A DNA stretch of 42,751 nt, taken from NCBI GenBank assembly GCA_028712155.1, contig JAQTQO010000009.1, forward strand, positions 1-42,751. Reading direction: 5' to 3'. The position numbers and the translations under genes were made by a program. The DNA is from Patescibacteria group bacterium. Lineage in GTDB: Bacteria > Patescibacteriota > Patescibacteriia > Buchananbacterales > GWA2-38-13. Shown here in pieces: positions 1 to 42,751 of the stretch. The notes under the pieces were generated by a model. That model saw nothing but the letters and a program-made list of their open reading frames with translations, was not told where the DNA came from and did not search any database. Position 1 is the stretch's first letter; each line of letters starts with the position of its first letter.

Positions 1-3000
1 ACCACCAATGCGTTCGACGCGCTGTTCGACGGCGCGCAGGCCGACGGCGATGATATTTTGTTCACCAGCTCCGACGGACTCACAAAACTCACCCATGATG
101 TCGTGCGCTATGATCCCACAGAACATTATTTTCAGGCGTACGTGAAGGTGCCGACGGTCAATAACCTCACGGCCACCGACTTCTACCTCTATTACAACGC
201 GGCCGGAGTCGGCAGTCAGGCGTCAACCACGGGCGTGTGGAGTTCCTATGCGGCCGTCTATCATTTCAATGAATTGTCCGGCAATTACGGCGACAGCACC
301 GCCAACAATTTGGACGTGAACACGCAAAACATCGTCGCCTCCACGACCTGTCCGACCTGGCGGTGTCCGGATTTCGACGGCACCACCAACGATTATTTGT
401 TGGTGAACGATTCCGCGCTTTTAACGGGCGCAAATTGGACGGTCGAAGCGATTGCCCGGCGCGACGGCACCGGGGTCATCAACAGCTGCGGCACCGGCTG
501 CACGAATATGTATCCGATCGTGACGAAGGGTAACGGCCAGGATGAGACCGCGGCCACCAACATCCAATTCCAGCTCGGGGCCGAGGCCAACTGGTACGCC
601 TCGTGCAGCTACGAAGATAACGGCACCAACGGTATTACCGACAACGATGCGACAGCGGTTGCCGTCGGTGCCTGGAATTACTTTGCCGGGCAGATCGCCG
701 GCGCCGCGAGTATTGAGGCTTTTCTGAACGGCGCGAGCAACGGCCAGACCGCCACGGCCTATAATCCGAACGACGATAGCGGCGCTCCGCTCTGCATTGC
801 GGCTGCCTGTAATACCACCCCGGCCGTCGGCGCCGCCTGGAACGGCGCGGTCGGCGAGGTGCGCGTATCGAAATCTGCGCGGTCGGACGCGTGGATCGCG
901 GCCAGCTCCCGCACCATTTTTGGTGGCGGGACGTACCAGACGATCGGGGCGGAAGAAACGTACGGAGTAACCAGTCCTACCCTCACTCAATCGCATTACC
1001 GCTGGCGGCTCGACGACGGCAATGAAGCCGCCGGGCACTGGGGGGCGAATGAAGACACGGCAACCTCATCGGTCGGGTTGAGCACGGTGGTCCGCCTGCG
1101 CCTGGAGGTATCCAATGAAGGAACCGCCTCATCGTCTCAGCAGTATATTTTACAATACGGCACCGGTTCCGATCCGAAGGCTGGCACGTGGACAACCATT
1201 CCGGCTGCCGGCGGCTGCGGCGTATTGCCGTTCTGCATCGCCGCGTCCAGCCTGACCGAAGGCGCGGACACCACCAACGTCGCTGCCGGTTTGACGGATG
1301 AGAATTCGGCATTCATCGCCGGGCTGCAGAAAGAATCGAATGCCACGACCACGCACGTCTCGCTCGATACCACCAACTTCACCGAGATCGAGTATGCGTT
1401 CCAGGTGACCAGCAACGCGGTCAACAACACGGCGTACTACTTCCGTCTGGCCACGACCACCGGCAACGGCGTGGCCGGCCAGCTCAACACCTACACCGTG
1501 ACGCCGCAGTTGACCACGATTCCGGCCGGCGATATCACCGCGCCCACCATTTCCAATGTTTCTTCGGATAAAGCGAACGGATCCTACACTACGGGCGAAG
1601 TGATCGACATTGATGTGACGTTCTCCGAAGCTGTGACGTCCACCGGCAACGTCACCGTGACGCTGGAGACCGGCACCACCGATCGTACCTGTACATTCCA
1701 GGTTTCCAACGCAACTTCCGGAACCTGCAATTACACGGTCCAGGCCGGGGATACCACGTCGGACCTGACCGTAAGTACTATTGCTGGAACTATTGCCGAC
1801 CAGGCCGCCAACCCAATGACCAACTTTGCGCCGGCGACCAACCTTGCCGCCAACAAGGCGCTGGTCATTGATACCACCTCGCCGTCGGCTGCCACACTCA
1901 CGGCCACTACGATCGATTCCTCGAGTATCCGGCTGTCTTGGGTTTCGCCCGGCGATGACGGGGTCTCGACGACCGGACCGACGAGCGGGGCGTACATGAG
2001 CTACTCCGGTTCGGCGCTCACGGAAAATTTTGACAGCATGGGTTCCGCCGGCACGGCAGCGCCGACCGGTTGGAGCGCCGGGTATTTCAACCCGTCTATC
2101 CAGCAGGGGATAGCTGGTGGCAATAATGCCACGATTGTGGCATCAACACTCACGGTGAGTAACGGCAGCAATGATCCAAGTGCGGTTGCTTTCCGTGCCA
2201 ACTTTGGAACCACCGGTGCATCGGATCGTGCGCTGGGCAGTTTTCCGCGGACCACCCCGGCCGGCGACCAATTCATCCAAGTAGCGGTTAAAAATGACAC
2301 GCTCAACCCGATTACCTCGTTTACCCTGCAGTACACCGGAGAGGAATGGCGCAACACGACTGCCCCCGTGCAATCACTCACGATGTGGTACAGCAATACC
2401 AGCGAAACGAGCGGATTTGTCAGCATGGGCAGTAATTTTACGTTCTCCTCGCCGAATAACACCGGTGGGAATGTCGCTATTGACGGCAATGCGTCGGGAA
2501 ACTACACCGTAATTTCTAACACCTACACGCCGTCGAGCCCGATCGCCGCCGGCAGCACGTTTTATCTGCGTTGGTATGATATCAACGACAACGCGCTGGC
2601 CGACGACTTTTTCGCCATCGACGACGTGACCATCACGCCGACGGTTTCCGATATCGGCACCGCGGTGTCCTACGACATCCGCTACAGCACGTCGGCGATC
2701 AACGCAGGCAACTGGGCGGCCGCGACGGCCGCGACCGGTGAACCGGCGCCGCAAGTGGCGGGAACGGCGCAGACGTTTGATGTCACCGGTCTCAGCGGAG
2801 GGACACAATACTACTTCGCCATGAAGACGACCGACGACGTGACCAACACGTCCGGTCTCTCGAATGTGCCGAACGCAACCACCGACGGTTCGGCGCCGGC
2901 CCCCGCCCTCACCCAGTCCCACTACCGGTGGCGCCTGGACGACGGCAACGAGACGGCCGCCCACTGGGGGGCGAATGAGGATACGGCCACGTCCTCGGTT

Positions 3001-6000
3001 GGCTTGAGCACGGTGGTGCGCCTGCGCATGGAAGTCAACAACGCGGGCACCGCTTCCTCATCACAACAATACATTTTGCAGTACGGTACCGGCTCCGATC
3101 CGAAAGTGGACACCTGGACCACGGTCCCGGCTTCCGGCGCCTGCGGCAGCTCGCCGTTCTGCATGAACGCCTCCAGCCTGACCGAAGGGGCCGACACCAC
3201 CAATGTCGCCTCCGGCCTGACCGACGCCGACGCCGCGTTCATCGCCGGCCTGCAGAAAGAAACCAACGCCACCACCACCCACATTTCGCTGGATACCCCC
3301 AACTTCACCGAGATCGAGTATGCGTTCCAAGTGACGGGCAATGCGGCAGAAGGGACTACCTATTATTTCCGTTTTGCAACCACCACCGGGGACGGAGTTT
3401 CCGGCCAGCTCAACACCTACACCGTGACGCCGCAGCTGACGACGTACTCGAGCGCGGCCGCGCCGACCATTACGTCCGTTTCCTCGGATAAAGCCAACGG
3501 TTCGTACACGACCGGTGAGGTGATCGATATCGACGTGTCATTCTCGGAAGCCGTCACCGCCACGACGACCGTCACCGTGGTGCTGGACTCCGGCGGCAGT
3601 TGCGGCTTTACGGTTTCCAACGCCTCGACGGCAACCTGCAATTACACCGTGGCGGCCGGGCAGGTCAGCGCGGATCTGACTGCGAGCGCCGTCCTGGGTT
3701 ACCTCGAGGATCAAGCCGGCAACCCGATGACGAGTTTCTTGCCGGCGGCCAATCTCGCGGCGAACAAGGCGCTGGTCATCGATGCGAGCGCGCCGTCAAC
3801 GGTATCCAGTCTTGCCGTTTCAACCGTGGCGACCTCTTCGGTGCAACTGACGTGGAATTCTCCCGGCGATGATTCCATTAACCAGGCATCGCAGTACGTC
3901 ATCTTTATCAGCGTGGACGGCATGGGTGCCGAGTATGTCGCTCCGTTGCTTCAGGACGGACTGGCCAACGAAATGGTTACCTTTGAACGGTTCCAGACCG
4001 AAGGTTCCGGTACGCTGAACGCCCGCGACGATCCGGATTACGCCGTTACGTTGCCCAACCACACCACGATGGCGACCGGCCGCGGCGTGGCCGGCGCGAG
4101 CGGCCACGGCTGGACCGGCAACGGCGATCCGGGGCCGACCGACACGCTCGCCACCAATAAAGGTTCGTACGTTGCCAGCGTGTTTGACGTGGCGCACGAC
4201 AACGGAATGCGCACCGGCCTGTGGTCGGGCAAATCGAAATTCATTTTGTTCCAGCAGTCCTACAGTACGACCACCGGCGCGGCGGACGTCACCGGCGTCG
4301 ATAACGGCGCGGACAAGATTTCCTACAATTACATTTCCAACGGCGTGGCGGCCAGCGCCATGACCACCGACTTTATCAGCCAGATGACTACCCACCCGTT
4401 CAACTATTCCTTTGTCCACTACCAGGACCCGGATGCCACCGGGCACAGCTCGGGCTGGTCCACGACGGTCACCAGCGGTTTCGCCGCCACGCTGAAAGCC
4501 GTCGATACGGCGATCGGCAGAATTTTCACAATGGTTGAGAATAGTTCCGTGCTCCGGAACAAAACAACCATCATTATTACGGCGGACCACGGCGGGCATA
4601 GCACCACGCACGGTGATACAACCAACTACTTGGATTACGAAATACCTTTCTATGTGTGGGGGGCCGGAGCGGCTGCGGCGCAAGATTTGTATAGCTTGAA
4701 CACGTCAACTCTAGCAGCGCCCTTGCAGGCGTCAAATCCGGCGTATGCCACCAGTCGTCCGGTGCATAACGGCGACGCCAGCAACTTGGCCCTGCAACTC
4801 CTCGGCCTGAGCGCTATCCCCGGTTCAACGATCGACAGCAAACAGGACCTGGCTACCAAAGTTCTGGGCACGCCGACGGCGTACGACATCCGCTACTCGA
4901 CGGCCGCCATTACCGCCGATACTTGGGCCGCGGCAACGCCGGTCACGGGCGAACCGGCTCCGGGCGCGGCCGGCGCCGCGCAGACCATGACCGTCAGCGG
5001 GCTCACCCCCAACACCACCTACTACTTTGCCATGAAAGCCGCCGACGAAATGCCTAATTCGTCGGCACTCTCCAACGCGATCAGTACGTCCACGTCGCAG
5101 GTTGAAGTGAGCTGCGGCGGAACGCTGGTGCAGTCGAAGACCGCTTCCCACGCCTACTCGTCACCCGCCACGTCCATTACGGTTACCCTGGATGCGGCCG
5201 CCACCGCCGGCAACCTGCTGATTGCCACCGTGAGCAGCGACAAAACTGCCGGGGCGTACACTCTACCTACTGGGTTCACCCTGGTGCAGAGCTACATTTC
5301 CGCCAATGTCTCCGGCGCGATGGCGTACAAAGTCGCCACGGGCGGCGAGACCGCCGTCCAGTGGCAGTACACCAACAGCGAGGAATCCAATGCGTGGGTG
5401 GGGGAGTACTCGGGCCTGGCGACCAGTGGCGTGCTGGATATTGGCATTGAAGCCGACTCCGGTGCGAACGCGCCCACATCGCTGAGCTCCGGTACGTCGG
5501 CGGTCACCGCCCAGAACGACGAGCTGGCGATCGCCATGATGGCCAATGATTCCTGGAAAGACATGGACGGCGGCCGGTCGTGGTCCAACGGCTACGCGGA
5601 GATCTCCTACGCGAACGACGGCAACTCCGCGGGCGGTTCACCCAGCATGAGCATCGCGACGAAAACATTGAGTGCCGCCGCGGCGCAAGAAACGACTTAC
5701 GCGTGCACGGATACCGGCGACCAGGCGTACATCGTGCTCGCTACGTTCAAAGCGGTCGCCTGCGGCGCTTCCAACCCCGTGCTGACCCAATCCCACTACC
5801 GGTGGCGCAACGACGATGGCACGGAAGTGGCCGCTTCGTGGGGCGCCAATGAAGACACTGCGACCAGTTCCGTCGGTACCAGCGGCCATGTGGTGCGCCT
5901 CCGTATGGAGGTGTCCAACGCCGGTACCGCTTCATCGTCGCAGCAGTACATCCTGCAGTACAGCAACACTTCAAATCCGAAAGCGGGCAATTGGTTTACG

Positions 6001-9000
6001 GTTCCCGCGTCCGGCAGTTGCACGGGGTTTCCGTTCTGCATGGCGGCGTCGAGCCTGACGGAGGGTGCGGCTACCACCAACGTCGCGTCGGGTTTGACGG
6101 ATAGTAATTCCGCGTTTGCCGCGGGCCTGCAAAAAGAATCGAACGCCACCACCACGCATATTTCGCTTAGCACCACCAACTTTACCGAGATCGAGTACGC
6201 GTTTCAGGTGACCAGCAGCGCCCCGAACAATACGACGCTCTACTTCCGCCTGGCGACGACGACCGGAAACGGCACGGCCGGTCAGCTGAATACCTACAGT
6301 GTGACCCCGAGTTTGACCACGGCGTCGAGCGGCGGCGGGGGTGGTGGCACGGCTCCCGTACCGAGCGGCGGCGGGTTTTCTGACGGGCAGACCGGCGTAC
6401 CGGTGGACGTCTGGGTCGAAAAATTCTTTGATAAGTCCTTGGCCTCGGCGACGGTTAACACGACGAACGTCACCTTGAAAGAAAATACCGGCAATACGCG
6501 CCTGGGCGCGCCGACCGGATCGAACCTCTGCACGAGCGTCATGCTGTCGGGTAACATCCGCATTGAATGTCTTCACGCCGCCTTAACACCTAGCAAGTGG
6601 TACACGTTCACCATCACGACGGGTGTGACCGAACAGATGGGCACGCCGCTGGCGACCAACTACAGTTTCGCGTTCATGACCTCGTCGTTTAACGGCGGAT
6701 CGGGCTACATCCCGTCGCCGGTCATCACCTCCAGCGCCCCGGTCGCCGGGGCGACGATCGCCCCCAACGCCACGCTGCGGGTGAACTTCAGTCCGGGTGG
6801 TGATGGGAGCGGTACGGATACGATGGCAACTGCGGGCGCGGGTTCGGTCTTGTCGCTGTCGAACGTTAAAATTTTTGCCGCCCAGTACGGCCAGCCGATC
6901 AACCAGACCAACTACCTGGCGTGCGCGTCCGTTGGCGCCGATCCGGCCAACCCGACCGACTGCAACTTGGCCTGGAACGCGACGACCAAGGAGCTCATCA
7001 TCACGCCGGGTAAAAAGGCGCCGGCCGGAACGGTGGTGTCGACGGGCGGCACGGCGCTCGCCGCGAATACCGAGTACGTCTTGATGGTAAAGGGTTCCGC
7101 CAGCGGCACGGGCGTGCAGAATGCCGACAGCGTCGGGATGAGCGGATCGGACTACTTCATCACGTTTAAAACCGTGTCCGCCGACAGCACCGGGCCCGAC
7201 ATCACCGGGTCATCCCCGAGCAACAACGCCACCGGCATCGACCGCGCCACCTACGACATCAGCCTCGGCTTCAACGAAGCCGTAGACTCCGCCAGCGTCA
7301 CGACGGCGACGATTAAACTGTACTGCGAGGACAACGACGGCAACCTCGCCAACGGCTGCACGGCCGGCGCCAACGGCTGGGATGTCAACGACTCCGAGAT
7401 CACCGGTACGACGGTGACGTACAGTTCGAGCGAACGTTCGGCCACGCTGTCGCCTAACCGCCTGCTGGCCGAATCGACCAAGTACTACCTTCGCGTGGTG
7501 AGCTCGTCGGGGGTAAAAGATATTTCGGGTAACGCGTTCGACGGCACGCCGGGCACGGCCGGCAACCAGGATGAGATTATCGCCTTCACGACGGCCGCGA
7601 CGGTCAACGGCCAGGCGAATGACACGGTCAAGCCCAAACTGCTGTTTGCCAATGCCGATAATTTCTCGGTGGTGATTACGTTCTCCGAGCCGGTGAAATT
7701 CGACGCCACGGCGAATGCCACGCAAGTCACCAGCTCGAACAGCACCGACGCCAATAACACCGCTAACTGGACACTGGAATCGCCGGCCGGCGTCACTGTC
7801 AGTCTGACCGGAAAAAAGATCAAGTACGTTCCCGATAATAATTCGATCACCATCAGCGGTTTGTCGTTCCCGCCCGACCAAGGTTTCAAGATTACCGCCT
7901 CGACCGACATCACCGATCTCACCGGCAACGCCGTGGACAGCACCGGCACGCCGGCCGGCAACGTCGCCTACGGGACGGTGCAGAGCGTCGGCACGACGAA
8001 CGGGCAGGTCGAACTCGGCAGCGGCGGTTCGGGCGGCATGTGCAACTACTACACTATGGGCGTGCAGCCGGTACGCGTCGCGCCCCGCACCGCGCTGGCC
8101 GGTTCAACGAGCGTCTACGAAGTCGAGTTCCCGGCCACGACGGTGATTCCGGCTGGCGGGCAGATCGTGCTGACGTTCCCGTCCGGCTTCAGCTTTATCG
8201 CCGACGGCGGCACGAGCGAATGCCAGGACGTACTGAACGTAACGGACAATACCGACATCAACGGCGCATCGGTCGGGACGGTGACGATGGCGTCGGTTGT
8301 CTGCAGCGACGCCGCGAGAACCGTGACGGTCACCACCGGCGGGGCCAGCACCGTGGCCGGCGACCGGCTCCGCTTCAATATCCAGGGCGTGAAGAGCTCG
8401 TCGGTCGCCCGCGACTACACCACCTCGGGCTACACGGTCGACGTCAAGACGAAGAACGCCTCCGGAACGCTGTTGGATTCCAAGACGTCGATGCCGTTCT
8501 ACCTGACGCAGGGCGGTTCGCTCAGCATCTCGGGTATGGTGTTCAACGACAACGGCACGGGCGGCGGCACTGAGGGTGACGGCGTCAAGAACGGCACGGA
8601 AGCCGGTATTGCGAATATCCAGGTTTGCCTTGGCGGAATGATGGGGTACTCATGTACGACGACCGACAGCAGCGGCGAGTACGCCTTCAGTTTGCTGGCA
8701 AACGGGTACTACAGCGTGAACATTCCGCCGTTAACTTCGGGCAGTTACGTCGGTGGGCCGTACTTCCGTGACGTCAACCTGAGTGGATCGAACAAGACCG
8801 ACCTGGACTTCGGTTTTGTCGCTTCGAACCGCAACATTACCGTAACCCTCAGCGGCATTCCGTCGGGCACTGACCTGGACGTCTACACGTACGGTTCGGG
8901 CAGTTCGGCAAACACCGGATTTGTCGTCCGCGAGGTGCTGTGGGAAAGCGGGGCGCAGAATGGCACCGGTTCGGCCACCCTGCCGGTGTCGGACGGTACC

Positions 9001-12000
9001 TGGGAAGTCGGCGTGCGGCCGTGGATGCCGAAAGACCCGTCGGCCGGCATGACCAAGATGCCGGTGATGAGCTTCATGCCGCCCCAGCCGAAGTCGGTGA
9101 CCGTGTCGGGCGCGGGGAGCTACCCGGTGAGCTTCGCCATTCAGACCGCGGCGCAGGCGGTCAAGGGCAAGGTGGTGGACGGCTCGGGTACGGCGATCGC
9201 CAACGTCTACATTGGAGCGCGGCCGGCACAGATGACGTCGAGCATTGGCGGCGGGGGAACGACACAGACCGGATCCGACGGCACGTTCTCGCTCAATATC
9301 GCCATTGGCGCGTATCTCCTTGAGGCGTTCATGCCCGGCATGCCGCCGACGGCCGGCACCGAGGTGACGGTGGTCGCCGATACGGGCAACGTTGCTACCG
9401 ACGGCAACAGCGCAGCTGACGTTTACCGCCGCGGGGTGCTCATTATCAATGACTACGACGGCGACGACGATGACCTCATTGTTAAGATTTCAAAAGGCTC
9501 CTACTCGATTGCCGGCATGGTGCTCGACGAATCGGGCAATGCCATCCCGTACGCCCACGTCAGCGGCGAGCAGGTGGACAATTCAGGCAATCCGAACGGC
9601 CCGCGCATGGACGCCTCGACCGACGCCTCCGGCAACTTCACGCTCTACGTGAACAACGGCACTTGGAAGCTCCGCGGGTTTGCTCCGGGCTACGGGGAAC
9701 TAGCTGCGCTGACCGTGACGATATCGTCGGCCAGCCTGACGGGCCAGAATCTGCAAGCGACGACGGCGACGTTCGGTACCGTCAGCGGTCAGGTTACCCA
9801 GGGCGGCGCCGGGGTGGCGGGGGTGTTCGTGGGCATCCATGGCGCGAGCGGCGGCAACAGCACCGTGACCGACGCGAGCGGCAACTATGAATTAAAAAAT
9901 ATCGAAGGAACGGGCTACACCATCGAAGGGTTTCTACAGGGCAGCGGGCCGACCTCCGTTATTTCCAACGTAACCGTGACGGCCGGCGCAACATTGTCGG
10001 GTCAAGATTTGACCATTGGGCAGACCGGAACGCTTGCGGTGACGATTTCAGGCGTAACCGATGCGTTCGTGGAGGCGTTCGACTCGAGCGGCCGGGGCAA
10101 CCGGACGGGCGCCAACGCGAGCGGGGTCTACAGCATCACCTTGCCGGCCGGGACGTACACGGTTAAAGCCGGCAGCCCGTCGCTGGGGCCGATCGGCAGC
10201 CAGACGAATGTGGTGATAGCCGCCAGCCAGACGGTTGCCGTCACCTTCACTCCGCCCGCGACGTATGCGGTGTCCGGTACGGTCCAGTCGGCCACAGCGG
10301 TGTGCGCCAATCAGGCGTCGGTGCTCATTTCATCCGCCAGCACCGGCCGCATGACGGTGACGACCACGGATGCGTCCGGCGCGTTCTCCGTGAATTTGCC
10401 CAACGGCACGTACTCGATCGGCGCGGGCAAGCCCGGCTGTGTGGACAGCGCGGCGGCCGGCAGCATCACGGTGGCGAGCGCCGCTTTGAGGACCGGCACG
10501 AACCGCACGCTGGTGGTAACGGATGCGACCGTCAGCGGCGCGGTGACCCTTTCCGGCAGCAATGTGACCGTGGACACCAAAGTCATCGCGAAAAGTTCGG
10601 ACGGGCGGTACGTGTTTACTGATGTGGGTACTTCCGCGACCGTCGGCAATAACTACACGCTGAATTTGACTGCCGGGACCTGGACCGTGAGTGCCCGTTC
10701 GGACGGCTACGCATCGTCGGAGTCGTCGGTGACGGTCGTATCCGGCGGGAGCGGGACGGCCAATCTCACCTTGTCGGCCATCAGCGGTTACACCCGAACC
10801 GACCAGCGCTCGTCCACGCTCAAGCCTTCGCAAGGCGGCATCGTGAAGGATACCAACATTGGTGACCGCTTTGAAGTGAATTTTCCGGCTGGCACGCTGG
10901 GGACCTCTTCGGATGACGGGTCCATTCTGACCAAAAAGACCTCGGCCATCGTGCCGCAGACCGAATCGGTGAAGGTGGTGGGCTCGGCGGGCATTGAAAT
11001 CACGCCGAAAGATTCTTCCGGCCAGGCTATCACCACGCTGTCGTCATCGTCGGGTTCGGGCGTGACCGTGCAGGTGCCGTACACCGACGCCGATGTGACG
11101 GCTGCCGGCGTGACGGAAAGCCAGCTGGTGCTGTCGGTGTGGTCGGAGGAAAAGCAGCAATGGGAACCGCTGGCCACCACCGTGGACACCACTAACAATA
11201 CCTTGACGGCGATCGTCACCCACTTCTCCGTATTCGCGCCGACCGGATCGTTGGGCGGCGGGACGACCCCGGGCGGCGGAAGCCAAACGACCGGGAGCAC
11301 CGGCAGCACCAACACCACCGGCGGCGGAGGCGGCGTGCGGCTGCCCACCGCGCCGGGCGTGAAAGGCATTTGGTTCAACAATCAATCGGCGCTCGACGGC
11401 ATCCACGGTACCATCAGGTCGCCGTTCACTATCACGACGCGCACCGTCACGCTCACCTTCAGCGTGCCGGATGCGTCCGGCATGGTGCTGGGTAATACCG
11501 CCGATCTCGCCGGCCGTTCCTGGGAAACCTACCGGCCCAGTGTCACCTGGCAACTGTCCGATGATTTGAATTATCCGACCGTCTACATCCGGTTCCGCAC
11601 CTCGGAAGGCGGCCAAACCCCGCTCTACGCCATCGTGTTTGGCTACCCGCGCAAGCTGGTGAAGTACGAGAACAGCCCGAAGGTATACCTGATCGAAAAC
11701 GGTTTGAAACGGCACATCGCCAACGAGCAGGCGTTCCTGGCCAATGGTTTTACGTGGGATCAGATTCTCACCATTCCGGCGAGCGAGAAATATCCGGATG
11801 GCGCGCCGATCACCGTCAAGCTGGCAGCACCGGTCGTGCGCAAACTGGTAAAGTACGATGACAGTCCGAAAGTCTACCTGATTGAGAACGGTGTGAAACG
11901 CCACATCGCCAATGAGCAAGCTTTCAACGACAACGGTTACCGCTGGAATGAAATTGTGGTGATCCCGGCGAATGAAACGTACCCCGACGGTGCTGCCATC

Positions 12001-12261
12001 ACCGCCAAAGTGATTGCCACGCCGGCCAAAGCGGCGTACCAGTTCAAGCGGTTCCTCAGTATTGGCAGCACCGGCACCGATGTCCGCCAGCTCCAGGCCA
12101 TCCTGCGGCAGCTTAACTATTTCAACCATCCCAGCAACACCGGGTACTATGGAACCGTGACGGCTGAAGCCGTGAAAAAATTCCAAGCCGACCGCGGCAT
12201 CCCCGTGCGCGGCTACGTCGGCCCGCAGACCCGCGACGCACTCAATCATCTGTCGCCGTAA
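1..12261 (+). CDS. Giant multidomain cell-surface protein, 5'-truncated by window edge
   Basis: The reading frame is open from base 1 to a TAA at 12259-12261, giving at least 4,086 residues; the start and any signal peptide lie outside the window. Domains in order (nt): DUF2341-like (1-215), LamG/ConA-like (235-900), repeat A copy 1 (982-1518), Ig-like (1540-1890), Fn3 interrupted by a jelly-roll-like domain (1890-2880), repeat A copy 2, Ig-like (3460-3795), Fn3 interrupted by a type I phosphodiesterase (3796-5095), a beta-sandwich-like stretch (5100-5765), repeat A copy 3, SbsA-type Ig-like domains (6380-7990), an SdrB-like domain (8515-8825), a series of carboxypeptidase-regulatory-like repeats (8826-10790), a ZU5-like region (10790-11250), a Gly/Thr linker, two tandem 'KVYLIENG.KRHIA' repeats (11650-12015) and a C-terminal PG_binding_1 domain (12030-12258). 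The last anchors the protein to peptidoglycan, so it should be an extracellular adhesin or scaffold with a catalytic domain. Domain names are by eye; the overall architecture is secure, individual boundaries approximate. Confidence 0.9.
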   Translation, partial: TTNAFDALFDGAQADGDDILFTSSDGLTKLTHDVVRYDPTEHYFQAYVKVPTVNNLTATDFYLYYNAAGVGSQASTTGVWSSYAAVYHFNELSGNYGDSTANNLDVNTQNIVASTTCPTWRCPDFDGTTNDYLLVNDSALLTGANWTVEAIARRDGTGVINSCGTGCTNMYPIVTKGNGQDETAATNIQFQLGAEANWYASCSYEDNGTNGITDNDATAVAVGAWNYFAGQIAGAASIEAFLNGASNGQTATAYNPNDDSGAPLCIAAACNTTPAVGAAWNGAVGEVRVSKSARSDAWIAASSRTIFGGGTYQTIGAEETYGVTSPTLTQSHYRWRLDDGNEAAGHWGANEDTATSSVGLSTVVRLRLEVSNEGTASSSQQYILQYGTGSDPKAGTWTTIPAAGGCGVLPFCIAASSLTEGADTTNVAAGLTDENSAFIAGLQKESNATTTHVSLDTTNFTEIEYAFQVTSNAVNNTAYYFRLATTTGNGVAGQLNTYTVTPQLTTIPAGDITAPTISNVSSDKANGSYTTGEVIDIDVTFSEAVTSTGNVTVTLETGTTDRTCTFQVSNATSGTCNYTVQAGDTTSDLTVSTIAGTIADQAANPMTNFAPATNLAANKALVIDTTSPSAATLTATTIDSSSIRLSWVSPGDDGVSTTGPTSGAYMSYSGSALTENFDSMGSAGTAAPTGWSAGYFNPSIQQGIAGGNNATIVASTLTVSNGSNDPSAVAFRANFGTTGASDRALGSFPRTTPAGDQFIQVAVKNDTLNPITSFTLQYTGEEWRNTTAPVQSLTMWYSNTSETSGFVSMGSNFTFSSPNNTGGNVAIDGNASGNYTVISNTYTPSSPIAAGSTFYLRWYDINDNALADDFFAIDDVTITPTVSDIGTAVSYDIRYSTSAINAGNWAAATAATGEPAPQVAGTAQTFDVTGLSGGTQYYFAMKTTDDVTNTSGLSNVPNATTDGSAPAPALTQSHYRWRLDDGNETAAHWGANEDTATSSVGLSTVVRLRMEVNNAGTASSSQQYILQYGTGSDPKVDTWTTVPASGACGSSPFCMNASSLTEGADTTNVASGLTDADAAFIAGLQKETNATTTHISLDTPNFTEIEYAFQVTGNAAEGTTYYFRFATTTGDGVSGQLNTYTVTPQLTTYSSAAAPTITSVSSDKANGSYTTGEVIDIDVSFSEAVTATTTVTVVLDSGGSCGFTVSNASTATCNYTVAAGQVSADLTASAVLGYLEDQAGNPMTSFLPAANLAANKALVIDASAPSTVSSLAVSTVATSSVQLTWNSPGDDSINQASQYVIFISVDGMGAEYVAPLLQDGLANEMVTFERFQTEGSGTLNARDDPDYAVTLPNHTTMATGRGVAGASGHGWTGNGDPGPTDTLATNKGSYVASVFDVAHDNGMRTGLWSGKSKFILFQQSYSTTTGAADVTGVDNGADKISYNYISNGVAASAMTTDFISQMTTHPFNYSFVHYQDPDATGHSSGWSTTVTSGFAATLKAVDTAIGRIFTMVENSSVLRNKTTIIITADHGGHSTTHGDTTNYLDYEIPFYVWGAGAAAAQDLYSLNTSTLAAPLQASNPAYATSRPVHNGDASNLALQLLGLSAIPGSTIDSKQDLATKVLGTPTAYDIRYSTAAITADTWAAATPVTGEPAPGAAGAAQTMTVSGLTPNTTYYFAMKAADEMPNSSALSNAISTSTSQVEVSCGGTLVQSKTASHAYSSPATSITVTLDAAATAGNLLIATVSSDKTAGAYTLPTGFTLVQSYISANVSGAMAYKVATGGETAVQWQYTNSEESNAWVGEYSGLATSGVLDIGIEADSGANAPTSLSSGTSAVTAQNDELAIAMMANDSWKDMDGGRSWSNGYAEISYANDGNSAGGSPSMSIATKTLSAAAAQETTYACTDTGDQAYIVLATFKAVACGASNPVLTQSHYRWRNDDGTEVAASWGANEDTATSSVGTSGHVVRLRMEVSNAGTASSSQQYILQYSNTSNPKAGNWFTVPASGSCTGFPFCMAASSLTEGAATTNVASGLTDSNSAFAAGLQKESNATTTHISLSTTNFTEIEYAFQVTSSAPNNTTLYFRLATTTGNGTAGQLNTYSVTPSLTTASSGGGGGGTAPVPSGGGFSDGQTGVPVDVWVEKFFDKSLASATVNTTNVTLKENTGNTRLGAPTGSNLCTSVMLSGNIRIECLHAALTPSKWYTFTITTGVTEQMGTPLATNYSFAFMTSSFNGGSGYIPSPVITSSAPVAGATIAPNATLRVNFSPGGDGSGTDTMATAGAGSVLSLSNVKIFAAQYGQPINQTNYLACASVGADPANPTDCNLAWNATTKELIITPGKKAPAGTVVSTGGTALAANTEYVLMVKGSASGTGVQNADSVGMSGSDYFITFKTVSADSTGPDITGSSPSNNATGIDRATYDISLGFNEAVDSASVTTATIKLYCEDNDGNLANGCTAGANGWDVNDSEITGTTVTYSSSERSATLSPNRLLAESTKYYLRVVSSSGVKDISGNAFDGTPGTAGNQDEIIAFTTAATVNGQANDTVKPKLLFANADNFSVVITFSEPVKFDATANATQVTSSNSTDANNTANWTLESPAGVTVSLTGKKIKYVPDNNSITISGLSFPPDQGFKITASTDITDLTGNAVDSTGTPAGNVAYGTVQSVGTTNGQVELGSGGSGGMCNYYTMGVQPVRVAPRTALAGSTSVYEVEFPATTVIPAGGQIVLTFPSGFSFIADGGTSECQDVLNVTDNTDINGASVGTVTMASVVCSDAARTVTVTTGGASTVAGDRLRFNIQGVKSSSVARDYTTSGYTVDVKTKNASGTLLDSKTSMPFYLTQGGSLSISGMVFNDNGTGGGTEGDGVKNGTEAGIANIQVCLGGMMGYSCTTTDSSGEYAFSLLANGYYSVNIPPLTSGSYVGGPYFRDVNLSGSNKTDLDFGFVASNRNITVTLSGIPSGTDLDVYTYGSGSSANTGFVVREVLWESGAQNGTGSATLPVSDGTWEVGVRPWMPKDPSAGMTKMPVMSFMPPQPKSVTVSGAGSYPVSFAIQTAAQAVKGKVVDGSGTAIANVYIGARPAQMTSSIGGGGTTQTGSDGTFSLNIAIGAYLLEAFMPGMPPTAGTEVTVVADTGNVATDGNSAADVYRRGVLIINDYDGDDDDLIVKISKGSYSIAGMVLDESGNAIPYAHVSGEQVDNSGNPNGPRMDASTDASGNFTLYVNNGTWKLRGFAPGYGELAALTVTISSASLTGQNLQATTATFGTVSGQVTQGGAGVAGVFVGIHGASGGNSTVTDASGNYELKNIEGTGYTIEGFLQGSGPTSVISNVTVTAGATLSGQDLTIGQTGTLAVTISGVTDAFVEAFDSSGRGNRTGANASGVYSITLPAGTYTVKAGSPSLGPIGSQTNVVIAASQTVAVTFTPPATYAVSGTVQSATAVCANQASVLISSASTGRMTVTTTDASGAFSVNLPNGTYSIGAGKPGCVDSAAAGSITVASAALRTGTNRTLVVTDATVSGAVTLSGSNVTVDTKVIAKSSDGRYVFTDVGTSATVGNNYTLNLTAGTWTVSARSDGYASSESSVTVVSGGSGTANLTLSAISGYTRTDQRSSTLKPSQGGIVKDTNIGDRFEVNFPAGTLGTSSDDGSILTKKTSAIVPQTESVKVVGSAGIEITPKDSSGQAITTLSSSSGSGVTVQVPYTDADVTAAGVTESQLVLSVWSEEKQQWEPLATTVDTTNNTLTAIVTHFSVFAPTGSLGGGTTPGGGSQTTGSTGSTNTTGGGGGVRLPTAPGVKGIWFNNQSALDGIHGTIRSPFTITTRTVTLTFSVPDASGMVLGNTADLAGRSWETYRPSVTWQLSDDLNYPTVYIRFRTSEGGQTPLYAIVFGYPRKLVKYENSPKVYLIENGLKRHIANEQAFLANGFTWDQILTIPASEKYPDGAPITVKLAAPVVRKLVKYDDSPKVYLIENGVKRHIANEQAFNDNGYRWNEIVVIPANETYPDGAAITAKVIATPAKAAYQFKRFLSIGSTGTDVRQLQAILRQLNYFNHPSNTGYYGTVTAEAVKKFQADRGIPVRGYVGPQTRDALNHLSP
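982..1518 (+). repeat. Intragenic repeat A, copy 1 (about 179 aa)
   Basis: First of three copies of a unit beginning LTQSHYRWR.DDG.E and ending near TYTVTPQLTT. It is a family often seen in bacterial surface proteins. Copies 1 and 2 are both 537 nt and nearly collinear. Confidence 0.9.
2908..3444 (+). repeat. Intragenic repeat A, copy 2
   Basis: 537-nt copy of the HYRWR.DDG unit, collinear with the copy at 982. It is again followed by an Ig-like domain (SSDKANGSYTTGEVIDIDV) and an interrupted Fn3, so the duplicated block is larger than the repeat itself. Confidence 0.9.
3892..4875 (+). other. Type I phosphodiesterase/nucleotide pyrophosphatase domain embedded in the giant protein
   Basis: In-frame domain of about 325 residues resembling the alkaline-phosphatase superfamily (PF01663-like). 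The expected metal and nucleophile residues are all visible: Asp in ISVDG (3916-3918), nucleophile Thr in VTLPNH (4048-4050), Asp and His in DPDATGH (4432-4434 and 4444-4446), the Asp-His pair in TADHGGH (4585-4590) and a further His in TTHG (4609-4611). It therefore looks catalytically competent and would act outside the cell on a phosphodiester or pyrophosphate substrate that cannot be predicted. It sits between the two halves of one Fn3 domain: upstream ends at SPGDDS, downstream resumes at AYDIRYST. Confidence 0.85.
5782..6321 (+). repeat. Intragenic repeat A, copy 3
   Basis: 540-nt third copy of the HYRWR.DDG unit, more diverged than the first two. It is followed by a glycine-rich linker instead of the Ig-like/Fn3 pair. 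Confidence 0.88.
11650..12015 (+). repeat. Two tandem S-layer-like KVYLIENG repeats
   Basis: Two near-identical units of about 60 residues, each with RKLVKY..SPKVYLIENG, KRHIANEQAF and a YPDGA.IT end. They precede the PG-binding domain. Similar but diverged repeats open the metalloprotein at 27839. Confidence 0.85.
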
Positions 12262-12289
12262 CTGCAGTTGCCCCAAATATATTTTCCTG

Positions 12290-12317
12290 AAAAAACCGCC
12301 CGCGGGCGGTTTTTTTG
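12290..12317 (+). terminator. Rho-independent terminator of the giant gene
   Basis: A stem of AAACCGCC against GGCGGTTT around a CGCG loop is followed by a T run, 30 nt after the stop codon. It is a canonical intrinsic terminator. Confidence 0.9.
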
Positions 12318-12356
12318 TATGTTGCAACTGAATTCCGTTTCAAAAAATTCATTGTC

Positions 12357-12417
12357 ATTCCGGCCGCCTCGAGCCGGAATCCAGTCTATGGTTTTTTTTC
12401 TCTCCCCCGAGGGAGAG
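12357..12417. repeat. REP-like paired palindromes
   Basis: Inverted repeat ATTCCGGC/GCCGGAAT (12357-12364 and 12373-12380) lies just before a second hairpin CTCTCCC/GGGAGAG (12400-12406 and 12411-12417). The pattern matches dispersed intergenic palindromes of other bacteria; only one copy of each is visible in this window. Confidence 0.5.
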
Positions 12418-12658
12418 GGTGCCCGTCCTCCGTAGCTTTGTGCGGATGAGGAGGGTGAGGGCACTGAGTGATGTCTGACCGCATTGACTTTTCCAAAATT
12501 TTTGCCTATGTTGACGGGTGGCTTGCGTATGCATTCCTCATACGATATTGGGAGCAATCGCAGCCACAGTGCTGTTGTTTGACAATTTCATCAACCAAGG
12601 TTGTGGGGCACTCACCGGTGTTACCTACTTCCTGCTACCAACCAATGGAGGTTGACCG

Positions 12659-15600
12659 ATGTTCCGGATGTTTTTGACTTCGTTCGCTGCGTTTCTCGTG
12701 GTGTCGTTCCTCGGCGCGAGTACCGTTCAGTCGGCGGATCCTCCGCCGGTCGTCTGGGAGAAGCAGTCCGACGGCGGGCGCTACGAGGCGGTGTCCGACC
12801 TGCAGAGTCTTCCGGATGGTGGTTTTGTTGCCGTTGGTTACCGGGTCATTTTCGGCCTCGACAACACAGAGGATGTCACGTTGCTGCGGATGGATGCCGA
12901 AGGGCACATGATCTGGCGGAAGGAGTACGATCGCAGTGTCATTGATATGGGCACTGCGGTGGCCGTGACTACGGATGGCGGTTTCATTTTGGCCGGCGGC
13001 TCGGTGAATAATTGGCCCCCGCCCGATGATCCGCCCATCCCGGATGATTTCCACATGGCGTTCGATATCCTGCTGGTAAAAACCGAGGCCGATGGAAACT
13101 CACAGTGGCGCAAAGCGCTCGCCACACCCGGCAGAACCAGCCCCTTTTCCTCCGTGTGCCAGGTCGCTGATGGTGGATACGTCGCGGCGACGTTTCTGCC
13201 CGTGGTCAATGCCGGTATGGATGGCTACCTCGTCAAGACCGACGCCGACGGTAACCTGCAGTGGGCGCGCACCTACGGCGGTTCGCAGGATGATTATTTC
13301 AGCGGCATTCAGCCGACCGATGATGGCGGTTGTGTCGTGGTCGGAATTACGCAATCATCCGGTGCCGGCGGCGAAGATATTTTCGTCGTCAAGATCGACG
13401 CCAATGGTGATGCCACCACCCCTAATGGATGGCAAAAAACGTTCGGCGGTGCCGGTTCTGATCAAGGCGGTGACTTCTGTCGAGCAGCCAATGGCGGGTA
13501 CTACATCGTCGGCGAAAGTAATTCCTTCGGCGGTGTGGATGCCGACGTCTACGTGCTTAAGATTGATGTCGCCGGCACGCTACAGTGGCAGCGTACCTAT
13601 CCTGGCACTGACCGCGAAACCGGCCTGACTGTCAACTCGACGAGTGATGGCGGCGCCGTGGTTGTGACTCATGCCATTGACGTAACAACGCATGGTCTGT
13701 TGTGTTCCTCCATCATCCGCTTAGAGCAAAACGGCGATATCCGATGGCAGAAATCATACGATGCTGCCGCGCCGCCGTTCGCTGTCCCGCTCGATGTCGT
13801 ACAACTCTCTGATGGCGGCTACGGATTGGCCGGGCACAAAGTAGTTTCGTGGGAGCCAGCCGAACTCGATGTGTACGTAGCGAAACTCGCTTCTGACGGG
13901 CCCCCGCGTCCTCCCGCTCCGGAAAATTTCAGTGCGGTTTACTCCGCGGCCGATCAGCACGTGACGCTCGCGTGGACCTCAAGCCCTGCTGCCGTTGGCT
14001 ACGTGATACAACGCAAGGTTGGCTGCGGCAATTGGGAGCCGCTCCATTCGCTGATCGGCGACATCACGACCTACGAAGACCGGAGTCCACCTAAGGGCAA
14101 CGCCGTCAGCTACCGCCTGTATTCCGTGAGCGATTTGGGCCCTTCGCGCTGGACTGACCCGCAATGCATCACGGTTCCTTCCGAACAGCGCTGGCAGCTC
14201 AAGCTCTACGACCCCGATGCGCCTAACCCATTCTCCGAAAAAGCGGGCGCGTGGGTGGACTTCTATCCCTGCGATCCGCGGTTCAAAGAAGACCGCGGCA
14301 CAGCCGTGATTGTGCATGGGTGGAATACCCACCATCTTACCAGTTCTAACCAAGATGCATGGACGCTTGAGGTCGCATCCGCGATTACTACTACTCAGCG
14401 CCTGACAAGCCCGGTGAATGTACTGATATGGGAGTGGCTTCCGGAGGCTGAAGCCGTGTACCCTACTGATGCCATAAAACATATCGATGGGCAAGCAAGC
14501 TATTTGGCTACAGCGCTCAGTAAGACTTTTGGTGATGGGTATACTGGCCCGGTTCACTTGATGGGGCACAGTCTGGGAACGCATGTAGTAATCGTCTGTG
14601 CAATGAACCTTTTCGGTCTCTTAGGCGGGAAGCAGATGATTGCGGTAAACCCGCAGCAAATCCAACTCACGTTGTGGGATACTCCGGACGTAGCAGACGA
14701 TGTTCTTGGTTGTCAGAATTACCTTGACCGTAACGTTGGTGTGCTGCGTGGCCTAGGGGTCTATGTCGATTCCTACCATGGGTTCACTAACATTGGCACC
14801 CATTTTGCCAATCTTTGGGTGAATGTGCCCGGAGTGTCTCACGGTGTCTTTGAGTGGTACCTAAGTACTATTCCAATTAATACCAACCCCTCGCTCTACC
14901 AAGCGGCTTGTTCGGATGAGGTTTTCCCAGGAACGGTCGGCTTTGGTACCTCTGAGCTCCTCGCTGACACCAAGAGTCGCCCCGAATCTCCACCGGGACC
15001 ATGCCGTGATGTTGGTACCCTAATGTTCAGTCCAGTACGGTGCATGTTTCGCAAGCCGTTCGTGTTTCTCGGTGCTGAGAACTGCCAAATCGTTGTACCG
15101 GTTCAAGCCGCCACCAGTAATGTTACCATAGGCAACTACCGGATCCGCGAAGACTGGCAGCCAAACAACGGCTTCGTCAATTCTACCGAGATGTACCTCG
15201 GTGCTTTGCCCAGCGGTGGGGGCGGAAGTTTAGGGGTTGGCGGCGAAGACGAAATCCCACCTGACGTACTATACACGCTCGACTTCACTATTCTGCCCGA
15301 GTGGGATTACCTGAGTTTCGAGTACGACTTTACCGAGGCGCCAGCATCGACTACCCTGACTGCCGTGCTAACAACCGCTGATAGTGAGTACCCGATTTTC
15401 GAGATGACCTCCGATCTCGTTCTGAACGAAGGGTACCTTGATACCGGACTCCGCGATATTCGTTCGCTCCATGGTCAGGCCGTGACCATCACGTTCGAAC
15501 TGCGCTCGGCGCAACCAGGCATGGTGGTCTACCTGCGTAACCTCACCTTCTGGGAAGACCCATGGAACGGCAATACTCCTCCGATCGCCAACGCCGGCCC

Positions 15601-16105
15601 CGATCAAACCACTATGGCTAATGCCGGTGGTACTGCCGTGGTTACACTCGATGGTTCAGCCACGATGGATCCCGATGGCGATCTCCTCACGTACTGGTGG
15701 ATGGTGGACGGCGAACTCCTAGCCGATGGCGTCAACCCAGCCGTTGAACTTCCTGTCGGAACCCACCCGATTACCCTGCTTGTCCGTGATCCAGCGGAGA
15801 ATGTCGGCACGGACGATGTGGTAGTTACTCTACTGCCATTCCAAGATACCTTCATCCGCGGCGACACCAATGGTGATGGCGTCATCGACATCTCCGACGT
15901 CCTCCGTACGCTCTTTGGCATGTACATGGGCTGGGAACTGACCTGCCAAGATGCTGCCGACTTCGACGACAACGGCATCGTTCAACTTGCCGACGTCATT
16001 TCAACCCTGACATTCCTGTTCCGAGACGGTGATAAGCCGTCAGAACCTTTTTCGAACCGCGGCTCTGATCCAACCTCGGATGCTCTTGGCTGCGATTCCT
16101 ACTGA
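12659..16105 (+). CDS. Secreted beta-propeller / Fn3 / lipase-like / PKD / dockerin-like protein
   Basis: 1,148 aa. GGAGG sits about 10 nt before the ATG. A signal peptide (residues about 1-25, ending TVQSA) is followed by delta-60/propeller-type repeats marked by 'DGG(F/Y).(A/V)' (about 40-410), an Fn3 (about 420-510) and an alpha/beta-hydrolase domain (about 545-760). The hydrolase shows an oxyanion-type VHGWN (552-556), nucleophile elbow GHSLG (Ser638) and a candidate catalytic His728 in PGVSHGVF, in the order of the pancreatic-lipase fold. A PKD domain (about 970-1060) and a C-terminal dockerin-like pair of Ca-binding loops (RGDTNGDGVIDISD and DAADFDDNGIVQLAD) follow. The tail ending GSDPT.D.LGC is common in Planctomycetes-like secreted proteins. 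It probably hydrolyses an extracellular ester or lipid; the catalytic Asp is not assigned. Confidence 0.85.
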   Translation: MFRMFLTSFAAFLVVSFLGASTVQSADPPPVVWEKQSDGGRYEAVSDLQSLPDGGFVAVGYRVIFGLDNTEDVTLLRMDAEGHMIWRKEYDRSVIDMGTAVAVTTDGGFILAGGSVNNWPPPDDPPIPDDFHMAFDILLVKTEADGNSQWRKALATPGRTSPFSSVCQVADGGYVAATFLPVVNAGMDGYLVKTDADGNLQWARTYGGSQDDYFSGIQPTDDGGCVVVGITQSSGAGGEDIFVVKIDANGDATTPNGWQKTFGGAGSDQGGDFCRAANGGYYIVGESNSFGGVDADVYVLKIDVAGTLQWQRTYPGTDRETGLTVNSTSDGGAVVVTHAIDVTTHGLLCSSIIRLEQNGDIRWQKSYDAAAPPFAVPLDVVQLSDGGYGLAGHKVVSWEPAELDVYVAKLASDGPPRPPAPENFSAVYSAADQHVTLAWTSSPAAVGYVIQRKVGCGNWEPLHSLIGDITTYEDRSPPKGNAVSYRLYSVSDLGPSRWTDPQCITVPSEQRWQLKLYDPDAPNPFSEKAGAWVDFYPCDPRFKEDRGTAVIVHGWNTHHLTSSNQDAWTLEVASAITTTQRLTSPVNVLIWEWLPEAEAVYPTDAIKHIDGQASYLATALSKTFGDGYTGPVHLMGHSLGTHVVIVCAMNLFGLLGGKQMIAVNPQQIQLTLWDTPDVADDVLGCQNYLDRNVGVLRGLGVYVDSYHGFTNIGTHFANLWVNVPGVSHGVFEWYLSTIPINTNPSLYQAACSDEVFPGTVGFGTSELLADTKSRPESPPGPCRDVGTLMFSPVRCMFRKPFVFLGAENCQIVVPVQAATSNVTIGNYRIREDWQPNNGFVNSTEMYLGALPSGGGGSLGVGGEDEIPPDVLYTLDFTILPEWDYLSFEYDFTEAPASTTLTAVLTTADSEYPIFEMTSDLVLNEGYLDTGLRDIRSLHGQAVTITFELRSAQPGMVVYLRNLTFWEDPWNGNTPPIANAGPDQTTMANAGGTAVVTLDGSATMDPDGDLLTYWWMVDGELLADGVNPAVELPVGTHPITLLVRDPAENVGTDDVVVTLLPFQDTFIRGDTNGDGVIDISDVLRTLFGMYMGWELTCQDAADFDDNGIVQLADVISTLTFLFRDGDKPSEPFSNRGSDPTSDALGCDSY

Positions 16106-16142
16106 AGAAAGGAGGCTCGCACCTTCGCGAAAAAAACAACAC

Positions 16143-16172
16143 CCCGGCAACGGTACCGTTGCCGGGTTTTTT
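16143..16172 (+). terminator. Terminator of the lipase gene (possibly bidirectional)
   Basis: A perfect 24-nt palindrome (16143-16166) is followed by six T. On the opposite strand the same hairpin is followed, after a few bases, by a T-rich stretch, so it may also end the reverse-strand gene at 16223. Confidence 0.9.
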
Positions 16173-16222
16173 ATCCAATCAAGTTTACACAATACGACGG
16201 TGCCTGCCCAACTACGTGTTAT

Positions 16223-16684
16223 TCAGGGACCGAACAGAAAACCTTCTACTTTATCACTGGGCAGATTATTACTGCGCAAATCAATAAGGTTCCCTAACAA
16301 TTTATCTTGGCTTGTGATGACTTCGAGTTGTGATTCACCAATTTTTTCCTTAGAGAGTTTTGCTAATTCTTCCTGAGTTGGATTCCATCGCGATATGTAC
16401 TGGTTCGTATTACAATCGTTGACGTATAAATCTTGGTAATTACTTTTAGCGATGAGTACTTTGGAAAGGCATTTCCCCGTAACTTTATCATAAGCAAAAA
16501 ATGGCGCTCCAGTCAAACAATCGTCTCCACACTTTGTTAGGTTTTCCCGAAGAATGGCTCGGCATTTTTCGAGGCACACCTCCCCCCCCTTGCTTGGGTG
16601 GGCGCGCGGTGGATTTTTTAAGTACCAATAACTCAATACCACAATCAGTGTCAGCGCGCCAATAATCACAATATTTTTTTTCAT
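16223..16684 (-). CDS. Small Cys-rich single-pass membrane or secreted protein, unknown function
   Basis: 153 aa from ATG at 16684; a TTG 21 nt upstream is possible but less likely. An N-terminal hydrophobic segment (residues about 4-22, IVIIGALTLIVVLSYWYL) looks like a signal anchor. The outer part has six Cys arranged as CLEKC, CGDDC, then two more, suggesting disulfides. I recognise no family. The gene is much more AT-rich than its surroundings, carries its own promoter, and lies between the intact lipase gene and a truncated duplicate of that gene's tail, so it was probably imported. Confidence 0.7.
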   Translation of the reverse strand: MKKNIVIIGALTLIVVLSYWYLKNPPRAHPSKGGEVCLEKCRAILRENLTKCGDDCLTGAPFFAYDKVTGKCLSKVLIAKSNYQDLYVNDCNTNQYISRWNPTQEELAKLSKEKIGESQLEVITSQDKLLGNLIDLRSNNLPSDKVEGFLFGP

Positions 16685-16718
16685 AAGGCATGAAAAATTT
16701 AGCAAGTTAATTACGTTA

Positions 16719-16747
16719 ATTTTACCTTGTTTAACTTATTTGTGCAA
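16719..16747 (-). promoter_or_regulatory. Sigma70-type promoter of the Cys-rich membrane protein
   Basis: On the reverse strand, TTGCAC (16747-16742) and TAAAAT (16724-16719) are separated by exactly 17 nt. The predicted leader to the ATG at 16684 is about 28 nt. Confidence 0.7.
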
Positions 16748-16770
16748 TACACAAAAAACAATTATATTAG

Positions 16771-17097
16771 GTCGTCCGCGACCCGGCCGATAATGTTGGC
16801 ACCGACGACATAACGGTCACCATCCTGCCATTCCAAGATACCTTCATCCGCGGCGACACCAATGGTGATGGCGTCATCGACATCTCCGACGTCCTCCGTA
16901 CGCTCTTTGGCATGTACATGGGCTGGGAACTGACCTGCCAAGATGCTGCCGACTTCGACGACAACGGCATCCTCCAGTTGGCCGACGTCGTCCAAACCCT
17001 CACGTTTCTCTTCCTGGACGGTCAACCACCGTCAGAACCTTTCCCGAACCGCGGCTCTGATCCAACGCCTGATGAATTGGGCTGCGACCAATATTGA
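16771..17097 (+). pseudogene. 5'-truncated duplicate of the PKD/dockerin-like tail
   Basis: The frame is open from 16771, directly after an in-frame TAG at 16768-16770, and encodes the last 109 residues of a paralogue of the lipase gene at 12659 (VRDPADNVGTDD through GCDQY). No start codon or signal peptide remains; the first ATG is at 16912, inside the dockerin-like part. A 147-bp stretch (16825-16971) is identical to 15833-15979, while the flanks are visibly diverged. The 3' leader and terminator are also duplicated. It is probably the remnant of a tandem paralogue whose 5' part was replaced by the AT-rich insertion. Confidence 0.85.
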
Positions 17098-17135
17098 AGA
17101 AAGGAGGTTCGCACCTTCGCGCAAAAAACAACACC

Positions 17136-17166
17136 CCGACAACGATTTCGTTGCCGGAATTTTTTT
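17136..17166 (+). terminator. Terminator copy after the truncated duplicate
   Basis: A 9-bp stem with one mismatch (17136-17157) and a T run, homologous to the terminator at 16143 but diverged. Confidence 0.8.
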
Positions 17167-17178
17167 GATTTACTGGCG

Positions 17179-17207
17179 TTGACATTTTTTGAATAAATTA
17201 GTAAAGT
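17179..17207 (+). promoter_or_regulatory. Sigma70-type promoter for the RraA-methyltransferase pair
   Basis: A perfect -35 TTGACA (17179-17184) and -10 TAAAGT (17202-17207) are spaced by 17 nt. The predicted leader to 17464 is about 250 nt. Confidence 0.65.
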
Positions 17208-17248
17208 ATTCAGGGGTTTTTCATTCGCGACTTCAATCGCTAAACGAA

Positions 17249-17262
17249 TCAAACCGGTTTGA
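17249..17262. promoter_or_regulatory. 14-bp perfect palindrome, possible operator
   Basis: TCAAACCGGTTTGA lies about 35 nt after the predicted start site, a place where a repressor dimer could bind. The role is inferred only from symmetry and position. Confidence 0.35.
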
Positions 17263-17328
17263 GACCGTTGTGTCAGTGGAATGTAACGTTAATGAGAACG
17301 GGCGGAATGTGGTCGGAACTTTTCCTGT

Positions 17329-17354
17329 AATAATTCGACTCGCATAGAATTATT
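17329..17354. promoter_or_regulatory. Inverted repeat in the leader of the RraA-like gene
   Basis: AATAATTC (17329-17336) and GAATTATT (17347-17354) form a perfect 8-bp dyad with a 10-nt spacer. It could be an operator or an RNA hairpin. Confidence 0.35.
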
Positions 17355-17463
17355 CAAGTCAACCTCTATGGTACCATTGGCACATCCGAAACCCGTTCGG
17401 CACTCCAGGAGAAAATCGGCAAACGCCCGTGTTCTCGTTGCTGGGAAAGTGCCTCATGTCATT

Positions 17464-18156
17464 ATGAAAACCACCGCACCCACTGCGCATTTCCAACGTA
17501 TTGTGACTCGCATTCGCCGTCCGAGCAAGGAAATCATTAGGGCGATTTCTGAATGTGATTCCGCGTTCCTCTCTGATTTTATGGGAAAACGCAATGTCAT
17601 GACCAGTCGCATCAAGCCACTATCGCCAACCATGACATTTTGCGGTTCTGCCCTCACCTGCCTCAGTTACGAGCGCCTGGTCCGAAGGATGGCGATCAAT
17701 CTGGCCCAACCCGGGGACGTATTAATCCTTGCGGCCGGTGGTTCCATGGAGCGATCCTGTTTTGGAGGGACGACGGCGAAGCAAATGGCCATGAAAGGAA
17801 TGGTTGGAATTGTCATTGATGGGTCGACGCGTGATGCGGCAGAGATTATGGAAATCGGATTCCCCACGTTCGTCCGCGGGGTCACGCCGATCAATTATCA
17901 CTATCCTTCCGATGCGGTTCGCCAGGGTGGTGTCAATGTTCCGGTCATTTGCGGCGGCGTCCTTGTGTTCCCTGGCGACGTGGTGAAAGGCGATGCCGAT
18001 GGAGTAGTGGTGATCCCAAAAAAGTTTGCAGAAAAATACGGCAAGGAAGCGCGCCTCGCCTACCGAGAGAAGAAAAGGAATCGCGCCCAACAGAAGCAAT
18101 TTACCCCCTTTCCCGTTAAGGATGAACTCAAGGAGCTTGGCTACCGCTTCGAATGA
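17464..18156 (+). CDS. RraA-family protein (4-hydroxy-4-methyl-2-oxoglutarate aldolase-like)
   Basis: 231 aa from ATG 17464. An in-frame ATG at 17368 would add 32 residues that do not look like the family. The RraA/HMG-aldolase core is clear: PGDVLILAAGG, then the GMVGIVIDGSTRD signature with the Arg-Asp pair that binds oxaloacetate or metal, and DADGVVVIP. Family members cleave HMG or carboxy-hydroxyadipate-type 2-oxoacids, decarboxylate oxaloacetate, or (E. coli RraA) inhibit RNase E; which applies here cannot be told. The stop overlaps the start of the methyltransferase (ATGA), so the two are probably translationally coupled. Confidence 0.85.
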   Translation: MKTTAPTAHFQRIVTRIRRPSKEIIRAISECDSAFLSDFMGKRNVMTSRIKPLSPTMTFCGSALTCLSYERLVRRMAINLAQPGDVLILAAGGSMERSCFGGTTAKQMAMKGMVGIVIDGSTRDAAEIMEIGFPTFVRGVTPINYHYPSDAVRQGGVNVPVICGGVLVFPGDVVKGDADGVVVIPKKFAEKYGKEARLAYREKKRNRAQQKQFTPFPVKDELKELGYRFE

Positions 18157-18971
18157 GTATGCCGTCCAGCGCCGATTCATCAAAAAATTCCACCGGCCGC
18201 TTTACGGCGAAAGCCGGTGCGTACCATCAACATCGGCCGGGGTATCCTCCGGCAAGCATTGCACTGATCGCGGAGACCTTTCAGTTGTCGAACCGGTCCG
18301 TCATCGCCGATATTGGGTCCGGCACGGGAATTTCCAGTGCGCCATTCCTGACCATCGGTGCGACGGTGTTGGGTGTTGAACCGAACCAGGACATGCGAGC
18401 GATTGCGGAGCAAGAATTTGCAGGTTTAGCAAATTTTCGGAGCGTGAATGGGGCTGCTGAAGCTACCACGCTTTCCGCCAACTCGGTTGACCTGGTATTA
18501 GTGGCGCAAGCGTTGCATTGGTTCGATCTCCAGCAGGCAAGACAGGAGTTCAGACGCATTTTAAAAAAGACCGGCGGGGTTGCCGTTCTATGGAATGAGC
18601 GTCGGTCCCATGGTTCGCCATTTTCCGATGACTTGGAAGTGCTCCTGAAGCGCTATGCGGAACTTGCCCGCTATATACCATATCAGAACGTTGCGGCTTC
18701 GCCTGCCAAGAAATCTGCGACGAAAATAAATCCAGCCGTTCTCGCAACATTCTTCGATGGCGGCGTTCAGGGTTACCTAAGTTACGAGAATTTTCAACTG
18801 CTCGATTTCCCTCATTTCGTCGGTCGGATGGCCTCGTATTCCTATCTTCCCAATCCGGAGAATTCTAACTATCCGACACTCGTGGCAGATTTACAAAAGC
18901 TGTTCGACACATATCAACAAAACGGAAAAGTTCGTATCGACTACGATACCCGCGTGTACTGGGGACGGTAG
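18153..18971 (+). CDS. Class I SAM-dependent methyltransferase
   Basis: 272 aa. Motif I (ADIGSGTG, about residues 50-57) and the following acidic-loop region (GVEPN) form the SAM site, and VLVAQALHWFD is the post-III segment typical of Methyltransf_11. The N-terminal AGAYHQHRPGYP is shared with trans-aconitate-methyltransferase-like enzymes, but the substrate is unknown. The ATG overlaps the RraA stop codon, so the pair forms one operon. A weak hairpin (18980-19000) follows. Confidence 0.88.
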   Translation: MSMPSSADSSKNSTGRFTAKAGAYHQHRPGYPPASIALIAETFQLSNRSVIADIGSGTGISSAPFLTIGATVLGVEPNQDMRAIAEQEFAGLANFRSVNGAAEATTLSANSVDLVLVAQALHWFDLQQARQEFRRILKKTGGVAVLWNERRSHGSPFSDDLEVLLKRYAELARYIPYQNVAASPAKKSATKINPAVLATFFDGGVQGYLSYENFQLLDFPHFVGRMASYSYLPNPENSNYPTLVADLQKLFDTYQQNGKVRIDYDTRVYWGR

Positions 18972-19039
18972 TGGGTAGTAGGTCCCGAGCGTGCGGACCT
19001 TTGACAATATTCCGTTAACCATTAACCAGGAGGTTTATC

Positions 19040-19825
19040 GTGTCCATTGCAACCGCTCCTCGACCACCGAACGTATTTGCGATCGGAAAAAATATCGGAT
19101 ACGGGGTAAAAAAGGCAGTCCTTCCATGCGCCGGATACTCGGAGCGTCTCCGGAGGCTTTCTCCCACGGGAACAACAAAACTTTTGTTGCCGTTGCACGG
19201 ACATCCGCTCATTGGATATATTCTGAACGAGCTGCGTGCTCTCGGGATCAGTGATATTGCCTGCGTTGTTTCTTCTGAAGACCGCATATTGCCGCAGGTT
19301 GTAGGCGATGGATCGCAGTTCGGCGTCCGCTGCCGTTTTCTCGTTCAACCGGAACACAATGGTCCCGGCGGGGCACTTCTCGCAGCGGCTGACTGGGTTG
19401 ATGACGAGGCGTTTGTCGTCGCTCTCCCTGATACTATCCATCTCGTTCCGTCGGCGATGGTATCGAGACGGAAAGAATCATTTTTAGCGGCGGCTTGCGC
19501 GAGCGTTGCACGCGAGGACGCTGATGTGGCATGTTGTTGCCGTATATTGTGCCCGGGTGGGTTCGAGCTGGCAGACGTGCGCATAGCCCCGGCCGCGCGG
19601 TGGGTGTTACGCCCGTCATTCTTTGAGGCTTTGGGCCGTACCGATGGGGATGCTGGAGGTGAAATTCGCATTCCGTCCGCGGCTCACAACGCTCAACAGG
19701 CAGGGCTGAGGGTACATTACCAACCCATTCATCCTTACATTCAGTCGGTCAACATTAATACGCCACGCGACTATCATCGCGTAGTAGCTCTTTTAGAGAG
19801 AGGCTACGTCCCCACTCTTCTCTAG
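19040..19825 (+). CDS. Sugar-nucleotidyltransferase-like protein
   Basis: 261 aa from GTG 19040, chosen because AGGAGG lies 6-8 nt upstream. The fold is that of glucose-1-phosphate uridylyl/thymidylyltransferases: KKAVLPCAGYSERLRRLSP then TTKLLLPLHGHPLIGYILNEL, VQPEHNGPGGALLAAADWV, VVALPDTIHL. The usual AGxGTR loop reads AGYSERL, and the catalytic-site Asp is followed by Thr, so activity or nucleotide preference may differ. It would normally supply an activated sugar for glycan synthesis, consistent with the glycosyltransferases further right. An intrinsic terminator starts 21 nt after the stop. Confidence 0.75.
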   Translation: MSIATAPRPPNVFAIGKNIGYGVKKAVLPCAGYSERLRRLSPTGTTKLLLPLHGHPLIGYILNELRALGISDIACVVSSEDRILPQVVGDGSQFGVRCRFLVQPEHNGPGGALLAAADWVDDEAFVVALPDTIHLVPSAMVSRRKESFLAAACASVAREDADVACCCRILCPGGFELADVRIAPAARWVLRPSFFEALGRTDGDAGGEIRIPSAAHNAQQAGLRVHYQPIHPYIQSVNINTPRDYHRVVALLERGYVPTLL

Positions 19826-19828
19826 GGC

Positions 19829-20239
19829 TCAAGGAGAACGCTTATCCTCTCGCATGCGTGCGGGAGGTTTTTTTTGCCATCGCGCAAGCGCTGCGCGGTG
19901 GTGGGGGATCATCGCCAGGCGCAATGCTTCTGCAGAAGGCCACCAGACAATTCCTGCCCCTTCCCTTACGGATAATTCTGCCCCGTCGTACGGCGCTTCG
20001 AAGTAGAATTTCGTTCCATCCTGAGGCCGATCCACCTTCCAGAGCAGTTTCGCTCGGCTGACTTTGTAGTTCAACTCCTCCTGGGCTTCGCGCTGGAGCG
20101 CCTGCTCCGGAGATTCCCCCGGCTTGATCGCCCCGCTGATGAGCCCCCAAAGGTTTGGGTACTTCGGGGCGTGCTCGTCACGCCGTTGCAAGAGGATTTT
20201 ATTGTCCTTGGTTAGGATAAGCACTACCGCATCTGCCAT
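19829..20239 (-). CDS. Nudix hydrolase
   Basis: 136 aa. The Nudix box is GAIKPGE, seven residues, then REAQEEL (about residues 36-56), matching GX5EX7REUXEE; the usual Gly after the second Glu pair is Asn. Family members hydrolyse nucleoside diphosphates linked to another group (for example oxidised dNTPs or NDP-sugars). The substrate is not predictable. The gene converges on the nucleotidyltransferase with only 3 nt between stops, and its last codons carry that gene's terminator. Confidence 0.88.
   Translation of the reverse strand: MADAVVLILTKDNKILLQRRDEHAPKYPNLWGLISGAIKPGESPEQALQREAQEELNYKVSRAKLLWKVDRPQDGTKFYFEAPYDGAELSVREGAGIVWWPSAEALRLAMIPHHRAALARWQKKPPARMREDKRSP
19846..19875 (+). terminator. 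Terminator inside the 3' end of the convergent Nudix gene
   Basis: CCTCTCGCA pairs with TGCGGGAGG (one G-T wobble), followed by eight T. It serves the nucleotidyltransferase but lies entirely within the coding 3' end of the Nudix gene on the other strand. Confidence 0.8.
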
Positions 20240-20396
20240 AATGTATACGAGGTCGGTTATTCATGGTAACACCCTGAGTATACCACGCACGCGACATTTG
20301 GCAGAAATCGCTTCAGTGAGAGAACGCAACCATTTTTCCTAGCCGGTCCGGTAGTTCGCTCTGCTAGATATTTTAATTTTGTGAATACAATATTTT

Positions 20397-20426
20397 TTGA
20401 CGTGTCTTGTCAGTAGGCGGTATAAT
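20397..20426 (+). promoter_or_regulatory. Near-consensus sigma70 promoter of the oxoamine synthase/kinase pair
   Basis: TTGACG (20397-20402) and a perfect TATAAT (20421-20426) are separated by 18 nt. The predicted leader is about 85 nt to the ATG at 20517. It is the strongest promoter seen in the window. Confidence 0.8.
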
Positions 20427-20516
20427 ATGGTGTAGCGAATAACTTATATTTAAACGGTTCTATTTATGTCGGACGGGCAATTGATTTTTTTGTGGTAATG
20501 TGTGGGTCCTTAATTT

Positions 20517-21719
20517 ATGAATAAGATTAAAGAAATATTGGAATACGTTGATAATCATCAACTTTATCCCGATCTTCGAATTATCCAAGGCGGAGCCGAG
20601 CCTGAAGTAATGATTGATGGGAAAAAGGTTTTAATGTTTTCTTCGAATAATTATTTAGGATTGGCTACGCATCCAAAGACGGTTAACGCTGCCGTTGAAG
20701 CCACAAAAAATTATGGGACTGGATCTGATGGGTCACGAATGCTCTCGGGCAATTTGCAAGTTCATCGAGATTTTGAATTAGCCATCGCAAAATTTAAAGG
20801 TGGACAAGATGCGATCGTTTGGCCGACGGGTTATTCTGCAAATGTAGGAGTAATTTCGGCAGTGATGAATCCGCCCGCAATTGGAGCGAAAGATTTTTTC
20901 AACAAAAAGAGTTTAATTCTGAGCGATGAGTTAAATCACGCAAGTATTATTGATGGGTGTCGTTTAAGTGGTCAGGACATTGTTGTTTATAAACATTGTG
21001 ATGTCCAGGATTTGGAACGAAAGTTGAGAAAATTCATTCGTCGCAGAAAATTAGTTGTTACCGATAGTGTTTTCAGTATGGATGGAGATATCGCCCCGTT
21101 AAATAAAATGGCGCCGCTATGTAAAAAGTATAATGCCCTCTTAATGATTGATGAGGCACATTCGACCGGCATGCTTGGCGACAGCGGTCATGGCGCTACA
21201 GAATATTTCGGTCTCAAAGCAGTAGATGATATAGATATTATTCTTGGGACCTGCAGTAAAGCGTTAGCCTCAAGTGGAGGTTTCGTAGTGGGCAGTAGTG
21301 ATCTGATACGTTATCTAAGAATTTCAAGTCGCTCATATATATTTTCTACTGCAATGACCCCCGCCGCCTCAGCCTCGTTAATTGCCGCACTTGAAGTTAT
21401 AGAAAAGGAACCCTGGATTCGAGAAAAAATGTGGCAGAATGTTGAACTTATGCGTAATGGTTTCAATAAAGTGGGGTTTAATACTTGCGGTAGTCAAACT
21501 CAAATCATTCCAATTCTGATTGGGACGGATGAAAATGCAATTATTTTTAGCAGGAAGTTGTTCAAAAAAGGAGTTTTTGGCCCATGTGTACGATGGCCGG
21601 CCGTCCCCCACGGAAAATCTAGGATTAGATTTACTGTCATGGCGACGCATACTAAAGAACAAATCGATTATTTAATAAAAAGTTGTAGAGAAATTGGTCG
21701 AGAATTAAAAATCATATAA
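20517..21719 (+). CDS. PLP-dependent alpha-oxoamine synthase (Kbl/BioF/SPT/CqsA-type)
   Basis: 400 aa, full family length. It condenses an acyl-thioester with an amino acid. Visible landmarks: SSNNYLGL near residue 42, GSDGSRMLSGN, DELNHASIIDG, PLP-contacting DEAHSTG (Asp212, His215), Schiff-base Lys248 in GTCSKALASSGG, and the C-terminal RIRFTVMATHT. Family members make 2-amino-3-oxobutyrate, KAPA for biotin, sphingoid bases, or alpha-hydroxyketone-type autoinducers (CqsA, LqsA). No biotin genes, threonine dehydrogenase or sphingolipid genes are nearby. The only partner is a sensor kinase starting 3 nt after the stop, which favours a signal-producing role (inference). Composition is AT-rich (24 G/C in the 60 bases 20581-20640), unlike the flanks, suggesting transfer. 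No clear Shine-Dalgarno sequence is seen. Confidence 0.88.
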   Translation: MNKIKEILEYVDNHQLYPDLRIIQGGAEPEVMIDGKKVLMFSSNNYLGLATHPKTVNAAVEATKNYGTGSDGSRMLSGNLQVHRDFELAIAKFKGGQDAIVWPTGYSANVGVISAVMNPPAIGAKDFFNKKSLILSDELNHASIIDGCRLSGQDIVVYKHCDVQDLERKLRKFIRRRKLVVTDSVFSMDGDIAPLNKMAPLCKKYNALLMIDEAHSTGMLGDSGHGATEYFGLKAVDDIDIILGTCSKALASSGGFVVGSSDLIRYLRISSRSYIFSTAMTPAASASLIAALEVIEKEPWIREKMWQNVELMRNGFNKVGFNTCGSQTQIIPILIGTDENAIIFSRKLFKKGVFGPCVRWPAVPHGKSRIRFTVMATHTKEQIDYLIKSCREIGRELKII

Positions 21720-21722
21720 AAA

Positions 21723-23981
21723 ATGTTGGTATTAATTATTTTGACATCTTTATTAAATTTACTATTGGGGGTAATCGTAGTAGTGAAGGGCCCCAAACGT
21801 TTTATTAACATTTTATTTGGGGTATTAGCGGCTACTACATCCTTTTGGGGTTTCAATAATTTTATGATCGGGGTTTCACAAAACCCCGTTTTTTGGTTGA
21901 AGGGTGCATACTCATGGGGTGGATTGGTAATTTCAAGCGGACTAGTTTGGGTGCTTTATCTTTGCAACAGTAAGAATATCAAATGGAAGGCCTTGGGAAT
22001 TTATATCCTTGCGGCTTTCTTTTTTATCGCTTCATACACCGATGGTTTAATTATTGGGAAAGTCGAGAAGGTGTATCTTGGCCGATTTGATGGCACAACC
22101 GGGCCACTTTTCGCGCTGTATAGTTTATTTTTCTTTCTGGTGGCACTTGTTTCTGCGCTTAGATTATTCTGGGGGGTAAGGGAATCTGAGGGCATTAAAA
22201 GATCCCAGTTATTGATAGTTGCCATCGGAGCATATTCATATCTGTTTGTTTCCGTAATGGTGAGTTTTATTTTGCCACTTTTTGGTTATCTTAAATTAAT
22301 GTCTCTCGATAGCCCATCTTCTTTATTCCTGGTAGGGTCTATCGCCTATGCCATTACCCGATATCGCTTCATGGATATTCGGGCGATCATTCTTCGTTCT
22401 TTCACGTTCAGTATCATTATATTCATAATTACCGGGTTCTTTTCCATTATTACCTCCGTCATCACATATGTCTTTGCTGAGTTGACGGATTTACAGTCCA
22501 ACATCGTATCGGGCGTTATTCTTTCTTTCCTCGTTACTGTTTTTTACCAGCCGCTGCATACCATTATCGAACGCGCAACGAATGCATTCCTGTATAAAAA
22601 ATCATATGATCCCGATGTTTTGATATCCAAAATTAACCAGATAGCTTCGTCTACGTTGGATTTCAACCATCTTTTGAAATCCATTTGCGTGACTCTCGTA
22701 GAAGCATTTCACTCCGAGAAAATCGGCGTGGTTTTATTGGATAAGAAAGAAAAGTTGTACGTAGCATACGAGAGCGGGTTTGCCCAAGGTGTGACGGTAA
22801 AGTTAACCAGAGGGAGCGAAAAAATCATGCTCGAACAATTCCGGCGTACTCCGGAGACGCTCGTTGTTGAGGAAATGAAAACGCAGTATGAGAACGGGGA
22901 AAATGTTAGCAAAGTGGTTAGTCCGAAATTGCTTACCGCGTTGCATCAAGAGGATGTAGCGGTTATCGTACCCCTTCGGTTGAAAGACAAACTTATCGGC
23001 GTGGTTGCGATCGGTACGAAAAAATCCGGTGAATTGTACGGCACCCGGGATCTGCGCGTGCTGAAACTGGTCTCAGGCCAGATTGCAGTGTCCATCGAAA
23101 ACGCGCGGCTGTACGATGAGCAAAAACGTTTTGCCATCGTGCTAAAAGATGAAGTGGAGAAGGCAACGCGCGAGTTGCGCGCCGCAAACCTTGAGCTCAA
23201 GCGGTTGGACGCGTCCAAATCCGAGTTCATTTCCATTGCCAGCCATCAACTGCGCACACCGTTGACCATCATTAAGGGGTTCATCTCCATGATTAACGAA
23301 CAGGCGTTCGGCAAAGTGCCGCCGTTGATCGGCAAGCAGCTGGCCAAAGTATATGAGGCCAATGAGCGGTTGATCGGATTGGTGGAGGACCTTCTGAATA
23401 TTTCGCGCATCGAGTCCGGCCGGCAATCCTATACGTGGCAGTCCACCGATCTTTTCAAATTGGCTTCTGAAGTTGTTGAGAACATCAAGTCGCAGGCCGA
23501 GCAGAAGGGGCTGCGGCTGATTCTCGAAAAACCCGAAGGCCGGTTCCCCAAACCGGTCGCCGACGGAGACAAGCTCCACGAGGTCATGATGAATTTTGTG
23601 GACAACGCCATTAAGTACACCGCAACCGGCGAGATCCACGTTCAAATGGCGACGACGCCGCCGGGCATGATAACCTTTGTCGTGCGGGATTCCGGCATGG
23701 GTCTGTCGCGCGATACGATTCTCAATCTTTTCAAGAAATTTTCCCGCGGTAAGGGCAGCGCGCTGGTCCACACCGAAGGCACCGGCTTGGGCCTCTACGT
23801 GGCCAAGAAAATTATTGACGTGCATGAGGGAAAAATTTGGGCCGAATCGCGGGGCGAGGGCAAGGGCAGTACGTTCGCGTTCTCCGTTCCCATTGCCGGT
23901 CCCAAGAACCGCCCGCAGCCCGTCGTGCGCAAAGTCACCATCAAAACCCCCGAGCAGCTCGCCCGTGAAGCTAAACGGTAG
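21723..23981 (+). CDS. 7TM-GAF sensor histidine kinase
   Basis: 752 aa, starting 3 nt after the oxoamine synthase stop. About seven hydrophobic segments occupy residues 1-270, a HisKA_7TM-like membrane sensor ending in the typical ITRYRFMDIRAIILRS, followed by further hydrophobic segments, a GAF domain (about 300-450), a coiled linker, HisKA with phospho-acceptor His508 in IASHQLRTPL, and HATPase_c with the N box (VDNAIKY, Asn628), DSGMGLS and GTGLGLYVAKK. All catalytic boxes look intact. There is no receiver domain, so a separate response regulator is needed; none is adjacent. The 5' half is AT-rich like the upstream gene, while the kinase core is GC-rich (37 G/C in 23521-23580), so the gene looks mosaic. 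It may sense a product of the upstream enzyme (inference). Confidence 0.9.
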   Translation: MLVLIILTSLLNLLLGVIVVVKGPKRFINILFGVLAATTSFWGFNNFMIGVSQNPVFWLKGAYSWGGLVISSGLVWVLYLCNSKNIKWKALGIYILAAFFFIASYTDGLIIGKVEKVYLGRFDGTTGPLFALYSLFFFLVALVSALRLFWGVRESEGIKRSQLLIVAIGAYSYLFVSVMVSFILPLFGYLKLMSLDSPSSLFLVGSIAYAITRYRFMDIRAIILRSFTFSIIIFIITGFFSIITSVITYVFAELTDLQSNIVSGVILSFLVTVFYQPLHTIIERATNAFLYKKSYDPDVLISKINQIASSTLDFNHLLKSICVTLVEAFHSEKIGVVLLDKKEKLYVAYESGFAQGVTVKLTRGSEKIMLEQFRRTPETLVVEEMKTQYENGENVSKVVSPKLLTALHQEDVAVIVPLRLKDKLIGVVAIGTKKSGELYGTRDLRVLKLVSGQIAVSIENARLYDEQKRFAIVLKDEVEKATRELRAANLELKRLDASKSEFISIASHQLRTPLTIIKGFISMINEQAFGKVPPLIGKQLAKVYEANERLIGLVEDLLNISRIESGRQSYTWQSTDLFKLASEVVENIKSQAEQKGLRLILEKPEGRFPKPVADGDKLHEVMMNFVDNAIKYTATGEIHVQMATTPPGMITFVVRDSGMGLSRDTILNLFKKFSRGKGSALVHTEGTGLGLYVAKKIIDVHEGKIWAESRGEGKGSTFAFSVPIAGPKNRPQPVVRKVTIKTPEQLAREAKR

Positions 23982-23998
23982 ATTTTTGTTCCCAACAT

Positions 23999-24032
23999 AA
24001 AAACCGCGGCGATCGCCGCGGTTTTTGTTGGA
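23999..24032. terminator. Bidirectional terminator
   Basis: A perfect 28-nt palindrome (23999-24026) with A-run and T-run arms sits between the stop codons of the histidine kinase and the convergent membrane protein gene, serving both. Confidence 0.9.
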
Positions 24033-24033
24033 A

Positions 24034-24876
24034 TTATCGCGTCAGCACCGAGGGATGTTGAGGAATTTCGGCAAAGCGCATTTTATCAAGCGTCGGCGCC
24101 ATCCGTTGGGCAAAATCGCAGGCGCGGGCATAATCTTGTTCCAGTTGCTGCAGGTCATTTACCTGACCCTTCACGTAGATGAGCATTTCCTGGTTGACCA
24201 GCTCAACATCGTACGGCAGTTGGCGATCGATGAGGTACGCCAAAATATCGGGTGTGAAGACTTGCAGCGCTTCGATCTCATATTCTTCCGGGGCCGTGAG
24301 ACGGTAGAATTTTTCAAACTCGGCGGGCAGCGGGAGTTTCACGCCGCCGGCCACACCGTACATATTCAGCAGGCTGTTGAGGTTGAGGTGCGGGAACTGG
24401 CCGGCAAACGTGAACTCGTACACGGTGTAATAGTAGTCACGCCGCTGCTTGCCCGACCCGGTGGCGAAGTGAAACGTGAATATCCGCATCTTGCGTCCGT
24501 CGAAGTTGCCCGTGATGACGTTGAAAATGTTTTGGCTGTGGCCCTGGTGGAACATCAAGCCGGCTTCTGCCGCCACATCGCCGTCGGCTTCGTACGACCA
24601 GCCGTTGGTCGCGGCCAGCTGCTGCCAGAATGCCTTGCGGACCTTGCGCCGGACGTATTCTACGTAGATGCTTCCACCGAGGAACGGCAGGAAGAAGAGG
24701 AAGAGCGGAAAATCGCCCGCGATGAGGCTTTTTGCGGCCAGTACGAAAACGAATATTTCCCAGCCGATTACGCCCAGTACAATCAGCCACAGCCATCCGC
24801 CCAGCTGCTCACGGATAGTCTGAAAAGTCAGACTCATGATGCTGGTATTTTGCGGCTGAGGATTTGCATCTGCCAT
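24034..24876 (-). CDS. DUF3137-like membrane protein, unknown function
   Basis: 280 aa from ATG 24876 (MADANPQPQ). The frame extends to 25110, but that extension would overlap the divergent epimerase gene and its sequence does not look coding. Two adjacent transmembrane segments (about residues 26-70: WLWLIVLGVIGWEIFVFVLAA and LFLFFLPFLGG) are followed by a soluble domain with GWSYEADGD, HSQNIFNVITGNFDGRKMRIF and a YYYTVYEFTF strand, reminiscent of DUF3137-type proteins. The function is unknown. It shares the palindromic terminator with the histidine kinase gene, which converges on it. Confidence 0.75.
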   Translation of the reverse strand: MADANPQPQNTSIMSLTFQTIREQLGGWLWLIVLGVIGWEIFVFVLAAKSLIAGDFPLFLFFLPFLGGSIYVEYVRRKVRKAFWQQLAATNGWSYEADGDVAAEAGLMFHQGHSQNIFNVITGNFDGRKMRIFTFHFATGSGKQRRDYYYTVYEFTFAGQFPHLNLNSLLNMYGVAGGVKLPLPAEFEKFYRLTAPEEYEIEALQVFTPDILAYLIDRQLPYDVELVNQEMLIYVKGQVNDLQQLEQDYARACDFAQRMAPTLDKMRFAEIPQHPSVLTR

Positions 24877-24963
24877 AAAAAATAGTGTTACCTTGTATTT
24901 ATCATCGCGCGTCGCGCGGTACTGGTCAAGTCGGCGCGGGTATGTTACAAAGAATTTACTTTT

Positions 24964-25920
24964 ATGGCGAAGATTTTGGTTACCGGCGGGGCGGGGTTTA
25001 TCGGTTCGGCAGTCAGCCGGGCGCTTTTGCAGCGCGGCGACGCAGTGGTCATCGTGGATAATTTCAATGATTACTACGACCCGGCACTCAAAGAAGCGCG
25101 CGTGCAGCACTTACTGAACGAGTTCAAACCGGAAATTATCCGGGCGGACATCGCCGACCAAAAAACTCTCGCGCAAGTTTTCAAACAGCACCGGTTCGAC
25201 AGGATTTGCCACCTGGCCGCGCAAGCGGGCGTGCGCTATTCATTGGAAAACCCCCATGTTTATTCGCAGACCAACGTGGTGGGCACCCTCAACCTTTTAG
25301 AACTCGCGCGCAATCACGGCAATCCGCCGTTCGTTTTTGCCTCGTCATCTTCCGTCTATGGCGGTAACGTTAAACTGCCGTTTTCCGAAGCTGACCCGGT
25401 GGATCAGCCGCTGTCGCTGTATGGGGCAACGAAGCGGTCCTGTGAGCTGATGGCGTACACGTATCATCACTTGTTCAATTTGCCCTGCACGGGCCTGCGG
25501 TTTTTCACCGTCTACGGGCCGTGGGGCCGGCCGGACATGGCGTATTTCAGTTTCACCCGCGATATTCTGGCGGGTAAAACCATCAAGCTGTTCAACCGCG
25601 GCAAAATGGCGCGCGACTTCACTTACATTGACGATATCGTCCGGGGGGTAGTGGCGGCGATTGACCATCCGTTCCCGTACGAACTGATTAACCTCGGCAA
25701 CCACCGCCCGGTGCCGCTGCAGGATTTCATGCAGACGCTGGAGAGCGCGCTGGGGGTGAAGGCAAAAATTGAACTGGCGCCGATGCACCCGAGCGATTTT
25801 GTGCAGAATTTTGCGGATGTGGCAAAAGCCAAGCGGTGTTTGGGTTGGCAGCCGACGACGCTGCTGGCGGAGGGGATTGAAAAATTTGTGGTGTGGTACC
25901 GGGAGTTCTATCGGGTGTAA
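24964..25920 (+). CDS. NAD-dependent sugar epimerase, UDP-glucuronate 4-epimerase-like
   Basis: 318 aa, extended SDR. The NAD-binding GGAGFIG lies at residues 8-14, the catalytic Tyr153 and Lys157 in LYGATK, and a Ser-rich strand (FASSSSVYG) supplies the Ser. VDNFNDYYDPALKEAR and HLAAQAGVRYSLENP are characteristic of UDP-glucuronate 4-epimerases (CapI/LpsL type), which make UDP-galacturonate. A related UDP-sugar or dTDP-sugar dehydratase cannot be excluded. It would feed glycan synthesis, consistent with the GT-C array downstream. No clear Shine-Dalgarno sequence precedes the ATG. Confidence 0.88.
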   Translation: MAKILVTGGAGFIGSAVSRALLQRGDAVVIVDNFNDYYDPALKEARVQHLLNEFKPEIIRADIADQKTLAQVFKQHRFDRICHLAAQAGVRYSLENPHVYSQTNVVGTLNLLELARNHGNPPFVFASSSSVYGGNVKLPFSEADPVDQPLSLYGATKRSCELMAYTYHHLFNLPCTGLRFFTVYGPWGRPDMAYFSFTRDILAGKTIKLFNRGKMARDFTYIDDIVRGVVAAIDHPFPYELINLGNHRPVPLQDFMQTLESALGVKAKIELAPMHPSDFVQNFADVAKAKRCLGWQPTTLLAEGIEKFVVWYREFYRV

Positions 25921-25947
25921 ATACTATTGGATTTTTTTAATATTTTA

Positions 25948-25977
25948 ATAGTACAATTGTATACACAATTGTACTAT
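25948..25977. repeat. Perfect 13-bp inverted repeat, 4-nt loop
   Basis: ATAGTACAATTGT and its exact complement flank ATAC, 27 nt after the epimerase stop. No T run follows in either direction, so it is not a standard terminator. An operator, an RNA hairpin or a recombination site are possible. Confidence 0.6.
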
Positions 25978-26114
25978 AGAGAATATAGAGAGGGTGGGCA
26001 GTAGCTGGTAATGCTTGCAGTTTGCGGCGGTAGAATAATTAAGTACTAACCCGCCTACAGTCCACGAATACGTACGGTGCTAGGCGAAGTCTCAATGGCG
26101 CGGTTAATGCCTGG

Positions 26115-26216
26115 GGCTCATTCGTACAATCGTCACAGTATGTTGAGTAGTTTGGTGCGGGGTTATTCCCACACCCTCCTCGCTACGGTCGTAAACTCCC
26201 TTGCTGTGGGGGTGTG
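26115..26216. repeat. 102-bp intergenic repeat, copy 1
   Basis: Identical over 102 bp to 26303-26404. It contains a stem of CACACCC against GGGTGTG around about 30 nt. In this copy the stem is extended outward imperfectly: the GGTGCGGGG side near 26154 faces ACCCCAGCACC near 26231. It looks like a dispersed, MITE-like palindromic element rather than a gene. Confidence 0.8.
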
Positions 26217-26302
26217 TGGAAGATGAAATACCCCAGCACCAAAACTCGCGAAGGCAATTCTGTTGATGAATAAAAAGTAATCTGGCGCGGTCTACCGCCT
26301 GC

Positions 26303-26404
26303 GGCTCATTCGTACAATCGTCACAGTATGTTGAGTAGTTTGGTGCGGGGTTATTCCCACACCCTCCTCGCTACGGTCGTAAACTCCCTTGCTGTGGGGG
26401 TGTG
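26303..26404. repeat. 102-bp intergenic repeat, copy 2
   Basis: Second copy, 188 bp downstream of the first. The upstream 20 nt are also similar (TGGCGCGGT start) with an indel. It lacks the outer right arm of copy 1 and ends beside the terminator at 26408. Confidence 0.8.
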
Positions 26405-26407
26405 GAA

Positions 26408-26441
26408 ATAAAAAAAGGCGCCCGGCCGTGATGGTCGGGCG
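26408..26441 (-). terminator. Terminator of the phosphoribosyltransferase transcript
   Basis: On the reverse strand a 9-bp stem (CGCCCGACC against GGCCGGGCG, one wobble) is followed by a run of T. It lies about 155 nt past the stop codon of the phosphoribosyltransferase. Confidence 0.8.
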
Positions 26442-26596
26442 TTGTGCATATTCGAATGGTTGAAGGTTCGACGCTAGGCGAGCGCGGCGTTGATCTGGTC
26501 GCGCAGGGCGATGGCCTCAGGCAGTTTCTCTCCGAAGGTTGGCATCAGCGTTGCCTTTCTGTACCAGAAGTGCGGTTGCGGGTTGCCGTGTGAATC

Positions 26597-27676
26597 TTAC
26601 GAGGCGGATGCCTGGGTCAAGAGCGTCCAGTTGCCCTTGGGCCGGATGGCTTTAGAGCCTTGACGGCAGAGCTCGCAGTCATTCGGCGCCCAGGTACGAA
26701 ACTGCGGGGCGATGAGCGACACGATTTCGCGTTCCCCCAACTTGGGCTTGCCGCTGCGGTTGGCGATGGCGGTGATGTGGCCGATCACCTCGGCCTGTGC
26801 GGTTTCGGCCGCCGCGATGGTCTCTTCGGTCGTACCGCCGGTGGTGATGACGTCGTCGACTGCCAGTATCTTCTCGCGCGGCTTGAGGTCGAAGCGGGCG
26901 AGCGTCAGCGGGCTGGCTTTCGCCATCTCCCGTTCGGTGAAGCCGGCCTTGCAGCCGAGCATTTTTCCCAGCTGGTAGGCTAGGGTGATCGCTTCTATGC
27001 CGCAGCCAATGACCCAGGCGGGGCCGATCGGCATCTGGAGATCGCGGAGAAGGTCCGCACAAACCCGCTCGAGAACGTTGGGGTTGTCCACCTGCACAAT
27101 GCTTGAACCCCACCACATCGCGTTGTAGGTCTTTTCATCCCAGAATCGAAGCGATCCTGCCGCCGAGGCCAGCTGGAATTCGTCGACGGCAGTTACGTTA
27201 CCGCGGTGACAGATCACCCCGATGATGGGCTGAAGTTCCGCACCGGCAGCGCGAACGGCGGCAATCGTTTCCCGCAGCTGCAGCAGCCGGTCTTCGGTGG
27301 TGCGGTCGGTGACGACCAGGACGCGATCGCCGGTCTTGATCTCGAAGCGTTTGAGCTTGCACGGCCCTTCACCGGGACGTTCGGTAAAGCCGTACTTGCA
27401 CCGCAGGGCGGTGGCCAGTTCGTATGCGAACGGGATGCTGCCGTAGGCCGTGCCGACGATGCGGTCGGGCGCTTCACGCAAGGCGATCGTCTCGTGCATC
27501 TCTGCACACATGGGTGAAAGCAGTTCCGGCCGGCAGACTACCACGCTGGCGTTCGCGTAGCCGTCCGAGTGCTTGCCCGAGGTGAGTTCGGCATGCGGCA
27601 GCCGTGGGTCGCCACGATGGCGCCAAAATCCGCCGGCGTCCTGCCACGCGCGTTCCCAAAAAACAGTATCGTGCAT
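26597..27676 (-). CDS. Fused tandem phosphoribosyltransferase (orotate PRTase-like), first half degenerate
   Basis: 359 aa from ATG 27676, chosen because GGAGG sits 7 nt upstream; a frame extension to 27694 would bury that site. The N-terminal half carries the OPRT-like LTSGKHSDGY, but its PRPP loop reads VLVVTDRTTEDRL (about 27277-27319). The C-terminal half has a canonical loop, ILAVDDVITTGGTTEE (about 26826-26870). Both halves contain an L.CK.GFTER segment before the loop, showing an internal duplication. The tail (NDCELCRQGSKAI) resembles the Cys pair ending of many CPR/archaeal OPRT-like proteins. It probably transfers ribose-5-phosphate to a pyrimidine-like base using only the second site (inference). 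The first half may be regulatory or structural, since OPRTs normally work as dimers. Confidence 0.82.
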   Translation of the reverse strand: MHDTVFWERAWQDAGGFWRHRGDPRLPHAELTSGKHSDGYANASVVVCRPELLSPMCAEMHETIALREAPDRIVGTAYGSIPFAYELATALRCKYGFTERPGEGPCKLKRFEIKTGDRVLVVTDRTTEDRLLQLRETIAAVRAAGAELQPIIGVICHRGNVTAVDEFQLASAAGSLRFWDEKTYNAMWWGSSIVQVDNPNVLERVCADLLRDLQMPIGPAWVIGCGIEAITLAYQLGKMLGCKAGFTEREMAKASPLTLARFDLKPREKILAVDDVITTGGTTEETIAAAETAQAEVIGHITAIANRSGKPKLGEREIVSLIAPQFRTWAPNDCELCRQGSKAIRPKGNWTLLTQASAS

Positions 27677-27799
27677 GCATGCACCTCCAATCACGAATCG
27701 GTTATCATTTGTGAAAAGAGCCGGAAGACTTCCCTCCAGCTTCCCCCGCCATGGTAGTGGAAGCCGGGGTTACCGTCAATGTTTGTTGCCGCGCTCACC

Positions 27800-27827
27800 T
27801 TGCCCTGTGGCTTGGCCTTGGTATACT
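27800..27827 (+). promoter_or_regulatory. Promoter directly in front of the metalloprotein gene
   Basis: TTGCCC (27800-27805) and TATACT (27822-27827) are spaced by 16 nt. The start site would fall about 5 nt before the ATG at 27839, implying a very short leader. Confidence 0.5.
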
Positions 27828-27838
27828 AGGGATACCCT

Positions 27839-29425
27839 ATGTTGATACGAAGTTTTACGGCCGCGGCGTGGTTGGCCGGCGTGATCGCAGTGGCGCTGCC
27901 CGTTCCGGCGGTGGCCGCGCAGCTCATCAGATCGGAAACGCAGGCAACCGTTTACGCGGTTGACGGCCAGAATGTCCGGCATACCTATCCCAACGCCGCA
28001 ACATACCGCAGTTGGTATGGAGACGACTATTCCGGCGTAACGGTGGTGGCGCCCGATGAGCTGGCCGGATTTCCGCTGGGGAGCAATGTCACCCTGCGGC
28101 CCGGCAAGTGGCTGGTCAAAGTCCCCTCCAGCCCGACCGTGTATGCCGTTGAGCAGGGTGGAGTGCTGCGGCCGATTGCGAACGCCGAAGTGGCCGCGGG
28201 AATCTTTGGCCCGCGCTGGGCAGGCAAAGTCGTAGACATTCCGGAGGCGTTTTTTTCCGACTACACGGTGGGCGAATCGTTGGCGCATGCGTATGAATTG
28301 CCCGGCTCCATTGTGTACCAGATCAAGGGCAAGCCGGCGTGGTACTGGAAGCGCGGCAATTTGCTGCAGCCGTTTGCCAGCTGGGCGGACGTTTCCACCA
28401 ACGGGTACGGCAAGGAAGATGTGATCGTCGGCAGCCGCGATTTTCCGGTGCGCACGCGTTCCATCGTCGGCGCTTCGCCGCTGGTCAGTGATCCATTCGC
28501 CCCTTCGACGTTGAGCACCGAAGACTGCGGGGCTTCACCGTTCACCGTCGCGATAGTGCTGGTGAGCCGCGGTGCGCTCGAGGTGGGAAACATCGCCGCA
28601 CTCGATGCCGTGCGAACGCGGCTGCCCGAGACGTTTCGTTGGGCGACGCGCGAGCTGGGCGCAATTGACGCCAGTTACCCCGTCGTGGTGTTGCCCGACG
28701 ACGGTCTCCTGACGGTGCCCACCGAGCAGGGCGGACGGAAACTGACCGACGAGGCGGTCCAGACGTTTTACGATAACAATCCCGACGCGTTTGATTTTTT
28801 GATGGTGTTTACCGATTTTGCCGTGCAGCTGGACCAGCCCAACGAGATTGCCCGCCAGGTGATGGTCACCAACGCCGTGACCGGACTCGACCTGCCGCAG
28901 CAGAACGCCGCCGACCAGTTCGGCAGCCGCGGGAAGCTGAAGTCCGTGCTGCTGTTCTATAATATTCAAAACTACGATGTGACCACCGATGCGGGCCGCC
29001 AGCGCCTGGATAATTTGCTGCTGCATGAGATCGCGCATCAGTGGAGTGCGGCGGTGAAATTCCGCGTCGGCGATTATGATTCCACCGCGCTGTTGCGCGA
29101 TGACGGGCGGCATTGGAGCTACTATGCGAGTTTCATTTCTCCGCTGGGCGGTTCCGGCTGGCGCGATAACGGCGACGGCACGTTCACGTCGCTGCAGTCG
29201 CAGCAAATGAACACCTACCGCTGGCCGTACGCCGACCTGGATCTCTACCTGATGGGGCTGTTGCCATGGCAGGCGGTCACACCGTTCTCGTACGTCATTC
29301 CGGCTACCCCTGGCGTGGTGGGCAACACCATCGCGGGCCGTGCGCAGACCGTGACCATCGACCAGGTGATCGCCGCCAATGGCCAGCGCCGCTGCGAACT
29401 GGCAACAAAAGCCGGCAGACGATAG
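27839..29425 (+). CDS. Secreted HExxH zinc-metalloprotein with S-layer-like N-terminal repeats
   Basis: 528 aa. A signal peptide (residues 1-26, ending VPAVAA) is followed by about three repeats of the 'VYAV..G..R.' type (about 35-210), related to the KVYLIENG repeats of the giant protein. The C-terminal half holds a zincin motif LLLHEIAHQW (His396, Glu397, His400) and, about 90 residues later, LDLYLMGLLP, a segment that accompanies HExxH in this uncharacterised secreted family and may supply the third ligand. It ends shortly after TIDQVIAANGQRR, perhaps slightly short at the C-terminus. It is likely an extracellular peptidase, but no substrate is predictable. argS starts 14 nt downstream, so the two are probably co-transcribed. 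Confidence 0.8.
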   Translation: MLIRSFTAAAWLAGVIAVALPVPAVAAQLIRSETQATVYAVDGQNVRHTYPNAATYRSWYGDDYSGVTVVAPDELAGFPLGSNVTLRPGKWLVKVPSSPTVYAVEQGGVLRPIANAEVAAGIFGPRWAGKVVDIPEAFFSDYTVGESLAHAYELPGSIVYQIKGKPAWYWKRGNLLQPFASWADVSTNGYGKEDVIVGSRDFPVRTRSIVGASPLVSDPFAPSTLSTEDCGASPFTVAIVLVSRGALEVGNIAALDAVRTRLPETFRWATRELGAIDASYPVVVLPDDGLLTVPTEQGGRKLTDEAVQTFYDNNPDAFDFLMVFTDFAVQLDQPNEIARQVMVTNAVTGLDLPQQNAADQFGSRGKLKSVLLFYNIQNYDVTTDAGRQRLDNLLLHEIAHQWSAAVKFRVGDYDSTALLRDDGRHWSYYASFISPLGGSGWRDNGDGTFTSLQSQQMNTYRWPYADLDLYLMGLLPWQAVTPFSYVIPATPGVVGNTIAGRAQTVTIDQVIAANGQRRCELATKAGRR

Positions 29426-29439
29426 TATATATAAGGAGT

Positions 29440-31203
29440 ATGGAAGAATTGTTCACGCCGCATTTCAGCCAGGCGGAACGCGCCGCGCGCGAGCAGATTG
29501 CGCAGTTTTTTTCGCGCGCGTTCGGGGCGGCCGCCACCGCGGAGAACGTGCCGGTTGATTACCCGCCCCAGCCGGGCTTGGGGGATTTCTCCGTGCCGTG
29601 CTTTGCGCTGGCTAAAGTTTTGCAGCTATCGCCGGTTGAGGTGGCCCAGCGCGCAGCCGGGCAAGGGCTGCCCACGGGAAAGGACGCGCTGCTTTCCACA
29701 GTGCGGGCGGTCGGGCCGTACGTGAATTTCACCGTGGCCGACGGTGCATTCTGCCGGCAGGTATTTGCTCAAATCGCCAAGGAGCGGCAACGCTACGGCG
29801 AAATCGGCGGGCGCAAAAAGCAAACCGTGATGGTGGAGTATTTTTCGCCGAACACCAACAAGCCCTTAACCGTCGGACACCTGCGCAATATTTTTTTGGG
29901 CTGGAGTATGTCGCAGATGATGTCGACGCTCGGACTGCGGGTGATCGAGAGTTCGATCTATAACGACCGCGGCATTGCGCTGTGCAAGAGTATCGTCGCC
30001 TACCGGCGGTGGGGCGATCGCATGACGCCGGAATCCGCCAAAATGAAGTCCGATCATTTTGCCGGGCAGTTCTATGTCCGATTCGGCAAGGAGCTTCCCG
30101 CGCATCCCGAGTTGGAAGGGGAGGCCCAGGAGTGCCTGCGGCAGTGGGAGTCCGGTGAAAAAAATACCCGCGCGGAATGGCGCCGGCTGGTGGATTGGAC
30201 GCTGGATGGGTTCACGCAGACGCTCAAGTCCGTCGGCCTTGACCATCCGACGGTCAAATATTTTGAGAGCGATATTTACCGGCACGGCCGTGCGGTGGTC
30301 GAGGACGGACTCGCGCGGGGCGTATTTAAAAAACACGCGGAAGGGTACACGTACGCGCCGCTGGAACCCTACGGCATGCCGGATAAGATCCTGTTGCGTT
30401 CCGACGGCACGACGCTCTACATCACGCAGGATCTGTACCTGGCGCGATTGAAGGCCAAGCACAAGCCGGCGCTCTCCGTCTACGTGGTTGCGTCCGAGCA
30501 GGACCTGGCGCTCCGCCAGCTGTTCAAGATCATGGAACTCCTCGGGGAAAAATATCAGATGCATCATTTGTCCTACGGCATGATCCGGCTGCCGGAAGGG
30601 AAAATCAAATCGCGCGAGGGGCTGCCGGCGGGAACCGGGGCCGACGAACTGGTTTCAGAACTCGACCAGCTGGCACAGGCGGAGGTGCGCCAACGCCATC
30701 CGGAACTCGAGGCGGCAATCGTTGCCCAGCGCGCGCACGCCATTGCTTTGGGCGCGCTGAAGTACTACATCCTGCAGGTGAACGCCAAAACCACCATGGT
30801 GTTTGACCCGAAGAAATCGCTGGCATTCACCGGCAAGACCGGGCCATATTTACAGTACGTGCATGCGCGCTGTGCCAGCATTTTGAAGAAATCCGGCCGG
30901 GCGCCGAAGGGCGGCCTGCCGTCAAAGACCGCTGCGCTCGAACCGCTCGAACATGCATTGGTAGTTGCCCTGGCGCGTTTTCCGCACCACCTGCAGATTT
31001 CAGCCCAGGCGTTCGATCCCAGCATTTTGGCGCACGCATTGTACGATCTGGCGCAAACGTTTTCCGCCTTCTACCAGGAGGTGCCGGTGCTGCAGGCGAA
31101 AGATGCGGAGCGCACCAGTCGGCTGCGGCTGGTTTCCGCGGTCAAGACGGTGATGGCGCGCGGACTGACGCTGTTGGGCATTCCCGTGCTGGAAGAAATG
31201 TAA
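29440..31203 (+). CDS. argS: Arginyl-tRNA synthetase
   Basis: 587 aa, class I synthetase that charges tRNA-Arg in the cytoplasm. The N-terminal additional domain (about 1-110) is followed by the catalytic core with SPNTNKPLTVGHLRN (HIGH-equivalent at about 145-150), a KMSKS-equivalent KIKSR (388-392) and a DALR-type C-terminal anticodon-binding domain with YLQYVHARCASI. The ATG at 29440 follows AAGGAG by a single base, so translation might use the TTG at 29449 instead. The frame runs back to 29266 inside the metalloprotein gene, which is not the start. It is sandwiched between the metalloprotein and the first GT-C gene (5-nt gap) in one apparent operon. Confidence 0.95.
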   Translation: MEELFTPHFSQAERAAREQIAQFFSRAFGAAATAENVPVDYPPQPGLGDFSVPCFALAKVLQLSPVEVAQRAAGQGLPTGKDALLSTVRAVGPYVNFTVADGAFCRQVFAQIAKERQRYGEIGGRKKQTVMVEYFSPNTNKPLTVGHLRNIFLGWSMSQMMSTLGLRVIESSIYNDRGIALCKSIVAYRRWGDRMTPESAKMKSDHFAGQFYVRFGKELPAHPELEGEAQECLRQWESGEKNTRAEWRRLVDWTLDGFTQTLKSVGLDHPTVKYFESDIYRHGRAVVEDGLARGVFKKHAEGYTYAPLEPYGMPDKILLRSDGTTLYITQDLYLARLKAKHKPALSVYVVASEQDLALRQLFKIMELLGEKYQMHHLSYGMIRLPEGKIKSREGLPAGTGADELVSELDQLAQAEVRQRHPELEAAIVAQRAHAIALGALKYYILQVNAKTTMVFDPKKSLAFTGKTGPYLQYVHARCASILKKSGRAPKGGLPSKTAALEPLEHALVVALARFPHHLQISAQAFDPSILAHALYDLAQTFSAFYQEVPVLQAKDAERTSRLRLVSAVKTVMARGLTLLGIPVLEEM

Positions 31204-31208
31204 GTGAC

Positions 31209-32915
31209 ATGACGGAACGATTTACGTCAATGTTTCATAACAAACGAGCTCCGCTTGGCTTGCTGGCCGCCTTGGCGGTAGCTTTTTTATTGGGCTTACC
31301 GCATCTGGGCAGCGAACAGCTGTGGTTTGACGAAGTGTTGGGTCTGACCATTTACCGTCATCCGGTGAATGTGGTTGAGATGACCACGTACCTGGCGCAG
31401 AATGAGAACCATCCGCCGCTATGGTACTACCTGATGGCGGGCTGGACGTGGATTTTTAGCGACAGCCCATTGGCCATCCGATTTTTTTCGGTGTTGTGCA
31501 CCGTGCTGGCCGTGGGGCTGCTCTACGGGTTGGCCCGGCGGTGGTTTAACCGCCGAACGGCAACGATCGCGGCATTGTTGTGCGCCCTGTCGCCGATGTC
31601 GGTTGAGTTTTCCCGCGAGGCGCGGCCGTACGCGCTGCTCACCGTGCTGGCGGTAGCCAGCTGGTTTGCGTTTTCCCGCTGGCTGGATGCGTCGGGAGAC
31701 GCCTGGCGCCGGCGCGCCTGGCTTTGCGCTTTTGCCATTCTGACGCTGGCGGGATTGTACACGCACTACGCGTATATCTTCCTTTTCGGCAGCCAGCTTT
31801 TTTGCGCGGGGTTGTACCTGGGGCGCGCGGCGCCGCTGCGGGTGGAGAGCGGCCGTGTTCGGCGACGTGAATTTTTTGCGGCAGTGTTTTGCGTGCTCGT
31901 CGGTTACGCGCCCTGGCTGCCCGTCATCGCCACGAACTTATCGCGGCAGTATTTTCATCCGGATACGTTGTCCCCGCTCGCCGATACGGTCATGCCGGTC
32001 AATTTTCTGCCGCTGGATGTCCTGTTCAATTTTTTGTTCTTCCCGGCCAAGTGGCCCGTGGATGCCCTGGGTCGCGTGCTCCAGGGTTCCCTGGTTATAC
32101 TGCTGGTGATCGTCGTCGGGTTAGCGCTGGCGGATGCCTGGCGCCGGTACCGCACGCAGTCGGCTGATGTGCCGGGTTCAAAAGCCGTTGCACACCCGAC
32201 ACCGGGAAATCCCACGCTGGATCATTTTATCATTTTGTTCCTCTGGCTTTTGGTGCCGCCGCTGCTGCTGTTATTTTCGCCGATCTCCGGCCGCTACTCG
32301 TGGTACTACGCCCGCCACCTCCTCGTCACGCTCCCGGCGCTCTGCTTGATCAGCGCGCTGGGCATTGATTATTTCCTCCGTTGGCGCGTGGCCGTTCTCC
32401 CCACCACGATGGTAGCCGTAATCTGCAGCGTCGCGTTTTTTTCTTTCAGCGCTCCCCAGTATTTTTCCAATGACTCCCGTTGGGATCCGCAGCACCAGTT
32501 TGCCGACCTGACGGCGTACATCGCATCGCAGGATGGCGGCGGCCGCGAACTCATCGTCGGTTTTTGGCCCGATTACCGGATCCTGCTCGACTACTACTAC
32601 CGCGGGCGACAAACCGTCGGCAGCCTCGTGCCGCGATCCGTTTACTCCAATCAACTGGAAATCGTTTCCGGAGCGCCGCGCCAAACGGCGGTCGAAGGGT
32701 ATCTTTTGACGCACCCCAACATTCCCTATGAGCGTTACCGTTTGCCCGATGCGCTCGCACAATACGACCGCATTTGGGTGGTGAGCGTGGTGCCGACCCT
32801 GTACGATTTGGATATCGCACTCGCCCATGACGGTTTTCAGCCGACCTCCGTTGAACTGCCTGCCGGCCAGCATGGGTATCTCTTCCGGTTCGACCGTTTG
32901 AACGATCGGGGGTGA
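31209..32915 (+). CDS. GT-C membrane glycosyltransferase (GT39/PMT-like), array member 1
   Basis: 568 aa, about ten or more hydrophobic segments. Family members move a sugar from a polyprenyl-phosphate donor to a substrate on the outer face of the membrane. The first external loop holds the catalytic-type Asp41-Glu42 (LWFDEV), followed by a NHPPLWY motif, SREARPYALL and GLYTHYAY, the counterparts of ETRMY and YTHY in the other members. A C-terminal external part contains DYYYRGRQTVGSLVP. It starts 5 nt after argS, so it is transcribed with it. It is the most diverged member of the six. Confidence 0.85.
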   Translation: MTERFTSMFHNKRAPLGLLAALAVAFLLGLPHLGSEQLWFDEVLGLTIYRHPVNVVEMTTYLAQNENHPPLWYYLMAGWTWIFSDSPLAIRFFSVLCTVLAVGLLYGLARRWFNRRTATIAALLCALSPMSVEFSREARPYALLTVLAVASWFAFSRWLDASGDAWRRRAWLCAFAILTLAGLYTHYAYIFLFGSQLFCAGLYLGRAAPLRVESGRVRRREFFAAVFCVLVGYAPWLPVIATNLSRQYFHPDTLSPLADTVMPVNFLPLDVLFNFLFFPAKWPVDALGRVLQGSLVILLVIVVGLALADAWRRYRTQSADVPGSKAVAHPTPGNPTLDHFIILFLWLLVPPLLLLFSPISGRYSWYYARHLLVTLPALCLISALGIDYFLRWRVAVLPTTMVAVICSVAFFSFSAPQYFSNDSRWDPQHQFADLTAYIASQDGGGRELIVGFWPDYRILLDYYYRGRQTVGSLVPRSVYSNQLEIVSGAPRQTAVEGYLLTHPNIPYERYRLPDALAQYDRIWVVSVVPTLYDLDIALAHDGFQPTSVELPAGQHGYLFRFDRLNDRG

Positions 32916-32978
32916 GTAGCGATTACGCAACTCACGGCCCGTTCCCTTAATTCGTCATCGAATTTTTCCGTTGAGTCG

Positions 32979-34616
32979 TTGGATAGTATGTTTCTTCTTT
33001 CGCACTTGGGTCGTTCGGCCGTTATGCGATCATACTGGGCGGTCTTGCGCCGGCTCGACTGGCTGTTTATCGTCGTGATGGCCAATAGTGTTGTCCTCAT
33101 CGCCCTTCTCGCCGGTTTGCCATACTGGCTCGACGAGGTTGCTTCAATCTTTTTCGTGCATCGATCATTTTCGGAGATGATTCTTTATCTCGTCACTGAT
33201 ATTCACCCCCCGTTATATTTTTTCTTGCTGCATTGGTGGACGGCCTGGTTCGGTGTTCACTGGGTCATCACAGCGATCCCATCCATCATTTTTCATATCA
33301 TCGCTGCATGGCTATTGTACCGGTTCACTGCCACACTGTTTGACCGGTCAACTGCTCGGGTCGCGCTCCTTCTCTTTGCCAGCAGTTTCTATTTTTTGTA
33401 TTACGCCACCGAAACCCGGATGTACGCGATGACGCTCGCGATCTCGCTGGCCGCCAATCTATTGCTCTATCACTACCTCCGGCATCCGCGTCGCCGGGAT
33501 TTATGGTGGGGGTATGTCGGACTGAGCATCCTGGGGGTTTACACGCACTATTTTTTCTGGCTGATCATTGTCGCACAAAATGTTGCGGTCGTAGCGCTGC
33601 GCTGTTTGCGTCGGACGGCAATTTCTGCCCGCGCATGGATATCTGCTCAGCTCACGATTGCGCTCATGTTCTTGCCCTGGCTGCCGGTTATGGTTGATCG
33701 GATCCTGGGCAAATCTTCCCAGCTCGACTGGATGGGGGATATTCCTTTGAGCCGTGCTTTTCTGACCACCGTGGTCGCCGGCCTGACTCCCGTTAACCCC
33801 CTCTACAATATCATTTTCGTTTCGTCGGCTTGGGCATGGGTGAGCTTAATAATTATTTTTGGATTCCTCTTCTTCCGTCGCCTGCGGTTTGCCAGAAATG
33901 AAATTCGTTTTGAAATACGTGCTCCGACCACGCCCGCCATCTACTTAGCCGTGATTGCGGTCGTTCCCCTCGCAATTGGTGTGATAGCGAAAGCATGGAT
34001 TCCAAGGTATTTTTTTACGACGATTGCTATTATTATCATCTGCTGCGCACGCTGGTTGGTGGTTGCCACCCACGTGCGGTGGAGGCGGGCGTTTATCGTG
34101 ACTGCGCTGGCGGTTATTATGGCATCTGACTGGTGGTTGTATTTCCATGAATTTCGCTACCTGAACACTTTTCGTTGGCCCGAGATTGCTGCTTTTTTCG
34201 AGTCGCGGGGGCCAATTGAAACTAACGCAATCATTTTTGGCGCTCCCGAGGAACGGTTGGAATTCCTTCACTATTATCGCGGTTCGCTGCCGGTGATGAG
34301 TTTTCTCCCCCGGGCGTACGCGCATGGATTCCCCGAACTCGATCGCGTCCGCATTGCCGGACTTCCGGTCGTAACACCCGAGAACGTGCGCGAGGTAGCA
34401 GCCCAGATCTGGTCATTCCCCCGGGTATGTTTGGTGGAGGGTCCCTCGGTTACCCTGACCGATCGCAACCATCTGCTCCGCGAGCAGATGGAAAAACAAT
34501 GCGATCTTCATTCGCAAGTGATTTTTCGCGGTGCACCCGCCTGGGTTGAAATTTCTGTCCGCTGCTACCATCGCTGTCGATTGACTCCGGCAATTACCGA
34601 TGCGGCTTCTCCGTAA
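32979..34616 (+). CDS. GT-C membrane glycosyltransferase, array member 2
   Basis: 545 aa from ATG 32979; ATGs at 32988 and 33024 are equally possible because no strong Shine-Dalgarno sequence is seen. It has the full motif set: PYWLDEVAS (Asp52-Glu53 counted from the first ATG), DIHPPLYFF, ATETRMYAM, GVYTHYFFW. After the last membrane segment an external domain carries HYYRGSLPVMSFLP and GLPVVTPENV. It is closest to members 3 and 6, indicating tandem duplication. The acceptor and donor sugars are unknown. Confidence 0.87.
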   Translation: MDSMFLLSHLGRSAVMRSYWAVLRRLDWLFIVVMANSVVLIALLAGLPYWLDEVASIFFVHRSFSEMILYLVTDIHPPLYFFLLHWWTAWFGVHWVITAIPSIIFHIIAAWLLYRFTATLFDRSTARVALLLFASSFYFLYYATETRMYAMTLAISLAANLLLYHYLRHPRRRDLWWGYVGLSILGVYTHYFFWLIIVAQNVAVVALRCLRRTAISARAWISAQLTIALMFLPWLPVMVDRILGKSSQLDWMGDIPLSRAFLTTVVAGLTPVNPLYNIIFVSSAWAWVSLIIIFGFLFFRRLRFARNEIRFEIRAPTTPAIYLAVIAVVPLAIGVIAKAWIPRYFFTTIAIIIICCARWLVVATHVRWRRAFIVTALAVIMASDWWLYFHEFRYLNTFRWPEIAAFFESRGPIETNAIIFGAPEERLEFLHYYRGSLPVMSFLPRAYAHGFPELDRVRIAGLPVVTPENVREVAAQIWSFPRVCLVEGPSVTLTDRNHLLREQMEKQCDLHSQVIFRGAPAWVEISVRCYHRCRLTPAITDAASP

Positions 34617-34656
34617 AGTGATCGTCTCCGCTAACGCTTAGTCGTTTCGTAAAAAA

Positions 34657-36282
34657 ATGCCACTCCAACTTTGGCTCAATGCATGGCGGCGGTTATGGCG
34701 GCAATTGCCGGTGAAAGATATTTTTCACATTACGGTAATCGTTGTGTTTATCAGCAATACGGCGTTGCTGCTCTCCCTGGCACAGCTGCCGTACTGGATA
34801 GACGAGGTTGCCTCCATGGTGTTTGCTCAACGGCCCTTTTTTGACGTGTTGCGTTACGCCGCGGCCGATATTCACCCGCCGCTCTACTTTATTCTCCTCC
34901 ATGGGTGGACGATCCTCTTTGGCGCTACGCCGGCTGTGACGGCGGGGCTTTCGATCATCTTGTTTTGCGTCGCTGCGGTTTTGGTGTATCGGTTGAGCGC
35001 GGCGATTTTCGACCCGGCGACCGCGCGCATCTCAGTGCCGTTATTCACCAGCAGCTTCTTTTTCTTGTACTACGCAACCGAAACCCGGATGTACATGCTC
35101 ACACTCGTGGCATTTTTATCGTCGAACCTGTTCCTCTATCGCTGGTTGCAGCAGCCGAGCCGGTCTCATTACGGGTGGTACTGGCTTTGGTGCGTGGTGG
35201 GCGTGTACACCCACTATTTCTTTTGGCTCTATATCGCAGTGCAGAATATCGTCGTACTCGTCCTGCGTTCGTTGAAAATGACGCCCATTTCCCTCCGGCG
35301 CTGGGCGATTGTTCAGGGATGTATTGTGGCGGCGTACCTACCGTGGCTGCCTGTCACGATTGACCGTGTGACGGAAAAAATTGGAGCGCGTGCATGGATG
35401 CAGGGGCTCACCGTCGGGCAGCGCCTGTTTACGCACGCCGTGAATGGTTTTGTCACCAATAATCCCCTGATCAATATACTATTCGTGTCAACATGGTGGT
35501 CATGGGCGGGCCTTATTATTATCAGCGCATTCTTTTGCACTGGCTTCATCCGTCGAAGGCGGGGAAAACTGTCGCCCCGAGAACGCGATACTTCAGCCCC
35601 GGTAATTTTTCTTGCACTTTTAACCATCCTGCCACCGCTCATCGGAAGCCTGAGCGGCGTATGGTTCCCCCGCTACGTTATTGGTACGGGAGCGCTGCTG
35701 TTCATCGCGCTCGCCCGGTGGCTCGTGGTTGTTCCGCCCCTTCGCCTGCGCTACCTCCTTGTGACCGGCGCACTGGTGACGATGTCCGTTGTGAACTGGC
35801 GCTATTATTTAGGGGATTTTCGCCACCTGGTTCATTTTTACTGGGAGGATGTCGCTTCCCGCATGGAGCGCGTTGACCCGTCACCATCCGATGCGATTTT
35901 TCTCGTCGCCCCTGAAGAGTGGATGATTTTTCGCTATTACTACCAGGGTCAGTTGCCCTTGCTTAGTTTTTTGCCGCAGGGATCCGGTCGCGGCGCTTCG
36001 GAAGAGGATATCGTGTCCATGATCGGTTTACCGGTGATTACCCCGGACAACATCGGTGCCGCTCTCGAGACGGTTCGGCCCTATAAAAATATTTGGCTCG
36101 TGAGCGGTCCGTCCGTTCCGTTACTTGATCGCCAGCGGGCGGTTCCGCAGTGGCTGGGTCGTTTTTGCCTGGCCGGTGCACCAACGCAATTTGTCGGCGT
36201 TCCTTCGTGGGTGAAGATCGAGGTTGTCCGCTATGATGCTTGCCAATGGCCACCAATTGGCCGCACATCAATGGAGTGGTAA
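34657..36282 (+). CDS. GT-C membrane glycosyltransferase, array member 3
   Basis: 541 aa. Motifs: PYWIDEVASM, DIHPPLYFI, ATETRMYML, GVYTHYFFW, and a C-terminal YYYQGQLPLLSFLPQ with GLPVITPDNI. It is co-linear with member 2 throughout, which makes the two recent tandem duplicates. It begins 40 nt after member 2 and is probably in the same transcript. Confidence 0.87.
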   Translation: MPLQLWLNAWRRLWRQLPVKDIFHITVIVVFISNTALLLSLAQLPYWIDEVASMVFAQRPFFDVLRYAAADIHPPLYFILLHGWTILFGATPAVTAGLSIILFCVAAVLVYRLSAAIFDPATARISVPLFTSSFFFLYYATETRMYMLTLVAFLSSNLFLYRWLQQPSRSHYGWYWLWCVVGVYTHYFFWLYIAVQNIVVLVLRSLKMTPISLRRWAIVQGCIVAAYLPWLPVTIDRVTEKIGARAWMQGLTVGQRLFTHAVNGFVTNNPLINILFVSTWWSWAGLIIISAFFCTGFIRRRRGKLSPRERDTSAPVIFLALLTILPPLIGSLSGVWFPRYVIGTGALLFIALARWLVVVPPLRLRYLLVTGALVTMSVVNWRYYLGDFRHLVHFYWEDVASRMERVDPSPSDAIFLVAPEEWMIFRYYYQGQLPLLSFLPQGSGRGASEEDIVSMIGLPVITPDNIGAALETVRPYKNIWLVSGPSVPLLDRQRAVPQWLGRFCLAGAPTQFVGVPSWVKIEVVRYDACQWPPIGRTSMEW

Positions 36283-36333
36283 GTTTCAGCAGATTCAACC
36301 CTTCTTATCACTCAGATCGTTCTCATCTTTCGT

Positions 36334-37545
36334 ATGGTCGCAAAATTAGATTCCACGACGGCGAGCGTGACGCCGCGCTCCCGCCCGCAGCGTTTTCGGT
36401 GGCCGTTCAAATCATCGGACTGGCACCTCCTTGCCGTTGGTGTGATTGCCACGTGCATTACGACGGCGATTCGAATATTCGAGTTCTCCAAGCCGTACTG
36501 GTCGGATGAGTATGTATCGCTTAACGGCGCATCACAACCCTTAGCAAATTTTTTCAGTCAATTCTGGAGCATCCGAGACGTCAGTCCGCCCTTATATCAT
36601 ATCCTCCTCAGGGCGTGGATGACCGTTTTTGGAAACGCTCCGTCCGCTACCGCGGCGCTCTCGCTCGTCATATCATTAGTGGCGACGTGGCTGATGTACC
36701 GCTTCGGCCGGGTTCTGTTCGATCAGTCGACTGCGATCACCGCCGCACTCTTATTTTGGAATAGTTATATCGTCATCCACTTTTCCACCGAAACGCGGAT
36801 GTACATGCTGGTGATGACGTTTGCCCTTTGGTCATCACTCACCTTCCACCGCTATTTCACCACCGGAAGTCCCCGCGCTCTCCGGTGGTACGCCGTGGCG
36901 ACTCTGCTGGGGGTCTACACCCACTACCAGTTTTGGTTTCTGGTTCTGGCACAGGCGTTCACGGCGGTTTTTTTGCAGCTCACGCGCCGCCTGCCCGCAC
37001 CCAGCCGGTGGTGGAGGGCGCAACTGGTCGTCTGTTTAGCCTGGTTGCCTTGGATGCCGTTTCTCATCAAATGGGTGTACGCCCATTACTTTACCGGCCT
37101 CGATCAATGGATTGAAAAACTTTACCCCGTCACCTCGTGGCAATACTTTTTTTCCGTACTCCACATTTTCCTTTACCCGACCTGGACGGCAACGTGGAGG
37201 ACCAACCTGCTCGTTGGTTGGACGTTGATCCTGGTGCTGGTGTCGCTGATGCTGAGCGTCGAGTATCAGCGCGAACGCTGGATCGTGGTGAAATTCCGCG
37301 CGCTGGAATTTCCGATCGTTTTTCCGTTAATCTTAGTGGCGTTGCCGCTACTGCTCGTGTGCGCGCTCAACGTTGGCGTTTATCGTTATGTTGTTGTGGC
37401 TGCACCATTCTTTATGGTGGTGCTGGCTGCAGCGCTGGTTCGGTTAGCACGCCGTTTCCGCTCAACGTTCATCATTAGCGCCATTCTTTTCGCGATTACC
37501 GCCCTTAACGCACTCGCGGTGTTGGGCTGGCGGCTGCCATTCTAG
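36334..37545 (+). CDS. GT-C membrane glycosyltransferase, array member 4, lacking the C-terminal external domain
   Basis: 403 aa, about 135 residues shorter than its neighbours. The membrane core is present, with PYWSDEYVS, DVSPPLYHI (Ser in place of the His of DIHPP), STETRMYML and GVYTHYQFW. The protein stops right after the last hydrophobic segment, so the YYRG..PV.SFLP domain is absent. Only 67 nt separate the stop from the convergent gene, and no remnant of the missing domain is there. It may act on a different acceptor or as a partner subunit. Confidence 0.84.
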   Translation: MVAKLDSTTASVTPRSRPQRFRWPFKSSDWHLLAVGVIATCITTAIRIFEFSKPYWSDEYVSLNGASQPLANFFSQFWSIRDVSPPLYHILLRAWMTVFGNAPSATAALSLVISLVATWLMYRFGRVLFDQSTAITAALLFWNSYIVIHFSTETRMYMLVMTFALWSSLTFHRYFTTGSPRALRWYAVATLLGVYTHYQFWFLVLAQAFTAVFLQLTRRLPAPSRWWRAQLVVCLAWLPWMPFLIKWVYAHYFTGLDQWIEKLYPVTSWQYFFSVLHIFLYPTWTATWRTNLLVGWTLILVLVSLMLSVEYQRERWIVVKFRALEFPIVFPLILVALPLLLVCALNVGVYRYVVVAAPFFMVVLAAALVRLARRFRSTFIISAILFAITALNALAVLGWRLPF

Positions 37546-37568
37546 GAGAAATGGTTTTTCCAAATAGT

Positions 37569-37594
37569 AAAAAAAACTCCACCGGTTGGTGGGG
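37569..37594 (-). terminator. Terminator of the FAD-dependent oxidoreductase gene
   Basis: On the reverse strand, CCACC/GGTGG with an AACC loop is followed by AG and eight T. It lies in the 67-nt gap between two convergent genes. Confidence 0.65.
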
Positions 37595-37612
37595 GTATTT
37601 GGTCGGTGATGA

Positions 37613-39019
37613 TCACGCCCGCTTGATCTCGTGGTATTCGTCGTCGACGTTCACGGCCCAGAGATCGTGGGTGTTACCGTCAAGGTTTTCCACCGCCAGC
37701 ATGCCGGTCACCATGGAATGATCCTGGTTGTTGTATCGGTGCATGCCGTTGCGTCCGACCGTGAAGAACCGGGGAATCGTCGCCAGGTGTTGGGCGATGG
37801 TTTGGACGTTTGCGCGGTAGTCGTCGTCGTACCGCGGGTACGCTTTCGGTTCGCGGGTCACCCAACCGCGTTTAACCTCATCCGCTTGTACCAAACCGAG
37901 CAGTTCGAGCTCATGTTTGGCCAGGGTGACCAGATCGCCATCCGATTTTTTCCAGAGATCGTCGCCGGCTTGGCAGAAGTATTCGAGCCCCAGGCACGAG
38001 GTGCCAGACGCAGCCACCATGGCCGCGCTCCAGTTGCCGAAATTTTGCAGGCGGCCGGCAATGACGGTCGGGTCGTGGAGGTAGATCCAATTGTCCGGAA
38101 AAATGTTTTCGCGATTTACCACGAGGTGGACGGTCAGAAAATCGCGGTAATTGAGCTGGGTGGCGGCCTGGACCACGGGTTGCGGTGCCGCTGGTTTGAG
38201 TGACCGGATGAGATCCGGCAGCGCCATGGAAGAAATGACCGCATCAGCCGTAAAGGTTGCGTCCGTGTTTTCGGCGGTCGCCGCGCGCACCGCAAATTTG
38301 CCGGCGTCCATCGCGATTTCCGTGACGCGATGCCGCAGCAGGACGCGGCCGCCCGCCGCGGCGATTTTATCCTGGGCTCGTTCCCACATCATCCCCGGGC
38401 CGCGTTTGGGGTAGAGAAATTGTTCGATCAGGGTGGTGACGTCGCCGCGCCTAAATCCCAAGGCGTCGGCGACGGCTTTCGTGAGGGAGAGCGACTTGAT
38501 GCGTTGGGCCGCCCAGTCGGCCGACAGCCGGTCACAGGGAATGCCCCAGACTTTTTCCGAATAAGTTTTAAAAAATGTTTGGAACAGCCGGCGGCCGAAA
38601 CGGTTGGATACCCAGTCCTCAAACGTCAGCTCGGGGCGGCGCGGGTGGATTTTTGCCCAACCGTAACTAGCCGCGATCTGCAAACTGGCGGTTGCGCCGA
38701 GGTTCCGCAGCGCATTGCCCGCCCGCAGCGGGTAATCAAAAAATTTGCCGCGGTAAAAAATCCGCGATTGGCGCTGCACGGTCAGAAGGTCCGGTCCGAG
38801 AATTTTCCGCCACCAGGCTTCCACCTGCGGGTATTTAGTGAAGAACCGGTGGCCGCCGACGTCAAACGCGTTGCCGTCGTGCACCACGGTTTTGGCCAGG
38901 CCGCCGACCTGATCGGCGGATTCCAACACGGTGACGGAAAATCCCTTCCGGCTGCCCTCGAGGGCAGCCGTCAATCCGGCCGGTCCGGCGCCGATCACCA
39001 AAAGCGTTCCTTTTGCCAT
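37613..39019 (-). CDS. FAD-dependent oxidoreductase, UDP-galactopyranose mutase/amine oxidase-like
   Basis: 468 aa from ATG 39019 (MAKGTLLVIGAG); the frame extends to 39073, but those 18 residues are not family-like. The FAD-binding VIGAGPAGLTAALEG lies at residues 7-21, then VLESADQVGGLAKT, DVGGHRFFTK and a C-terminal FAD-contact segment VGRNGMHRYNNQDHSM. This family of UGM-like or protoporphyrinogen-oxidase-like flavoproteins often sits in polysaccharide loci next to membrane glycosyltransferases, as here. A sugar-ring isomerisation or redox step on a nucleotide or lipid-linked sugar is plausible but unproven. It is the only reverse-strand gene inside the GT-C array. Confidence 0.82.
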   Translation of the reverse strand: MAKGTLLVIGAGPAGLTAALEGSRKGFSVTVLESADQVGGLAKTVVHDGNAFDVGGHRFFTKYPQVEAWWRKILGPDLLTVQRQSRIFYRGKFFDYPLRAGNALRNLGATASLQIAASYGWAKIHPRRPELTFEDWVSNRFGRRLFQTFFKTYSEKVWGIPCDRLSADWAAQRIKSLSLTKAVADALGFRRGDVTTLIEQFLYPKRGPGMMWERAQDKIAAAGGRVLLRHRVTEIAMDAGKFAVRAATAENTDATFTADAVISSMALPDLIRSLKPAAPQPVVQAATQLNYRDFLTVHLVVNRENIFPDNWIYLHDPTVIAGRLQNFGNWSAAMVAASGTSCLGLEYFCQAGDDLWKKSDGDLVTLAKHELELLGLVQADEVKRGWVTREPKAYPRYDDDYRANVQTIAQHLATIPRFFTVGRNGMHRYNNQDHSMVTGMLAVENLDGNTHDLWAVNVDDEYHEIKRA

Positions 39020-39173
39020 ATGGATGGAATGGTATACTGTAGCGTAAGGAGGGTGGTAGAGGTAGTGTACCAAAGCGCACCTTGGGTCTCAACTGATGGG
39101 GCGGTGAGCGCCGGTACCACGCGCGCCAGAATTCGCCTCCCAAGCCCCGACTTTTTTCCACGCTGCCATTTTT

Positions 39174-40775
39174 ATGATCATCTCCCGTACTTTTCGTCAA
39201 GCTGCTGTCCGGTGTATTTCCTGCATAACCGCTGGGTTGATTGGCTATGCGCTGCTTTGGAGTGCGGTGCTGCGCGGGACACTTATGTTCGCGCCGTATT
39301 GTTTTGATGAAGCGAACACCATTTATTTTGTCACTCAACCGTTCAGCCGGATGCTGCAGTTTGTCATGACCGGTGTGGAGATGCCCGCGTACTATGTTCT
39401 TCTCTTCGGCTGGATCCGCGTGTTCGCGGCGAGTCCGGCGGCAACCGCCGTCCTCTCGTTGATACTTGAGGTACTCGCGGTCATTTTACTGTATCGGCTC
39501 GGCCGCACGCTGTTCTCCTCCCGCGTTGCGCGGTTCGGAATCCTGCTGTACTTGGTGAGCTACTCGGCAATATATTCCGGCACGGAAACCCGCCCCTATG
39601 TTTTACTGCTGATCGCGACGGTTTCTTCCCTGACCGCACTCTGGCATCTCCTGCACGGAGGACCGCACGGGCGCTGGGGCTGGGTGGAATATCTCGCCGC
39701 CAGCATTCTGGGTGTCTACGCCCACTCGGCGTTTCTGTTTTTGGTGTATGCACAGAACGTTGTCGTGGTGTGGTTCATTTGGCGGCAGCGCAGCGCGTTG
39801 GATTTCCGGCGCTGGATTGCTGCCCAACTCGGGATGTTCGTCGCCGTTCTGCCAGTACTGATTCCGTTCGCACTGCACACTTTCGAGCGGGCCAATCAGA
39901 TGGCGCAAACCGGGATGGATGCGGTGGCAATCCCGGCGTCGGGGAGTTACCTCGAGCGTATCGTGGTCGGGCAGTTCTTCGGTGATACCCTTACGTCAAA
40001 TCTCCAGTTCGGTTTCAGCGCGCTGCTCGTGATGGCGATTGCCGGCATGTTGCTCCGCTTTCGGCGCGAGCCCAATGGGTTCGGCGTATCGCCGCGGACG
40101 CCGTCGCCAGCGGAAAGTTACCTCTACATTCTCATACTCATCCCGTTCCTGACGTTTTTGCCCGGCGGTTTCGGTATCCGGCACGCTATGATTATTCTCA
40201 TGCCGATGTTTGGCATGCTCTTGAGCGCGTGGTTTGCGCGGTGGAACCCCGCTTGGCTTGGCACGTTCGCGGCGAGCGTGTTCGCCGCGGTAGTCATTAC
40301 ATTCAACGGCTGGTATGTCTTTGTGATATTTCCTCATGAAGCCCGGTTCCTCTGGCCGAACGTCGCAGCATATTTCGCCCGCACCGGCGGGATCGCTGAT
40401 TCCGGCCCCGGGCTCATTTTGTTGCCGGATTGGGATACCGAGCGCCAATTCCACTCCTACTATCAGGGTCAATTGCCGGTGTATCGGTTTTTCCCGACGG
40501 CGCTTCAAGATCCGGCGGATCCCGAGTTGAGTCAGATCCGCAACATCAGGACCCCCACGGTCAATGCCGGAAACGTCGGAGAATTGTCCAATATCGTCAG
40601 CGGTTATCAGACGATTTGGTACGTGGCCGGCGACACGGCATACTTTTACGACCCCACCGAGGCGATGATAGGTTGGATGAACCAAAATTGCCGTTTCCAG
40701 GGCGAGGCTGTCTTCGGCAGCAAAACGATTCGGATCCGTCGCTACACCGCATGTTTGCCCACTGTTCGCCGTTGA
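39174..40775 (+). CDS. GT-C membrane glycosyltransferase, array member 5, with altered motifs
   Basis: 533 aa. It has the GT-C layout and a C-terminal YYQGQLPVYRFFP domain, but key motifs differ: YCFDEANTI keeps Asp-Glu, while DIHPP is replaced by VEMPAYY and YTHY by YAHS. TETRPYVLL is retained. Loss of the His-Pro-Pro and of the Thr-His pair, which sit on the catalytic face in the related members, suggests altered substrate use or reduced activity. It is divergent from the FAD-dependent gene, with 154 nt between them, so it probably has its own promoter, though none stands out. Confidence 0.85.
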   Translation: MIISRTFRQAAVRCISCITAGLIGYALLWSAVLRGTLMFAPYCFDEANTIYFVTQPFSRMLQFVMTGVEMPAYYVLLFGWIRVFAASPAATAVLSLILEVLAVILLYRLGRTLFSSRVARFGILLYLVSYSAIYSGTETRPYVLLLIATVSSLTALWHLLHGGPHGRWGWVEYLAASILGVYAHSAFLFLVYAQNVVVVWFIWRQRSALDFRRWIAAQLGMFVAVLPVLIPFALHTFERANQMAQTGMDAVAIPASGSYLERIVVGQFFGDTLTSNLQFGFSALLVMAIAGMLLRFRREPNGFGVSPRTPSPAESYLYILILIPFLTFLPGGFGIRHAMIILMPMFGMLLSAWFARWNPAWLGTFAASVFAAVVITFNGWYVFVIFPHEARFLWPNVAAYFARTGGIADSGPGLILLPDWDTERQFHSYYQGQLPVYRFFPTALQDPADPELSQIRNIRTPTVNAGNVGELSNIVSGYQTIWYVAGDTAYFYDPTEAMIGWMNQNCRFQGEAVFGSKTIRIRRYTACLPTVRR

Positions 40776-40847
40776 GTTTCCGGCGCTTGTGGTTGATCGT
40801 CGTTTACTAAATAATTTTGCGGGGATTCCGACGCGGCACTTCGATCG

Positions 40848-42590
40848 ATGCGGTATAGACGGGCACCTATGACCGGGAACGCTCAAAAATACCTACCCTG
40901 GGTCTGGATCATGCTCTTGATCGGCGCAATGGCCGGCAGCACGGCGCTGATCCTTTTGCTGTTGCCGCGCCCGTATTGGCTCGACGAGGTTGCCTCGGTG
41001 CTCGTGGCAAATCAGCCGACGTGGAGGGAGGTCTTACGATTCGCCGCTACGGATATTCACCCGCCCTTCTACTTTTTCCTACTGCGGTTATGGGGTATGG
41101 CTTTCGGGTACAGCGAAATCGCCACGGGGTTACTCTCATTACTCCTCGCGGCGGTGGCGGCAGGGCTGGTGTATCACCTCGGTCGCGTGTTTGGGGATAC
41201 CTGGACGGGTGCGATCGCCGCCGTGCTGTTTTGGTGCAGCGCGACGGCGGTAAATTTTGCCACGGAGACTCGCATGTACACGCTGGTTATTATTGCCGCA
41301 CTTTTGGCAACGCTTGCGCTCTACCGCATGGCGACGGGAGGGGGCATCCGGTACGCATGGCTGTACTTCGGCGCGACGTTATTGGGGATGTACACGCACT
41401 ATTTTTACTGGATCCTGGTGCTGTCCCATGGGATGGCAGTCGTCGCGTTTCACGTGTTCTCCCGGGGGCGTTTTCCCTGGCGGCGATGGGCGCTGGCGGT
41501 GGTGTCGGCCGGCATCCTTTTTTCACCGTGGCTGCCGATCATGATTTTTCGGCTTGCCGCGAAGCACTCTCAATTGCAACTTGAAGTCGGGCGGGATTGG
41601 ATCCCGCGATTGGTGTTTTCGGCGGGCAGGTATGCGCTTACGATATTGGGCAGCCTCTTGCTGAATTTGCCGGGTCAAGAACAGTGGTGGCTTTGGCACG
41701 CTTCGCCCCCATTCTGGTATCAGTGCGCGCTTATTTTTTTCGTCAGCTTAATATTCGGCCGCTGGTATGCAGGTCGTTGGTACTTGCGTTACCGTTTTCG
41801 GCGGCCGACTTCCGGTGTCGTAGTGCTCGGAGCAAGCATCTTGGGCGCGATTGTTTTGGTCTCGGCATTCAATCTCCCGATCCCGCGGTACTATATTTTT
41901 GTCGGTCCGCTTTGCGCACTCACCGCGGCGCTCCTGCTGCGCCGTCTCCGTCGGTCCCGGCGAAATGCGCTTGCCGCGTGCGCCGCGCTCATGCTTGTGG
42001 GTGGAAATTGGTGGTACTACTTTACGGTAGATTCGAACCGTGCACTCTACGGCTGGCCCGGCGTCGCCCACTTTCTCTCGGCGCAGTCCGAGCCAACGGA
42101 GCGGGTCCTCATTCTGACGGCGGCGTTTGAAGAGCAGATGATCCTTGATTTCTATTACCGTGGCCCTTGGCCGGTGGAGAGTTTCTTGCCCCGGCAGTAC
42201 CTCGACGCGCAGCATCCGGTGTTGAGCCGGTTACGACGCGTTGCGCTCGATAATATTACCGCACAAAATGTCGGTGAGCTCGCCAACTATCTTGACCGCT
42301 ACGATGTGTTTTGGGTAGTCGATGGAGGTTCACGCTTCTATGCAGATCCTCAGGGTGTTTTCTGGCCCTGGCTTCTGTCGCACTGCGGCAATGCCACGGA
42401 TTACCGGATCACTTCCGCTAACCGGCAGGAATTTGATTTGATTACGCGGCTCACGGATTGTCAGGCGGACTTCTCTCCCATTTTTGCCGGGCAATGGCGG
42501 GGGAAAATAGCGAAGTATACCAACCCTCTGTATCCAATGATGCGCGCGGGTGGATCTCGAAGCCTTGTCAAACACACCTCCGGAGAGTAG
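40848..42590 (+). CDS. GT-C membrane glycosyltransferase, array member 6
   Basis: 580 aa from ATG 40848; an ATG at 40869 (MTGNAQKYL) is an alternative, neither with a strong Shine-Dalgarno sequence. The full motif set is present: PYWLDEVASV, DIHPPFYFF, ATETRMYTL, GMYTHYFYW, and a C-terminal FYYRGPWPVESFLP domain ending with further soluble sequence. It is longer at the C-terminus than the other members. The response regulator begins about 25 nt downstream. Confidence 0.87.
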   Translation: MRYRRAPMTGNAQKYLPWVWIMLLIGAMAGSTALILLLLPRPYWLDEVASVLVANQPTWREVLRFAATDIHPPFYFFLLRLWGMAFGYSEIATGLLSLLLAAVAAGLVYHLGRVFGDTWTGAIAAVLFWCSATAVNFATETRMYTLVIIAALLATLALYRMATGGGIRYAWLYFGATLLGMYTHYFYWILVLSHGMAVVAFHVFSRGRFPWRRWALAVVSAGILFSPWLPIMIFRLAAKHSQLQLEVGRDWIPRLVFSAGRYALTILGSLLLNLPGQEQWWLWHASPPFWYQCALIFFVSLIFGRWYAGRWYLRYRFRRPTSGVVVLGASILGAIVLVSAFNLPIPRYYIFVGPLCALTAALLLRRLRRSRRNALAACAALMLVGGNWWYYFTVDSNRALYGWPGVAHFLSAQSEPTERVLILTAAFEEQMILDFYYRGPWPVESFLPRQYLDAQHPVLSRLRRVALDNITAQNVGELANYLDRYDVFWVVDGGSRFYADPQGVFWPWLLSHCGNATDYRITSANRQEFDLITRLTDCQADFSPIFAGQWRGKIAKYTNPLYPMMRAGGSRSLVKHTSGE

Positions 42591-42615
42591 GCTGAAAGTG
42601 GAAGGAATGTCCGCT

Positions 42616-42751
42616 ATGCCCCAGCCCAAAAAAATCCTCATCGTCGAGGATGAACCGAATTTGTTGGAGCTCTACCGTTTGGCGCTGGAGCGGGATGGGG
42701 TTGAAGTTTTTACGGCATCTAACGGCGAGGCGGGGATGATGGTGGTGCGCG
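42616..42751 (+). CDS. Response regulator, receiver domain, cut by the window end
   Basis: Only the first 45 residues are visible: KKILIVEDEPNLLELYRLAL with the acidic pair of the receiver pocket, then VFTASNGEAGMM. The phospho-acceptor Asp lies beyond the window. ATG 42616 is preferred over ATG 42607 because GAAGGA at 42601-42606 would be too close to the latter. No kinase is adjacent in the window. The histidine kinase at 21723 lacks a receiver and could in principle need such a partner, but nothing links the two. Confidence 0.88.
   Translation, partial: MPQPKKILIVEDEPNLLELYRLALERDGVEVFTASNGEAGMMVVR

Follow-up and report, generated by a model that had tools for sequence, protein, structure and literature searches.

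The alpha-oxoamine synthase (AOS) and the sensor histidine kinase encoded side by side in this Patescibacteria genome are best read as a signal synthase with its receptor, following the logic of CqsA/CqsS with other parts. We put the probability of this reading at about 0.7, with the ligand, its binding, its release and the output of the circuit all inferred. An earlier note on this DNA had proposed the two genes as a candidate synthase/receptor pair, and the case no longer depends on adjacency alone: the separate clade of the enzyme, the recurrence of the linkage and the evidence for swapping of receptor heads all favor it.

The synthase gene and its clade

Both genes lie on the forward strand of the window, by which we mean the whole 42,751-nucleotide stretch of DNA that was analysed. 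The synthase gene (positions 20517..21719) encodes a PLP-dependent protein of 400 residues that matches Pfam Aminotran_1_2 and is the candidate signal synthase. The kinase gene (21723..23981) encodes, by its domain models, a 7TM-GAF sensor histidine kinase of 752 residues, and its ATG lies 3 nt past the AOS stop codon. Both ORFs, their domain content and the 3-nt gap were verified, which bears out the gene pair as the earlier note described it. That note had also placed the pair between a near-consensus promoter and a strong terminator. The sigma-70-like promoter TTGACG-18-TATAAT (20397..20426, forward strand) has 11 of 12 matches and is the top-scoring site of the region, though sites with at least 9 of 12 matches are not significantly commoner there than in shuffled sequence. 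The intrinsic terminator (24000..24025, forward strand) consists of a hairpin followed by a U-run, with a fold of -27.3 kcal/mol (z = -6.2 against shuffles), and the claim of a strong terminator stands; a pattern scanner did not pick up this hairpin. Searches of the window genome (1.44 Mb, about 96% complete) returned a single AOS gene and a single HisKA_7TM gene, which are neighbors. With the sole copies side by side and the arrangement recurring in about 20 other genomes, the adjacency is more than chance.

NCBIfam models place the synthase in the BioF/Kbl/SPT superfamily. It narrowly passes the BioF model (437 bits; cut-off, 426) and falls below the cut-offs of the SPT (400 versus 640 bits), Kbl (334 versus 493 bits) and CqsA/LqsA (NF005526; 223 versus 428 bits) models. 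A 50-row tree places it among 21 Patescibacteria sequences that form a clade with 98/94 support, and the Kbl enzymes of E. coli and Coxiella, the Thermus BioF/Kbl enzyme, both SPT groups and BioF-like enzymes all lie outside. The clade remained intact (98/97) when CqsA, BioF and ALAS were added, all three of which fell outside it. CqsA did not group with the clade, but its joining was not rejected (AU p = 0.16), and the CqsA branch is very long; LqsA is absent from these trees. The CqsA and Sphingomonas SPT query sequences agreed with PDB chains, and the trees depend on that agreement.

The alignment adds a private feature. An insertion of about 9 to 21 residues before the SDELNHASIIDG motif is present in 23/23 clade members and in none of 32 references; in the window synthase it comprises about 11 residues N-terminal to that motif, at approximately 20868..20900 on the forward strand. 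The segment from N109 to D137 is accordingly long, with 27 to 39 residues in all 23 clade members versus 18 to 20 in all 32 references. A separate insertion of 7 to 8 residues occurs in seven Kbl-side sequences. The residues of the alpha-oxoamine synthase superfamily are present: the PLP lysine K248, H141 and D212 are kept in 23/23 clade members, H215 in 22/23 and R371 in every member that covers the position. The closest solved structure is that of the Thermus BioF/Kbl enzyme, and the Sphingobacterium SPT is among the nearest. No gene for biotin synthase (bioB) scored above the cut-off in any of the 21 genomes searched, the window genome included, and no threonine dehydrogenase gene (tdh) was detectable in the window genome.

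On phylogeny and alignment, then, the clade is distinct from Kbl, BioF, SPT and ALAS. A Kbl identity was rejected on tree position, model score and the lack of a detectable tdh in the window genome; a BioF identity, despite the narrow model pass, on a position outside the BioF-like rows and the lack of a detectable biotin synthase; and an SPT identity on a position outside both SPT groups and a score below the cut-off. Direct kinship with CqsA is supported by neither model nor tree and is not excluded, given the very long CqsA branch. The earlier note would have been refuted by a synthase falling firmly within Kbl, BioF or SPT with the matching pathway elsewhere in the genome; what we observed was a separate clade, with the biotin and threonine marker genes not detectable in the genome.

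Linkage to 7TM genes and operon partners

The linkage between clade synthases and 7TM genes recurs across genomes. Loci were collected by similarity to the synthase alone, except for two from elsewhere in the phylum (L012 and L013) that were chosen afterwards for their 7TM neighbor; both fell into the clade. A HisKA_7TM gene lies at most three genes away in 17 of the 21 clade loci collected by similarity and in 19/23 when L012 and L013 are counted, versus none of 26 other Patescibacteria AOS loci. Fisher's test gives p of about 5e-10 for 19/23 versus 0/26 and about 2e-9 without L012 and L013 (17/21), uncorrected for relatedness. Given this relatedness, and the choice of L012 and L013 by their neighbor, we treat these figures as descriptive. 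Of the four clade loci without a 7TM gene at this distance, two are contig ends (L113 and L144), L149 has 7TM kinases four and five genes off, and the last is L141. Three genomes that hold both kinds of AOS (G420, G606 and G441) provide an internal control: the Kbl-type copy sits by a Tdh-like gene and the clade copy by 7TM genes. One member of the same family as the window genome (G567) has a clade AOS without an adjacent intact 7TM gene, and its truncated 7TM fragment is nearest to AOS-type heads. The neighborhood survey that the earlier note called for thus shows that the pair is not confined to one genome, its adjacency recurring in about 20. The adjacency rates describe a sample and not a census, the genomes are mostly draft MAGs in which two split synthase copies (L155 and L156) may be pseudogenes or errors, and the domain labels of neighbors come from profiles built in this analysis. 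Plasmid records yielded only members below 60% identity.

Further genes accompany the synthase in its relatives. An acyl-CoA synthetase gene lies beside it in L031, L138, L143 and L149, alpha/beta hydrolase genes are near it in several operons, CheY-like regulators occur in the L142, L146 and L149 operons, and stand-alone 7TM proteins are encoded in tandem in many. An acetoacetate-decarboxylase-like (ADC-like) gene is found immediately downstream of the synthase in four clade members and, in the genomes searched, only where it abuts the synthase. The AlphaFold model of its product matches acetoacetate decarboxylases and MppR; a search of the window genome did not turn up this tailoring enzyme. 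Other operons carry a class IV aminotransferase (L158) or an SDR (L148). These partner enzymes could, by inference, supply acyl-CoA and tailor an aminoketone. A ketoacyl synthase is missing in 18/21 genomes, the window genome among them, and most genomes have a single AMP-binding enzyme, which in several is inside the operon. The acyl donor in the window genome remains unexplained, because neither an AMP-binding acyl-CoA synthetase nor a ketoacyl synthase was detected there. No small ORF resembling a carrier protein (ACP) was seen near the clade synthases.

Kinase architecture and the inferred exchange of sensor heads

The kinase consists of a HisKA_7TM head (PF16927, residues 5-219), a GAF domain (about 312-460), HisKA (498-566) and HATPase_c (614-724). 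The head scores 35.9 bits against a PF16927 cut-off of 28.6 and is followed by a kinase core, so the criteria for a HisKA_7TM kinase are satisfied and the earlier assignment of the sensor to the 7TM-GAF type, not the CqsS type, holds. The AF2 model of the head (21723..22388, forward strand, as are the segments that follow) has a mean pLDDT of 93. A structural search against the PDB returned GPCR-like seven-helix matches, the best with an E value of 5e-3; since these are weak, we draw no ligand class from them.

Judged from sequence comparisons, the window kinase is a chimera of an AOS-linked head from afar and the GAF-kinase half of its own order. The head is 57% identical to that of L031, a Komeilibacteria locus, and only 27-31% identical to AOS-less kinases of its own order. 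Behind the head, the relationship reverses: linker, GAF domain and kinase core are 28, 21 and 48% identical to L031 versus up to 52, 57 and 64% to order-mates. The switch in sliding identity is sharp and places a putative recombination seam at residues 215-225 or thereabouts (22365..22397), with an L031-related head before it and an order-resident kinase after it. The linker (22398..22655; 36-52% identical to order-mates), which carries further hydrophobic segments, the GAF domain (22656..23102, by domain model) and the HisKA and HATPase_c core (23214..23894, by domain models) would derive from that resident chassis. In the head tree, the window groups with L031 (100/99) and placement with order-mates is rejected (AU p = 7e-11); in the core tree, it is the grouping with L031 that is rejected (AU p = 4e-5), and the core takes a position among order-mates with moderate support (90/85). 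GC3 is 0.34-0.45 in the AOS gene and the head versus 0.52-0.78 in the other window genes tested, with the stretch behind the seam intermediate. We infer that the synthase and the 7TM head may have been acquired together, as a single event, and that the head would have been spliced onto a kinase already in the lineage.

The same pattern extends beyond the window: heads track enzymes, and kinase cores track host lineage. Seventeen AOS-adjacent heads form one clade (100/97), within which the window head falls, and the three heads from operons with both AOS and ADC form another (98/93). In the core tree, clusters follow the kinship of the genomes, such that the core of L138, which has an ADC-type head, groups with those of L143 and L156, which have AOS-type heads (100/99). 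In the order of the window genome, the same chassis also follows a LuxI/FeeM-like enzyme (G600 and G567), a pyruvoyl histidine-decarboxylase-like protein (G554) and a reductase with a methyltransferase (G506). When 381 genomes of the class were searched blind for LuxI/FeeM-like enzymes, 13 loci emerged, and 10 of these have a 7TM gene in their 1.5-kb flanks. Taken across relatives, these patterns suggest a cassette of enzyme and receptor head that travels as a unit onto a kinase already present in the cell. A broader model, for and against which we see about equal grounds, is a modular platform for chemical communication in Patescibacteria with one 7TM-GAF-kinase chassis per lineage, in which synthase-plus-head cassettes are swapped by recombination just behind the head and synthase type predicts head type; the cassettes would then comprise AOS, AOS with an ADC-like tailoring enzyme, LuxI/FeeM-like and perhaps pyruvoyl decarboxylase types.

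Proposed signal synthesis, its alternatives and known systems

The most economical reading is that the head detects the product of its neighboring enzyme, because two unrelated enzyme families, both makers of quorum-sensing signals in other systems, pair with one receptor family whose sensor half moves with the enzyme and whose output half stays. In such a circuit, the synthase would join an amino acid to the acyl group of an acyl-CoA, or of a similar thioester, in a condensation that yields a small molecule of the acyl alpha-aminoketone type; in some genomes, a tailoring enzyme may finish this molecule (an SDR, a class IV aminotransferase or a protein resembling acetoacetate decarboxylase). 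The adjoining 7TM head would bind this product or a close derivative and set the activity of the GAF-histidine kinase, and the phosphate would pass to a response regulator, CheY-like or of another kind, which is encoded next door in some genomes and elsewhere in the window genome. The identity of the ligand, its binding to the head, and its release and action between cells are inferences.

Several points run counter to a signaling function. A sensor can adjoin an enzyme in order to monitor an intracellular product or a membrane lipid, the acyl donor of the window genome is unaccounted for, and the G567 clade AOS has no intact 7TM gene beside it. The main rival is one in which nothing is secreted: the product of the AOS is a structural, sphingoid-base-like lipid or a metabolite that stays inside the cell, and the 7TM kinase regulates the pathway by tracking this product or the state of the membrane. 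Bacterial sphingolipid operons also place an acyl-CoA synthetase beside the AOS (PMC9386255), a PlsC-type acyltransferase (by sequence motif) is near some copies and an SDR is present in L148, the Sphingobacterium SPT is among the nearest solved relatives, and a lipid is a conceivable ligand for a 7TM domain. We nevertheless consider this explanation unlikely, as the synthase lies outside both SPT groups and far below the SPT cut-off, no small ORF near the clade synthases resembles the ACP usually found in rhodobacterial SPT operons, and lipid homeostasis does not predict that LuxI/FeeM-like and pyruvoyl histidine-decarboxylase-like enzymes would share the receptor chassis.

Least credible among the alternatives is a standard Kbl or BioF enzyme that lies beside the kinase by chance. 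The narrow pass of the BioF model and the Thermus structure are what it can draw on, against a clade that excludes Kbl and BioF-like sequences, marker genes that were not found (bioB in 0/21 genomes, tdh in the window genome) and adjacency in about 20 genomes. Hardly more credible is a one-way signal, in which a host or neighbor is the target of the molecule, or an analogue made by the host is what the head detects; the circuit would then serve cue sensing or manipulation and not quorum sensing. Acyl chains are probably obtained from other organisms, because 18/21 genomes have no ketoacyl synthase; most genomes have a single AMP-binding enzyme, in several within the operon, and the tandem stand-alone 7TM genes are not explained by a simple one-receptor circuit. 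The sequence is silent on the recipient, but the tight coupling of head and enzyme favors self-sensing. We retain a signal synthase with its own receptor as the preferred explanation.

The pairing alone is not new, because the available text of Bernard et al. 2020 (PMC7567580) already counts 51 neighboring pairs of a CqsA homologue and a kinase, along with 18 of a LuxI homologue and a kinase, in CPR genomes, with homologues identified from CqsA and CqsS by BLAST/HMM searches. The description of the arrangement as undescribed was thus too strong. Those pairs share the lineage and the idea with the window locus, which is probably of their CqsA-homologue kind. The main text of that paper, so far as it was available, does not report a separate synthase clade, a shared 7TM-GAF-HK chassis or head swapping, and our literature search found no report of ligand, release or response for AOS/kinase pairs of CPR bacteria. 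The window locus offers a specific enzyme and a specific receptor head, together with natural swaps from which the match between heads and enzymes can be predicted, and our data suggest that the CqsA-like and LuxI-like pairs, earlier counted separately, share one receptor architecture. The natural fusion points between 7TM heads and kinases could be used for biosensors, and chemical communication in the tiny, mostly host-dependent Patescibacteria, with each other or with hosts, is now directly testable.

Among known families, the window head exceeds the cut-off for HisKA_7TM (PF16927) histidine kinases, for which a literature search on the family name found no ligand. The synthase shares its fold and catalytic residues, and presumably the decarboxylative condensation, with Kbl, BioF, SPT and ALAS, but differs from them in its separate clade, its private insertion and the lack of any of the matching pathway genes tested. 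The closest parallels in logic are the alpha-hydroxyketone systems CqsA/CqsS of Vibrio and LqsA/LqsS of Legionella, which likewise place a PLP-dependent AOS gene beside that of a multi-TM sensor histidine kinase and use another synthase and six-TM receptors (PMC3376566, PMC3285556). The comparison made in the earlier note survives for this shared logic; for family kinship it is only an analogy, as the score against NF005526 is well short of the cut-off and CqsA does not group with the clade. CqsS and LqsS are six-TM kinases (PMC3376566). Against a criterion for such receptors of HisKA immediately after a six-TM sensor and no GAF domain, the window kinase does not qualify: it has a seven-helix PF16927 head, a linker and a GAF domain, with HisKA starting only at residue 498. 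Relatives of the window locus also differ from the Cqs and Lqs systems in carrying extra stand-alone 7TM proteins, an acyl-CoA synthetase and tailoring enzymes.

Enzymes other than AOS beside 7TM sensor genes

Across the class, 10 of 13 loci for LuxI/FeeM-like autoinducer-synthase proteins have an adjoining gene with the HisKA_7TM sensor head (PF16927); such proteins were recorded at L204:6969-7721, at L205:8229-8960, and in L213-L224. The 7TM-GAF-kinase chassis of the window is also found with LuxI/FeeM-like proteins in two order-mates. At L207, a 7TM-GAF kinase lies directly 3' of a pyruvoyl histidine-decarboxylase-like protein (5619-6437; PF02329, 139 bits), a pair that possibly represents an amine signal or cue pathway.

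Stand-alone and apparently decayed 7TM proteins

Proteins of ~220 to 290 aa that carry the 7TM region without kinase domains adjoin the synthase, often in tandem (L102:9009-10513, L138:1098-2473, L143:882-1583, L148:1692-3917, and L158:4429-7089). Their role is unknown, with co-receptors, decoys, and transport as options. A truncated 7TM fragment of 103 aa in the order-mate G567 (L205:4612-4923) has heads linked to alpha-oxoamine synthases (AOS) as its nearest relatives and looks like a decayed head. One contig of this genome carries the fragment, an AOS, and a LuxI/FeeM-linked kinase.

Synthase variants and window features

Seven Kbl-side synthases of Patescibacteria, which fall outside the clade of the window synthase, have their own 7- to 8-residue insertion and recurring, unidentified neighbors of ~400 and ~600 aa (L159, L160, L161, L163, L164, L165, and L173). 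Synthase ORFs that are split beside 7TM genes (L155:1083-2302 and L156:3858-5017) may be pseudogenes or assembly errors. The window contains a very long ORF of 4067 aa (58-12261) and, within the kinase coding region close to its start, a terminator-like hairpin with a T-run (21869-21888); terminator-like matches of this kind are not more common than in shuffled sequences.

AOS and hybrid kinases outside Patescibacteria

A different AOS group occurs directly 5' of a large transmembrane hybrid kinase in Bacillota and one proteobacterial MAG (L086:6001-10242, L087:217-4366, L091:1493-4315, and L095:6001-9973), with the layout HisKA-HATPase-REC-REC-Hpt in the three kinases checked. This linkage is an independent association of AOS and kinase.
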